Source of the DNA: an uncultured Alistipes sp.
GTDB taxonomy: Bacteria; Bacteroidota; Bacteroidia; Bacteroidales; Rikenellaceae
Direction of reading: 5' to 3'
DNA length: 64,000 nt
Assembly: GCA_947591475.1 (NCBI GenBank)
Contig: CANQDE010000002.1
Location: 352,783 to 416,782 of the forward strand
Position 1 is the stretch's first letter, and each line of letters begins with the position of its first letter. Below the pieces are notes generated by a model, which saw nothing but the letters and a program-made list of their open reading frames with translations, was not told the origin of the DNA and searched no databases. This document shows positions 1 to 64,000 of the stretch, piece by piece. The position numbers were made by a program, and so were the translations under genes.

Positions 1-165
1 ATCGCTCTCTCGCACAGCGTACCGATGGAAACCGTCAGCCGAATGTTGGGCCACAGCCGGGTCGATACGACGCAGATTTACGCCAAAGTCACGGACAACA
101 AAATAGACACCGATACGCAGTCGCTCGACAAACGAATCGCAGAACGATTTATAGTGGCTATTTAA
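1..165 (+). CDS. Tyrosine recombinase/integrase, C-terminal end only (5' end outside window)
   Basis: Frame 1 reads IALSHSVPMETVSRMLGHSRVDTTQIYAKVTDNKIDTDTQSLDKRIAERFIVAI*; contains the MLGH...TTQIYA (H..Y) phage-integrase catalytic motif. Confidence 0.85.
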   Translation: MALSHSVPMETVSRMLGHSRVDTTQIYAKVTDNKIDTDTQSLDKRIAERFIVAI

Positions 166-196
166 CGGACTTTCAACCTTTGGAGAATAATCATTT

Positions 197-1549
197 ATGG
201 AAAAGAATAGAGATATTAAGCGCCGCAGCACGTTCGCCATACTGTTCTATATCAACCGCACGAAAATCCGCAAGGACGGCATGTGCCAACTCTTGTGCAA
301 AATCAGTATCGATGCCGAAGCAGCACAAATCGGAACCAAAGTCGCGGTTGATCCCGCTATCTGGAATCCGACAACGGGCCGTGCCGACGGGCGAGGCCGC
401 AATGCCAACGAAGTGAACCGAGCGATTGACGCATTGACGAATGACATCAAGGCGCACTACAAACATATCAATCTGTCGTTAGGTTTCGTTACAGCCGAAC
501 TGGTGAAGAATGCTGTGAAAGGCATCGAGCAGAAGCCGCTGACGCTGTTAGCCATCTTCCGGGAACACAATGAAGAATTTAAGAAACGCATCGGCATCGA
601 CCGCACAAGAGAGACATACAAAAGCTATGTTCGTTCCTATAATCACCTGCGGGACTTCGTGCAGGAGAAATGCGGGCAAGAAGATATAACCTTACGAAGC
701 CTCGACCAAGAGTTCTACGATGCGTTCGATTTATTCTTGCGGACAGACCGGCACTTACAACAGAAGTCGGTGCACGAACATTTGTATCGGTTGAAGAAGA
801 TGACCGTGCGGGCGGTCAATCAAGGAACATTGCACCGCGATCCCTATTGCAATCTGCACCCGGAATTGCCCAAACGCAAGAGTCGTCATTTGAAACTCGA
901 CGACTTGAAACGTCTGCTTGCCGAGCAGGTCGCCGACCCGGTACTGCAACGGGTGCGGGATTGGTTTATCTTCTCCACCTTCACGGGATTGGCCTATGCA
1001 GACCTGAAACAGCTATCTACAAAGCACTTATCGCAGGATGACGAGGGTGTTTGGTGGATACATATCCGACGCCAAAAGACCGACACGGAATCAGTTATTA
1101 GATTGCTGGATATACCGATGCGGATTATCGAGAAATACAAAGCGGAGCGTACCGATGATCGACTGCTGCCGATTTGTCCTTACAAGAAATTACAACGACT
1201 GATTCCCCGATTAGGTGCAGCCTATGGAATCGGAAATATGACTTTTCATCAAGCAAGACATAATTTCGGAACGCATATCACCTTGTCGCTGGGTGTGCCG
1301 CTCGAAACCGTCAGTCGCATGATGGGACACAAACGACTTATAACCACTCAAATCTATGCTCACGTTACGGACAAGAAAGTAGATGAGGATACGAAGCAAT
1401 TACGGCAACTGTCCGCGAGCCGCAAACTCGAACTTTATGAAGAGCCGCAGAATATAAAAATGCAAGCACCCGATAAAGAGCACGATTATGACGACACGAC
1501 CCATAACTATCGAAAACGGGTGGGTAACGATCCGCTCCAATGCAACTGA
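197..1549 (+). CDS. Site-specific tyrosine recombinase (phage integrase, Bacteroidetes SAM-like N-terminal type)
   Basis: 450 aa; FTGLAYADL, HQARHNFGTHITLSLGVPLETVSRMMGHKRLITTQIYAHV (R..HxxR..H..Y) catalytic motifs. Confidence 0.92.
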   Translation: MEKNRDIKRRSTFAILFYINRTKIRKDGMCQLLCKISIDAEAAQIGTKVAVDPAIWNPTTGRADGRGRNANEVNRAIDALTNDIKAHYKHINLSLGFVTAELVKNAVKGIEQKPLTLLAIFREHNEEFKKRIGIDRTRETYKSYVRSYNHLRDFVQEKCGQEDITLRSLDQEFYDAFDLFLRTDRHLQQKSVHEHLYRLKKMTVRAVNQGTLHRDPYCNLHPELPKRKSRHLKLDDLKRLLAEQVADPVLQRVRDWFIFSTFTGLAYADLKQLSTKHLSQDDEGVWWIHIRRQKTDTESVIRLLDIPMRIIEKYKAERTDDRLLPICPYKKLQRLIPRLGAAYGIGNMTFHQARHNFGTHITLSLGVPLETVSRMMGHKRLITTQIYAHVTDKKVDEDTKQLRQLSASRKLELYEEPQNIKMQAPDKEHDYDDTTHNYRKRVGNDPLQCN

Positions 1550-1811
1550 CGTTTGGCTCACGCAAAACCAAATTGCCGACCTGTTCGGCGTATTCTCATC
1601 CGCCGTAAGTGCGAATATCCGCTCGATCCTTAAAAGCGGCGTTCTGGATGAAAATCGTGTTTTTCGCCGCACACGCAGCCGAAACGGAAACCTCGTCGAA
1701 CGCTACAGCCTCGAAATGATTACGGCACTGGCATTTCGACTGAAATCCGAAAAAGCGGAGATATTCCGCAAATGGATCGTCGAACGGACGACAACGCCCG
1801 GAATCGTGTAG
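1488..1811 (+). CDS. Short RhuM-family (virulence RhuM-like) protein or fragment
   Basis: 107 aa; WLTQNQIADLFGVFSSAVSANIRSILKSGVLDENRV...YSLEMITALAFRLKSEKAEIFRKW resembles the RhuM N-terminal domain; overlaps the end of the integrase. Confidence 0.6.
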   Translation: MTTRPITIENGWVTIRSNATDVWLTQNQIADLFGVFSSAVSANIRSILKSGVLDENRVFRRTRSRNGNLVERYSLEMITALAFRLKSEKAEIFRKWIVERTTTPGIV

Positions 1812-1903
1812 AAAGTACCGACAGTTAACGATGGAGTGTTGAATTAAACTTTGAAACAAGAAAATGGGCTTTATATACTTTTATTAGCCGAAAGTTACTA
1901 AAT

Positions 1904-2797
1904 TTGCATTTTAATAAGGAGGATATGATTAGAACAGATTATACGAAAATGGAACGATTGAGGAGTTATTCTTCAATCTTTTCTCGTAGGGTCTTTTCGG
2001 ATATTATAGAATATGATGATTACACTCGGTTAAATACGCTTTTCAACAGATACGATGCGAGTAAAGATCAATTTTGTTCTTATTTCGATTATATTAAATA
2101 TATATATCGAGTAATCGCCAAGGAATATAGATGCGAATATATTTATAAGAATGAGATAATCAATAAACTGCTTATCAAGGAATATGGAACAAAGAATACT
2201 GTTGCTATAAACGAGTTTCGGGTTCAAAATTCCATAGTCGATTTCGCATTATTCAATGGAGAAAGTAAGGCTTTTGAGATTAAAACGGAATATGATACAA
2301 AAAAACGATTAGAGCATCAAATCGACAATTATTCCAAACTTTTTCAGAAATGCTATATAGTTATTCCAGAAGAATCGTATCAACAATATAATGATAGCAT
2401 CTCTGAAAATGTGGGTATAATCGTTTTGATCCGAGAGAAAGGCCATATTAAATTGAACGAACGAAAAGCTGCGACCAAAAATCAAAATATTGACCCACAT
2501 GTCTTGATGCGAAGTATCAGAGCGGAGGAATATCGAAACATTGTAACTGAATATTTCGGTTATTTACCCAATGTATCTTGTTTTGAAATGTTCGACAGAT
2601 GCCAAGAAATGATCGAGAAAATTCCACAACAAGATTTGCACGGTTTGTTTTTGAAAGAGATAAAAAAACGCACTAATAATACACGACTATTAAGAACTTT
2701 TCCTTCGGAGATTCGCCAAATATGTTTGTCGTTGAATCTCGATCGGAAACAGTCGGACAGCCTGCTCAAAAAATTAGATCGCATAATAATGATGTAG
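1904..2797 (+). CDS. sce7726 family protein, PD-(D/E)XK nuclease-like
   Basis: 297 aa; NSIVDFALFNGESKAFEIKTEYDTKKRLEHQIDNYSKLFQKCYIVIP fits a D...ExK nuclease-fold motif and the sce7726 pattern. Confidence 0.75.
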   Translation: MHFNKEDMIRTDYTKMERLRSYSSIFSRRVFSDIIEYDDYTRLNTLFNRYDASKDQFCSYFDYIKYIYRVIAKEYRCEYIYKNEIINKLLIKEYGTKNTVAINEFRVQNSIVDFALFNGESKAFEIKTEYDTKKRLEHQIDNYSKLFQKCYIVIPEESYQQYNDSISENVGIIVLIREKGHIKLNERKAATKNQNIDPHVLMRSIRAEEYRNIVTEYFGYLPNVSCFEMFDRCQEMIEKIPQQDLHGLFLKEIKKRTNNTRLLRTFPSEIRQICLSLNLDRKQSDSLLKKLDRIIMM

Positions 2798-2800
2798 CCT

Positions 2801-3733
2801 ATGTATTTCCCTTACTTACGCGGCAAACAGTTTGAATTGATAGCATTACGGGAATTTGCAGAACAATATCCCGAAACCGCCAAAATCGTACCTATTATCG
2901 AACCGGTAAAGTCTACTTTCAATGGACTGAATACTGCCGCGAAAGTAATGTTTGAAAAACAGCTTAAATTTGCGTTAGTGTTGAATCCGATAGACGGCGA
3001 TTTTAAGCGCATTCATAAAGATATTTTACAGGAATTACCTATCCTTTCAGATAATCTCGGTCAATGGATTCCTGCATTTTTATTTCAAAATAATATTGAC
3101 GCGATCTTAGCAGCAATCCGAGAACGAGGATTGAACGACGTAATGATTATATTCAAAAACGGAATTGACACAGAGGAAAATACGTTGAATTTTTTGTCGA
3201 ATCCACAAATTCGATATATTGTTAATGGAGATCCCAATTCGCGGGCAGGAATGAGGCGATTGAGACACTTGGAAAATAAAGATATTATCCGATTAGATAA
3301 TTGTTTTATTGAACAACCTCGAAACGTCGATTATTTGAATATCCCGGAAGATAAGTTTACCGAAGAGCACCGATATTATTCCGAGGAAAAATTTTATGGA
3401 ATTTCGGACTATACTGCTTTACCAAAAAATTTTGTGGATGGTGGCATGTTACCGTATGCCGTTGCGATCCATATGACATACGAAAAAAATCGCGATGAAA
3501 TTTATGTGCGGCATTTTGTTTCGGATACAAATGACGATCAATCTAATATTCAAAGAAAATTTTTCGAGGCAACAACAAAGTTAAAGGATTTTTTTGCCAA
3601 TCGAGACAAGACAACGGCAATAGCTCAATTGATTCAATTATTGGATGATGGCAAATATCCCGGATTGGGTATCATTAAAAAACTATCGATCAAAAACCAC
3701 ATCGAGTTAATGAACCGTATTTTGCCCGAATAA
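2801..3733 (+). CDS. sce7725 family / beta-family-like protein
   Basis: 310 aa; begins MYFPYLRGKQFELIALREFAEQ...KIVPIIEPVKS, characteristic of sce7725/beta-family proteins; 3 nt after the previous ORF. Confidence 0.72.
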   Translation: MYFPYLRGKQFELIALREFAEQYPETAKIVPIIEPVKSTFNGLNTAAKVMFEKQLKFALVLNPIDGDFKRIHKDILQELPILSDNLGQWIPAFLFQNNIDAILAAIRERGLNDVMIIFKNGIDTEENTLNFLSNPQIRYIVNGDPNSRAGMRRLRHLENKDIIRLDNCFIEQPRNVDYLNIPEDKFTEEHRYYSEEKFYGISDYTALPKNFVDGGMLPYAVAIHMTYEKNRDEIYVRHFVSDTNDDQSNIQRKFFEATTKLKDFFANRDKTTAIAQLIQLLDDGKYPGLGIIKKLSIKNHIELMNRILPE

Positions 3734-3735
3734 TT

Positions 3736-4743
3736 ATGAATATTTGTGCCAACTGTTTTAATGATGAAGAAATAAAACAGTTTATAGTTGCATCTTCAAC
3801 TACTATTACCGAATGTGATTGCTGCGGGCAGGAATCGGAAGCAATCGAGTTAAGCGAACTTTCGGACTTCTTTGTTGAGTTTCTTAGGCTTTTTATAAAA
3901 GATGATAATGGGTACGATTTAATACAACTGATCAAGCAAGATTGGAATATATTTAGTTCGGATGCTTGTGCACAGACTATTTTATCGTCAATTATCGCAG
4001 ATGAAAATCTTGGTTTCACTATAGAGGATAAAGTTACCTACTCATCCGAAATTCAAGAATGTTTTTCTATATGGGAAAGGTTGAAATCCGAGGTGCGAGA
4101 AGAAAAAAGGTATTTTTCTGATTTAGGATCTTTCAATTGGGAGGGTTATATAAAGAGTAACGCTCGAATTAAAAAGGGAACAGCTTTATATAGAGCAAGA
4201 ATTACTCCGGAGGGACGTAAAAAACTGACGACAAAAGAAATGGGTTGTCCGCCGAAAGAGCGTGCGACGGCAGGACGGGCCAATCCGCTCGGTATCCCTT
4301 ATTTGTACTTATGCAACGAGATCGAAACGACTTATTATGAGGTTCGGGCAGTCTATCTCGATAGAATCAACATTGGCAGGTTTAGAATTCTTCGTGATTT
4401 GAATATTGTTGATTTTAGTAATAAAATTAACTTATTCTATGCGTATTCAGGAGCAGAATCGAATGAAGATTTGCAGGAAATCGTCAAACGGAAAATCCTA
4501 TTCGACAAAATAAGCACCGATCTATCTAAACCTTTACGCCGATTTGATACTGAAATAGAGTATGTGCCAACACAACTGATATGTGAATATTGCAAGCAGA
4601 ATGGCGCCGACGGAATTCGTTTCAATAGTTCTTTACATCAAGGAGGAACGAATGTCGTTCTGTTCAACAGTATCGATGCGAAATGTACGAGAGTGCTAAC
4701 GCATGAGATAAAAAATGTAAAAATAGAAAGCTGTCCGCTATGA
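3736..4743 (+). CDS. RES-domain protein with N-terminal CxxC..CxxC (HEPN/RES N-terminal-like) region; predicted NAD+ phosphorylase-type toxin/effector
   Basis: 335 aa; N-term CANC...CDCCG; ALYRAR...MGCPPKERATAGRANPLGIPYLYLCNEIETTYYEVRA matches the RES-domain R/E pattern; 2 nt after the previous stop. Confidence 0.78.
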   Translation: MNICANCFNDEEIKQFIVASSTTITECDCCGQESEAIELSELSDFFVEFLRLFIKDDNGYDLIQLIKQDWNIFSSDACAQTILSSIIADENLGFTIEDKVTYSSEIQECFSIWERLKSEVREEKRYFSDLGSFNWEGYIKSNARIKKGTALYRARITPEGRKKLTTKEMGCPPKERATAGRANPLGIPYLYLCNEIETTYYEVRAVYLDRINIGRFRILRDLNIVDFSNKINLFYAYSGAESNEDLQEIVKRKILFDKISTDLSKPLRRFDTEIEYVPTQLICEYCKQNGADGIRFNSSLHQGGTNVVLFNSIDAKCTRVLTHEIKNVKIESCPL

Positions 4744-4904
4744 GAAAATGTTTTTGCGGTCAAAAAATTCGACTTTATTGTTGTGGAACACTTGCCGCTA
4801 AGGCGACCTCGAAAGGTTCTTCGCTGTTATATTAACTCCTACTCATGTAGGCTTCGTTGTTTTACACCTCCAGTATTCGCTATATTCCCGATTCCTTGTA
4901 GATT

Positions 4905-5048
4905 TTACCTTACCATTAAGATAAGTACGGGATGATTTTTGCCGTGCGATACGTCTGCAAGGTCCGTTAGAAGTTGAGACAATTCTCGATCCGTCAGAAA
5001 GTACTGAACGTCGAACAAAAATTGGGTATTGCTATCAACCGTATTCAT
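4905..5048 (-). CDS. Small hypothetical ORF (47 aa), below the supplied track's length cutoff
   Basis: Reads MNTVDSNTQFLFDVQYFLTDRELSQLLTDLADVSHGKNHPVLILMVR*; no family recognised. Confidence 0.25.
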   Translation of the reverse strand: MNTVDSNTQFLFDVQYFLTDRELSQLLTDLADVSHGKNHPVLILMVR

Positions 5049-5096
5049 TTTCAGTAATAGACCGTGAATTGCTTCCTATCTGTTCACGGTTCGATG

Positions 5097-5398
5097 TTTT
5101 TCTCTGTGCTTCTCTCCGATAACCTTCTCCTCGTTTCATTTTGTCTGTACGGGCCGGTAGTGGATGTATCTGTTATCGGCAGCGAAGGTATTCCCGGAAT
5201 CGACGCTCTTACAAGATCAAGCCGCACGGCGGTTTTGCGGAAAATCTTCCTTCGCCCGACATGCGAAGCGTATTTTCCGCAAAAATCTTGTTGCGAGCTG
5301 ATTCCGAACCTTCCAAGCTTCCGAAACAGATACATCCACTACCGGCTCCGCTACGGCATATAAAAAAAGTCGAAGGTTATGAGAAGCACAGAGAAAAA
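5097..5398. repeat. Long imperfect palindrome (foldback element, ~300 bp)
   Basis: Nested perfect inverted repeats: 5097-5114/5381-5398 (18 bp), 5119-5127/5372-5380 (9 bp), 5153-5174/5325-5346 (22 bp), 5233-5245/5272-5284 (13 bp), 5250-5255/5263-5268 (6 bp). Confidence 0.9.
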
Positions 5399-5546
5399 TA
5401 AACGGAAACAGAAATCCTCCACCCTTCCACTTGGCATAAGGTCGAGTCGGACGACGTGGTTGCTGCTCGGAGTAGTGGCATGCTCCGTTTTGTCTTATCG
5501 GCTTTGCTTTTCTGAATAGAAAATGCCATGTACGAATTTTTCTTTT

Positions 5547-5810
5547 CCATCGTTCAATCGTTTTTACAGTTATTCAGTCGGTTGCTCTATCGGCCGCCTA
5601 TATAGTCATTTCATCGGTCGATCGTACGTCGGGCCGTATGGCCGTTTCATCGTTGGACCGGCTGACCGTATGACCGGACAACCGGTCAGGCGATCGCGCA
5701 ATCGGCCGGGCAATCCGACAGCCGGAGATTCGGTCGTCCGGCTGTCCGGACAGGCGTATGATTGTATGTTCGGTCGGTTGTATCATCGGTCGTATAGTCG
5801 ATCGTAAGGG
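5547..5810. repeat. Degenerate period-8 repeat array (~33 octamers, CGGTCGNN-like)
   Basis: From 5579 the octamer register holds without indels: CGTATGGC CGTTTCAT CGTTGGAC CGGCTGAC CGTATGAC CGGACAAC CGGTCAGG ... Confidence 0.85.
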
Positions 5811-6029
5811 CAAAGAAAGCCCTTATCCGGCCCGATTATACGCCCGATTTTCGCTATGGTCGTTTGTGGCGCCGAAGTGGCATCGAGTGGCGCAATCAAC
5901 TGTTGTTAAGTTTGTTGAATAGGTCGGTATCTTTGCTCCGTGAAACGATTCCGACGTAGATCGAAGCCGCTTTGCCCGTTTTTACGGCGACTTGTTCGAT
6001 CGCTCGTCCGACGGGCGGACGAAACGTTT

Positions 6030-6290
6030 TCGATAAGCCAAATGAGCAGAGCCGTGCTTGTACGGCTCTGCCATGGCGAGAAAGCGAAGGCTGAAAAGCC
6101 AATGTGTTTGCAAAGGGCAAACAGCAAGCTGTGTTTTCTGCTGCACAAAAAGTTTTTTGCATCGGAAAACAGCTTGCCCGCAAGGGGGTGCAAGCACCTC
6201 CGAAGTCGGCGCTTTTCGACAGGCGGCTCGGCCGCTGCGGAATCGAAAAATGAATGTACCGGCAGGCCGGTGGCCTCACATGAAATATTC
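6030..6290. other. Hairpin-rich segment upstream of mobC remnant; candidate oriT region
   Basis: Inverted repeats CAGAGCCGT-gcttgt-ACGGCTCTG, CAAGCTGTgTTTTC...GAAAACAGCTTG, GGTGCaaGCACC, ACCGGCaGGCCGGT in ~260 bp without a convincing ORF. Confidence 0.4.
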
Positions 6291-6295
6291 GAGAT

Positions 6296-6717
6296 ATGGA
6301 AAAGAATAAATTGCCTCGCAGGGGAAAAGGCGGTCGGCCGCCTAAAATCGACATCGCCAAATATCGGTATTCCGTCAATTTCTCAGCAGAGGACCACGCC
6401 CGATTTCTGACGATGTACGAACAATCGGGGTTGTTGTCGAAAGCGGCTTTTATCAAAGCACGGGTCTTCGGCGACGTGTTCCGGGTGATAAAAGCGACCG
6501 CGGAACGATGGAATATGTAGCTAAGCTGACGCAGTTCCACGCCCAATTCCGAGCCATAGGCACGAACTATAACCAGATCGTGAAGCTGTTGCACACCCAT
6601 TTCTCGGAGCGGAAAGCACTCGCTATGCTCTACAAATTGGAGAATGAAACGCGCGAATTGGCCGCGGTCGGGCAACGGATCATTGCGCTTTGCGAAGAGT
6701 TCAGAGAACGATGGTAA
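6296..6717 (+). pseudogene. MobC-like plasmid mobilization accessory protein, frameshifted
   Basis: N-part 6296-6520 (GGRPPKIDIAKYRYSVNFSAEDHARFLTMYEQSG...VFRVIK) and C-part 6508-6717 (EYVAKLTQFHAQFRAIGTNYNQIVKLL) fit one mobilization protein in two frames; break near A-run 6490-6493. Confidence 0.65.
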
Positions 6718-6726
6718 TCTTTTCAG

Positions 6727-7569
6727 TTATTTCTTGTTCTTCGGCCTCCATGTCCGCATCCGTTGCAGCAGAGCCTGTTTCGCCTTGTCGATCCACGGAG
6801 TGGGATTATTGCGCAATTTCATGTAGCAGAAAGTACGCGAAAGGTTCGTGTCGAGCTGGATGTTGAATACATTGGAGATATAAGCCGCCAGCTGCGTGAG
6901 CGGAACATTACCGAAACTCCGCTTGCTGTCGAGCATGTAAATCAATTCGGTCAAATCCGTTTTACTGTCCTGCCACGTCAGACGAACAGCAGGTAACGAA
7001 TCGTCGGAGGCATTCTTCACATATTCCAATGCCTCCAATTCACCTTTCAGATAGACCGACAGCATTTCGTTGGCCAACAGTTTCGCCACCTTGAAATCGG
7101 CATTGGTCGAGAATTTCGGGTCGCTCTCGTAGTGAAACGATTCAAGATACAGAGCCGTATCGACACGGCCGCGCAGATAGTAGAGCGAATCCAGATGGGT
7201 AAGTCCCGAACGATAGTAGTGAATGAAATCGGAGCGCTTATTGTTGTATCGGTTGATGGCGACCAACTCGTCGTTCAAATAAGCCCGTTGAGAATCGACG
7301 CCTACGGGGCGATTCATTTCGATGTTGTAAACTTTTCGATAATAGAGCAGACGATAAAACAAACGAGGCTTTATCTCCTTGAAGAATCGAATTTCTTCGG
7401 CTTCGTTCTTGAAGGTGTAGGTCGCGACGAAATCCCGCATTCGCTGAAAGGCATCGCCCAGAACGAGCGATGCCTCCAACGACTTTTTCAAAATATTCAA
7501 ATCGGAACCCTCTATCTTTCTCAACTTCCTCTCGACTTCCTTTTCGAGAGTACTAATAAATACATTCAT
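6727..7569 (-). CDS. rteC: RteC-domain protein (regulator of conjugative element transfer/excision)
   Basis: 280 aa; MNVFISTLEKEVERKLRKIE...FFKEIKPRLFYRLLYYRKVYNIE...LTWQDSKTDLTELIYML, RteC-family pattern. Confidence 0.85.
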   Translation of the reverse strand: MNVFISTLEKEVERKLRKIEGSDLNILKKSLEASLVLGDAFQRMRDFVATYTFKNEAEEIRFFKEIKPRLFYRLLYYRKVYNIEMNRPVGVDSQRAYLNDELVAINRYNNKRSDFIHYYRSGLTHLDSLYYLRGRVDTALYLESFHYESDPKFSTNADFKVAKLLANEMLSVYLKGELEALEYVKNASDDSLPAVRLTWQDSKTDLTELIYMLDSKRSFGNVPLTQLAAYISNVFNIQLDTNLSRTFCYMKLRNNPTPWIDKAKQALLQRMRTWRPKNKK

Positions 7570-7575
7570 TTAGCT

Positions 7576-7863
7576 TTATGCGATACTATATTGTAGGATT
7601 TTTTTTACCCACTGTTTTATCTCGTCGTCCGGCATGTCGTCGTTGAAGCGGATACTTATCCAATGCTTGGGACTCATGTTGTAGGGAGTGCCTACAGCCA
7701 TGTAGCGGGCTTTCAATTCGTCTATCCGGTCGAGATCGCATTGGACGGTGCAAGCATCGAAGCGGTCGATGTCGAAGAAACAGAAAATCCTGCCTCCGAC
7801 ATAAAACGCCAGCATGGATTGCGCGCCAAAAAGGCCATGCCCGAATAAGGCGGAAAATGGCAT
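7576..7863 (-). pseudogene. MmcQ/YjbR family protein, 5'-truncated
   Basis: MPFSALFGHGLFGAQSMLAFYVGGRIFCFFDIDRFDACTVQCDLDRIDELKARYMAVGTPYNMSPKHWISIRFNDDMPDDEI; lacks the usual N-terminal helix; ~10 nt after the lytTR stop. Confidence 0.55.
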
Positions 7864-7873
7864 TTTTGCGGAA

Positions 7874-8584
7874 TCATTCCGCCGGATTATCCGGTTTCGG
7901 GGTTTGCAGCCGGGCGGTCGCTTTCTCCGCATATTGTCTTCCGACGGGCAACAGTTGTCCGGAGGTTAGGCGGATTTCCTGCCTGCTGAACGAACTTACG
8001 GCCTCCACGGCAACGATGAACGAACGGTGTATCCGCACGAATCGGCGTGCCGGCAGCAGCTCCTCCACCGCTTTGAGGTTCATGCGCGAGAGTACGTAGT
8101 GTCCCTTACGACGGAAAAATTTGGAGTAATTCTCCATCGCCTCGACATAAAGGATGTCGGCTATGGGTATTACGACGTTGTTGTACTCCTGTTTGACGGT
8201 GATGCTCTCCTCTGCTCCGTCAATATGCGCGATGCGCCGCTGTGCCTTCTCCACAGCGATCTCGAACCGTTCGTAGGAGAAAGGCTTGTGGAGGAAATCG
8301 ACGGCATCGAGGTCGAATCCGTCGAGCGCATAGCGGATGTATGCCGTAGTGAAGATGAAACAGGTCGTCTGCGGCAGTTTGCGGGCGATGTCCAGGCCGT
8401 TCAGGCAGTCCATCTCGATGTCGAGGAAAACGAGGTCGGGCTGTTGGTCGACAACCGCCTGCAACCCTTGCTGTGGTTCGCTGAACGTGCGCACCTCGAT
8501 GTCGCCCGAGCGTTCACAGAAGTTGGCGACGACCGACAATGCGATGGGTTCGTCGTCGATGGCTATGCAACGCATTTTTTTCAT
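7874..8584 (-). CDS. LytTR-family response regulator
   Basis: Start MKKMRCIAIDDEPIALSVV; receiver domain plus C-terminal LytTR domain (YVEAMENYSKFF..RIHRSFIV); the longer ORF to 9643 is an over-extension. Confidence 0.92.
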   Translation of the reverse strand: MKKMRCIAIDDEPIALSVVANFCERSGDIEVRTFSEPQQGLQAVVDQQPDLVFLDIEMDCLNGLDIARKLPQTTCFIFTTAYIRYALDGFDLDAVDFLHKPFSYERFEIAVEKAQRRIAHIDGAEESITVKQEYNNVVIPIADILYVEAMENYSKFFRRKGHYVLSRMNLKAVEELLPARRFVRIHRSFIVAVEAVSSFSRQEIRLTSGQLLPVGRQYAEKATARLQTPKPDNPAE

Positions 8585-9507
8585 CTCAGTCGTATGGTCA
8601 GATTCAGTTCGTATTCGGCGTTCTCTTCGCGGATGTCGAGCGTAAAGCGGCCGGGATAGAGCAGTTCCAGCCGCGCGCGGCAGTTTTCGATGCCGACGGC
8701 GGGTTCCTTCTCGGCGCGGCGTTTCATGATGCCGTTCCGCGTAGTGAAGCGGAGCGTTCCGTCTTCGACCTCCAGCCGGATGCGTATCGTGCAATCCCGG
8801 CTCGACGATGCTCCGTACTTGAAGGCGTTCTCGACGAACGTAATGAGCAGCATCGGAGGTATGCGCAGCGTATCGTCGTCCGTCTCGCATTCCCAGACGA
8901 CTTTCGTGCGGTCGTTCAACCGAAAGGATTGCAGTTCGATGTAGTGGCCGATGTAGTCCGTTTCGTCGCGCAGGGTTACGAGGTCGTCCGTGGCATGCGT
9001 GTACATGTATTGCACCATGTCGGCGAAGCGGACGAAAGCCGATTCGGTCTTGTCCGATTTCTGGATGACCAGACCGTAGAGCGTATTGAGCGTGTTGAAC
9101 AGAAAATGCGGATCGATTTGCGCCTTGTAGAGGGCCAGCTCGGCCTTGTTCTTCCGGCTTTCCAGCTCCTTCTTGGCCCATATCTGCCGGAAAAGCGCGA
9201 ATACCAGACTGATGGAGAGGCTGAAGCCGCTCACGACCAGAAACAGGAACCACACCGTCTGCCTGCGCAGGTGTTCTTTCAGATGGGGATGCAGGGGCGA
9301 GATGTCCGCCGAATCTTCGGGATAGGGAAACAGCGACAGCAAATAGGTCGCACCGAGAAACAGCAGGACAAAGACCGTCATGCTGCCGTATCGGCGGTTC
9401 ACGAACAGTCGAGGGAAGTCGACTTTCCGGATGGCGAAATAGAGCACGTAGAGATACCCCACCAGCGAAACGGCGAAAAGGGTGTACTTTTCGATCCATT
9501 TCTCCAC
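8581..9507 (-). CDS. Sensor histidine kinase (LytS/YehU-type His_kinase)
   Basis: 308 aa; LYKAQIDPHFLFNTLNTLYGL and PPMLLITFVENAFKYG motifs; overlaps the response regulator start. Confidence 0.92.
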   Translation of the reverse strand: MEKWIEKYTLFAVSLVGYLYVLYFAIRKVDFPRLFVNRRYGSMTVFVLLFLGATYLLSLFPYPEDSADISPLHPHLKEHLRRQTVWFLFLVVSGFSLSISLVFALFRQIWAKKELESRKNKAELALYKAQIDPHFLFNTLNTLYGLVIQKSDKTESAFVRFADMVQYMYTHATDDLVTLRDETDYIGHYIELQSFRLNDRTKVVWECETDDDTLRIPPMLLITFVENAFKYGASSSRDCTIRIRLEVEDGTLRFTTRNGIMKRRAEKEPAVGIENCRARLELLYPGRFTLDIREENAEYELNLTIRLR

Positions 9508-9612
9508 CGGAACCAGCGTGATGACCAGTGGCAGGATGACGATGCAGAAGAGCAGGTCGACCGGTACGGTTATGTTTTTTTCTTTTATATTCTACAGTTT
9601 TTTCGATATGTG

Positions 9613-9644
9613 CAAAGATACGCATTGCAACCGTCGATGCCAAG
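9613..9644 (-). promoter_or_regulatory. Bacteroidota-type promoter candidate for the lytS-lytTR operon
   Basis: Minus strand CTTG-N20-TATCTTTG. Confidence 0.4.
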
Positions 9645-9744
9645 CTCCGTTCGGACTGTTCGTCAACGCATTTCCGCCGTTCATCGACACAGTTTTTCCG
9701 TCCCGGCGCATTCTTCGTATCATTGCGTCCAAAAAACTATCGGT

Positions 9745-10866
9745 ATGAGTAACGGATATATGATGAAAACGATTCTTGCGTCCTGCCTGCTCTCGCTTTG
9801 CGCCTGCACTGCCGGCCGCGAGGGGCAGGAGCGACGAGCGGCGGCCTACCGCACGGATACGGTAACGTTGAGCGACCGCACGCTCCGTTCGGGCTATACG
9901 GCGACCATCCGCGGTTATCAGACCGTGGAAATCCGTCCGCAGGTGAGCGGGCAAATTACGGACATCCGGATGCGGGAAGGCGATGCCGTGCGCAAGGGAA
10001 GCGTGCTGTTCGTCATCGACCAAGCCCCCTACAAGGCGGCATACGACATCGCCGTCGCCAACGTGAAAAGCGCGGAAGCGGCCCTTTCCACCGCCCGGCT
10101 GATATGGGAGAGTAACAAGGGGCTGTTGGAGGAGGACGTGGTATCCGAATTCGACTTGCAGACCGCCCGCAACGAGGTCATCGAAGCGGAGGCCAAACTG
10201 GCATTGGCCGAGGCCGAGGCCGAGAACGCCCGCAACAACCTCTCCTATACGGAGGTGAAATCGCCGGTCGACGGCGTAGCGAGCATGATTCCCTACCGGG
10301 TCGGCGCACTGGTCGGCACCGCATCGGGCGAGCCGCTGGTTACCGTCTCGGACGACAGCCGGGTCTATGCCTATTTCTCGATGGCCGAGAACCAGATGCT
10401 GGACCTCGTGTTGAAATACGGGTCGTTGCAGCAGGCGATCCGGGAGATGCCCGAAGTGGAGTTGAAGATGAGCAACGGACAGCTGTACGCTTATAAGGGT
10501 CATATCGATGCCGTGAGCGGGACGATCGACGAAAGCACCGGAGCGGTGAGCCTGCGCGCCGTATTCCCCAACCGGGAACGGCTGCTGCGCAACGGCGGCA
10601 GCGGCACGGTGCTGATACCCTCCGTGAGCAAGGGGTGCATCGTCGTTCCGCAGACGGCGACCTACGAGTTGCAGGACCGCATCTTTGTCTACAAGGTCGT
10701 CGACGGGCGGGCGGTCTCCACCCGGATCGAGGTGCTTCCGGAGAACGACGGAAAGGAGTATATCGTGCAGTCGGGACTTTCCGAAGGGGATGTCATCATC
10801 GCCGAAGGTGCCGGACTGGTGCGTGAAGGGGCTATTGTCGAAACGGGGGAAACGAAAGGAGAGTAG
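9745..10866 (+). CDS. RND efflux periplasmic adaptor (MFP/HlyD family)
   Basis: Lipoprotein-like N-terminus (LLSLCAC); VEIRPQVSGQITDIRMREGDAVRKGSVLFVIDQAPY; starts inside over-extended ORF 8539-10866. Confidence 0.93.
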   Translation: MSNGYMMKTILASCLLSLCACTAGREGQERRAAAYRTDTVTLSDRTLRSGYTATIRGYQTVEIRPQVSGQITDIRMREGDAVRKGSVLFVIDQAPYKAAYDIAVANVKSAEAALSTARLIWESNKGLLEEDVVSEFDLQTARNEVIEAEAKLALAEAEAENARNNLSYTEVKSPVDGVASMIPYRVGALVGTASGEPLVTVSDDSRVYAYFSMAENQMLDLVLKYGSLQQAIREMPEVELKMSNGQLYAYKGHIDAVSGTIDESTGAVSLRAVFPNRERLLRNGGSGTVLIPSVSKGCIVVPQTATYELQDRIFVYKVVDGRAVSTRIEVLPENDGKEYIVQSGLSEGDVIIAEGAGLVREGAIVETGETKGE

Positions 10867-10869
10867 GCC

Positions 10870-13800
10870 ATGAATATCAGAACTTTCATCGACCGGCCCA
10901 TATTTGCAGGCGTGATTTCGGTATTCATCACGCTGCTGGGCGTCATCTGCCTCGTTCAACTGCCCGTGGAGCAGTTCCCCGAAATCGCGCCTCCGACCGT
11001 GAGCGTATCGGCCACCTATTCCGGCGCCAACGCCGAAACGGTGCAGAAGAGCGTGGCCGTACCGCTCGAAGAGGCCATCAACGGCGTGGAGAACATGATG
11101 TACATGGTTTCGTCGGCCACCAATACCGGCACGGCAACCATACAGATCTATTTCCGGCAGGGAACCGACGGCGACATGGCGATGGTCAACGTACAGAACC
11201 GGTTGGCCTCGGCGCAGGGATTGCTGCCCGCCGAAGTGACCAAGAGCGGCATCACCGTCCGCAAACGTCAGACGAGCCGCATCAAGACATTGGCCCTGTA
11301 TAGCCCCGACGATTCGTTCGACGAGAAGTTTCTTTGCAATTACATGAAGATCAACGTCGAGCCTCGTCTCGCGCGCATCGCGGGCGTCGGCGAGGTGGAT
11401 GTCAAGGGGGCCGACTACTCGCTGCGTATCTGGCTCGACCCGGGCAAAATGGCCCAATACGGTCTCGTGCCGGCCGACATCCGGCGGGTGCTCGACGAGC
11501 AGAACCTCGAATCGCCCACCGGAACGCTGGGAGCCGAATCGGACAACACGTTCCGCTACGTGCTGAAATACCGCGGCCGCTACGACCGGGAGGTCGACTA
11601 CGGCAATCTGGTCGTCAGCGCGCAGGAGAACGGCACCGTCCTGCGGCTTAAAGATGTCGCACGAATCGAATTAGGATCGAAAACTTATGAATACATCGGT
11701 TCGGTGAACGGGCATCCCGGCACGACCTGCATGATTTCGCAGACCTCCGGCTCGAATGCCAACGAAATCATCGAGGAGATCGACAAGGTAGTGGCCGAAC
11801 TGTCGAAAGAGCTGCCCAAAGGGATGGCTATCGCCGACCTGATGAGCACCAAGGACTTTCTGGATGCTTCGATACGCGACGTGCTGAAAACCCTGCTCGA
11901 AGCCGTGCTGCTGGTCGTGCTGGTGGTCTACGTCTTTTTGCAGAACCTGCGCTCCACGCTCATTCCGACCCTTTCGATCGTCGTGTCGCTGGTCGGTACG
12001 TTCGCGTTCCTGCACGTGGCGGGCTTCAGTCTGAACATGATTACGCTCTTCGCGCTCGTGCTGGTCATCGGCACGGTGGTGGACAACGCCATCGTGGTGG
12101 TCGAAGCCGTGCAGGCCAAGTTCGACGAAGGTTGCCGTTCGCCCTACGAAGCCACGATTCGGGGGATGGAGGGTATTTCGTCCGCCCTGCTGACCTCGAC
12201 ATTCGTCTTCATGGCGGTGTTCATCCCGGTCAGCTTCATGGGCGGCACGACGGGAACTTTCTACACGCAGTTCGGCCTGACGATGGCCGTAGCGGTGGGT
12301 ATCTCGCTGCTCAACGCACTTACGCTCAGTCCGGCGCTCTGCACCCTGCTCATGACACCCCATGCGGCGCGCGACGGCGGTAAGCCGAGTTTTTCCGCAC
12401 GCTTCCATCTGGCATTCGAGGCGGCTTTCGACCGGCTGCTCGCACGCTACAAAAGCGGCGTCGCGCTTATGCTGCGGCGGAAATGGATCGCAGGGGCGCT
12501 GCTGGCGCTGACCTGCGGAGGGCTGGTCTATCTGATGCAAACGACCAAAACGGGCCTCGTGCCCAACGAAGACATGGGCACGATCAATATCGACGTGCAG
12601 ACTCCCCCGGGAACCAACTTGCAGGAGACGGTGCGCATCATGGAGGAGATCGACCGCCGCATCGGCGACATCCCGCAAATCGAGGTGTGCGCCCGGACGA
12701 CCGGCATGGGTATGTTGAGCGGTCAGGGTTCCTCGTGCGGTATGTTCACCATCCGCCTCAGGCCGTGGAACGAGCGCACGGGCGAGAACGACGGCATCCA
12801 ATCCGTCATCGACGAAATCTACCGCCGCACGGCCGGAATCACCGCCGCGAAAATCATCGTCTTCACCCAGGCCATGATTCCCGGATACGGCGTGAGCAGC
12901 GGTTTCGAGATTCATCTGCAAGACCAGAAAGGCGGTTCCGTCGAAGAGCTGCAACGCATCGCCGACCGATTGATCGGCGAACTGAACACCCGACCCGAAA
13001 TCGCCAAGGCGACAACCGCCTTCGACACGAAATATCCCCAATACCTCGTGGAAGTGGATGCCGCACGTTGCAAACAGACCGGCGTGTCGCCCGCCGATGT
13101 GCTGGACGTATTGTCTGGATATGTCGGCGGCATCTATGCCTCGAACATGAACCGCTTCTCGAAGCTCTATCGCGTCATGGTGCAGGCGTCGCCGGAGTAT
13201 CGGCTCGACACGAAAGCCTTGAACAACATGTTCGTGCGCAACGAACGGGGCGAGATGAGCCCCATCGGACAATATCTGACGCTGACCAAAGTCTACGGTG
13301 CGCAGTCGCTGGCACGTTTCAACCTCTTCTCCGCCATTGCCGTCAACGGCTCGGCCGCTTCGGGATACAGCTCCGGTGAGGCGATCCGCGCCGTGCGCGA
13401 GGTCGCCGACGAGGTGCTGCCTACGGGCTACGGCTACGAGTTCGGCGGCATGTCGCGCGAGGAGGCTTCGTCGGGCAGTTCGGCCGCCGCTATCTTCGTA
13501 ATCTGCTTCATCTTCATCTATCTGATTCTGTGCGCCCTTTACGAAAGTCTTTTCATGCCGGTGGTCATTCTGCTCTCCGTGCCGTTCGGGTTGGCGGGCA
13601 GCTTCCTTTTCGCCCGCCTGTTCGGACTGGAAAACAACATTTATCTGCAAGTCGGTCTGCTGATGCTCATCGGCCTGCTGGCCAAGACCGCCATTCTGCT
13701 CACCGAATACGCCACCGAACACCGCAGGAAGGGAGCGGGAATAGCCGTCGCCGCCCTGTCGGCCGCAAAAGCGCGCCTGCGTCCCATTCTGATGGCCTCG

Positions 13801-14001
13801 CTGACGATGGTATTCGGCATGCTGCCGATGATGTTCGCTTCGGGCGTAGGAGCCAACGGCAACATATCCATCGGTGTGGGCACGGTCGGCGGTATGCTCG
13901 TCGGCACGGTGGCCCTGCTGTTCGTCGTGCCGGTGCTGTTCGTCGTCTTCCAGCGAATCGAAGAGGCCGTCATGCCCCGGCGAATCTCAAAACAGTCGTA
14001 A
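10870..14001 (+). CDS. RND efflux inner-membrane transporter (AcrB/HAE1 family)
   Basis: 1043 aa; FIDRPIFAGVISVFITLLG; LVLVIGTVVDNAIVVVEAVQ; GLLAKTAILLTEYA. Confidence 0.96.
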   Translation: MNIRTFIDRPIFAGVISVFITLLGVICLVQLPVEQFPEIAPPTVSVSATYSGANAETVQKSVAVPLEEAINGVENMMYMVSSATNTGTATIQIYFRQGTDGDMAMVNVQNRLASAQGLLPAEVTKSGITVRKRQTSRIKTLALYSPDDSFDEKFLCNYMKINVEPRLARIAGVGEVDVKGADYSLRIWLDPGKMAQYGLVPADIRRVLDEQNLESPTGTLGAESDNTFRYVLKYRGRYDREVDYGNLVVSAQENGTVLRLKDVARIELGSKTYEYIGSVNGHPGTTCMISQTSGSNANEIIEEIDKVVAELSKELPKGMAIADLMSTKDFLDASIRDVLKTLLEAVLLVVLVVYVFLQNLRSTLIPTLSIVVSLVGTFAFLHVAGFSLNMITLFALVLVIGTVVDNAIVVVEAVQAKFDEGCRSPYEATIRGMEGISSALLTSTFVFMAVFIPVSFMGGTTGTFYTQFGLTMAVAVGISLLNALTLSPALCTLLMTPHAARDGGKPSFSARFHLAFEAAFDRLLARYKSGVALMLRRKWIAGALLALTCGGLVYLMQTTKTGLVPNEDMGTINIDVQTPPGTNLQETVRIMEEIDRRIGDIPQIEVCARTTGMGMLSGQGSSCGMFTIRLRPWNERTGENDGIQSVIDEIYRRTAGITAAKIIVFTQAMIPGYGVSSGFEIHLQDQKGGSVEELQRIADRLIGELNTRPEIAKATTAFDTKYPQYLVEVDAARCKQTGVSPADVLDVLSGYVGGIYASNMNRFSKLYRVMVQASPEYRLDTKALNNMFVRNERGEMSPIGQYLTLTKVYGAQSLARFNLFSAIAVNGSAASGYSSGEAIRAVREVADEVLPTGYGYEFGGMSREEASSGSSAAAIFVICFIFIYLILCALYESLFMPVVILLSVPFGLAGSFLFARLFGLENNIYLQVGLLMLIGLLAKTAILLTEYATEHRRKGAGIAVAALSAAKARLRPILMASLTMVFGMLPMMFASGVGANGNISIGVGTVGGMLVGTVALLFVVPVLFVVFQRIEEAVMPRRISKQS

Positions 14002-14004
14002 GCC

Positions 14005-15375
14005 ATGAAGAAAACCATTCATATCCTATTCATCCTCTCGTCGCTGCTCCCGTTCGTGAGCGGCTGCGGAATCTATACGCACTACCAGCGTCCCGAACTG
14101 TCGGTCGCCGACAGTCTCTATTTTGGGCAGCCGCAGGCCGACAGCGTATCGCTCGCCGAACTGTCGTGGCGGGAACTCTTTACCGATTCACTGCTCCGGC
14201 AGTGGATCGAACGAGGCATCGGGAACAATACCGACCTGCGGGTGGCGCATCTGCGGACGGTGGAGGCGGAAGCCGTCCTGCAATCCTCCCGGCTGGCATT
14301 CCTGCCCTCCGTCTCTTTCGGCGCACAAGGCGGTATCTCCCATGCGAACGGCAATTCTACGAAACATACCTATACGGTCGGCCCGACGGCCGAGTGGGAG
14401 CTGGACATCTTCGGACGGCAGCGCAACGCCAAAGAGGGGGCGAAAGCAGCTCTCGGACAGAGCCGCGCCTACGAGCAGGCCGTGCGGACGCAACTCGTGG
14501 CGACCGTCGCCGACAGCTACTATACATTGCTGATGCTCGACGAGCAGTTGCAGATCAGTCGCCGCACGCTCACGACATGGAAAGAGAACATCCGCACCTT
14601 GTCGGCTCTCAAACGTGCCGGCAAGACGACCGAAGCCGCCGTATTGCAGGCCCGCGCCAACAAACTGGAGGTGGAGGGTTCCATGCTTACGCTGGAAAAA
14701 CGGATCGGCGAGTTGGAAAACTCCGTCTGCGCCCTGCTGGGCATCGCTCCCGAACGAATGGAACGGGGCACGCTCTCCGGACAATGCTTCCCCGACAGCC
14801 TGTCGGTTGGATTGCCGCTATCTCTGGTGAGCAACCGCCCCGACGTGCGGGAAGCCGAATATGCATTGATGCAGGCATGCTATACCGCCAACGAGGCCCG
14901 TTCGGCGTTCTATCCGCGCATCACGCTTTCGGGAACCGTCGGATGGACCAACAATGCCGGCGTCGTCGCCAATCCGGGCACATGGCTGTTCAACGCGGTG
15001 GGTTCGCTGGTGCAGCCTCTTTTCCACAAGGGTGAAAACATCGCCCGGCTGAAAATAGCCCGTGCCCGACAGGAAGAGGCCTTGTTGCGATTCCGCCAAA
15101 GCCTGCTCGATGCCGGAACCGAAGTGAACAACGCCCTGATCGTATGGCAGACGGCCCGTGGCCGGCTGGATATCGACCGCAAACAGATTCTCAATCTGAA
15201 AGCCGCCGTCTGGAACACGAAACTGCTGATGAAATACGGCCGCACCCACTATCTGGAAGTGCTCACCGCCCAGCAGAAACTTTTGCAGGCGGAGCTGGCG
15301 GAATCGGAAGACCGCTACGACGAGATACAGGGGGTCATCGCACTTTATCATGCCCTCGGCGGCGGAACGGAGTAG
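14005..15375 (+). CDS. TolC-family outer-membrane efflux protein
   Basis: 456 aa; GCGIYTHYQRPEL lipobox; PTAEWELDIFGRQRNAKEGAKA; ANEARSAFYPRITLSGTVGW. Confidence 0.93.
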   Translation: MKKTIHILFILSSLLPFVSGCGIYTHYQRPELSVADSLYFGQPQADSVSLAELSWRELFTDSLLRQWIERGIGNNTDLRVAHLRTVEAEAVLQSSRLAFLPSVSFGAQGGISHANGNSTKHTYTVGPTAEWELDIFGRQRNAKEGAKAALGQSRAYEQAVRTQLVATVADSYYTLLMLDEQLQISRRTLTTWKENIRTLSALKRAGKTTEAAVLQARANKLEVEGSMLTLEKRIGELENSVCALLGIAPERMERGTLSGQCFPDSLSVGLPLSLVSNRPDVREAEYALMQACYTANEARSAFYPRITLSGTVGWTNNAGVVANPGTWLFNAVGSLVQPLFHKGENIARLKIARARQEEALLRFRQSLLDAGTEVNNALIVWQTARGRLDIDRKQILNLKAAVWNTKLLMKYGRTHYLEVLTAQQKLLQAELAESEDRYDEIQGVIALYHALGGGTE

Positions 15376-15510
15376 GTCGACCCGGCGTTCGTCATCGGAA
15401 ACATGTCGCTTATAATCATTCGCTTGCATCGCATTTCGGTTGTCGGTAAATTTGTATCGACAGCCTCGGAAAGAGGAGATTCCAGTTTTATTAAACAATT
15501 ATTTGCAGAC

Positions 15511-15840
15511 ATGAAAAAGATTTTGATTGCAGCCGCTCTTTTTGCGGCATTCGGGCTCGAAGGAGCGTATGCGAACAACGCAATGACTTCGCAGACTCAG
15601 ATCTCGGTTCCGGCCGAAGACGGATTCAAGGCGATCGAAGCCGACCAGCTTCCGCAGGCCGTGAAAGACGCCATCGCCAAGAACTACGAGGGACAGACCA
15701 TCAAGGCCGCCTACGTGAAGGAGGAAGGCGAGGTCAAGACCTACAAAGTAACTCTGGCCGCTGCCGACGACAAAACCTCCGACGTGCTCTTCAACGAGCA
15801 GGGCGAGGTGCTGCCCGGAGAGGAGAAAGCCGGGAACTAA
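15511..15840 (+). CDS. Secreted PepSY-like small protein
   Basis: 109 aa; signal peptide MKKILIAAALFAAFG; LPQAVKDAIAKNYEGQTIKAAYVKEEGEVKTYKVTL. Confidence 0.65.
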   Translation: MKKILIAAALFAAFGLEGAYANNAMTSQTQISVPAEDGFKAIEADQLPQAVKDAIAKNYEGQTIKAAYVKEEGEVKTYKVTLAAADDKTSDVLFNEQGEVLPGEEKAGN

Positions 15841-15864
15841 ATTCCGATCATTCGGAACCGACGA

Positions 15865-15900
15865 AAACGCACCGCTGGATTTCTTCCGGCGGTGCGTTTA
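15865..15900. terminator. Intrinsic-terminator-like hairpin
   Basis: AAACGCACCGC ... GCGGTGCGTTTA inverted repeat between convergent genes. Confidence 0.6.
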
Positions 15901-15922
15901 TCGTTCTAATCAAGCCCGAACA

Positions 15923-16387
15923 TCAGACGACCTCTTTGGCAGGCGTGAAATCCTTGTCCATCGGCCGGATGAACGACCACGTGGAGTGGATAACGCGCCA
16001 CTGGCCGTCCGCCTCTTTCTGGTAGACCTCGATGCAGTTGTACTCCATGTCGATCAGCGTGGTCTTGGCGAACAGCTGGTAGGTCAATACAGCCATGTCC
16101 TCGCCGATCTGCACGCGGGGATTGCGGAAGTCGTAGCTGTCGGCGAAGAGTTTGCCGTCGATGGTTTTCAGAAACTCCGCAATGGCGGCATGGTCGTCGA
16201 TGCGCTCCGTAACGACCGCGTCGAAGTAGGTGAAGCTGCGTTTCGACCAAAGCTGTTCGTATCCTGACGTGTCGCCTTTGAACCACTTGTCGAGCGCCGC
16301 TTGCTCCAATCCGATGATGTGTTGTGCCAGAGCTTCCTGCTCCGGGCTGTCGTAGTGCCATGCAGTTGAATTGTTCGATTTTTCCAT
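15923..16387 (-). CDS. SnoaL/DUF4440-like NTF2-fold protein
   Basis: 154 aa; QEALAQHIIGLEQAALDKWFKGDTSGYEQLWS...MEYNCIEVYQKEADGQWRVIHSTWS. Confidence 0.75.
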   Translation of the reverse strand: MEKSNNSTAWHYDSPEQEALAQHIIGLEQAALDKWFKGDTSGYEQLWSKRSFTYFDAVVTERIDDHAAIAEFLKTIDGKLFADSYDFRNPRVQIGEDMAVLTYQLFAKTTLIDMEYNCIEVYQKEADGQWRVIHSTWSFIRPMDKDFTPAKEVV

Positions 16388-16403
16388 TTATTCTAATTTT
16401 TAT

Positions 16404-17243
16404 TTATTGTTGATTCTTTCCGAGTATCTTTCCGACTTCGGTTTTGATGACCTCCTCGTGGTGAAAATAGGCGCTGTAATTGATTCCGTTCGCATCGCAC
16501 CATGCACGGATGGCCCGGTCGTTCGCTATCAGTTCCGTGCGGTCGCCTTTCGAGTAGATGCGCTCGTAGGTCGGATACAGGTCGGGGTAATGCTCTTGTA
16601 CGTATCGCATGATGACCGGCTTGTAACTGCCGCGCAGGTTCAAGTCCTCGAACCAGTATTCGCTGATGAAGTCGTGGCTCGCCTCGATGATCGCCTGCCA
16701 GGCGGTGATGCCGACGAAGATGGGCGACATGAATAGGATGGTGTAAATGCCTTCGTCGTGGAATGTACGCAGCGTGTCGAGCCGTTCCCGAACGGTGCTG
16801 CCTTTGTCCATGTCGCGGCGGAACTGTTCGTCGAGGGTGTTCACCGACATGGCGATGCTCAGGTGCTTCATGCGTTTGAGCAGATCCATGTCGCGCAGAA
16901 TCAGTTTGTTCTTGGTCGATATTTGCAGATGGCAGTCGCTGTCCACCAGCTGTTCCAAGATGGAGCGGGTGATACCGTATTTCGCCTCGTAGGGGTTGTA
17001 ACAATCCGTGGCGGTGCTCATGAAGACGTTTTTGCCTGCTATCTTACGCAGGTCGATTTTCTTGTCGCACCGTTTCACGTCAAGGAACTCGCCCCACGCT
17101 TCGGGATGATTCGTGAAACGCTTCATGAACGACGTATAGCAATACTTGCAGGCATGGGGACATCCCACGTAGGGATTGATGGCATAACGGCCGATTTTCG
17201 ATGCCGTCAGCATATCTTTCGTCTGTTTCTCAGCAACAACCAT
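16404..17243 (-). CDS. Radical SAM protein (SplB-like)
   Basis: 279 aa; NPYVGCPHACKYCYTSFM CxxxCxxC cluster motif; STATDCYNPYEAKYGITRSILE. Confidence 0.92.
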   Translation of the reverse strand: MVVAEKQTKDMLTASKIGRYAINPYVGCPHACKYCYTSFMKRFTNHPEAWGEFLDVKRCDKKIDLRKIAGKNVFMSTATDCYNPYEAKYGITRSILEQLVDSDCHLQISTKNKLILRDMDLLKRMKHLSIAMSVNTLDEQFRRDMDKGSTVRERLDTLRTFHDEGIYTILFMSPIFVGITAWQAIIEASHDFISEYWFEDLNLRGSYKPVIMRYVQEHYPDLYPTYERIYSKGDRTELIANDRAIRAWCDANGINYSAYFHHEEVIKTEVGKILGKNQQ

Positions 17244-17321
17244 CTTGCACTCGTTTTTAATTCGGGTGCAAAATTAACGGGGTTGCAGCAAACGGTCGTT
17301 GTAAAAAACGGGGCGAAAATT

Positions 17322-18203
17322 TCAATTTTGCGGACTGTTGATATTCTGTCTGTATCGTAAAGGTGTCATGTCGGCATGTTTGCGGAAGAAACGGACGAAA
17401 TGGGATGCGGAATCAAAATGCAGCCATTCTGCAATTTCGTTCACACTCAGTATCGTATAAGACAACAGCCGTTTGGCTTCCGCGAACAGTTTCTGATGGA
17501 TGTACGATTTGGCGGTCGTACCCAGCGACTGTTTGACGATTTTATTCAGGTAATTGGCCGATATGCACAACTTGTCGGCGTAATATTCCACCTCGTGTCG
17601 CATCATGTATTCCGCCTCGACCGCATGTATGAATCCATCGACGTACCGGCTGACGGAAACGTTGTTCATCGGCTGTCCGTTATCGGTTACTCTCTCGGCG
17701 CGGTTGAGCAGCACGAGTGCTTCATACAACATCGCCCGGAGAATATGCTGGTCTTTTTCCTCGGAATCGTCTATTTCGGTTTTCATCTGTGCCAACAAAG
17801 AGCGGAAGCGTTCGTTCAACAATTCACCGAGGTGCAAAAACGGCGAGGTACGGTTGGTTTGCAAGTATGCGAACCGGTCGAGAAAATGCGGGTCATTGAA
17901 AAACGAGAGCAGGAAATCCCCCTCGAAAATCAGCACCAACCCTTCGAGCGTCGGGTCGGGCTGCCAGCTCCACACCTCGCCGGGACGTGAACAGACGACA
18001 TCGCCGCAGCGAACCGTGCGCTTATTGCCGTTTACGGCGACCTCCTCGCATCCTTCCGTAATCAATATGATGCAGTAGAACGATTCCCGATGCACCGGAG
18101 TCTTGCGGATCCCCGGCTTGATATAGTCGAGGTCGAGCACGTCGATCAGAAGCTCGTGCCCGTATTTGCGCTTGTGGAATTTGTATAGTCGTATCTCTTT
18201 CAT
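17322..18203 (-). CDS. AraC-family transcriptional regulator
   Basis: C-terminal AraC HTH (ISANYLNKIVKQSLGTTAKSYIHQKL...SVNEIAEWLHFDSASHFVRFFRKHADMTPLRYRQ); start MKEIRLYKFHKRK. Confidence 0.93.
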   Translation of the reverse strand: MKEIRLYKFHKRKYGHELLIDVLDLDYIKPGIRKTPVHRESFYCIILITEGCEEVAVNGNKRTVRCGDVVCSRPGEVWSWQPDPTLEGLVLIFEGDFLLSFFNDPHFLDRFAYLQTNRTSPFLHLGELLNERFRSLLAQMKTEIDDSEEKDQHILRAMLYEALVLLNRAERVTDNGQPMNNVSVSRYVDGFIHAVEAEYMMRHEVEYYADKLCISANYLNKIVKQSLGTTAKSYIHQKLFAEAKRLLSYTILSVNEIAEWLHFDSASHFVRFFRKHADMTPLRYRQNINSPQN

Positions 18204-18450
18204 TGCAACCTCATTCAATGTGCAAAGATACGTCAAACGCTGAAAATACGGTGTCTCACAACTACATACTTTCAAGAAAGTTGCGAAAAGATTTTGCAGG
18301 TAATAAATTATATATTACTTTTGGATCGAGTTATTTGACAGCATGAGAAATGAAGTGATCCGACCACTTCGCAACTTACTTATCCATTGCCCTTTCTCTT
18401 GCAAAATTCTTCTACTTTGCTGGTGGTCAAATCAATACTGCCAGTCTATC

Positions 18451-18545
18451 TCAAAAATACGAAAAAGCCGAGAGCAAAAAAGCAAACTTGTTTGCATTTT
18501 TTGCCGAGGCGGAGTATCTTCGGCGAAGCCAAAGATAAAAAAAGC
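18451..18545 (-). repeat. Intergenic repeat family A, copy 1 (promoter-bearing)
   Basis: Reverse complement TATCTTTGGCTTCGCCGAAGATACTCCGCCTCGGCAA...TTTGCTCTCGGCTTTTTCGTATTTTTG matches 37409-37491. Confidence 0.8.
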
Positions 18546-18610
18546 CGAGCGCAGAAGCAAGCGTTAGCTTGATTATGCTGAGACGGAGCATCTTCCTTCT
18601 TTCAAACGGC

Positions 18611-18700
18611 GCGGGGCGAAGCCTGCGGACGGGACGCCAGCGGCGGGCCTCCGCGGGCGGAGGCTTCGGCCCGCGCGGCCCATCGGGCCGCATCATTTTA
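18611..18700. repeat. GC-rich intergenic repeat family B, copy 1
   Basis: GCGGGGCGAAGCCTGCGGACGG...GGCGGGCCTCCGCGGGCGGAGGCTTCGGCCCGCGCGGCCC, shared with 57308-57395. Confidence 0.85.
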
Positions 18701-18826
18701 GGCAAAACGGTCTGCAGCGACCGAAACCGTTAGTAGCGAACCGACCGCCCATCGCGTTTAAGGGCCCTTTTATAAGGGCCGCAGTCTTCGACCCGCGATT
18801 TTGCAAGTAATTTCGGGGGATAAAAA

Positions 18827-18864
18827 AGAGGGAACACCTATTTATTTATATAGGTGTTCCCTCT
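18827..18864. terminator. Terminator hairpin downstream of hsp20
   Basis: AGAGGGAACACCTA-tttatttata-TAGGTGTTCCCTCT, 14-bp perfect stem. Confidence 0.75.
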
Positions 18865-18898
18865 GCGAATCGCTAAGTCCGACAGGCGGACAGGCGAT

Positions 18899-19354
18899 CT
18901 ATTGTACCTCGATCTGCCGGGCAGCGGAAGCCGTCGCCTCGATGCGCTTTTTCGGAATGTCGATGGTCATTACGCCGTTCTCCATGCGGGCCGAAATTTT
19001 GTCGCGCTCGATATTGTCCGGCAACAACAGGCTCTGACGAAACTGCGTATAAGAAAATTCGCGCCGCAGATAGGTATCCTTTTTGGCTTCGTCCGTTTTC
19101 TCCGTCTTTTCCGTCTCTTTCGGCTCCGTACGCTTCTCCAACGTGATGAGCAGCTCGTTGTCCTCGTTGAGATGCACCTTGAAATCTTCCTTGGTCATCC
19201 CCGGAGCGGCCACCTCGACTTTGTAACACGTTTCGTTTTCGAGGATGTTCACGGCCGGCGAGGTCGTGCTGTGCCGATCCGGCCAATCCCGTTCGAAAAA
19301 GTCGTTGAAGATGCTCGGCAGCCAACTGTTCTGGTTTCGTCTTACCGGTGTCAT
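18899..19354 (-). CDS. Hsp20/alpha-crystallin small heat shock protein
   Basis: 151 aa; YKVEVAAPGMTKEDFKVHLNEDNELLITLEKR...ARMENGVMTIDIPKK. Confidence 0.95.
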   Translation of the reverse strand: MTPVRRNQNSWLPSIFNDFFERDWPDRHSTTSPAVNILENETCYKVEVAAPGMTKEDFKVHLNEDNELLITLEKRTEPKETEKTEKTDEAKKDTYLRREFSYTQFRQSLLLPDNIERDKISARMENGVMTIDIPKKRIEATASAARQIEVQ

Positions 19355-19467
19355 AATTTTTTCTCCTGCGTTTTGTTTTGGTTCAACCTTTTATTCATGC
19401 GGACACACCTTTTCGGCATGTCGCTGTTCGGTCGAGGGTCAAAACCCGTGCCACGCAGGCTGCGCCG

Positions 19468-22062
19468 TCAGCGAAAAACGGATGGCCGGACGAACTTGCG
19501 GCGCAGCAGACGGATCAATTCGCCGACGAATGCGAACAGTGAAGTCGACCCGACGACGATCGCCCAGTCGCGAACCGACAAAGGTTCCGTGCGGAAAATC
19601 GCGCCGCCCGTCTCGACGATGAACCATTGCCCCACAGCGATGGAGGCCAAGATGAGAAAAAATTCGCGACAGCCCCGAAAATCGGCGAATACCGACCGAT
19701 GCAGTTCGAACGCCCGCGCGTTGAACATGTTCCAGAACTGGAGAAAGACGAACGTGGTGAAAAACAGGGTCAGATGACGGATGTTCAAGTCGTCCGCACG
19801 GCTCGTCCACGCAAAGAGCATTCCCAGCAGAACGGCGATCATTCCGGTCGCGCAGGTGAAAATCGTCCGGGTCATGGCCGGCGTGATGATGAATTCGTTG
19901 CGCGGGCGGGGACGGTCGAGCATGACGCGCGGATCCGGCGGCAGCGAGGCCATCGCCATCGCCGCGAAGGTGTCCATGATGATATTGACCCACAGAATCT
20001 GCACGACCGTGAGCGGCATGTCGGTGCCGAACACGGCGCCCACGAAGCAGACGACAATGGCCACGACGTTGATAGTCAGTTGGAAAAGGACGAACCGCTG
20101 GATGTTGCGGTAAAGCGAACGGCCCCACAGAATGGCGGTCGCGATGGACGAAAACGAATCGTCGAGCAGCGTGATGTCCGATGCTTCTTTGGCCACCGAG
20201 GTGCCTGAGCCCATCGACAGTCCCACGTCGGCGAAATTCAGCGCCGGAGCATCGTTCGTGCCGTCGCCCGTAACGGCCACCACCTCGCCGCATCGTTGCA
20301 GCAGACGAACCAACCGCTGCTTGTCGAGCGGACGGGCCCGCGCAAGGATTTTCAGCCGGCCCACCCGTTCGAGCAGTTCTTCGTCGCTCGCCGCGGCGAA
20401 CTCCGTGCCGGTCATCCGTTGGCGGTCGTCGTCTGCGGCGTCATCCCACAACCCGATGCGTCGGGCGATCTCCGTAGCGGTGGCGGGCGTGTCGCCCGTA
20501 ACGATTTTTACGTCGATGCCGGCATCCAGACAACGGCGGACGGCTGCCGGAACCTCCTCGCGCACAGGGTCGGAGATGGCTGCAATCGCGGCGAAATGCA
20601 ATCCGCCTTGCGCAATCGCTTCGGCACAATCCGGCGCCTGCGTCTCGCACCAAGCGAAGCCCAGCGTACGCATGGCATGACGTTGCAGGTCGGCCAGTCG
20701 GGCGGCGATCTCCTCGTCCCGGCCGTCCGGTTCGCACATCGTCCGCACAATCTCCGGAGCCCCCTTCACGCACAACAGCCGACGTCCGGAAAGGCCGCTT
20801 TCGAGGAGCGTCGCCATGTATTTCCGTTCGGCCGAAAAGGTCTGCCGGTCGATGATGCGGGCCCCGTGCCGCAAAGCTTCGTAATCCATTCCTTCGGCCT
20901 GCAACCAAGTCAACAGCGCGCCTTCGGTCGGGTTGCCGAGCGCCGTGCCCGAAGCGTCGAGAAAGGCGGTCGTGTTGGCGGCGACCGTTTCGGCGAAATC
21001 GGCCGTCGGAAGATCGTCGTAACGAATCAACTGCTGCACGGTCATCCGGTTGCGGGTCAGCGTACCGGTCTTGTCGGTGCAGATGACCGTAACGGCGCCC
21101 ATCGTCTCGCAGGCGTGCATCTTGCGCACGAGGTTGTTCGTGCGCAGCATCTTCCGCATGGAGATGGCCAGCGAAAGGGTAATGCTCATCGGCAGTCCCT
21201 CGGGTACGGCCATCACAATCAACGCCACAGAGACCATGAAGATGTGGAGCAGCTGCTCCGACACCTCCAACCATGAGCGGGTCAGCAAATCGTCGACGAA
21301 GATGGATTTGGCCGACATGACGCAAAAGATGACGATGGCAACCAGGATGCCGATCCGGCCGATCAACTGCGAAAGGCGGGTCAGCTGCCGGTCGAGCGGG
21401 GTCGGCGCATCGTTCCGGACGGTCGATTGTTCGGTTACGCGGCCGGCTTCACTGCTATCGCCCACAGCCGTTACGACCATCCGGCCGTAACCGTCGACGA
21501 CCGACGTACCGCGCAACAATCGGTTCGACGGATAGGTGGCCTCGGGGTCGAAATGGCGTTCATCGACGGTTTTGTCGCAGACCGGCTCGCCCGTGAGGGT
21601 CGATTCGTCGACCTTGAGCGACACGGATTCGATCAATTCGCCGTCGGCAGGCACCGTCTCGCCGCTTTCGACCACCACGATGTCGCCCACTACGACGTCG
21701 CGGCGCGGGATGCTGCACATCGCGCCGCTGCGCAGCACCTTGACCGGAATGTCGTCGTTGACCTTGTTCAACCGCTTGAACCGCCGGCGGGCGTCCCATT
21801 CGAACCAGAAGCCGACGCACGTCGCCAGAATGATGGCGCAAATGATGCCGACCGATTCGGTGAAATCACCGTGCAGCGCCCCGATGACGAGCGAAAGCGC
21901 CGCCGCGACGAGCAGAATGCGGATGATGGGGTCGCGGAATTTATCGAGGAGCAGTTCCCAAGCCGAATCGTCGCGGGCCGGTGTGATGAGGTTGACGCCG
22001 TACTGGCGTCGGCTGGTCGCGACCTCTTCGGGCGTAAGCCCCTGCGGAGAATGGGGAATCAT
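19468..22062 (-). CDS. Calcium-translocating P-type ATPase
   Basis: CTDKTGTLTRNRMTV phosphorylation motif; VTGDGTNDAPAL; start MIPHSPQGLTPEEVATSRRQYG. Confidence 0.94.
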   Translation of the reverse strand: MIPHSPQGLTPEEVATSRRQYGVNLITPARDDSAWELLLDKFRDPIIRILLVAAALSLVIGALHGDFTESVGIICAIILATCVGFWFEWDARRRFKRLNKVNDDIPVKVLRSGAMCSIPRRDVVVGDIVVVESGETVPADGELIESVSLKVDESTLTGEPVCDKTVDERHFDPEATYPSNRLLRGTSVVDGYGRMVVTAVGDSSEAGRVTEQSTVRNDAPTPLDRQLTRLSQLIGRIGILVAIVIFCVMSAKSIFVDDLLTRSWLEVSEQLLHIFMVSVALIVMAVPEGLPMSITLSLAISMRKMLRTNNLVRKMHACETMGAVTVICTDKTGTLTRNRMTVQQLIRYDDLPTADFAETVAANTTAFLDASGTALGNPTEGALLTWLQAEGMDYEALRHGARIIDRQTFSAERKYMATLLESGLSGRRLLCVKGAPEIVRTMCEPDGRDEEIAARLADLQRHAMRTLGFAWCETQAPDCAEAIAQGGLHFAAIAAISDPVREEVPAAVRRCLDAGIDVKIVTGDTPATATEIARRIGLWDDAADDDRQRMTGTEFAAASDEELLERVGRLKILARARPLDKQRLVRLLQRCGEVVAVTGDGTNDAPALNFADVGLSMGSGTSVAKEASDITLLDDSFSSIATAILWGRSLYRNIQRFVLFQLTINVVAIVVCFVGAVFGTDMPLTVVQILWVNIIMDTFAAMAMASLPPDPRVMLDRPRPRNEFIITPAMTRTIFTCATGMIAVLLGMLFAWTSRADDLNIRHLTLFFTTFVFLQFWNMFNARAFELHRSVFADFRGCREFFLILASIAVGQWFIVETGGAIFRTEPLSVRDWAIVVGSTSLFAFVGELIRLLRRKFVRPSVFR

Positions 22063-22072
22063 AGTTATAGGT

Positions 22073-23521
22073 TCAGAACTTTTCCAACGAAAATTGACGG
22101 GTCGCGGCATCAAGCCGTATAGCGATGAAAATCAACAGCGTGAAGGCAATCAACGACGAACCGCCATAGCTCATCAACGGCAACGGAATGCCCATCACGG
22201 GAACCAATCCGATGGTCATGCCGACATTGACCAGCACATGGAACAGCAGAATCGATGCCACGCAATAACAATAGATGCGGCCGAAGGGCTCCTCCTGCCG
22301 TTCGCCCATCCGCATCAAGCGCAGAATCAGTAGGCAAAACAACGTGAGTACGAGCATCGTACCGACGAATCCCCACTCCTCGCCGACGGTGCAGAAGATG
22401 AAATCGGTGTGCCGTTCGGGGACGAATCCGTAGCGGATTTGGGTGCCCTCCATGAAGCCCTTGCCGATGACGCCGCCCGACCCGATGGCGATTTTCGACT
22501 GGTTGACGTTGTAGTCGATGCCGCGCGGGTCGTTGATGATGCCCAAAAAGCTCTCGATGCGCTTTTGCTGATGCTCTTTCAGAATGGAGTTGAAGATGTA
22601 GTCGGTCGTCGGGAAGAAGATCGTCATGCCGATGAACATGCCGATAATAATATAGGTATTGCTGAGCGTGCTGCGATAGGCGTAAACGGCCACGACGATC
22701 AACGAAGCGAGCGTTACGGTCAGCAGCGAGTGATACAGGCTCATCGTTCCGGGTGCAAAGAAAGCCATCGTCGCTTGGAGTACGATGCTCGCTAATGCGA
22801 GCGAGGCCAAGTAGATGATGCGCGATTTCCAGGCTCTGTTCAGAATCGCGTCGCAGAGCGTGCAGACCACGATGGAGAGCACGAGCAGGGTCATGGGTGT
22901 CAGCAGGAACGAGATGATGAAAAGGGTCGCAATCAGCAAAATCGGCACGCAGAGCCATTTGTTGAGCCCTTCGCGATAGAGGACGAACAGGAACGAGCTG
23001 AGCACGATGCCCGAACCGGTATCGTTTTGCAGGACGATGATGCTCAACGGCAGACAGATGACGAAAGCGACCTTCAACAAGTCGCCCGGGCGGTTGACCG
23101 AGAACGAATAGGCGCTCATCACGCGGGCAAGGGCGAGGGCCGTAGCGATTTTGACGAATTCGGCGGGCTGCATCCGGAACGAGCCGAATTCGAACCACGC
23201 CTTGGCGCCGTTGACCTCGCGCCCGAACAACAGCGCGGCTACGAGCATCGCGATACCCGCGACGTAGGCCGGCCAAGCGAACATGTGATAAAATCGTTCG
23301 TCGAGCAGCAGCACGACGATGGCCGCTGTCCATGCCACGGCGACCCAGACCGCCTGCTTCATGTAGAAGTGCGAGAACGAAAAGAGACTGCCGCCCGCCG
23401 TATCGTCGTACGAAGCCGACGTAATGGAGACGCATCCGACCAACACGATCAGCACGTAGAGCAAGACGGCGATGCCGTCGACGCCATTGAAAAGGCGGGT
23501 AGGACGGTCAAGGCTGGACAT
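22073..23521 (-). CDS. rodA: Rod shape-determining protein RodA (SEDS glycosyltransferase)
   Basis: AKAWFEFGSFRMQPAEFVKI; GIPLPLMSYGGSSLIAF. Confidence 0.95.
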   Translation of the reverse strand: MSSLDRPTRLFNGVDGIAVLLYVLIVLVGCVSITSASYDDTAGGSLFSFSHFYMKQAVWVAVAWTAAIVVLLLDERFYHMFAWPAYVAGIAMLVAALLFGREVNGAKAWFEFGSFRMQPAEFVKIATALALARVMSAYSFSVNRPGDLLKVAFVICLPLSIIVLQNDTGSGIVLSSFLFVLYREGLNKWLCVPILLIATLFIISFLLTPMTLLVLSIVVCTLCDAILNRAWKSRIIYLASLALASIVLQATMAFFAPGTMSLYHSLLTVTLASLIVVAVYAYRSTLSNTYIIIGMFIGMTIFFPTTDYIFNSILKEHQQKRIESFLGIINDPRGIDYNVNQSKIAIGSGGVIGKGFMEGTQIRYGFVPERHTDFIFCTVGEEWGFVGTMLVLTLFCLLILRLMRMGERQEEPFGRIYCYCVASILLFHVLVNVGMTIGLVPVMGIPLPLMSYGGSSLIAFTLLIFIAIRLDAATRQFSLEKF

Positions 23522-25334
23522 AGTTCGGCAGTTGGAGGTTTTTGACATATTGCAGCAACTCGGGCCGGCGAATCGTGTCGGTCAGGTAATACTCTTCCAA
23601 CAGACTGGCGATGGGCAAGGCGGTCGCCGCACCGAAGCCGCCGTGTTCAACATAGACCGAGATGGCGATGCGCGGATTGTCCTTCGGAGCGAACGACAGG
23701 AAGGTCGAGTGGTCGCGTTCGTTGGGATTTTCGGCCGTACCGGTCTTGCCGCAGACGTCGAGCCCCGGCAGTTCGGCCAGCCGCGAGGTGCCGGCGACGT
23801 TCACGCCGTTCCACATGCCCTCGACGATCGGTTCGAAATGTTTCGCGTCGACCTTGGTGTAGTGGCGTTCGTAGAAACGTCGGTCGATCGAATCGCGTCC
23901 TTCGATTTTCTTGATGATATGGGGAATGTAGTAGTAGCCGCGGTTGGCGACGATGCAGGCTAAGTTGGCCAGTTGCAGCGGGGTACACCCCAATTCGCCC
24001 TGTCCGATCGAGAGCGAAAGCAGCGTGAGCGCATTCCACGAACCGTGGTAACGCTGGTCGTAGAAAGTCCGTTCGGGGACGTATCCCGTACCTTCGTCGA
24101 GGAAATCGGAGCCTAACCGATGCCCGAATCCGAAACTCTCGACGTAATCGCGCCACACCTCGAACCCTTTCTTCGAACTGCCGTATTTCGGATTTTCGAG
24201 AATGTCGCGGAAAACGTAACAGAAGTAGGCATTGCACGAGGTCGCCACAGCGAACCGCAGGTCGAGCGGCGAAGTATGGGCGTGGCAGGCCATTTTCAGT
24301 TTGCCGGCATGGTAGCCCATGTTGCACGGATGGAGATCCGACGGTTTGAGCACGCCCTCTTGCAGTCCGATCAGTCCCTGCACTAACTTGAAAGTCGACC
24401 CGGGCGGATATTTCGCCGTTACGGCACGGTTGAAAAGCGGGTGCCGCTTGTCGCGCAACAGCCGCATGTAATTGTTGCCGCGTTCGCGTCCCAACAGTTC
24501 GTCGGGGTCGTAGGAGGGCGACGAAACCATCATCAGAATCTCGCCCGTCGCCGGTTCGATGGCCACGACCGCCCCCACCTTGCCGCGCATGAGCTCCTCG
24601 CCCAACAACTGCAACCGAGCGTCGATGGTGCTGACCAAATAGGTGCCCGTCTCCGGCAGCGAATCGTAACGGCCGTCCATGTAGGAATCCTTGACGACGC
24701 CGTGATTGTCCACCTGCTGCACCTTGACGCCTTTGCGCCCTTTGAGCAGCTTTTCGTAGGATCGCTCGACGCCGCTCATGCCGATGTAATCGCCCGGCCG
24801 GTACTCGGGATTGTGTTTGACGATGTTGGCGTTGACCTCGCCCACGTAGCCCAACAGATTGCCGCCGATTTTCCGCGGATATTCGCGGATGGTGCGGTAA
24901 ACGGTGTAGAAACCCGTGAAATTGCACTCGTCGAAGCGCAGTTTGTCCTCTTTCGAGAGGTATTTCGCAATGGCCGTCGGCACACGGGGCGACATGCGGG
25001 CATTGGCCAATTCGCGACGCAGCCGGTTGGGGGTAACGCCCGTAACGGCACAGAATCGGGCGGTATCGAACCCCTTGCGATCCAGTTCTTTGTAGACGAC
25101 CATCAGGTCGTAGCATGCGCGGCTCTGCACCAAATACTCGCCGTTGCGGTCGAACACCTCGCCGCGCGCCGGATACTGCACCACCCGCCGCAAGGTGTTG
25201 GTACGAGCCAGTTCGTCGTAACGTGAATAGACCAACTGGATGTAGAACAGCCGTCCGGCCAAGACCGCGAAAACGCAGAACACGAGGATCTGCAACGTGC
25301 GCATGCGAGCGAATCCCTCTCTGTTGTCGATCAT
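23508..25334 (-). CDS. mrdA: Penicillin-binding protein 2
   Basis: YPPGSTFKLVQGL (SxxK), CGKTGTAENP (KTG); start MIDNREGFARMRTLQILVFC; ORF to 26231 is an over-extension. Confidence 0.95.
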   Translation of the reverse strand: MIDNREGFARMRTLQILVFCVFAVLAGRLFYIQLVYSRYDELARTNTLRRVVQYPARGEVFDRNGEYLVQSRACYDLMVVYKELDRKGFDTARFCAVTGVTPNRLRRELANARMSPRVPTAIAKYLSKEDKLRFDECNFTGFYTVYRTIREYPRKIGGNLLGYVGEVNANIVKHNPEYRPGDYIGMSGVERSYEKLLKGRKGVKVQQVDNHGVVKDSYMDGRYDSLPETGTYLVSTIDARLQLLGEELMRGKVGAVVAIEPATGEILMMVSSPSYDPDELLGRERGNNYMRLLRDKRHPLFNRAVTAKYPPGSTFKLVQGLIGLQEGVLKPSDLHPCNMGYHAGKLKMACHAHTSPLDLRFAVATSCNAYFCYVFRDILENPKYGSSKKGFEVWRDYVESFGFGHRLGSDFLDEGTGYVPERTFYDQRYHGSWNALTLLSLSIGQGELGCTPLQLANLACIVANRGYYYIPHIIKKIEGRDSIDRRFYERHYTKVDAKHFEPIVEGMWNGVNVAGTSRLAELPGLDVCGKTGTAENPNERDHSTFLSFAPKDNPRIAISVYVEHGGFGAATALPIASLLEEYYLTDTIRRPELLQYVKNLQLPNYVQP

Positions 25335-25849
25335 ACGCGCACGGTGAGTTTGAGGGTGAACAATCGGGCGGTCAACCAGATGAAATAGACCGAGGCGACC
25401 CCGCTGACGACGATGCGCAGAAGCGTGCGGGCCGCATGCACCCACGACAACGCTTCGAACGAGAAGAACAACACGTGATGCAACAGGACGCACACGACCA
25501 GATAGCGGATGAACTTGACTTGGCCGAAACGGGCCGCTGAAGGAATTCCGCCTTCGCGCGGATCCTCGCGCGTGTAGAAGAAGCCGATGATCCACGGGCG
25601 CAGGAAAGCGACGGGCAAGGTGGCGAGGACGTTCAGCCCGTCGGTTCCCATTGTGTAGTCCATCGTCCAGCCCGTAACCAGCCCCGCAGCGAGCAGCCCG
25701 ATGTGCGGCGTGTCGAGCGGCAGCAGCAGCAGGAACGCAAGGTAGATCATCGGAGCGAAATAGATGCTGATGGAGAGGTTGTCGAACAGGAAGACCTGCA
25801 CGAGAATCGTTACGACGAAGAGCGTGATATAGGGAAAGACGCGGTACAT
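25331..25849 (-). CDS. mreD: Rod shape-determining protein MreD
   Basis: 172-aa polytopic protein between mreC and mrdA. Confidence 0.85.
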   Translation of the reverse strand: MYRVFPYITLFVVTILVQVFLFDNLSISIYFAPMIYLAFLLLLPLDTPHIGLLAAGLVTGWTMDYTMGTDGLNVLATLPVAFLRPWIIGFFYTREDPREGGIPSAARFGQVKFIRYLVVCVLLHHVLFFSFEALSWVHAARTLLRIVVSGVASVYFIWLTARLFTLKLTVRV

Positions 25850-25852
25850 GGG

Positions 25853-26764
25853 TCAGGGATGGATTTTGTCGCTTTTCAGCAGTTGCCGGATTTCGTCGAT
25901 GTCGCGGTTCTCGACCAGCACGACGTGCGAAAGCCCCGACAGGCGGGCGGCCAGTTCCACGCGGGCCGTGTAGGTCGTGCCCGTTTCGTCCAATCGGGCA
26001 TCGAGCACCCGTCCTATCGCGATACCATCGGGGAAGAAGAGCGAACCGGTCGTTACCACCTCCTGCCCGGGCTGCGGATCGGCGTATTTCGACAAATCGC
26101 CCAACAGCACCGTGTGCGGGTCGGTTCCGTCCCAATAAATCTGGCCGAAGTAGCCCGAATCGCTCAGTTTGCCGCTCGTCCGGAACGAACTGCTGAGAAT
26201 CGACAGAACGATGGCATAGCGTTCCGTGCAATCGACGACATAGCCCACGATCGCCCCGTTGGTCGAAAGCACGGCCATCTCCCGATGCACGCCGTCGCGG
26301 ATGCCGCGATTCAGCACGAGGAAATTTTCGGATTTGTTGATGGTATTCGAGATGACGGCGGCCGTCAACGTGCGGTACTGCCCATCGCCGATGGTCAGGC
26401 CGACGCTATCGACCCGGTGCATCCGGAGCGAATCAGCACCGTCGACGGCTGTCGAATCCGCCGCCGCACGAACGGGCGGCACAGTCAGGGCCGCAGCCTC
26501 ATACGAAACTTCATAGCATGCAAGCCGCTCCTGCAACGAGGCGGCGTATTCGAGCAATTCGCGGTTTTCGCGTTCCAACCGGAAGTAACTGCGGATGCCG
26601 GCCAACGCCTGATGCCCCGCCCCGACGACCTGCGTCGCCTTGGCCAACAAGCGTGCGCGCGTATGATGGGTCGAACGGGCGTAATGACCGATCGTAATCG
26701 CCTCCAACAAGACGAAAAGCACGACGACATAGGTGCTGCGGATGAATTCGATCAGTTTGTACAC
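25853..26764 (-). CDS. mreC: Rod shape-determining protein MreC
   Basis: 303 aa; N-terminal TM; AAVISNTINKSENFLVLNRGIRDGVHREMAVLSTNGAIVGYV. Confidence 0.93.
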   Translation of the reverse strand: MYKLIEFIRSTYVVVLFVLLEAITIGHYARSTHHTRARLLAKATQVVGAGHQALAGIRSYFRLERENRELLEYAASLQERLACYEVSYEAAALTVPPVRAAADSTAVDGADSLRMHRVDSVGLTIGDGQYRTLTAAVISNTINKSENFLVLNRGIRDGVHREMAVLSTNGAIVGYVVDCTERYAIVLSILSSSFRTSGKLSDSGYFGQIYWDGTDPHTVLLGDLSKYADPQPGQEVVTTGSLFFPDGIAIGRVLDARLDETGTTYTARVELAARLSGLSHVVLVENRDIDEIRQLLKSDKIHP

Positions 26765-26893
26765 GTTCCGGCTTCTCTTTTCTCCATAAATTCAAGATTG
26801 CGAGCCGAGGCCCGCAATCCATCGCAATTCTTGTCAACTCGGGTTTGCATCGAACTGGCTCGTTGCCTTCCTTGTCCGTTCCGGTTCGTCCCG

Positions 26894-27913
26894 TTACTTC
26901 ATGAGGAACGAGAACCGGTTGATGTTCTTCAAGGCGATGCCCGTACCGCGGGCGATGGCCCGCAACGGGTCTTCGGCGATGTGGAACGGAATGCCGGTCT
27001 TTTCGTTCAGCCGACGGTCGAGCCCTTTGAGCAGCGCCCCGCCGCCGGCGAGGTAGATGCCGTTCTTCACGATGTCGGTATAGAGTTCGGGCGGCATGGA
27101 TTCGAGCACCTTCATCAAGGCCATGTCGATTTTGGCCAGCGACTTTTCCAACGCATAGGCGATTTCGCTGTACGAGAGCGAGACGGTTTGCGGTAGGGCG
27201 GTCAGCATGTTGGGGCCCGTAACGACGAAATCTTCGGGTTCCTCCTCCAAGTCGGAGCAGGCGGCGCCGATAGCGCATTTGATGGCTTCGGCCGTGCGTT
27301 CGCCGATGCGGATGTTGTGCTGCTGGCGCACGTAGGTCTGGATGTCGTTGGTGAAGACGTCGCCCGCGATGTTAATACTCTCCGAGCAGACGATACCGCC
27401 CAACGAGATGCAGGCGATTTCCGACGTACCGCCGCCGATGTCGATGACCATGTTGCCTTCGGGCGCCTCGACATCCAATCCGGCCCCCAGCGCGGCGGCC
27501 ATCGGTTCGTAAATCATGCAGACCTCGCGGCCGCCGGCGTGTTCCGCCGAATCGCGCACAGCGCGGATTTCGACGTTGGTCGAACCCGACGGAATGCAGA
27601 TTACCATGCGGAGCGACGGTGCGAACAGCTTGCCCGAGACCTTGACTTTCTGAATCATTCCGCGCAACATCATTTCGGTAGCCGTGAAGTCGGCGATCAC
27701 GCCGTCTTTGAGCGGGCGGATGGTCTTGATGTTCGGATTGGTCTTTTCGTGCATCTGACGGGCCACCTGACCGATGGCCTTGAGCTTGCCCGAATGCACG
27801 TCGAGCGCCACGATGGAAGGTTCGTCGACGACGACCTTCCCGTTATAAATAATCAGCGTATTGGCCGTTCCGAGGTCGATGGCCAGCTCTTCGGTCAGAG
27901 AAAAAAGTCCCAT
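26894..27913 (-). CDS. mreB: Rod shape-determining protein MreB
   Basis: 339 aa; ELAIDLGTANTLIIYNGKVVVDEPSIVA; VIDIGGGTSEIACISLGGIV. Confidence 0.97.
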   Translation of the reverse strand: MGLFSLTEELAIDLGTANTLIIYNGKVVVDEPSIVALDVHSGKLKAIGQVARQMHEKTNPNIKTIRPLKDGVIADFTATEMMLRGMIQKVKVSGKLFAPSLRMVICIPSGSTNVEIRAVRDSAEHAGGREVCMIYEPMAAALGAGLDVEAPEGNMVIDIGGGTSEIACISLGGIVCSESINIAGDVFTNDIQTYVRQQHNIRIGERTAEAIKCAIGAACSDLEEEPEDFVVTGPNMLTALPQTVSLSYSEIAYALEKSLAKIDMALMKVLESMPPELYTDIVKNGIYLAGGGALLKGLDRRLNEKTGIPFHIAEDPLRAIARGTGIALKNINRFSFLMK

Positions 27914-28105
27914 AACGTATTATCACCCAAACAAAAAAATGTAGGCGAACAGTCTGCTGCGATGCCGTATTCCGTTTACAGCCAACACGTTCGCGTCCGT
28001 TCGCAACCTTATGTGTATATACTGGTACAAAGATAGCAAAAACTCCGGAATAAATCGGAAAATCCGTTCGATTTTTTTGCGTTTTTTTCGTTACTTTTGC
28101 AGGCG

Positions 28106-29176
28106 ATGGAAAATTTGCAATCCCGACTTTTTCCGGATGTGGAAACCCGTCGTCCCTTGACGATTGCCGGACCTTGCAGCGCCGAGACCGAGGAGCAGCT
28201 CATCGAGACCGCCCGCGAGTTGGCCGCTGCGGGATTCCGCATCTTTCGGGCCGGCCTGTGGAAGCCCCGCACCAAGCCGGGCGGATTCGAGGGCGTCGGT
28301 GCCGAGGGGCTCGCTTGGCTACGTCGCGTGAAGCGGGAGACGGGCATGTATACCGCGACGGAGGTCGCCAACCGCGAACACGTAACGGCGGCCCTCGACG
28401 GCGGTGTCGACCTGTTGTGGATCGGTGCCCGCACGTCGGCCAATCCGTTCGCCGTGCAGGAGATTGCCGATGCCTTGCAAAGGTACGGCTCCGACACGCC
28501 CGTCTTAATAAAAAATCCGGTCAGCCCCGACCTCGAACTGTGGATCGGCGCCATCGAACGGCTCTACAACGCCGGCCTGCGCCGGTTGGGAGCCATTCAT
28601 CGCGGATTCACCTCGGTCGAAAAGAGCGTTTACCGCAATCTGCCCCTGTGGAGCGTGCCGATCGAATTGCATCGCCGCTTGCCGCAACTGCCTCTTTTTT
28701 GCGACCCGAGCCACATCGGTGGCCGGCGCGACGCGGTGGCGCCGCTGGCTCAGCAGGCGATGAATTTGGGATTCGACGGATTGATCGTCGAGGCCCATTG
28801 CGATCCGGATGCGGCGTGGAGCGACAAGGCGCAACAGCTGACGCCGCGCGCGCTGGCGGAGATTTGCCGTCGGTTGGTCATTCGCGAAACCGTCGCGACG
28901 ACCGAAAGTCTCGATTCGCTGCGCAGCGAAATCGACAAATTGGACGATCGGCTGTTGGATTTGCTGGCCCGACGGATGCACGTGGCCCGCGAAATCGGAC
29001 GATACAAACGGGAACACGCCATGCCCGTTTTGCAGACGGCCCGCTACGAGGAGTTGTTAGCTCGTCGGGCAGCGCAGGCCGAGGAGCTCGGCATGGAGGG
29101 CGGATTCATGCGGCGCGTGTTGCAGGCCGTGCACGAGGAGTCCGTCCGGCAGCAGATGGAGGTGATCGACGAATAA
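28106..29176 (+). CDS. Bifunctional 3-deoxy-7-phosphoheptulonate synthase / chorismate mutase
   Basis: IAGPCSAETEEQLIETAREL...FRAGLWKPRTKPGGFEG; C-terminal chorismate mutase SLRSEIDKLDDRLLDLLARRMHVAREIGRYK. Confidence 0.94.
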   Translation: MENLQSRLFPDVETRRPLTIAGPCSAETEEQLIETARELAAAGFRIFRAGLWKPRTKPGGFEGVGAEGLAWLRRVKRETGMYTATEVANREHVTAALDGGVDLLWIGARTSANPFAVQEIADALQRYGSDTPVLIKNPVSPDLELWIGAIERLYNAGLRRLGAIHRGFTSVEKSVYRNLPLWSVPIELHRRLPQLPLFCDPSHIGGRRDAVAPLAQQAMNLGFDGLIVEAHCDPDAAWSDKAQQLTPRALAEICRRLVIRETVATTESLDSLRSEIDKLDDRLLDLLARRMHVAREIGRYKREHAMPVLQTARYEELLARRAAQAEELGMEGGFMRRVLQAVHEESVRQQMEVIDE

Positions 29177-29210
29177 AAAAGAAGGAGGGGGTTGCCCCTC
29201 CTTCTTTATT
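29175..29210. terminator. Bidirectional terminator hairpin between convergent genes
   Basis: AAAGAAGGAGGGG-gttg-CCCCTCCTTCTTT flanked by A and T runs; overlaps the GH3 stop codon. Confidence 0.85.
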
Positions 29211-31425
29211 CTAACTGCAATCCTAACGCCCGATCGGTCGCCGAAGAACCTCCGTAGTAGATCGTATAGGTTCCCGGCAGCGTGCGCATCGTTGCGGTAG
29301 CGGGGTCGAAGCTCTCGAAGGCCGAACGGTCGAGCGTGAAGACGACTTGCGTCCGTTCGCCCGCCGGAACGGCCACGCGCCGAAACGCCCGCAGACTTTT
29401 CGACGGGCCGTCGGCATCGTCGTTGCGACGGACATAGACCTGCACGACCTCCTCGCCGTCGCGCGAGCCGCTGTTACGCAAATCGACCGTCAGCCGCACT
29501 TCGTCGCCCGCAGCGATGCGGTCGGCCGACAATTCCGCCTTGTCGTAGGCGAACGTCGTGTAACTCAATCCGTATCCGAACGGAAAGAGCGGTTCGCCGC
29601 GGAAGTATCGGTACGTGCGTCCCTGCATCCGGTAATCCTCGAAATCGGGCAGTTGCGACAGCCGTTTGTAGAACGTAACGGGCAGACGTCCGGCGGGATT
29701 GTAATCGCCGAAAAGGACATCGGCCACGGCCGTGCCGCCGGCTTGTCCCGGGTACCATGCCTGCAAAATCGCATCGCAATGCTGCGTTTCGGGTTCGAGG
29801 GCGACGGCCGACCCCGAACAGTTGACATAGACGATTCGTTTCCCTGCACGGTGCAGGGCGGCAATCAATTCGCGCTGTACGGCGGGGAGTTCGATTTCCG
29901 TGCGGTCGCCTCGGCGGAATCCCGGGTAGTCGACCTTCATCTCCTCGCCTTCGACGGCGGGCGAAATGCCCCCTACGAAAACGACGTATCGCGCATCGCC
30001 GACCGCTGCGACCGCCTCTTCCACCGTTCGGGTGTGGTAGCTCCCCTTACCGGAACGAAGCAACTGCGCGGCATCGGCCGGCGAATCGGGAATGCGGTGA
30101 TCGATCAGACCGCAGCCGTCGACATAACGCACGCGGTCGCCCGCCTTGGTCCGGATGCCCTCCAAAATGGTAACGGTATGCGACGGAAATCCGTTGTAGT
30201 TGCCCCACTGCATGATCGAATCGGCGGCGTTCGGCCCCATGACCACGATTTGCGCGGCATCCTCGCGGCGCAGCGGAAGCAGATTGTCGCGGTTTTGCAG
30301 CAGCGTCATCGTTTCGCGCGCCATCCGCAACGCCAAAGCGCGGTGCTCCGGACAATCGACAACGGAGGTCGGTATGCGGCTCCACGGCACGACGCTGTCG
30401 TCGTCCATCTCGCCCAAAGCGAAACGGGCCCGCAGCAAGCGGTGCACGCTGACGTCGATCTGAGCCTCGGTAATCAATCCCTGTTCGACGGCCTGTTTCA
30501 GCGACAGATAGCTGTTTCCGCACTCCACGTCGGTGCCCGTGAGGACCGCATCGGCCGACGCATGGGCCGCATCGGGATGGGTTTCGTGATGGCCGGTTTC
30601 GTAGAAGTCGTTGATGGCCTTGCAGTCGCTGACGACGATGCCCCGATAGCCCCACAAATCGCGCAGAATGGTGTGCAACAGCCGGTTGCTGCCGCAGCAC
30701 GGTTCGCCCTCGTAGCGGTTGTAGGCGCACATCACCTCCTCGACGCCGCCCTGCTGCACCAAGGCCTTGAAAGCGGGCAGATAGGTCTCCCACAAATCGC
30801 GGGCATCGACCCGACGGGCATCGAACGAATGACGGTTCCACTCCGGGCCGGAGTGCACGGCGAAATGTTTGGCACAGGCGTGGAGTTTGTCGAAACGGGC
30901 TGTATCGGGCCCCTGCAACCCCCGCACGACGGCCACGCCCATGCGGGCCGTCAGATAGGGGTCTTCGCCGTAGGTTTCCTGCCCGCGTCCCCAACGCGGG
31001 TCGCGGAAAATGTTGATGTTGGGTGTCCAGAAAGTCAGTCCGCGGTAGCGCGTATGGGTACCGTTGCGGCGGCTCTCGTGGAATTTGGCGCGGGCCTCGT
31101 CGCTCACGGCGTCGAATACGCGATAGACCAGTTCATCGTCGAACGAGGCCGCCATGCCGATGGACTGCGGAAAGACGGTCGCCAATCCGGCCCGGCCCAC
31201 GCCGTGCAACGCCTCGTTCCACCAGTTGTAGGCACGGATTCCCAAGCGGTCGACGGGCGACGAAACGTCTTTCATTAGTCCGATTTTCTCATCGAGGGTC
31301 AATCGCTGCAGCAGGTCTTCGGCACGCACTTCGGGTGCGAGTTCCGGATTCCGATAAGGTTCGTTCTGGGCGGTCGCGGTCAGCGCGAGCAGGCCCAAAA
31401 CGACGGTCATTCGCATTCGTTTCAT
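29206..31425 (-). CDS. Glycoside hydrolase family 3 (beta-glucosidase/xylosidase-like), secreted
   Basis: 739 aa; signal peptide; PNINIFRDPRWGRGQETYGEDPYL; YRGIVVSDCKAI; C-terminal fibronectin III-like domain. Confidence 0.94.
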   Translation of the reverse strand: MKRMRMTVVLGLLALTATAQNEPYRNPELAPEVRAEDLLQRLTLDEKIGLMKDVSSPVDRLGIRAYNWWNEALHGVGRAGLATVFPQSIGMAASFDDELVYRVFDAVSDEARAKFHESRRNGTHTRYRGLTFWTPNINIFRDPRWGRGQETYGEDPYLTARMGVAVVRGLQGPDTARFDKLHACAKHFAVHSGPEWNRHSFDARRVDARDLWETYLPAFKALVQQGGVEEVMCAYNRYEGEPCCGSNRLLHTILRDLWGYRGIVVSDCKAINDFYETGHHETHPDAAHASADAVLTGTDVECGNSYLSLKQAVEQGLITEAQIDVSVHRLLRARFALGEMDDDSVVPWSRIPTSVVDCPEHRALALRMARETMTLLQNRDNLLPLRREDAAQIVVMGPNAADSIMQWGNYNGFPSHTVTILEGIRTKAGDRVRYVDGCGLIDHRIPDSPADAAQLLRSGKGSYHTRTVEEAVAAVGDARYVVFVGGISPAVEGEEMKVDYPGFRRGDRTEIELPAVQRELIAALHRAGKRIVYVNCSGSAVALEPETQHCDAILQAWYPGQAGGTAVADVLFGDYNPAGRLPVTFYKRLSQLPDFEDYRMQGRTYRYFRGEPLFPFGYGLSYTTFAYDKAELSADRIAAGDEVRLTVDLRNSGSRDGEEVVQVYVRRNDDADGPSKSLRAFRRVAVPAGERTQVVFTLDRSAFESFDPATATMRTLPGTYTIYYGGSSATDRALGLQLE

Positions 31426-31528
31426 CGTGAATAAAGGTTCGATTTCGAGTAAAGATAGGGATTTTTTCGCGGATTTCGCCTTTTCGTTTCCTTAATCGGT
31501 CGAATTTCCTCGTCTCGCCCGTCAATTA

Positions 31529-31560
31529 TTTGCGACGGACGGAATTATTTCGTACATTTG
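31529..31560 (+). promoter_or_regulatory. Consensus Bacteroidota promoter upstream of tig
   Basis: TTTG-N20-TACATTTG. Confidence 0.7.
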
Positions 31561-31640
31561 CCAGCCGGTTTCGCCGGAGGTGCTGAACCGAATACGGCGC
31601 ACGGCTGACAGACGACTAATCGAATAGCAAAGAAATAGTT

Positions 31641-32969
31641 ATGAAAATTGCAAGAGAACAACGCGACGGAGGCAGCTCGTTGGTTCGGGTAACCGTCGCA
31701 GAGGCCGATTACGGCGAAGCGGTCGAGAAGGAGCTCCGCACCTATCGCCGCAAGGCCAACATCCCGGGCTTCCGGCCGGGCATGGTGCCGATGGGCGTCA
31801 TCAAAAAGATGTACGGCAAGAGCGTGCTGGCCGAACAGTCCTACCGCACCGCTTCGAACGCCGTATTCGACTATTTGCAGAAGGAGAAAATCGACTACTT
31901 GGGCGACGTCATTCCGTCGGAAGAGCAGGGCGATTTCGATTTCGAAAACAACACCGAATTCGAGTTCGTATTCGAGTTCGGCGAGGCGCCCGCCATCAAG
32001 TTGGAGCTGTCGGACAAAGACAAGATGACCTACCACCGCATCAAAATCGACAAGAAGATGCACAGCGACTATCGTTCGAACTTCCTGCGCGGATACGGAC
32101 GGTTGGTCGACGTCGACGAGGTAACCTCCGACGAGGCGTTGAGCGTAACGCTCGACAACGGCGATATGCAGGTTTCGGATGCCTATTTGGGGCTGATTTC
32201 GATGTCGGAGGAGGAACGCAAACCTTTCATCGGCAAGAAAGTAGGCTACAAGACCGACGTGAACATCAACGAGCTTTACAAGAATCCCTCCCAACGGGCC
32301 GCAATCCTGCAGGTCAAGGAACCTGAGCTGGCAGGCATCAAACCCGAATTCACGCTGGAAATCACCAAAATCCGCAAGTTCGCCGAACCCGAGCTGAACG
32401 AGGAATTTTTCAAAATGGCTTTCCCGCAAGGGAATGTTACCGATGAGGCGTCGCTTGACAAATTCATCGACGAACGCATCAATGCGGAGCTGTCGCGCGA
32501 AAGCGATTACCTCTTCACGTTGCAGTTGCGCAACTATCTGATCGAAAAAGCGGGGCTGAAGATGCCCGAAGCCTTCCTGAAACGCTGGCTTTACACCATC
32601 AACGAGGGCAAGTTCACGATGGATGACATCGAAAAGGATTTCGACCAATTCTTAAAAATGTTCACGTGGAACTATTTGCAGAAGCATTTCATCCAGACCG
32701 ACAACTTGACCGTAACGAAGGAGGAGGCGACGGCCGAAGCCAAAGCGCTGGCAGCGGCGCAATTCGCCCAATACGGCATGCCATCGGCACCGGACAACAT
32801 GCTGGAAGATTACGCCAAGCGGATACTCGATGACAAGAACCAGTCGCAGAAGATTTACGAAAAGCTCTTCGAGGTGAAGGTGGTCGAGGCCGTGAAGTCG
32901 AAAATCACCGTAACGGAAAAGGCAATTTCCGCCGATGATTTCGCAAAAATGGCCCGCGAAGTGCACTAA
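31641..32969 (+). CDS. tig: Trigger factor
   Basis: 442 aa; VEKELRTYRRKANIPGFRPGMVPMGVIKKMYGKSV. Confidence 0.92.
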   Translation: MKIAREQRDGGSSLVRVTVAEADYGEAVEKELRTYRRKANIPGFRPGMVPMGVIKKMYGKSVLAEQSYRTASNAVFDYLQKEKIDYLGDVIPSEEQGDFDFENNTEFEFVFEFGEAPAIKLELSDKDKMTYHRIKIDKKMHSDYRSNFLRGYGRLVDVDEVTSDEALSVTLDNGDMQVSDAYLGLISMSEEERKPFIGKKVGYKTDVNINELYKNPSQRAAILQVKEPELAGIKPEFTLEITKIRKFAEPELNEEFFKMAFPQGNVTDEASLDKFIDERINAELSRESDYLFTLQLRNYLIEKAGLKMPEAFLKRWLYTINEGKFTMDDIEKDFDQFLKMFTWNYLQKHFIQTDNLTVTKEEATAEAKALAAAQFAQYGMPSAPDNMLEDYAKRILDDKNQSQKIYEKLFEVKVVEAVKSKITVTEKAISADDFAKMAREVH

Positions 32970-32988
32970 TCCCCGAAAAAAGCGGAAC

Positions 32989-33029
32989 AAGGACTTTGCA
33001 GGCGTGATGTTTGCAAAGCCTTTTTTTAT
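32989..33029 (+). terminator. Rho-independent terminator after tig
   Basis: AAGGACTTTGCA...TGCAAAGCC followed by T7. Confidence 0.7.
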
Positions 33030-33099
33030 TAACTGGTACGGGGCGCACCGTCGGGAAGGAGAAATGACCTTGATTAGCACAGAAACGAAATAAATAAAA

Positions 33100-33777
33100 A
33101 TGAAAAACAATTCGGAGTTCGAAAAATACGCACGGATGCAGTGCGGAATCAGTTCGTTGAAACTGCACGATTTCCAGTCAGTGAACGCCTCGTACGTCTC
33201 GCCGACCATCATCGAGGAGCGGCAGTTGAACGTCGCTACGATGGATGTCTTTTCGCGGTTGATGATGGATCGCATCATCTTCCTCGGCGCCCCGATTTAC
33301 GACGATGCGGCCAATATCATTCAGGCCCAACTGCTCTTTCTCGAATCGGTCGACCCCGAAAAGGACATTCAGATTTATATCAATTCGCCGGGCGGTTCTG
33401 TCTCGGCCGGATTGGGCATCTACGACACCATGCAGTTGGTGGCACCCGACGTGGCGACCATCTGCACGGGGCTTGCGGCTTCGATGGCGGCCGTGCTGCT
33501 GACGGCCGGCGCCAATGGCAAACGTTCCGCCTTGCCGCACTCGCGGGTGATGATTCATCAGCCGTTGGGCGGTGCCCAAGGGCAGGCTTCGGACATCGAA
33601 ATCACGGCCCGCGAAATCGCCAAGACCAAACGCGAACTCTATGAGATACTTTCGACGCATTCGGGCGTGCCGGTCAAGAAGATCGAGAAGGACGCCGACC
33701 GCGACTACTGGCTGACTGCGAAGGAGGCTCAGGAGTACGGTCTGATCGACGAAGTGCTCGCCAAACGAGCGAAATAA
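33100..33777 (+). CDS. clpP: ATP-dependent Clp protease proteolytic subunit
   Basis: [50 protein letters not shown]. Confidence 0.97.
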
Positions 33778-33786
33778 GGAAAAGCA

Positions 33787-35061
<1,275 letters not shown>

Positions 35062-35084
35062 CGAAAATTTCGTTATCTTTATAG

Positions 35085-35120
35085 CCGGAACGGGGCGCCG
35101 TACCCGTTCCGGACTTTTAT
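35085..35120 (+). terminator. Terminator hairpin after clpX
   Basis: CCGGAACGGG-gcgccgta-CCCGTTCCGG followed by ACTTTTATTT. Confidence 0.75.
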
Positions 35121-35127
35121 TTGCACG

Positions 35128-35271
35128 ATTAGCAGCAAAACGATTTAATAAGACTTGTATTAGCCGCAAAGCAACTTAATAAGGCATTGATTAGCAGCAA
35201 AACAAGTTCACAAAGGACCTGTATTAGCAGCAAAACAAGTTAATAAAAAAGCAAAACAACTTAATAAAAAT
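35128..35271 (+). repeat. Imperfect tandem repeat (31-33 nt period) ending at the tkt start codon
   Basis: Units at 35128, 35159, 35190, 35223 (ATTAGCAGCAAAACAAGTTAATAA-like) plus a partial unit to 35271. Confidence 0.9.
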
Positions 35272-37302
35272 ATGGCTACGAATACCAAACTTTCGCGGGT
35301 GGCCGATAACATCCGTATCCTGTCGGCCGCTATGGTCGAGCGGGCCAAATCGGGACACCCGGGCGGTGCCATGGGCGGTGCGGATTTCGTTACGGTGCTC
35401 TTCACCGAGTTTCTGCGCTATGACCCCGATCGCATGGATTATCCCTTCCGCGACCGGCTCTTCCTCGACCCGGGACACATGGCGCCGATGCTCTACTCGG
35501 TGCTGTCGATGGCCGGCCACTTCACGTTGGAAGATTTGCAGTCGTTGCGGCAGTGGGGAAGCGTTACCCCCGGCCACCCCGAAGTCGAGGTACTGCGGGG
35601 AATCGAGAATACCTCCGGCCCGTTGGGTCAGGGGCATGCCATGGCTCTCGGCGCCGCGATCGCCGAACGGTTCCTCGCAAGCCGGTTCGGTGAGTGGACT
35701 GCCCACAAGACGTATGCCTATATTTCCGACGGCGCCGTCGAAGAGGAGATTTCGCAGGGCGTAGGCCGCATCGCCGGCCACTTGGGCCTCTCGAATTTCA
35801 TCATGTATTACGACTCGAACAACATCCAGCTTTCGACGACCGTCGACGCTGTGGATAGCGAGGACGTCGCCATGAAGTACAAGGCGTGGGGTTGGAACGT
35901 GCTGTCGGTCGATGGACACGACATCGACGCCCTGCGCAAAGCGCTCACAGCGGCCAATGCCGAGACCGAACGGCCGACGTTGATTATCGGCCGCACAACG
36001 ATGGGCCGCGGCGCCGTAGGCCCCGACGGATGCAGTTACGAAAACAAGGTCTCGACGCACGGACAACCGTTGTCGGCTGCCGGTGCCGATTTCGCCGCGA
36101 CGGTGAAACATTTGGGCGGCGATCCCGAACATCCGTTCACGTTCTTCGAGGAGAGCTGCGAGGTTTTCGACGAACGGCGCGGACAGTTGCGCGAATGGGC
36201 GAAAAAGCAGGCCGAAATCGAAAAGTCGTGGCGTTCGGAGCATCTCGATCTGGCGCATAAACTCGACGGATTCTTCGCCGGTGAACTTCCCGAAATCGAC
36301 TGGAACAGCATCGAACTGAAGGCTGACAGTGCGACACGTGCGGCTTCGGCTTCGGTGTTGGGCGTACTGGCCGACAAGGTGGAGAATCTCATCGTCGCAT
36401 CGGCCGACCTCTCCAACTCGGATAAAACGGACGGTTATCTCAAAAAAACGAAAGCCTTTGCAAAGGGCGATTTTTCCGGAAAATTCTTCCAAGCGGGCGT
36501 GTCGGAGTTGACGATGGCTTGCGTCATGAACGGTATGGCGCTTCACGGCGGCGTGATTCCGGCATGCGGCACGTTCTTCGTATTTTCGGATTACATGAAG
36601 CCGGCCGTGCGGCTGTCGGCCCTGATGCGGTTGCACGTGATTTACATCTGGACGCACGATTCGTTCCGCGTGGGCGAAGACGGCCCGACGCATCAGCCGA
36701 TCGAACAGGAGGCGCAAATCCGACTGATGGAACATCTGCACAATCATCGGGGCGAACGCTCGATGGTGGTGTTGCGTCCGGCCGACGGCGACGAAACCGT
36801 ATCGGCATGGAAGCTGGCGCTCGAAGAGCATCGACCCGTGGCATTGATTCTTTCGCGTCAGAATATCGCGACGCTGCCGGTGTTGAGCCAGAACCGTCGC
36901 AAGGAGGCCATGCAGATTTCCAAAGGCGGTTATGTCGTCATGGACGCTGCGAAACCCGCCGCGATTCTGGTAGCCGACGGTTCGGAGGTCTCGACGTTGG
37001 TCGAGGGGGCTCGGCTGTTGGCCGCCGAAGGCATTTCGGTGCGCGTGGTGAACGTTCCGAGCGAGGGCCTGTTCCGCGACCAGCCGCGTTCGTATCAGCA
37101 AACGGTTCTGCCGGCCGGAATTCCGCGTTACGGAATGACTTCGGGCCTGCCCGTGAATCTGGCAGGATTGGTCGGCGAAAACGGAACCATCCACGGGCTG
37201 AATCATTTCGGTTATTCGGCGCCCTACAAGGTACTCGACGAACAATTCGGCTACAATGGAAAAACCGTCGCCGAAGAGGTAAAAAAGCTGCTCGGAAAGT
37301 AA
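35272..37302 (+). CDS. tkt: Transketolase
   Basis: 676 aa; MVERAKSGHPGGAMGGADFVTVLF; LDPGHMAPMLYS; HDSFRVGEDGPTHQPIEQ. Confidence 0.96.
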   Translation: MATNTKLSRVADNIRILSAAMVERAKSGHPGGAMGGADFVTVLFTEFLRYDPDRMDYPFRDRLFLDPGHMAPMLYSVLSMAGHFTLEDLQSLRQWGSVTPGHPEVEVLRGIENTSGPLGQGHAMALGAAIAERFLASRFGEWTAHKTYAYISDGAVEEEISQGVGRIAGHLGLSNFIMYYDSNNIQLSTTVDAVDSEDVAMKYKAWGWNVLSVDGHDIDALRKALTAANAETERPTLIIGRTTMGRGAVGPDGCSYENKVSTHGQPLSAAGADFAATVKHLGGDPEHPFTFFEESCEVFDERRGQLREWAKKQAEIEKSWRSEHLDLAHKLDGFFAGELPEIDWNSIELKADSATRAASASVLGVLADKVENLIVASADLSNSDKTDGYLKKTKAFAKGDFSGKFFQAGVSELTMACVMNGMALHGGVIPACGTFFVFSDYMKPAVRLSALMRLHVIYIWTHDSFRVGEDGPTHQPIEQEAQIRLMEHLHNHRGERSMVVLRPADGDETVSAWKLALEEHRPVALILSRQNIATLPVLSQNRRKEAMQISKGGYVVMDAAKPAAILVADGSEVSTLVEGARLLAAEGISVRVVNVPSEGLFRDQPRSYQQTVLPAGIPRYGMTSGLPVNLAGLVGENGTIHGLNHFGYSAPYKVLDEQFGYNGKTVAEEVKKLLGK

Positions 37303-37323
37303 TTTTTGGATTAGTATATGTCG

Positions 37324-37355
37324 CAGACCGCCATGAGAATGTTTATGGCGGTCTG
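37324..37355 (+). terminator. Terminator hairpin after tkt
   Basis: CAGACCGCCAT ... ATGGCGGTCTG perfect 11-bp inverted repeat followed by TTGCTTTATTT. Confidence 0.7.
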
Positions 37356-37384
37356 TTGCTTTATTTCTGCATGCAATGTAAATA

Positions 37385-37491
37385 AATTTGTTTTTTGCCC
37401 GGCTTTTCGTAATCTTTGGCTTCGCCGAAGATACTTCGCCTCGACAATGCTCAAATAAATTTGGCATTTTGCTCGGCTTTTCGTATCTTTG
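37385..37491 (+). repeat. Intergenic repeat family A, copy 2 (promoter-bearing)
   Basis: TCTTTGGCTTCGCCGAAGATACTTCGCCTCGACAATGCTCAAATAAATTTGGCATTTTGCTCGGCTTTTCGTATCTTTG. Confidence 0.85.
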
Positions 37492-37899
37492 TCCCAGACA
37501 TATTGAAAGCGCATCGGCTTTTCTTCTTTGTTCGGAACTTAGACACTTTTGGCAAAAGAAGGATTCGAGTCGATGCTCGCGCTGTTTTTCGGCGTGGGCA
37601 TTTCTTCGATCTTCTTTTGCGGGCAGTCTAAGGCCTCGAACAAGGGTTGAGTGATTTGCCCGCATTTTTTATTGACTGACACGGAGCGCACGGCCTTTAC
37701 GGAAGCTGCAACAACAATTGGGAGCGCCCACAGCCATCGAAAGCGAATCGACCGCCCATCGCGCTAACAAAAAACCGGCCGGAGAACCCACGTCTTACGT
37801 TTCGGTCATTCTGTTGCCCTTAATGGCCTTCGGCAGAACGATCGTCTCGGTTCCCGGCTGGTTTTGTCTCTTTTTCGATGATAGCATCAGGCGTAGCGA

Positions 37900-39093
37900 C
37901 TATCGGTTGTTGTAGGCTTCGAGGGCCTTTCCGAGAACGACCAATGCCCGCTTCAAATCTTCCTTGCAAAGGATGTAGGCGATTCGTACCTCGTTGCGTC
38001 CGAGACAGGGATCGGTGTAGAATCCCGAAGCAGGGGCCAACATCACCGTTTCGCCCTCGTACTCGAAGTCCGAAAGGCACCAAGCACAGAACTTATCGCA
38101 GTCGTCGACCGGCAGACGCGCCACCGTATAGAAGGCCCCCATCGGAATGGGCGAATAGACGCCCGGAATACGGTTCAGCCCGTCTATCAAGCATTTGCGG
38201 CGTTCGATATACTCTTCGTAAACCTCGGCGCCGTACGACCGCGGTGCGTCGATCGAGGCTTCGGCCACGATCTGCCCCAACAACGGCGGCGAAAGGCGGG
38301 CCTGACAGAATTTCATGACCGCATCGCGCACCTTGCGGTTCTTGGAGATGAGGGCGCCGATGCGGATGCCGCACTCCGAATAACGCTTCGATACCGAATC
38401 GATCAACACGACATGCTGTTCGATGCCTTCGAGGTGGCAGGCCGAGATGTAGGGCGAACCGGTATAAATAAATTCGCGATAGACCTCGTCCGAAAAGAGG
38501 AACAAATCGTATTTGAGCACCAAATCGCGGATGCTGTTCATTTCGCGCCGCGTATAGAGATAGCCCGTCGGGTTGTTGGGGTTGCAAATCAGAATACCGC
38601 GCGTCCGTTCATTGATGAGCTTCTCGAATTCGGCCACATCCGGCAGCGCAAAGCCCTGTTCGATGGTCGAGACGACGGGGCGGATGACCGCGCCGGCCGA
38701 AATGGCGAAAGCCATGTAGTTGGCGTAGGCCGGTTCCGGAACGATGATTTCGTCACCCGGATTCAGACAGGACATGAAGGCGAACAACACCGCCTCCGAA
38801 CCGCCCGCCGTAACAATGATGTCCTCGGGTGTGAGGTTGATTTGGTATTGCGCATAGTATTCGGCCAGCTTCTCGCGCAACGAGCGATAGCCGTCGCTCG
38901 GGCTGTATTCCAGAATTTTCCGGTCGATGTGTTTCAGCGCATCAAGCCCCACTTGCGGCGTCGGCAGGTCGGGTTGGCCGATATTGAGTTGATAGATTTT
39001 CGTACCTCGGGCACGGGCGGCCTCGGCAAGCGGTACGAGTTTGCGAATCGGCGATGCCGGCATCAATTCGGCACGTTGGGAGATTTCGGGCAT
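37900..39093 (-). CDS. Pyridoxal-phosphate-dependent aminotransferase (class I/II, aspartate aminotransferase-like)
   Basis: 397 aa; IYQLNIGQPDLPTP; ICNPNNPTGYLYTRREM; SVSKRYSECGIRIGAL. Confidence 0.93.
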   Translation of the reverse strand: MPEISQRAELMPASPIRKLVPLAEAARARGTKIYQLNIGQPDLPTPQVGLDALKHIDRKILEYSPSDGYRSLREKLAEYYAQYQINLTPEDIIVTAGGSEAVLFAFMSCLNPGDEIIVPEPAYANYMAFAISAGAVIRPVVSTIEQGFALPDVAEFEKLINERTRGILICNPNNPTGYLYTRREMNSIRDLVLKYDLFLFSDEVYREFIYTGSPYISACHLEGIEQHVVLIDSVSKRYSECGIRIGALISKNRKVRDAVMKFCQARLSPPLLGQIVAEASIDAPRSYGAEVYEEYIERRKCLIDGLNRIPGVYSPIPMGAFYTVARLPVDDCDKFCAWCLSDFEYEGETVMLAPASGFYTDPCLGRNEVRIAYILCKEDLKRALVVLGKALEAYNNR

Positions 39094-39329
39094 GGCGATA
39101 TACAGTTTATGGGTGATTCGTTATGCGATTCGTCGAATCGGAACTGTTACAAAGATACGAAATTTTTATTAGCGCGGTAGACCGTTATTTTGCTTTCGAT
39201 GGTCATCTTCGCTTCCGACCCTTATTCATTTACGCTTTCGATAGTTGTAGGTGCTCCTATCTTTATTTTTACCGCGACACGGAATGTCGGAATAGAATCG
39301 AATTGAAAGTCGTCCGACAAAATCCGCGT

Positions 39330-39698
39330 TTACCGTTTGAGTGCGGCTTTGCGGTCTTTGAGAATCTCCTCCTGATGCTCCACTGCCCAGTCGATCAACC
39401 GGTCGATGTGCGGCAACAACGATTCGGCCCGCGGGGTGAGCGTATATTCCACGTGGGGCGGTACCTCGGGATAGACCTTCCGAACGATGAATCCGTCTTC
39501 TTCGAGCGTACGGAGCGTAACGGTCAACATTTTGGATGAAATGTCGGGAAGCATGTGTTGCAAGTTCTTGAATCGCATCGTGCCGTTTCGATGCAACAGA
39601 AAGAGCACTAATAACGACCATTTATCGCCGAAACGTGCAAGGATATTTCGTATCGGGCATTCGGGAAATCGGAGGTCTTCGATCGTTATTCGGTCCAT
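39330..39698 (-). CDS. HxlR-family transcriptional regulator
   Basis: CPIRNILARFGDKWSLLVLFLLHRNGTMRFKNLQHMLPDISSKMLTVTLRTLEEDGFI. Confidence 0.93.
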   Translation of the reverse strand: MDRITIEDLRFPECPIRNILARFGDKWSLLVLFLLHRNGTMRFKNLQHMLPDISSKMLTVTLRTLEEDGFIVRKVYPEVPPHVEYTLTPRAESLLPHIDRLIDWAVEHQEEILKDRKAALKR

Positions 39699-39887
39699 AT
39701 CGAATTGAGCGTTAAGTTACTTTACAAAGGTAAGTAAATTTTTATTAACAAGATGTTTCGGCCGACAGCGAGACTGATTTTTCGATGACCTTCCGATTCG
39801 TACCAATCAAGAAAATATTGGTCGAATGGTATGGAAATTTTTGTTTGTTTTCCCGATGACCCTCTGATCCGTACCAGTTAATAATAA

Positions 39888-39919
39888 TTTGGTGGAATGA
39901 AAAAACGATATTATTTTTG
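39888..39919 (+). promoter_or_regulatory. tRNA-Ser promoter
   Basis: TTTG-N20-TATTTTTG, 5 nt upstream of the tRNA 5' end. Confidence 0.75.
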
Positions 39920-39924
39920 TCGAC

Positions 39925-40009
39925 GGAAAGATGGCAGAGTGGTCGATTGCGGCGGTCTTGAAAACCGTTGAGCTGCAAGGCTCCGGGGGTTCGAATCCCT
40001 CTCTTTCCG
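39925..40009 (+). tRNA. tRNA-Ser (anticodon TGA)
   Basis: GGAAAGA/TCTTTCC acceptor stem, CTTGAAA anticodon loop, long variable arm, GGGGGTTCGAATCCCTC T-arm; no encoded CCA. Confidence 0.95.
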
Positions 40010-40095
40010 CTGTCGAAGTGCTCCGTTCGTTTGCGAGAATGGGTGTGGTATCTTGAATTCGTATCCTCAGATTTATTTATTCTATTGCTATAAAA

Positions 40096-42156
40096 ATGCC
40101 CCGGATTTTATTTCGTATCTATCTGAAATTGGTTCTGCTGGCTGCTGCTGTCGGTATGCTTACACGTGTCGTGCTGCTCTTCAGCCCGCAGACGACCGAC
40201 CTCGACTTTAAGTTCGGCGAATGGTTCGAGATCTTCCTGTTGGGTGCACTGAACGATGTGTGCGCCATGACGCTGGGATTCGTCTTCATGATGGGCTTCG
40301 TAACGAGCGTTTCGGTTAGCAAATATCGCAAGCCGTTCGGGTTCATCCTGCTCGGCCTGCTGATTGCCGCAACGCTTTACATCCTCTGCTTCAACACGAT
40401 CTTCGACGAATACGGCGGTGTCGTGCCCGCTATCGCCGTCGGTATCATGGGCTATTGGACTGCGTCGTTTGCTCTGCGGCTCTACTGCGAACGCATCCGG
40501 CATGCGTGAACTTCGGTGTGGTTGGCCATACTGGTCGTCCTTTATGTCGGTTCGGTCATACTGAATGCTGCGTGCGAGGTCGTTTTTTGGAGCGAGTTCG
40601 GCGTGCGTTATAATTTCATCGCCGTAGATTATTTGGTCTACACCAACGAGGTCATCGGCAACATCGTCGAGTCGTATCCGATCGGATGGTGGATGCTCTG
40701 TCTGGTCGTCGTAACGTTCGCTGCCGTGTGGAGCGTTTTTCGCCGCGACTTGGGCCAGCCGGTGCCCGATGCCGAACCGTTGCGCTCGAAAATCGGTGCA
40801 TGGGCGGTTTATGGCGTCATGGCGATGGCCGCATTCGGGATAATGCGGTTCAATACGCGTTTCCAGAACAGCGCGAACGTCTACGTCAACGAGTTGCAGG
40901 CCAACGGTGCCTACAAGTTCTGCGAGGCGTTCGTCAAAAACGAGCTCGACTACAAGCAGTTCTACTTGACTTTGCCTGACGACGAGGCTGCGGCGATCGT
41001 CCATGCCGAATACGGCAGTTCGGGCGATAGCAATTTCCGCCACGTGGCGAGCGATCGGCTTGAAGAACATCCCAACATCGTGCTTGTTACGCTCGAAAGT
41101 ATGTCGGCATCGTTCTTGGAGCGCTTCGGAGGGACGGAGGCGTTGACGCCGTGCCTCGATGCGCTGTGCCGCGAGGGGCTTTCGTTCGATAACATCTACG
41201 CTACGGGCAACCGCACGGTGCGCGGTTTGGAGGCCGTGTCGCTCTCATTGCCGCCCTGCCCGGGCCAAAGTCTCATCAAACGGCCCGATAATGGCGGTTT
41301 GTTCACTACGGCAAGTGTGCTGCGTGCGAAAGGCTATTCGACCACGTATTTCTACGGCGGCAACGCCTATTTCGACAACATGGAGGCCTTTTTCGGGGGC
41401 AACGGCTATGAAATAGTCGATAAAAAGTCCTATGCACCCGACGAAATCACGTTCGCCAACATCTGGGGCGTGTGCGACGAGGATGCCTACCGCAAGGCGA
41501 TTGCGGTGCTCAGCCAAAAGGCCGCTTCGGGCGTGCCGTTCTTCGCCCACATCATGAGTGTCAGCAACCACCGGCCTTATACCTATCCGGACGGCCGTAT
41601 TCCGATTCCGAACGATTCGAAGTCGCGCGCCGGCGGCGTCATGTACAGCGACTATGCGCTCGGCGAGTTCATCGCTCAAGCCAAGAAGCAACCGTGGTTC
41701 GATAACACCGTCTTTCTTATCACGGCCGACCATTGCGCTTCGTCGGCCGGCAAGACCGAAATTCCGCTTGGCCGTTATCGCATTCCGGCCGTAATCTACG
41801 CTCCGTCGCGTATCGCACCGGCGACGGTCGGGAAAATTGCATCGCAAATCGACCTCGTGCCGACGTTGCTGGCTCTGCTTGGCATGGACTACGACGCCGG
41901 ATTCTACGGTCGGAATATCCTTGCCGACGATTTCCGCGAGCGGGCGTTTATCGCCACTTATGAGAATCTGGGCTATCTCGACGGCGAAGTGTTCACCGTT
42001 TTGTCGCCCGTTTGTCGCGTGTCGCAGTATCGGGTGGCGCCGACCGAGCAAGACCCTTACCATGTCGAACCGCTTGCAGAACCCGATACGGTCAATCTGC
42101 GCCGTGCGATCGGATTCTATCAGACGGCGGGCGAGTGGGGAACGCGCCGGTATTAA
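40096..42156 (+). pseudogene. LTA synthase/sulfatase-family membrane protein interrupted by an in-frame TGA at 40507-40509
   Basis: 40096-40509 (N-terminal TM segments) and 40516-42156 (TM segments plus sulfatase domain: NIVLVTLESMSASFLERFGG; GNRTVRGLEAVSLSLPP; LITADHCAS) lie in the same frame, separated only by TGA. Confidence 0.85.
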
Positions 42157-42177
42157 GCAACGGTCGACGGTTACGAA

Positions 42178-42210
42178 AAGAGCGGGGAACTCAACGAGTT
42201 CCCCGCTCTT
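42178..42210. terminator. Strong hairpin between convergent genes
   Basis: AAGAGCGGGGAACTC-aac-GAGTTCCCCGCTCTT, 15-bp perfect stem. Confidence 0.7.
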
Positions 42211-42238
42211 CGTCTGTGTTCGGAATGGGACCGGTCCG

Positions 42239-42817
42239 TTAGACCAATCCCGAGAATCCCATGAAGGCCATGGCGAGGATGCCCGCCGTAATCAAAGCGA
42301 TGGGCACCCCTTTGAATGCCTTGGGAACATCTTCGAAGTCGAGCCGTTCGCGAATGCCGGCGAAGAGCACCAATGCCAAAGCGAATCCGAGCGCCGTAGC
42401 CACCGAGTAGGTAACGCTCTGCAACAGGTTGAACTCCTTCTGAATCATCAGAATGGCGACACCCAACACGGCGCAGTTCGTCGTAATCAACGGCAGGAAG
42501 ATACCCAATGCCTGATAGAGTGAAGGCGATACCTTTTTCAGGATGATTTCGACCATCTGAACTAATGCGGCGATCACCAAGATGAAGACGATCGTCTGCA
42601 TGTAGACGATGTCGAGCGGTACGAGCACATAGGTCTGGATCAGCCACGCAACGAGGGAGGCAATCGCCATGACGAACGTTACGGCAGCGCCCATACCGAG
42701 CGAAGTCTCGACCTTCGACGACACGCCCAAGAACGGACAGATGCCGAGGAATTGCGCCAGTACGACGTTGTTGACGAAGATGGCGCCGATGATGATGGCA
42801 AAATAGGAAAGCTCCAT
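42239..42817 (-). CDS. rnfA: Rnf electron transport complex subunit A
   Basis: [49 protein letters not shown]. Confidence 0.95.
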
Positions 42818-42819
42818 AA

Positions 42820-43404
42820 CTATTTCTTGGCTAATTTATTAAATAATACCATTAAATACCCGAGCACGAGGAAGGCGCCCGGTGCCAGCACGAAGATCAA
42901 CGGCATGTAGTCTCCGATGCCGAAGCTGTGGCCGAAGATGGCGCCGCTGCCCAGTATCTCACGTACGGCACCGATGACCGTGAGCGAAAGCGTAAAGCCC
43001 AATCCGATGCCGATACCGTCGAGCATCGAATCGAACGGCGAGTTCTTCGAGGCGAAGGCTTCGGCACGGCCCAAGATGATGCAGTTCACGACGATCAACG
43101 GGATGAAGACGCCGAGCGACGCATAGAGCGCGGGCACGAACGCCTGCATCAACATCTGGATGATGGTTACGAACGATGCGATGATGACGATGAAGGCCGG
43201 AATGCGGACTTTGTCGGGAATGATGTTCTTGACCAACGAGATGACCAAGTTCGACATAATCAGCACGGCCATCGTGGCGAGGCCCATGCCCATGCCATTT
43301 TCGGCCGACGTGGTGGTTCCCAGCGTCGGGCACATGCCCAATACCAGCACGAATGTCGGATTGTTCTTGACAATGCCGCTCAAAATAATTTTCAGCTTAT
43401 TCAT
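42820..43404 (-). CDS. rnfE: Rnf electron transport complex subunit E
   Basis: Start [43 protein letters not shown]. Confidence 0.94.
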
Positions 43405-44032
43405 TTTGACCTCCTTCCTGAGCCTCGTGGCCCTCGTTGTCCGTTGTACAGCCGCTTTCGGCCGCAGCGCCGTCGGCACCGCAAACCTGAGTATAGGCTT
43501 TATAGGCACGCGACATGGCATCGACGTACGCACGCGACGAAATGGTCGCGGCCGTCAGTGCGTCGACATCGCCGCCGTCCTTCTTGACGGCCATGTTCAT
43601 ATCGGCGGGATTCTTGCCTTTGAAGCTTGTGATGAGCGGATTGCCTTCGTCGGTCATCTTCGTGCCGAGACCCGGCGTTTCGCTCTGTTCCAATACGTTG
43701 ACGTTGATTACCTCGCCTGTGGGCGTGAAGCCGACCATCATGCGGATCGCACCGCCGAAGCCGTTCTTGGTCATCGTTTCGACGGCATAGCCGACCACTT
43801 CGTCGCCTGCCTTCGCGGTGTATGTCTTGATGGGCAATGCGTCGATTTCGAGTTCGGTTACTTGATTGTCGTCGAATGCCGGCAGCACGTTGTTGAGCGC
43901 CGCAATCGTCGCCGCCTTTTTGGCCTCGGCGATGGGCTCCTCGGTAATCAGGTTGACGACCCCGACGCCGGCCGACGCGATGAGCGTGATGCCGAAAAGG
44001 ACGGCCGTCATGTTCGAAAGTGTACTTTTCAT
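43397..44032 (-). CDS. rnfG: Rnf electron transport complex subunit G
   Basis: FMN-binding motif DALTAATISSRAYVDAM; position in operon. Confidence 0.93.
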   Translation of the reverse strand: MKSTLSNMTAVLFGITLIASAGVGVVNLITEEPIAEAKKAATIAALNNVLPAFDDNQVTELEIDALPIKTYTAKAGDEVVGYAVETMTKNGFGGAIRMMVGFTPTGEVINVNVLEQSETPGLGTKMTDEGNPLITSFKGKNPADMNMAVKKDGGDVDALTAATISSRAYVDAMSRAYKAYTQVCGADGAAAESGCTTDNEGHEAQEGGQNE

Positions 44033-44051
44033 AAGTTTGCCTCCTTTTCAG

Positions 44052-45020
44052 TTATTTGACGCCGAAGCGTTTGGGTTTGATATACTTGTTGAGCAGGGGC
44101 ACCACCGAGTTCATAATCAGGATGGCGAACGACATGCCTTCGGGATAGGCGCCCCACAGGCGGATGCACATCGTGATAGCGCCGATACCGATGGCGAAGA
44201 TGATGCCGCCTTTGACCGTCATCGGCGACGTGGAATAGTCGGTCGCCATGAAAATCGAACCCAACAGCGCACCGCCGGCCAATACGTGGAACAGCGGGAA
44301 CTGCCACAAAGCGGCGCCGGTCATTCCGCTGCAAGCGGCAACGACTGCGGCGAACACGGCCATCGTGGCGAGAATCGTTACGGGGATGTGCCACGTGATG
44401 ACCTTGCGCCAGAGCAGGTAGACGAATCCGGCCAACAGGGCCAGTGCGGCCACTTCACCGAGCGAACCGGGCATGTTGCCCAGCATCAGATCCTGCACGT
44501 CGTGGGCACTTGCGGAGACAGTGCCCTGCTTCACGGCCGCCAGCGGCGTAGCGCCCGAAAGCGCGTCGAACCCTTCCACCTCGGGGAACGAGGTCATCTG
44601 CACGGGATAGGCGATCAACAGAAAGACACGGCCGACCAGTGCGGGGTTGAACGGGTTTTTGCCCAAGCCGCCGAAGGTCATTTTGGCGATGGCGATGGCG
44701 ACGAAAGCGCCGATGAGGACAATCCACCACGGAATGGTCGCCGGCAGGTTGAAGGCCAGCAGCACACCCGTTACGACGGCCGACCAGTTGCCTACGGTCG
44801 TGGTGCCGCGGACGATGAATCGCTGGATCAGATATTCGAACACCACGCAGGCGCATACCGACAGCGCCGTGATGAAAAGCACGTTCGCTCCGAATACCAC
44901 GGTCGAAACGACCAGCGCAGGCAGCAGGGCGATGACCACGTCGCGCATGATGCACGCCGTCGAACGATCCGACTGCACGTGGGGCGAAGGAGCGATTGTC
45001 AATTTATTATTGTTTCCCAT
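44052..45020 (-). CDS. rnfD: Rnf electron transport complex subunit D
   Basis: SPHVQSDRSTACIMRDVVIALLPAL; FDALSGATPLAAVK. Confidence 0.95.
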   Translation of the reverse strand: MGNNNKLTIAPSPHVQSDRSTACIMRDVVIALLPALVVSTVVFGANVLFITALSVCACVVFEYLIQRFIVRGTTTVGNWSAVVTGVLLAFNLPATIPWWIVLIGAFVAIAIAKMTFGGLGKNPFNPALVGRVFLLIAYPVQMTSFPEVEGFDALSGATPLAAVKQGTVSASAHDVQDLMLGNMPGSLGEVAALALLAGFVYLLWRKVITWHIPVTILATMAVFAAVVAACSGMTGAALWQFPLFHVLAGGALLGSIFMATDYSTSPMTVKGGIIFAIGIGAITMCIRLWGAYPEGMSFAILIMNSVVPLLNKYIKPKRFGVK

Positions 45021-45121
45021 TTTTTATTAATATCCTGTGGAATGCTTTTCCTGACTTTTTATTTATAAGTCTGGAATGCTCTTCCGTGTTTTTCATTAAA
45101 AAAATTGTTCGAGGCCGGCAC

Positions 45122-46471
45122 CTATTTCTTGGGTGCGGCCGCAGCGGCACGCGCACGGATGATGCCCATGACGGTTTGTTTCCCGAGACGGATCCAGTCC
45201 AACAACGGCAGATAAGCGGGGCAGGTCGCCTGACACGATCCGCATTCGATGCACGAGGTAACCATCTGGGCTTCGATCGCTTCCCAACCTTTCTTCTGCG
45301 TCATCTTCGAGAGATAGTAGGGTTCGAGACCCATCGGACAGGCCGCAACGCACTTCGCGCATTTGATGCACTGGGTGGCCGTCTGACGCACGGCATCGCG
45401 ACCGCTCATGACCGTGATGCCCGAGCATCCCTTCGTAACGGGCGAGTCGAGGTTGCACATCGCACGACCCATCATCGGGCCGCCGTTGATGACCTTGCCC
45501 GCATTCTCCGGCAGACCTCCGGCCGCTTCGAGCAGCACCGAAATCGGCGTGCCCATGCGCGTCAGCAGGTTTTTCGGTTCTTTTATTCCTTTGCCCGTAA
45601 CGGTTACGACCCGCTCGATAAGCGGTTTGTTCTTTTGAACGGCTTCGTAAACGGCGACGGTCGTCGAGGCGTTGCAGACCACGGCGCCCACGTCGATCGG
45701 TAGCGCAGGCGGAGGCGGAACCTGACGGCCCGTGATAGCGGCAATCAACTGCTTTTCACCGCCCTGCGGATATTTCACCATCAAAGGCTGCACCTTGATA
45801 CCCTTGTAGTTCGCGACAATCTTTTTCAGATGGGCGATAGCATCGGGCTTGTTGTTTTCGATGCCGATGACGGCTTTTTTGACATCGAGCGCTTTCATCA
45901 GAATGGTAACGCCGATGACCAACTCCTCGCCGCGTTCCAGCATCGTCCGGTGGTCGGAGGTCAGATAGGGTTCGCACTCCACGCCGTTGATAATCAATAC
46001 TTCGGCCTTCTTTCCGGGAGGAACCGACAGCTTGACGTGCGTGGGGAACGTCGCACCGCCCATGCCGACGATGCCGGCCTCCTTGATTTTGGCAATGATC
46101 TCCTGCGACGACAGCGCGCACTCCTTGACGAGCGTCGTCGAACGGTCGATGCCTTCGGCCCATTCGTCGCCTTCGCGTTGGATGGTAATCATCGGCTGGC
46201 GCAGGCCTTGTCCGTTGGCCACGAGATCGACGGCCGTTACTGTGCCCGAAATGGGCGAGTGGATGTTCGCTGACATGAAACTGCCCGCTTCGGCGATGAG
46301 CTGCCCCGTAACGACCCGATCGCCTTTGGCAACCTTGGCCACGGCCGGAGCGCCGATGTGTTGCGAGAGGGGGATGTTCACCACCTCCGGCAACGGAAGC
46401 ACTTCGATGGGCTTCGAGCAGCTCAACTTGTTTTCCGACGGATGAACTCCGCCGATGGGAAATGTCTTCAT
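45122..46471 (-). CDS. rnfC: Rnf electron transport complex subunit C
   Basis: IGGVHPSENKLSCSKPIEVLPLP; CIKCAKCVAACPMGLEP and CIECGSCQATCPAYLP ferredoxin motifs. Confidence 0.96.
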   Translation of the reverse strand: MKTFPIGGVHPSENKLSCSKPIEVLPLPEVVNIPLSQHIGAPAVAKVAKGDRVVTGQLIAEAGSFMSANIHSPISGTVTAVDLVANGQGLRQPMITIQREGDEWAEGIDRSTTLVKECALSSQEIIAKIKEAGIVGMGGATFPTHVKLSVPPGKKAEVLIINGVECEPYLTSDHRTMLERGEELVIGVTILMKALDVKKAVIGIENNKPDAIAHLKKIVANYKGIKVQPLMVKYPQGGEKQLIAAITGRQVPPPPALPIDVGAVVCNASTTVAVYEAVQKNKPLIERVVTVTGKGIKEPKNLLTRMGTPISVLLEAAGGLPENAGKVINGGPMMGRAMCNLDSPVTKGCSGITVMSGRDAVRQTATQCIKCAKCVAACPMGLEPYYLSKMTQKKGWEAIEAQMVTSCIECGSCQATCPAYLPLLDWIRLGKQTVMGIIRARAAAAAPKK

Positions 46472-46498
46472 ATTTCGGAATGAATTATTTACATGGGT

Positions 46499-47425
46499 TT
46501 ATTCGGCAGCCGCTTTCGGGGTTTCCGGTTTTGCTGCGGGGGCCTCGGCTGCGGGTGCAGGTTTCGGGGCGGCCGGCGTTGCGGGAGCTTTGGGCTCCTT
46601 GGGCAGCGGCTCCATGCCGACGAGCTTGATGGCGCCGGTCGGGCACTCGTTCACGCACTTGCGGCACAATTTGCACTTCTGCGGATCGATGTAGGCCAAG
46701 TTGTTCTCCACCGTGATGGCGCCGAACGCGCAGACCTTCGCGCACTTGCCGCAGCCGATACATCCGGCCTTGCAGGCCTTCATCACCACGGCGCCCTTGT
46801 CTTTCGATACGCACGATACATAGACCGCACGGTTCTTGGGCCATTTCTTGCGCAACTCGATGATGTGTTTCGGGCAGGCTTTCACACAGGCGCCGCAGGC
46901 CGTACACTTGTCGGGATCGACCACGGGAAGGCCCGTAGCGGGGTCGATGTGCAGGGCGTCGAAGGCGCAGGCGGCCTCGCAGTCGCCGAAGCCGACGCAT
47001 CCGAATGCGCAACCCGTCTCGCCCGCATAGAGCGAGGAGGCTACCGCACATGATTTGGCCCCGTCGTATTCATTCGTACGGGGCCGTTTTTCGCATGTTC
47101 CGCCGCAACGGACGGTCGCCACCTGCGGCTCTTTTTCCGCAGCGGCTTTCCCCAGATAGGTGGCCACGGCGTTCATGGTGTTGCTTCCGCCCACCGGACA
47201 GAAAAGCGACGAAATATCGTCGTTCTTCACGAGCGCATCGGCCATCGCGCGGCAGCCGGCGAATCCGCACCCGCCGCAGTTGGCGCCCGGGAGCATCTTC
47301 TCCACCTCGTCGATGCGGGGATCCTCTTCGACCCGGAATTTCTGGGCCACGAAGTAGAGGATGACCGCTGCGAGCACACCCAGCACGCACAGCGTCAGGA
47401 TGGTGTAAAGTAGTACTTCGTTCAT
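46499..47425 (-). CDS. rnfB: Rnf electron transport complex subunit B
   Basis: LPGANCGGCGFAGCRAMADALV; several 4Fe-4S ferredoxin motifs. Confidence 0.95.
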   Translation of the reverse strand: MNEVLLYTILTLCVLGVLAAVILYFVAQKFRVEEDPRIDEVEKMLPGANCGGCGFAGCRAMADALVKNDDISSLFCPVGGSNTMNAVATYLGKAAAEKEPQVATVRCGGTCEKRPRTNEYDGAKSCAVASSLYAGETGCAFGCVGFGDCEAACAFDALHIDPATGLPVVDPDKCTACGACVKACPKHIIELRKKWPKNRAVYVSCVSKDKGAVVMKACKAGCIGCGKCAKVCAFGAITVENNLAYIDPQKCKLCRKCVNECPTGAIKLVGMEPLPKEPKAPATPAAPKPAPAAEAPAAKPETPKAAAE

Positions 47426-47844
47426 TGATTTTTAGTGATTGTGAATTGAATTGTGTGTTCTATCTTGCGGCGCAGGCCCCATAACAGGAGATAGTAGAGC
47501 GCCACGCCGCCCAATGCGGCCAATGCGCCTGCGCCTTCGCTCCAGCCGAGCGCGCCGATCGTCGTCAGCAGCACCGCCAGCAGTACGACCAATGCGCCGA
47601 CGTAGCCCAATGCGACGGCCAACGCTCCGGCGCTGCGGCGAACGCCCACCACGACCGTATCGCCTGCTGCGTAAGCAGCGGCATCGTCGCACTTCACGAC
47701 GACGGTTTTTTCCTGCGTTTCGGCCAGCCCGCACGCCTGCCGCGCCTTGCAGCTGCCGCAGGCGCTCGTGGAGGTGATGGTTACGAAAACCGTCCCGTTT
47801 TCGACGCGATCGACCCGTCCCGTATGTTCGATCGGAGCTGCCAT
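47422..47844 (-). CDS. rseC: RseC/MucC family (SoxR-reducing system) protein
   Basis: Start MAAPIEHTGRVDRVENGTVFVTITSTSACGSCKARQACGLAE; C..C..C motif and TM pair. Confidence 0.85.
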   Translation of the reverse strand: MAAPIEHTGRVDRVENGTVFVTITSTSACGSCKARQACGLAETQEKTVVVKCDDAAAYAAGDTVVVGVRRSAGALAVALGYVGALVVLLAVLLTTIGALGWSEGAGALAALGGVALYYLLLWGLRRKIEHTIQFTITKNQ

Positions 47845-49424
47845 CAATCGCCGTATTTGTTGGTCAGCGGCATCAGCCGTTCGTGGCCGAACGAGCACAT
47901 CGAAAGACGCAGCACCGGCGGGAACTGGAAGCGTTTCTTTTCGTTGTGCATAATCATGTTATGGATTTTCTCGACCACCTCGGCGTCGAATCCCGCGTTG
48001 ATGATCTCTTCGCGGTGCTGTCCCTCCTCGATCATCCGGTAGAGAATGGCATCGACCACCTCGTAGGGCGGGAGGATGTCGGTATCCTTCTGGCCCGGGT
48101 GCAGCTCCGACGACGGAGCCTTGTCGAGGATATTTTCGGGAATGACGTTGTCCTGCGTCCGGTTGATGTAGCGGGCGAGGTCGTACATCTCGCTTTTGTA
48201 GAGGTCGCCCGTCGGGCTGAACGCTCCGGCCGTATCGCCGTACAGCGTGCAGAGCCCCAGCGCGTTTTCGCTCTTGTTCGAGGAATTAAGCAGCACGTGC
48301 CCCGTCTTGTTCTGCAAGGCCATCAGCAGAATCGTACGGATACGCGACTGGATGTTCTCCTCCGTGGCGTCGAATTCCGTACCGCCGATGACGGGTTTGA
48401 GCGTGTTGACCACGCTTTCGTAGATTTCGGTGATGGGGATGACATCGTAGGCGATGCCGAGCCGTTCGGCTAAAGCTCGGGCATCCTCGACCGAATGGTC
48501 GGTGGAGAACGGCGACGGCATCAACAGCGCCCGCACGTTTTCGCGGCCCAATGCATTGGCGGCGATGACCGCCACGATGGCCGAGTCGATGCCTCCGGAG
48601 AGGCCGATGCAGGCTTTGCGGTAACCGTTTTTATGAAAAAAGTCGCGCACGCCGCAGCAAGCCGCTTCGTAGAGCATGCGCGTTCGGGTTTCGTTGCTCG
48701 TGGGGACCGTAATGGGCGTTGCGGGAGCGTCGGTATCGAAAATCTGAAAATCCTCCTGAAAGCGCTTCATCATCAGCACCAATTCGCCGCGTGCGTTGAG
48801 CGCACCCGAAGTGCCGTCGTAGACCAAGTCGGTCGAAGCGCCCACTTGGTTGACCATCACGATGTTTTTGCTCTCGACATAGGCCAGTTGGCGCATGAGT
48901 TCGTAGCGGTAGGAGAGGGCGCCCTTGCCGTAGCGGCGGGCGTTGATCGAAAGGATGGTTTCGACCGATTGGTCGAAATCGTGTTCGTATCGCAAATCGC
49001 TGCCGACGATGACGGCGCAGCGGTGTCCGGCGATGGTGAGGTATTCGAATCCTTTCGACGGAATCAGAAAGCCCATTTCGCGACGGGCCGTAATGTGCTT
49101 TTTACCGATGACACGTTGAATCGCTCCGTCTTGGATGAGCACAGCTGCGCTGATCGTGCCTTCGGCCGTGAGCATGGGCGAACCGACGATGGCGGTAATT
49201 CCTTGACAATGAGTCGCGATTTCGGAGAGGGCGTCTTCGCAGAGTTCGAGAAAAGTGGTCTTGCGGAGCAGGTCGAAAGCGGGGGTGCCGCTGAGGGCTT
49301 GTTCTGCGAAAATAACTAAGTCGGCGTGTTGAGCCTTGGCTTTGTTGACGGCTTCGATGATTTTCGACCGGTTTCCTTCGACATCACCGATGGTGTAATT
49401 CAACTGGGCAATGGCTATTTTCAT
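47844..49424 (-). CDS. nadE: NAD(+) synthase
   Basis: N-terminal amidohydrolase-like domain; IGLSGGIDSAIVAVIAANALG; NSSNKSENALGLCTLYGDTAGAFSP. Confidence 0.94.
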   Translation of the reverse strand: MKIAIAQLNYTIGDVEGNRSKIIEAVNKAKAQHADLVIFAEQALSGTPAFDLLRKTTFLELCEDALSEIATHCQGITAIVGSPMLTAEGTISAAVLIQDGAIQRVIGKKHITARREMGFLIPSKGFEYLTIAGHRCAVIVGSDLRYEHDFDQSVETILSINARRYGKGALSYRYELMRQLAYVESKNIVMVNQVGASTDLVYDGTSGALNARGELVLMMKRFQEDFQIFDTDAPATPITVPTSNETRTRMLYEAACCGVRDFFHKNGYRKACIGLSGGIDSAIVAVIAANALGRENVRALLMPSPFSTDHSVEDARALAERLGIAYDVIPITEIYESVVNTLKPVIGGTEFDATEENIQSRIRTILLMALQNKTGHVLLNSSNKSENALGLCTLYGDTAGAFSPTGDLYKSEMYDLARYINRTQDNVIPENILDKAPSSELHPGQKDTDILPPYEVVDAILYRMIEEGQHREEIINAGFDAEVVEKIHNMIMHNEKKRFQFPPVLRLSMCSFGHERLMPLTNKYGD

Positions 49425-49582
49425 CGATAGTAGCTTTAGTCGATACTGTATAACTTTGCAAAGTTAAGGATAATTTATAAAAGTCGGAAAAATTTTTCCT
49501 TTTTAATAATATAGTATGAAAATTTTCGTTACCGGTCGATTCTTCGGTGTTGCCGAGGACGGAAATCAATGTTAACTTCTAT

Positions 49583-49710
49583 GTACCGACGGCCCCAAAA
49601 CTCGGTTCGTTTCGGTCGCCGACCGAAGCCCCCGCCAAGGCGGGGGTTTAGGGGTGGGTCAAAACTGAATACGCGGCAAAGCCGCGAGCGGCACGACCGC
49701 CGTCTATTCG
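49583..49710 (+). repeat. Intergenic repeat family C, copy 1
   Basis: CCGAAGCCCCCGCCAAGGCGGGGGTTTAGGGGTGGGTCAAAACTGAATACGCGGCAAAGCCGCGAG. Confidence 0.85.
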
Positions 49711-49753
49711 CTAACTTGATTCGGTGTAAAGTTGTAGATAGTTACCCAAAAAT

Positions 49754-50125
49754 ATGTACGAACGAAAGATACCGGTCGACCTCGATTGCCCGTTGCGGTT
49801 GACGATGAGCCTGATCGATTCCAAATGGAAATCCTGCTTGTTGGATGAATTGCGGCACGGGCCGATGCGTCCGAGCGAGTTGCACAAGGCATTGCCCGAG
49901 GCTGCGCCGCGCGTGTTGGACTTGCAGCTGAAAGAGTTGGTGGATGACGGGTTAGTCGCAAAGACCATCTATCCCGAGTTGCCGCCGCGGTCGGAGTATG
50001 CCATCACGGAACTCGGAATGACCTTGATTCCGATTATCGACGCCATGCTCGAATGGGGAACGAAAAACGAACGGCTGTTTCTGGAGAAATACGGTGCCGG
50101 AAAAGCGAATGCGGCTGGAAAATAG
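49754..50125 (+). CDS. HxlR-family transcriptional regulator
   Basis: CPLRLTMSLIDSKWKSCLLDELRHGPMRPSELHKALPEAAPRVLDLQLKELVDDGLVAKTIYPELPPRSEYAIT. Confidence 0.92.
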   Translation: MYERKIPVDLDCPLRLTMSLIDSKWKSCLLDELRHGPMRPSELHKALPEAAPRVLDLQLKELVDDGLVAKTIYPELPPRSEYAITELGMTLIPIIDAMLEWGTKNERLFLEKYGAGKANAAGK

Positions 50126-50160
50126 AACGGATTGCGGGGCCTTTGCAGGAGACAACAAAA

Positions 50161-50188
50161 AAACGGAACGCTTCGTTGCGTTCCGTTT
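50161..50188. terminator. Hairpin terminator downstream of tRNA-Glu
   Basis: AAACGGAACG ... CGTTCCGTTT inverted repeat. Confidence 0.6.
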
Positions 50189-50193
50189 CGGTG

Positions 50194-50265
50194 TAGTGGA
50201 TAGGGGATTCGAACCCCTATGTCATGCGTGAGAGGCATGTATCCTAACCCTTAGATGAATCCACC
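50194..50265 (-). tRNA. tRNA-Glu (anticodon CTC)
   Basis: Reverse complement GGTGGATTCATCTAAGGGTTAGGATACATGCCTCTCACGCATGACATAGGGGTTCGAATCCCCTATCCACTA; cloverleaf with CTCTCAC anticodon loop. Confidence 0.93.
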
Positions 50266-50284
50266 TCATGCGTCGTTTGCGGTG

Positions 50285-50316
50285 CAAAGATAGTCCGTTC
50301 TTCTCAATCCACCAAA
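50285..50316 (-). promoter_or_regulatory. tRNA-Glu promoter
   Basis: Minus strand TTTG-N20-TATCTTTG. Confidence 0.75.
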
Positions 50317-50424
50317 TTTTCCGACGAATTTTTATGAAACCGCCGGAATTGTATAAAATAACCTGAGGAAGTAGGCGATTTATTCGAATTTTTCCTAACT
50401 TTGGCCTTTGAAATCAGGAGGTTT

Positions 50425-51522
50425 ATGACTGAAAACAGAGGAAAGATAGGCATCGCGCAGGGCGATCCCAACGGCATCGGATGGGAAGTGATTCTCAAAT
50501 CGTTGGCCGATCCGCGTTTGGCCGATCTCTATACGTTGGTCGTCTACGGTTCGCCCGAAATGGCCGCCTACTACCAACATACGCTCCATGATACGGAGCC
50601 CGTCGCGTTCAATGTCGTCGAATCGGCCGCAGAAGCGCGTCGCGGCCGCGTCAATTTAGTTGCTTGCGGACGGACGTCCGGCGTGAATCCCGGGCGAATC
50701 GCTCCCGAAGCAGGTCGTGCAGCCGTCGAAGCGTTGCGCAAGGCTACGGCTGAACTCAAAGCCGGTGAATTAGATGCACTCGTAACGGCTCCGTTCGATA
50801 AACAGGCCGTCCAGAGCGACGATTTCCGTTTCACGGGCCATACCGAATACTTCGGTGCCGAGTTCGGAGGCGAACCGTTGATGATTCTGTGCAGCGACGT
50901 GTTGCGCGTGGGATTGGTTACGAAACACCTTCCCGTGTCGGAAATCGCCTCGCACATCACGAAAGAGGCGATTGTACGCGATTTGCATCTGTTGCGGCGT
51001 TCGTTGAAAGAGGACTTCGGAATCGTCGAGCCGCGCATCGCTGTCATGGCGCTCAATCCGCATGCGGGCGACGGCGGTCTGCTGGGCCGCGAAGAGGAGG
51101 AGATCATCCGTCCGGCAATCGTCGAGGCATTCGATGCAGGCGTATTGGCTTTCGGGCCGTTTGCGGCCGACGGACTTTTCGCCGGCGGCGATTACGTCCG
51201 GTACGACGGCATTCTGGCCATGTATCACGACCAAGGGCTGGCTCCGTTCAAGAGCCTGTCGCCCGACGGGGTGAACTTCACGGCCGGACTTCCCGTAGTC
51301 CGCACGTCGCCCGACCATGGCACGGCGTTCGACATCGCAGGTCAGGACAAGGCCGACCCGCAGTCGATGCGCAATGCGATTTATACGGCCTGCGACATCG
51401 TCGGTCATCGGCGTGCATGGGCCGAATGGACAGCCGATCCGTTGCAGCGGGCCGAGCGCGAACGTTCGAACCGCGATGTTTCGGTCAAGGATTTGCCCCA
51501 GACCGAAAAAGAGGAACGATAA
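50425..51522 (+). CDS. pdxA: 4-hydroxythreonine-4-phosphate dehydrogenase
   Basis: GKIGIAQGDPNGIGWEVILKSL; GHTEYFGAEFGG; YHDQGLAPFKSL; AGGAGG upstream of ATG 50425. Confidence 0.94.
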   Translation: MTENRGKIGIAQGDPNGIGWEVILKSLADPRLADLYTLVVYGSPEMAAYYQHTLHDTEPVAFNVVESAAEARRGRVNLVACGRTSGVNPGRIAPEAGRAAVEALRKATAELKAGELDALVTAPFDKQAVQSDDFRFTGHTEYFGAEFGGEPLMILCSDVLRVGLVTKHLPVSEIASHITKEAIVRDLHLLRRSLKEDFGIVEPRIAVMALNPHAGDGGLLGREEEEIIRPAIVEAFDAGVLAFGPFAADGLFAGGDYVRYDGILAMYHDQGLAPFKSLSPDGVNFTAGLPVVRTSPDHGTAFDIAGQDKADPQSMRNAIYTACDIVGHRRAWAEWTADPLQRAERERSNRDVSVKDLPQTEKEER

Positions 51523-51547
51523 GGAGAAAAAGAGGAAATTATATAGT

Positions 51548-51686
51548 GTACCAACGGTCGTAAAACTTGATTTGTTTCGGCATAGCGACCGAAGCCCCCG
51601 CCAAGGCGGGGGTGCGGGGGTGGGTCAAAACTGAATGCACGGCCAAAGGCCGTGAGGAACAGCGGTCGGATTCGAAAACGCGGGTA
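51548..51686 (+). repeat. Intergenic repeat family C, copy 2
   Basis: CCGAAGCCCCCGCCAAGGCGGGGGTGCGGGGGTGGGTCAAAACTGAATGCACGGCCAAAGGCCGTGAGGAACAGCGGTCGGATTCG. Confidence 0.88.
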
Positions 51687-51817
51687 CATTAAAAAGAAGT
51701 ATGAAAATGAAAATAGGGAATTTCCGAAGATGGATTCCGTCTCGTAATTGTGGAAACGTCTTCGTCGGTGGGTTGATCCACCGTTCGGAATCCCCGAAAA
51801 GTTAAGTTAATAAGTAT

Positions 51818-53770
51818 ATGGTAAAAATCACTTTTCCCGATGGCTCGGTTAAGGAGTATGCCAAAGGGACGACCGCTTACCAAGTCGCGGAGAGTATCAG
51901 CCCTCGTTTAGCTGCCGACTCGCTGGCCGCTTCGGTAAATGGCGCGACGGTCGATCTGTCGCACCCGATCGAGGAGGATGCCTCGATCCGATTCTTCAAA
52001 TGGGAGGACGACGAAGGAAAGCACGCTTTCTGGCATACGTCGTCGCATCTGCTTGCCGAGGCCCTCGAAACGCTCTATCCGGGCATCAAGTTCGGCATCG
52101 GACCGGCGATCGAAAACGGCTTCTATTACGATGTCGATGCTCCGGTGCCCATCACCGAGGCCGATCTCCCGAAGATCGAACAGAAAATGACGGAGCTCGC
52201 CCGCAACAAGGAGGAGCTCGTGCGGCGCGAAGTGCCCAAGGCCGAGGCCTTGAAGACCTTCACCGAAAAGGGCGACCCGTATAAGGTCGAACTGATTTCC
52301 GGCCTCGAAGACGGCACGATTTCGTTCTATACCAACGGTTGCTTCACCGACCTTTGCCGCGGGCCGCACATCCCCAACACGGGGGCTATCAAGGCCATCA
52401 AACTGACCTCTGTGGCCGGTGCCTACTGGCGCGGCAACGAGCATAACAAGATGTTGACCCGCATCTACGGCATCTCGTTCCCCAAGAAGTCGATGCTCGA
52501 CGAGTATCTGGCGTTGATGGAGGAGGCCAAGAAACGCGACCACCGCAAATTGGGCAAGGAACTCGAATTGTTCACCTTCTCGCAGCGCGTGGGTCAGGGC
52601 CTGCCGTTGTGGTTGCCCAAGGGCGCCGCGCTGCGCGACCGGCTCGAACAGTTCCTGCGCAACGTGCAGAAACAATACGGGTACCAGCAGGTCATCACAC
52701 CGCATATCGGCAACAAGGATTTGTATGTTACCTCGGGCCACTATGCCAAGTATGGGAAGGATTCGTTCCAACCCATCCACACCCCCATTGAAGGCGAAGA
52801 GTACTTATTAAAACCGATGAACTGCCCGCACCATTGCGAGATTTATCGGTCGAAACCTCGTTCGTACAAGGAGTTGCCGGTTCGTCTGGCCGAGTTCGGT
52901 ACGGTGTACCGTTACGAGCAGTCGGGCGAATTGCACGGATTGACCCGTGTGCGCGGATTTACGCAGGACGACGCCCATCTGTTCGTGCGCCCCGACCAGC
53001 TGCTCGACGAGTTCGAACGGGTCATCGACATCGTGCTCTATATCTTCAAAACGCTCAAATTCGACAGCTATACGGCACAAATTTCGCTGCGTGATCCCAA
53101 CAACCGCGAAAAATATATCGGTACGGACGAGAACTGGGAAAAGGCCGAATCGGCCATCATGCAGGCCGCCAAGGAGAAGGGGCTCAATACGATCGTCGAA
53201 TACGGCGAGGCGGCTTTTTACGGCCCGAAGCTCGACTTCATGGTCAAGGATGCCATCGGCCGCAAATGGCAGTTAGGCACCATTCAGGTGGACTACAACC
53301 TGCCGGAGCGTTTCGACCTGACCTACAAGGGGGCGGACGACAAACTGCACCGACCCATCATGATCCACCGTGCGCCGTTCGGTTCGATGGAACGGTTCGT
53401 CGCCGTGCTGTTGGAGCATACGGGCGGGAAATTGCCGTTGTGGCTGTCGCCCGATCAGGTCGTCGTGCTGCCCATTTCGGAGAAGTACAACGACTACGCC
53501 GAAGAGGTCGTGAAGTATCTGAACGACCGCGATGTCCGTGCGCAGATCGACGACCGCAACGAAAAAATCGGCCGCAAAATCCGCGACAACGAACTGAAAC
53601 GCATTCCGTTCCTGTTGATCGTGGGCGAAAAGGAGGCCTCCGAAGGGCTCGTATCGGTACGTGCGCAGGGCGAGGGCGACAAGGGGCAGATGAAACTCGA
53701 CGCCTTCTGCGAACTGGTCGCCGGATTAGTCAAGCAGGAGACCGAAGCCAATAAACTGAAAATCAACTAA
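51818..53770 (+). CDS. thrS: Threonyl-tRNA synthetase
   Basis: 650 aa; TGS domain; [39 protein letters not shown]. Confidence 0.98.
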
Positions 53771-53779
53771 TACTTTACC

Positions 53780-54403
53780 ATTATCGCAGCACCAAAACCA
53801 TTCCCGCCGAGACCGTTCACTCCCGGGAATAACCGGCCGAAACCGGCCGCCGGAAAAGATCCCCGTTTCGGGCGCAGACTGCCTGAAAAAGAGAATCCCC
53901 ATCGCATCAACGAGCAGATTACGGCTCCCGAGGTGCGTGTGGTGGGCGAAAACGTCGAGCAGCCGCGGGTCATGCCGATCCGCGAGGCGCTTCGGCTTGC
54001 CGATGAACTCGAACTCGATCTGATCGAGATTTCGCCGAAAGCCGATCCTCCCGTATGCCGCATTGCGGACTACCAGAAGTTCCTCTACCAGCAGCGGAAG
54101 AAAGCCAAGGAGATCAAGGCCAACCAGACGAAGGTCGTGGTCAAGGAGATCCGCTTCGGGCCGCAGACCGACGACCATGACTACAACTTCAAGTTGAAGC
54201 ATGCGCAGAACTTTTTGAAAGAGGGGGCCAAGGTGAAGGCCTATGTCTTCTTCCGCGGACGCTCCATCGTCTTCAAGGAGCAGGGCGAGATTCTGTTGTT
54301 GCGCTTCGCCACCGATTTGGAGGAGGTCGCCAAGGTCGAGATGATGCCGAAATTGGATGGCAAGAAGATGAACATGATGCTTGCGCCCAAGAGCAAGAAG
54401 TAG
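53780..54403 (+). CDS. infC: Translation initiation factor IF-3, predicted ATT start
   Basis: Open frame from ATT 53780 ([11 protein letters not shown]...[33 protein letters not shown]); the track ORF at 53933 starts inside the conserved N-domain. Confidence 0.88.
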
Positions 54404-54456
54404 CCGCTTGTCGGAAATCGCCGACGAATCGGTCGGCCGGCTTCCGTCGGAATATG

Positions 54457-54492
54457 AAAAAAGCGATTGCAGTTGTCTGCAATCGCTTTTTT
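54457..54492. terminator. Bidirectional terminator between infC and clpB
   Basis: AAAAAAGCGATTGCA-gttgtc-TGCAATCGCTTTTTT. Confidence 0.92.
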
Positions 54493-54543
54493 ATTAACAG
54501 GCCGAAGTGCTTAGGTCGGTACTTTGTTGGCCTTTGCGAACCG

Positions 54544-57138
<2,595 letters not shown>

Positions 57139-57307
57139 ATCGTTGTGTTTTTCGATTGCGTGTTCGACGGGCTTTCCCGCAAAGCGCTTGCCACGCCGCC
57201 GATTCCCGACATCTTGGCCGATTTTGGCAGTTGCGGTATGCCAACTCGTGCCACAATACGCCAAAACGACTACCGTGTCGCGACAAAATGACTTCCTTCT
57301 AAAAGTA

Positions 57308-57395
57308 GCGGGGCGAAGCCTGCGGACGGAACGACACGCAAGTGGCGGGCCTCCGCGGGCGGAGGCTTCGGCCCGCGCGGCCCGTCGGGCTGCCA
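57308..57395. repeat. GC-rich intergenic repeat family B, copy 2
   Basis: GCGGGGCGAAGCCTGCGGACGG...GGCGGGCCTCCGCGGGCGGAGGCTTCGGCCCGCGCGGCCC, shared with 18611-18700. Confidence 0.85.
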
Positions 57396-57490
57396 TTATA
57401 AAGGCTGTTTTTGAAATGGGTTGGCAGCGAAGAAAGCGTTGAAAAGCATGGTAACGATCTAACGCATCGGGAACGCCTTTTAAAAGGCGC

Positions 57491-57544
57491 GCCTCGGCAA
57501 TGCTCAAATAAATTTGGCATTGCCCTCGGCTTTTCGTATCTTTG
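57491..57544 (+). repeat. Intergenic repeat family A, copy 3 (promoter-bearing)
   Basis: GCCTCGGCAATGCTCAAATAAATTTGGCATTGCCCTCGGCTTTTCGTATCTTTG, near-identical to 37437-37491. Confidence 0.88.
57513..57544 (+). promoter_or_regulatory. Consensus promoter for dnaX inside repeat family A
   Basis: TTTG-N20-TATCTTTG; -7 element ends 8 nt before the dnaX ATG. Confidence 0.75.
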
Positions 57545-57552
57545 GCGTTGCT

Positions 57553-59394
<1,842 letters not shown>

Positions 59395-59415
59395 CGGCGG
59401 CGTTCGCGAACGGAC

Positions 59416-59551
59416 GGTTGGACGGTCGTAAGCTTGATTAGTTTCGGCTGCTTGACTGAAGCCCCCGCCAAGGCGGGGGTTTAGGGGTGGGTCAAACCTG
59501 CATACGCGGCCAAAGGCCGCGAGAACAGCGGTCGATTCGAAAAACGCGGGT
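59416..59551 (+). repeat. Intergenic repeat family C, copy 3
   Basis: TGAAGCCCCCGCCAAGGCGGGGGTTTAGGGGTGGGTCAAACCTGCATACGCGGCCAAAGGCCGCGAGAACAGCGGTCGATTCG. Confidence 0.88.
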
Positions 59552-59584
59552 GCAAGAAAGTATAGAATCGCGATAAGACAAAAT

Positions 59585-60880
59585 ATGGGAACCAAAAATT
59601 TTATCGAAGAACTCGAATGGCGCGGGATGATCCACACGATCATGCCCGGCGCGAAGGAACAACTCGAAAAGGAGATGACGACGGCCTATCTGGGAATCGA
59701 CCCTACGGCCGATTCGTTGCATATCGGCCACTTGGTCGGCGTGATGATTCTGAAACACTTCCAGTTGTGCGGCCATCGTCCGCTGGCGCTGGTCGGCGGG
59801 GCTACGGGCATGATCGGCGATCCGTCGGGTAAGTCGCAGGAACGCAATCTGCTCGACGAACCGACCTTGCGCCATAATCAGGAGGCCATCAAACGTCAGT
59901 TGGCCAAGCTGCTCGATTTCGAATCCGATGCGCCCAATGCCGCCGTGATGGTCAACAATTACGATTGGATGAAGGAGTTTTCGTTTCTGGACTTCATCCG
60001 CGACATCGGCAAACTCATCACGGTCAACTATATGATGGCCAAGGATTCCGTCAAGAAACGCTTCAACGGCGAGGGCGACGGCATGTCCTTCACAGAGTTC
60101 ACCTACCAGCTCGTGCAGGGCTACGACTTCATGCACCTTTACGAGACGATGAACTGCAAAATCCAGCTCGGCGGCGCCGACCAGTGGGGCAATATCACCA
60201 CCGGTACGGAGCTGATCCGCCGTAAGTTGGGCGGCGAGGCCTACGCCATCACCTGCCCGCTCATCACCAAAGCCGACGGCACGAAGTTCGGCAAGACCGA
60301 GAGCGGCAACGTCTGGCTCGATCCGCGCTATACGTCGCCTTACAAGTTCTACCAGTTCTGGCTGAACGTCAGCGACGAGGATGCCGAGCGGTATATCAAG
60401 ATTTTCACGCTGCTTGACCGCGAAACCATCGAAGGACTGATTGCCGAGCATCGCGCTGCGCCGCATCTGCGCATTTTGCAGAAGCGTCTGGCCGAGGAGA
60501 TTACGACGATGATCCACTCCCGCGAGGAGTACGAAAAGGCGGCCAACGCATCGGCGATTCTGTTCGGCGGTGCGGCTCCCGAAACGCTGCGGAGCATCGA
60601 CGAAATGACCTTGTTGCAGGTGTTCGAGGGCGTGCCGCAGTTCCGCATCGCGCGGACGGATTTGGGGGCTTTGCCGTTCATCGAGCTTTGCGCCGAAAAG
60701 ACGCAGATTTTCCCGTCGAAAGGCGAGTGCCGCAAGATGGTGCAGGGCGGCGGTGTGTCGCTCAACAAGGAGAAGGTGGCCGATCCGATGCGTGCGCTGA
60801 CGGAGGCTGACCTGCTGGCCGGAAAATACCTCCTCGTGCAGAAGGGCAAGAAAAATTATTATTTGGTGATAGCGGAGTAG
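59585..60880 (+). CDS. tyrS: Tyrosyl-tRNA synthetase
   Basis: [18 protein letters not shown] (HIGH); [13 protein letters not shown] (KFGKT); C-terminal S4 domain. Confidence 0.98.
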
Positions 60881-60901
60881 GGGAGCCTGCCGCTGCGAAA
60901 A

Positions 60902-61264
60902 ATGAGCGGAATGCAATACGAAATCGTGCTCGACCGCATGGAGTTCCGCGCCTTTCACGGGTGCTACGAGCTCGAACGGCAAGTGGGCAACCGTTTCACG
61001 GTCGATCTGACCGTTACGGCGGAGCTCGGGCGCGTGGCCGAGGAGGACAGCGTCGAACAGGCCGTCAACTATCTGACGGTCTATGAAATCGTGCGGGTGC
61101 AGATGCGAATTACGCAACGCACCATCGAGCGGGTGGCGGCGAATATCATCGACGCACTTTACGCCGCTTTTCCGCAGATCGTGCACGTGCGCTGTACCGT
61201 GTCGAAGCTGGCTCCGCCGTTGGGCGGCAAGGTCGCCAAAGTGAGCGTTGCGTTGGAAAAATAG
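60902..61264 (+). CDS. folB: Dihydroneopterin aldolase
   Basis: 120 aa; IVLDRMEFRAFHGCYELERQVGNRFTVDLTV...VNYLTVYEIV. Confidence 0.93.
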   Translation: MSGMQYEIVLDRMEFRAFHGCYELERQVGNRFTVDLTVTAELGRVAEEDSVEQAVNYLTVYEIVRVQMRITQRTIERVAANIIDALYAAFPQIVHVRCTVSKLAPPLGGKVAKVSVALEK

Positions 61265-61330
61265 AACAGGGCGGGTATCCAGAACCGGTGCGGATGCCCA
61301 CCCGTTGTTATCGATAAGGTTAGGTTATTT

Positions 61331-62686
61331 ATGGTACATCGTTCGCAGGGCCGCGCTACGTTGGGCGGCAAGTTGAGTGCGGTGCTCGTCGCGGCCGGAA
61401 GTTCGGTCGGACTGGGCAACATCTGGCGGTTTCCCTATGTCGTCGGCGAAAACGGCGGCGGAGCGTTTTTGGTCATCTACGTGCTGTGCGTGCTGTTGTT
61501 CGGGCTGCCCATCATGTTGGCCGAGTTTTCGGTGGGGCGCGCTTCGCATCGCAACGCCGTCGGTGCCTACCGCAAATTGGACCGCCGTTGGAAATTCTTG
61601 GGCTACAACGGCGTGCTGGCCGCCTTTCTGATTCTCGGGTTCTATTTCGTCGTGTCGGGATGGACGGCCGAATACATGGTGCAGTCCGTTACGGGCGGAT
61701 TGGCCCATTGTACCGCTCCCGAGCAGTACGCCGCTTTTTTCGAGGGGTTCATCGCCCACCCGTGGCGGCCGTTGGTCTATACCGGTCTGTTCATTCTGGC
61801 GACCCACGTCATCATCGCGATGGGCGTGCAGAAAGGGATCGAACGCTCGTCTAAGTTGTTGATGCCGCTGCTGTTGGTCGTTCTGCTCGCTTTGGCCGTT
61901 CACTCGCTGCTGATGCCGGGCGGTGGCGAAGGCCTGCGCTTCCTGTTCCGGCCCGATTTCTCGAAAGTAACCCCCGCTACCGTGCTGGTGGCGATGGGGC
62001 AGGCCTTCTTCTCGCTCTCCATCGGATTGGGAACGATGGTAACGTATGCTTCGTATTTCAAGCCCGAAACCGATCTTCGGAAAACGGCTTTCAACGTAAC
62101 GCTGCTCGACACGCTGGTCGCCGTGTTGGCGGGCGTGGTCATCTTTCCGGCGGTGTTCAGTGTCGGCATCGCACCGACGTCGGGCCCCTCGCTGGTTTTC
62201 ATTACGCTGCCCGGGATTTTTAACGGCATGCCGTTGAGCATGGTGTGGTCGACGGTCTTTTTCCTGCTGTTGGTCATCGCGGCCCTGACCTCGACCCTCT
62301 CGCTGCATGAGGTGCTCACGGCCTATATGCAAGAGGAATGGGGCTTGAGCCGTCGGCGTGCCGCTTGGACTACCACCGCAGCGACGGCTGCGCTGGGTGC
62401 GTTGGCTTCGCTCTCGTTAGGCGTGCTCGGCGGCTGGAAAATCTGCGGGCTCAACATCTTCGATTCGCTCGATTATCTGACGGCCAACATCCTGCTGCCG
62501 GCGGGCGGATTCGTAACCTGCATTTTCGTGGGCTGGTTCATGGACCGGCGGAAATTCGAGGCACAAATCACCAACAACGGCGCTTTTCGTGCGTGGTTTT
62601 TCGTGGCGCTACGGTGGCTGCTGCGCTATTTTTGCCCCGTTGTGCTGCTGTTGATGTTCCTCGACAATCTGAAAGTTTTTCATTAG
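61331..62686 (+). CDS. Sodium-dependent transporter (NSS/SNF family)
   Basis: 451 aa; GKLSAVLVAAGSSVGLGNIWRFPYVVGENGGGAFLVIY. Confidence 0.95.
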   Translation: MVHRSQGRATLGGKLSAVLVAAGSSVGLGNIWRFPYVVGENGGGAFLVIYVLCVLLFGLPIMLAEFSVGRASHRNAVGAYRKLDRRWKFLGYNGVLAAFLILGFYFVVSGWTAEYMVQSVTGGLAHCTAPEQYAAFFEGFIAHPWRPLVYTGLFILATHVIIAMGVQKGIERSSKLLMPLLLVVLLALAVHSLLMPGGGEGLRFLFRPDFSKVTPATVLVAMGQAFFSLSIGLGTMVTYASYFKPETDLRKTAFNVTLLDTLVAVLAGVVIFPAVFSVGIAPTSGPSLVFITLPGIFNGMPLSMVWSTVFFLLLVIAALTSTLSLHEVLTAYMQEEWGLSRRRAAWTTTAATAALGALASLSLGVLGGWKICGLNIFDSLDYLTANILLPAGGFVTCIFVGWFMDRRKFEAQITNNGAFRAWFFVALRWLLRYFCPVVLLLMFLDNLKVFH

Positions 62687-62770
62687 CCTTCGGCTCTTCG
62701 CGGCGGGCGAAAAAGGACGAACACGCCCTTGCTGCGGCGTGAGGCGCGGATTTTGCACCTCGGTCGGCGT

Positions 62771-64000
62771 ATGCAATCGCTGCTGAGACGTTGGACGGAT
62801 GCCCTTTTGGAGAAAGTCGGTTTGAGTTCGGCAACCGAGAACGGATGGGACTTGTGGGTCGCTCTGTTGTTGGTGCTGTTGGTCGGCGTGCTCTTCGATT
62901 TCGTGTGTCGGCTGACGCTCGCCCGCGGAATGCGCCGCCTTGTGGAGCATACCCGCGTCAAATGGGACGACGAACTGTTCAGCATGCCCGTACTGAACCA
63001 CTCCTGCCATGTGTTGAGCGCGATTCTGCTGTCGGTGATGCTGCCGGTCGTTTTCGAGGAGGACAGCCATGCGCGGACGCTGCTCAATCGGTTGATGCAG
63101 AGCTATGTCATCATCACCGTCTGCCGGTTGCTCTGCGTCTTGATCCGTGCGGGGTTCCGGATTGCTGTCCGCCGTCCCGCCTGGCAGAACAAACCCATCA
63201 AGGGGCTGCGTCAGACGGCGCAAGGCATCGTCGTACTGATAAGCGTCGTGTTGATTATTTCCATCCTGGTCGGCCGTTCGCCTACTTTCCTGTTGACCGG
63301 TCTGGGCGCCTCGGCGGCCGTCTTGATGCTTATATTCAAAGACAGCATCCTCGGATTCGTGTCGGGCATCCAGCTTTCGGTCAACGACATGTTGCAGGTG
63401 GGCGACTGGATCGAGATGACGAAATACGGCGCCAACGGCGTCGTCATCGAGGTAACCCTCACGACCGTGAAAATCCGCAATTACGACAATACGGTCGTTA
63501 CGTTGCCGCCCTATCTGTTGGTGAGCGATTCGTTCCAGAATTGGCAGGCGATGAAACGGTCGGGCGGACGGCGCGTCATGCGGTCGGTCTCCATCGACAT
63601 TTCGTCCGTCCGTTTTTGCACGCCCGAGCGGTTGGAACGCTTCCGGCGCATCGGCCTCGTGCGCGAATACATCGAGACCGTCGAGCAACAGTACGCCGCT
63701 TATAATGCGGCTCACGGCCTTTCGCCGACCGATTCGGAGAGCGGTGCAGGGGCCGACGGGCTGCGACTGACCAATTTAGAGATTTTCCGCAACTATCTGA
63801 TCGCCTATTTGCGGTCGGCGGTTCCGATACGGGAGGACATGACGCTTATGGTGAGACAGTTGCAACCGTCGGACACGGGCGTGCCGCTGCAGCTCTATTT
63901 TTTCACCGATACGGTCGTGTGGCAGGAGTACGAACGGATCCAGTCCGAAGTCTTTTCGCATGTCATGGCTGTCGTGGGGGAGTTCGACCTGCGGATTTTC
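62771..64000 (+). CDS. Mechanosensitive ion channel (MscS family), 3' end outside window
   Basis: ORF absent from the track because it is open at the edge: MQSLLRRWTDALLEKVGL...GLGASAAVLMLIFKDSILGFVSGIQLSVNDMLQVGDWIEM...VVTLPPYLLVSDSFQNW. Confidence 0.9.
   Translation, partial: MQSLLRRWTDALLEKVGLSSATENGWDLWVALLLVLLVGVLFDFVCRLTLARGMRRLVEHTRVKWDDELFSMPVLNHSCHVLSAILLSVMLPVVFEEDSHARTLLNRLMQSYVIITVCRLLCVLIRAGFRIAVRRPAWQNKPIKGLRQTAQGIVVLISVVLIISILVGRSPTFLLTGLGASAAVLMLIFKDSILGFVSGIQLSVNDMLQVGDWIEMTKYGANGVVIEVTLTTVKIRNYDNTVVTLPPYLLVSDSFQNWQAMKRSGGRRVMRSVSIDISSVRFCTPERLERFRRIGLVREYIETVEQQYAAYNAAHGLSPTDSESGAGADGLRLTNLEIFRNYLIAYLRSAVPIREDMTLMVRQLQPSDTGVPLQLYFFTDTVVWQEYERIQSEVFSHVMAVVGEFDLRIF

Follow-up and report, generated by a model that had tools for sequence, protein, structure and literature searches.

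So far, single-stranded-DNA promoters have been described mostly in plasmids of enterobacteria, F among them. Promoters on the incoming single strand determine the set of genes available to a conjugative element before the defences of the recipient act. A strand-specific hairpin in single-stranded DNA, with a promoter-like duplex and a conserved apical sequence, is also formed by the sso, which occurs in rolling-circle plasmids and in ICEs (ICEBs1, for example). Frpo1 and Frpo2 of F are required in vivo for early expression in transconjugants (PMC9849209), and Frpo has been described as a priming site as well, in the title of a work cited in PMC11541004. The literature that we searched, which covers few subscription journals, makes no mention of such an element in Bacteroidota, including the CTnDOT/CTn341-type ICEs.

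Here we analyze a long imperfect hairpin (positions 5097-5398, the minus strand being taken as the working folded form) in a 64,000-nt stretch of Alistipes DNA, hereafter the window. The hairpin represents a decayed version of an element that is conserved in CTnDOT-type ICEs of Bacteroidales. We favour, with moderate confidence, the reading that this element is a Frpo-like single-stranded-DNA promoter, with predicted activity, kept here in a dead copy; our confidence goes no higher because of the distance to oriT and because the TTG element is missing in some families.

The likeness to Frpo1 and Frpo2 of F, and to the ssi-type promoters of ColIb-P9, lies in a long imperfect hairpin, comparable in size, that immediately precedes an operon oriented toward oriT, in promoter elements placed inside the stem, and in a mismatch lean on the same strand. 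In plasmid F the order Frpo2 hairpin, ssb, oriT is the same as in these ICEs. In contrast to Frpo and ssi, the ICE hairpin carries the Bacteroidota promoter consensus and not -35/-10 elements, has a conserved apex motif and a start codon in the stem, and is separated from oriT by the tra operon and by 15-30 kb, a greater distance than that of Frpo in F, with other genes downstream. It has no sequence homology to Frpo: of 72,556 plasmid records, Frpo finds at least 5000, whereas blastn of the hairpin against the same records gave a copy from Phocaeicola massiliensis as its sole match. The likeness to sso rests on description (a hairpin in single-stranded DNA, a promoter-like duplex and a conserved apex), and the ICE hairpin differs from sso in being tied to one gene start.

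Structure of the hairpin

The foldback palindrome of ~300 bp reported in the preliminary description of this DNA is real. Perfect inverted repeats of 18 bp (5097-5114/5381-5398), 22 bp (5153-5174/5325-5346) and 13 bp (5233-5245/5272-5284) are present, shorter pairings also fall in order, and the hairpin contains ~130 Watson-Crick pairs. Folded as RNA, positions 5080-5420 reach -167.1 kcal/mol against -87.05 +/- 4.98 kcal/mol for 100 dinucleotide-preserving shuffles (z = -16), with 0/100 shuffles as stable as the real sequence, and the minus strand of the hairpin reaches -107.8 kcal/mol with DNA parameters. At the apex, the motif AAATCTTCCT...GCGTATTT (5242-5275) persists even between families whose hairpins align poorly elsewhere. 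A small inverted repeat, CCGTGAA...TTCACGG (5062-5089), flanks the base of the hairpin and is kept in most close relatives. The preliminary description had found no recognisable ORF here; this needs correction, as the 3' arm holds the ATG (5379) of a small membrane-protein gene, which in the window is a remnant of 46 codons (5379-5519, plus strand) and in relatives is intact at 83 aa. At L008/L022 an assembled contig begins, at position 1, within the hairpin, a hint that short-read assemblies break at the palindrome.

Relatives and host elements

The genome itself contains one full copy of the hairpin and one decayed remnant on contig 7 (L007 6390-6590, G000 contig 7), which has lost the apical stem and carries an early stop in the small-protein ORF. 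A similarity search found a hairpin match in only 1 of the 60 relatives sampled, and phage DNA searched in this way with the hairpin gave none. The Phocaeicola massiliensis copy, at 78% identity, gave the lead to the small protein, and scans with the latter found 19 loci among species genomes and another 6 among viral contigs, with near-identical copies in Bacteroides, Phocaeicola, Paraprevotella and Parabacteroides. Searching with the ~330-aa protein encoded downstream led to families at 43-47% protein identity in which a long hairpin again lies directly 5' of a small membrane-protein gene. The apex motif, used as a pattern with a variable spacer, matched 13 places in 7 of 394 Bacteroidales genomes, while the reversed control matched none; several of these places were new, and those examined had a long hairpin, most of them with the small-protein gene too. 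In an alignment of close relatives the 3' arm is the most conserved part of the hairpin. One locus (L054, G404 contig 6) has an insertion of ~100 nt at the apex, which folds by itself and leaves the stem intact. In a related ICE (L042, G249 contig 8) the long hairpin ends at its apex in a short, near-perfect hairpin that lacks the AAATCTTCCT motif.

The hosts of the hairpin are CTnDOT/CTn341-type ICEs, with which they have integrases, TraG, TraK, TraM, TraN, MobA, MobB and RteC all in common. Their gene order is integrases and HTH genes, hairpin, small protein, DUF protein, PcfK, PcfJ, tra operon, oriT, MobA and MobB. The operon directly 3' of the hairpin thus encodes the 83-aa membrane protein, the ~330-aa DUF protein, PcfK and PcfJ, and the tra operon (TraN, TraM, TraK, TraG) is on the opposite strand. 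Sequence searches of Pfam, NCBIfam, PHROGs and PDB left the ~330-aa protein without an assigned function, and its structural model (pLDDT 68) had no significant fold match. A MobA scan of the viral contigs returned one locus only. One of the records, OY725985.1 (L036, L037), is entered as a plasmid; it contains dnaA as well as polysaccharide genes and is therefore probably a chromosomal contig with an integrated ICE.

In the window, the tyrosine integrase of the ICE (197-1549, plus strand) is separated from the hairpin by a cargo operon that ends in a RES-domain gene (1904-4743), where relatives have HTH genes. An element from the same genus (G475:C10) has the identical gene order, with ~21 kb between hairpin and oriT. 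Homology to the hairpin side of this element ends at 5482, and homology to the oriT side of another locus (L114) begins at 5492, which places at 5483-5491 the junction of a deletion of ~21 kb that joined the two sides. Beyond it come the remnant of an oriT region (5903-6290), with an inverted repeat at 6124-6135/6166-6177, a frameshifted mobA remnant (6296-6717, plus strand) with mobB absent, and the gene for the RteC-family regulator of the ICE (6727-7569, minus strand; PF09357, E = 3e-66). The window holds a deletion remnant, a dead ICE copy without an intact operon. The hairpin had previously been placed between the RES operon and the mobilization region; this adjacency holds in the window but is secondary, a consequence of the deletion, as in other ICEs about 15-30 kb, including the tra operon, lie between the hairpin and the oriT/mobilization region.

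The strand that folds

A consensus fold of 13 close relatives has 68 pairs, of which 14 changed on both sides, likely an undercount because MAFFT misaligns the variable middle of the stem. As a strand test, the two arms of each copy were aligned in 10 clades and all mismatches were scored alike. Read on the plus strand, A·C oppositions outnumber G·U by 58 to 17 (composition null 0.552, binomial p = 6e-5), and the direction is unchanged under four other scorings. Five copies found later (L099, L103, L107, L110 and L105) gave 35 A·C against 17 G·U. Since the folding strand can accommodate G·U or G·T, and a plus-strand A·C reads as G·T on the minus strand, these counts indicate that it is minus-strand pairing that matters. 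The positive control comprised plasmid F together with short parts of two ordinary conjugative plasmids; for Frpo of F and related copies, which are not independent, the counts are 16 to 8 in the same direction. The bias could also originate in mutation of exposed single strands instead of selection. Counting A·C against G·U provides a simple way, from sequence only, to ask which strand of a palindrome folds.

A proposed promoter in the folded strand

On the minus strand, the 5' arm contains TACCTTTG, which matches the Bacteroidota -7 consensus TAnnTTTG and is exact in most families. The window copy of this -7 box reads TACCTTCG (5183-5190, minus strand), a one-base change, and a few other families are also one base off. 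A -33 TTG element (5212-5214, minus strand) lies 21 nt upstream of the box, with a spacing of 18-21 conserved in most families, and is absent at the right distance in L038, L050, L056 and L099. When minus-strand DNA is folded, almost all families show a bulge that borders the box on its upstream side. The promoter reading is favoured by a single strand that folds into a long stem and rebuilds promoter elements of the host type, TTG being absent in some families. In duplex DNA the box is directed leftward, away from the operon, and in the folded minus strand it is directed into the operon. The predicted 5' leader of an mRNA made from the folded strand (5318-5378, plus strand), opposite the predicted and approximate start, is among the most conserved stretches of the alignment.

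The operon points toward oriT and the relaxase genes point away in all elements where both are seen (the P. massiliensis record, G341:C14, G266:C22, G249:C8, G352:C27, G341:C12 and G475:C10), an arrangement shared with plasmids F and RP4. In RP4 the relaxase operon is in the trailing region, and its template is the transfer strand (PMC7314908). By likeness to RP4 and F, the transfer strand of these ICEs would be the minus strand and, provided that it is, the pairing is conserved on the transfer strand. Among the options first offered for the palindrome was a single-strand replication or transfer signal, and it is this one that gains support, from the mismatch bias on the minus strand, the minus-strand box and the geometry of operon and oriT.

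We propose that in conjugation a single strand of the ICE, by our assumption the minus strand, would enter the recipient with oriT leading. The incoming strand would fold on itself and its stem would rebuild a double-stranded Bacteroidota promoter (TTG, about 20 bp, TAnnTTTG), the bulge at the edge of the box marking where the bubble would open. RNA polymerase would then read out of the base of the stem, with the transferred strand as template, so that mRNA for the small membrane protein, the DUF protein, PcfK and PcfJ could be made before second-strand synthesis, perhaps while priming it. Once the second strand had been made, the same promoter would point away from the operon, resulting in shut-off in duplex DNA. 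An mRNA begun in the stem would lack the 5' arm and leave the start codon open, while one begun 5' of the hairpin would include the two arms, so that its start codon would be hidden, as a second lock. The promoter activity, the start site, the shut-off in the duplex, the hidden start codon and the identity of the transferred strand are all points that we infer.

More tentatively, and on balance with less confidence than doubt, we suggest that these hairpins form an independently evolved family of single-stranded-DNA promoters of Bacteroidales ICEs and that, together with the translational sealing of mRNA made from duplex DNA, they constitute a two-layer switch that would limit the operon to the minutes after DNA entry. 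If so, the conserved apex would be where a factor without a known counterpart in Frpo binds, and the presence of an unrelated family in ICEs of the dominant gut order would mean that the strategy arose more than once. The 83-aa membrane protein, the ~330-aa protein without known domain, PcfK and PcfJ would then be candidate early genes.

Alternative readings

The alternative that survives best is a single-strand origin of the sso or ssi type, in which the folded strand would recruit RNA polymerase or primase to prime the second strand, in transfer or in rolling-circle replication, with no role in mRNA production. A minus-strand fold with an internal promoter would suit priming equally well, the conserved apex is reminiscent of the conserved loops of sso elements, and the cited title that describes Frpo as a priming site points the same way. 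However, the hairpin always lies directly upstream of one operon, the ATG is inside the 3' arm and the 3' arm is the most conserved part, and a pure origin needs none of these. We consider this reading possible but rather improbable.

We think it unlikely that the hairpin acts as a plus-strand mRNA leader, in which the operon transcript would fold and hide its start codon until a signal opened it. The ATG is indeed in the 3' arm, pairs near it covary, and the plus-strand RNA fold is very stable. But the importance of minus-strand pairing argues against such a leader, as plus-strand mismatches favour A·C and not G·U, the opposite of what RNA tolerates, and the large structured RNA offered in the preliminary description is disfavoured on the same grounds. 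Moreover, none of the elements examined contains an exact plus-strand promoter match, and an Rfam search of the hairpin returned nothing real.

The box could instead be an ordinary leftward promoter in duplex DNA that serves HTH neighbours, the palindrome having some other DNA-binding purpose. One clade has two HTH genes leftward of the box, beginning about 270 nt from the predicted start, which could be served in this way. However, the box is kept in families with no leftward gene (L063, L101) and in others where unrelated cargo lies there, and such a promoter gives no explanation for some 100 or more compensated base pairs, which makes this reading quite improbable.

That the 22-bp repeats bound an invertible segment was suggested early on; that this would be a promoter segment, here in the off orientation, is hardly credible: inverted repeats do flank a segment with an outward promoter, like the invertible promoters of Bacteroidales (PMC8748976), but the repeats differ between families and are not conserved as repeats, pairing spans the whole element, and the inner segment has the same orientation in 24/24 distinct copies, with 0 inverted. 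A MITE or foldback transposon, to which a long palindrome without a complete gene of its own had pointed, was rejected as very improbable, the hairpin having one full copy and one remnant in the genome, a match in 1/60 relatives sampled and, in the relatives that carry it, always the same ICE position, with no multiple dispersed copies at unrelated sites.

The oriT region

The oriT regions of these ICEs contain, upstream of mobA, a box of the same type as that of the hairpin (TAACTTTG and variants). The oriT block GCAAGnTGTGTTTT, loop, AAAACnnCTTGCCC, followed by TCCGAAGTCG, is strongly conserved across diverse Bacteroidales ICEs (L036, L069-L083, L094-L098), where it also lies upstream of mobA, and the TAACTTTG-type box is upstream of this block. 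The minus-strand flank of the oriT repeat, CTTGCTATTTGCC, has what we take to be a slight likeness to the IncP nick region CTATCCTG^C, a lead only. Relative to other oriTs, the remnant in the window has an insertion, a repeat of ~60 bp (6023-6083) with an internal inverted repeat (GCAGAGCCGTGC...GTACGGCTCTGC), of which many copies are found in genomes of the genus.
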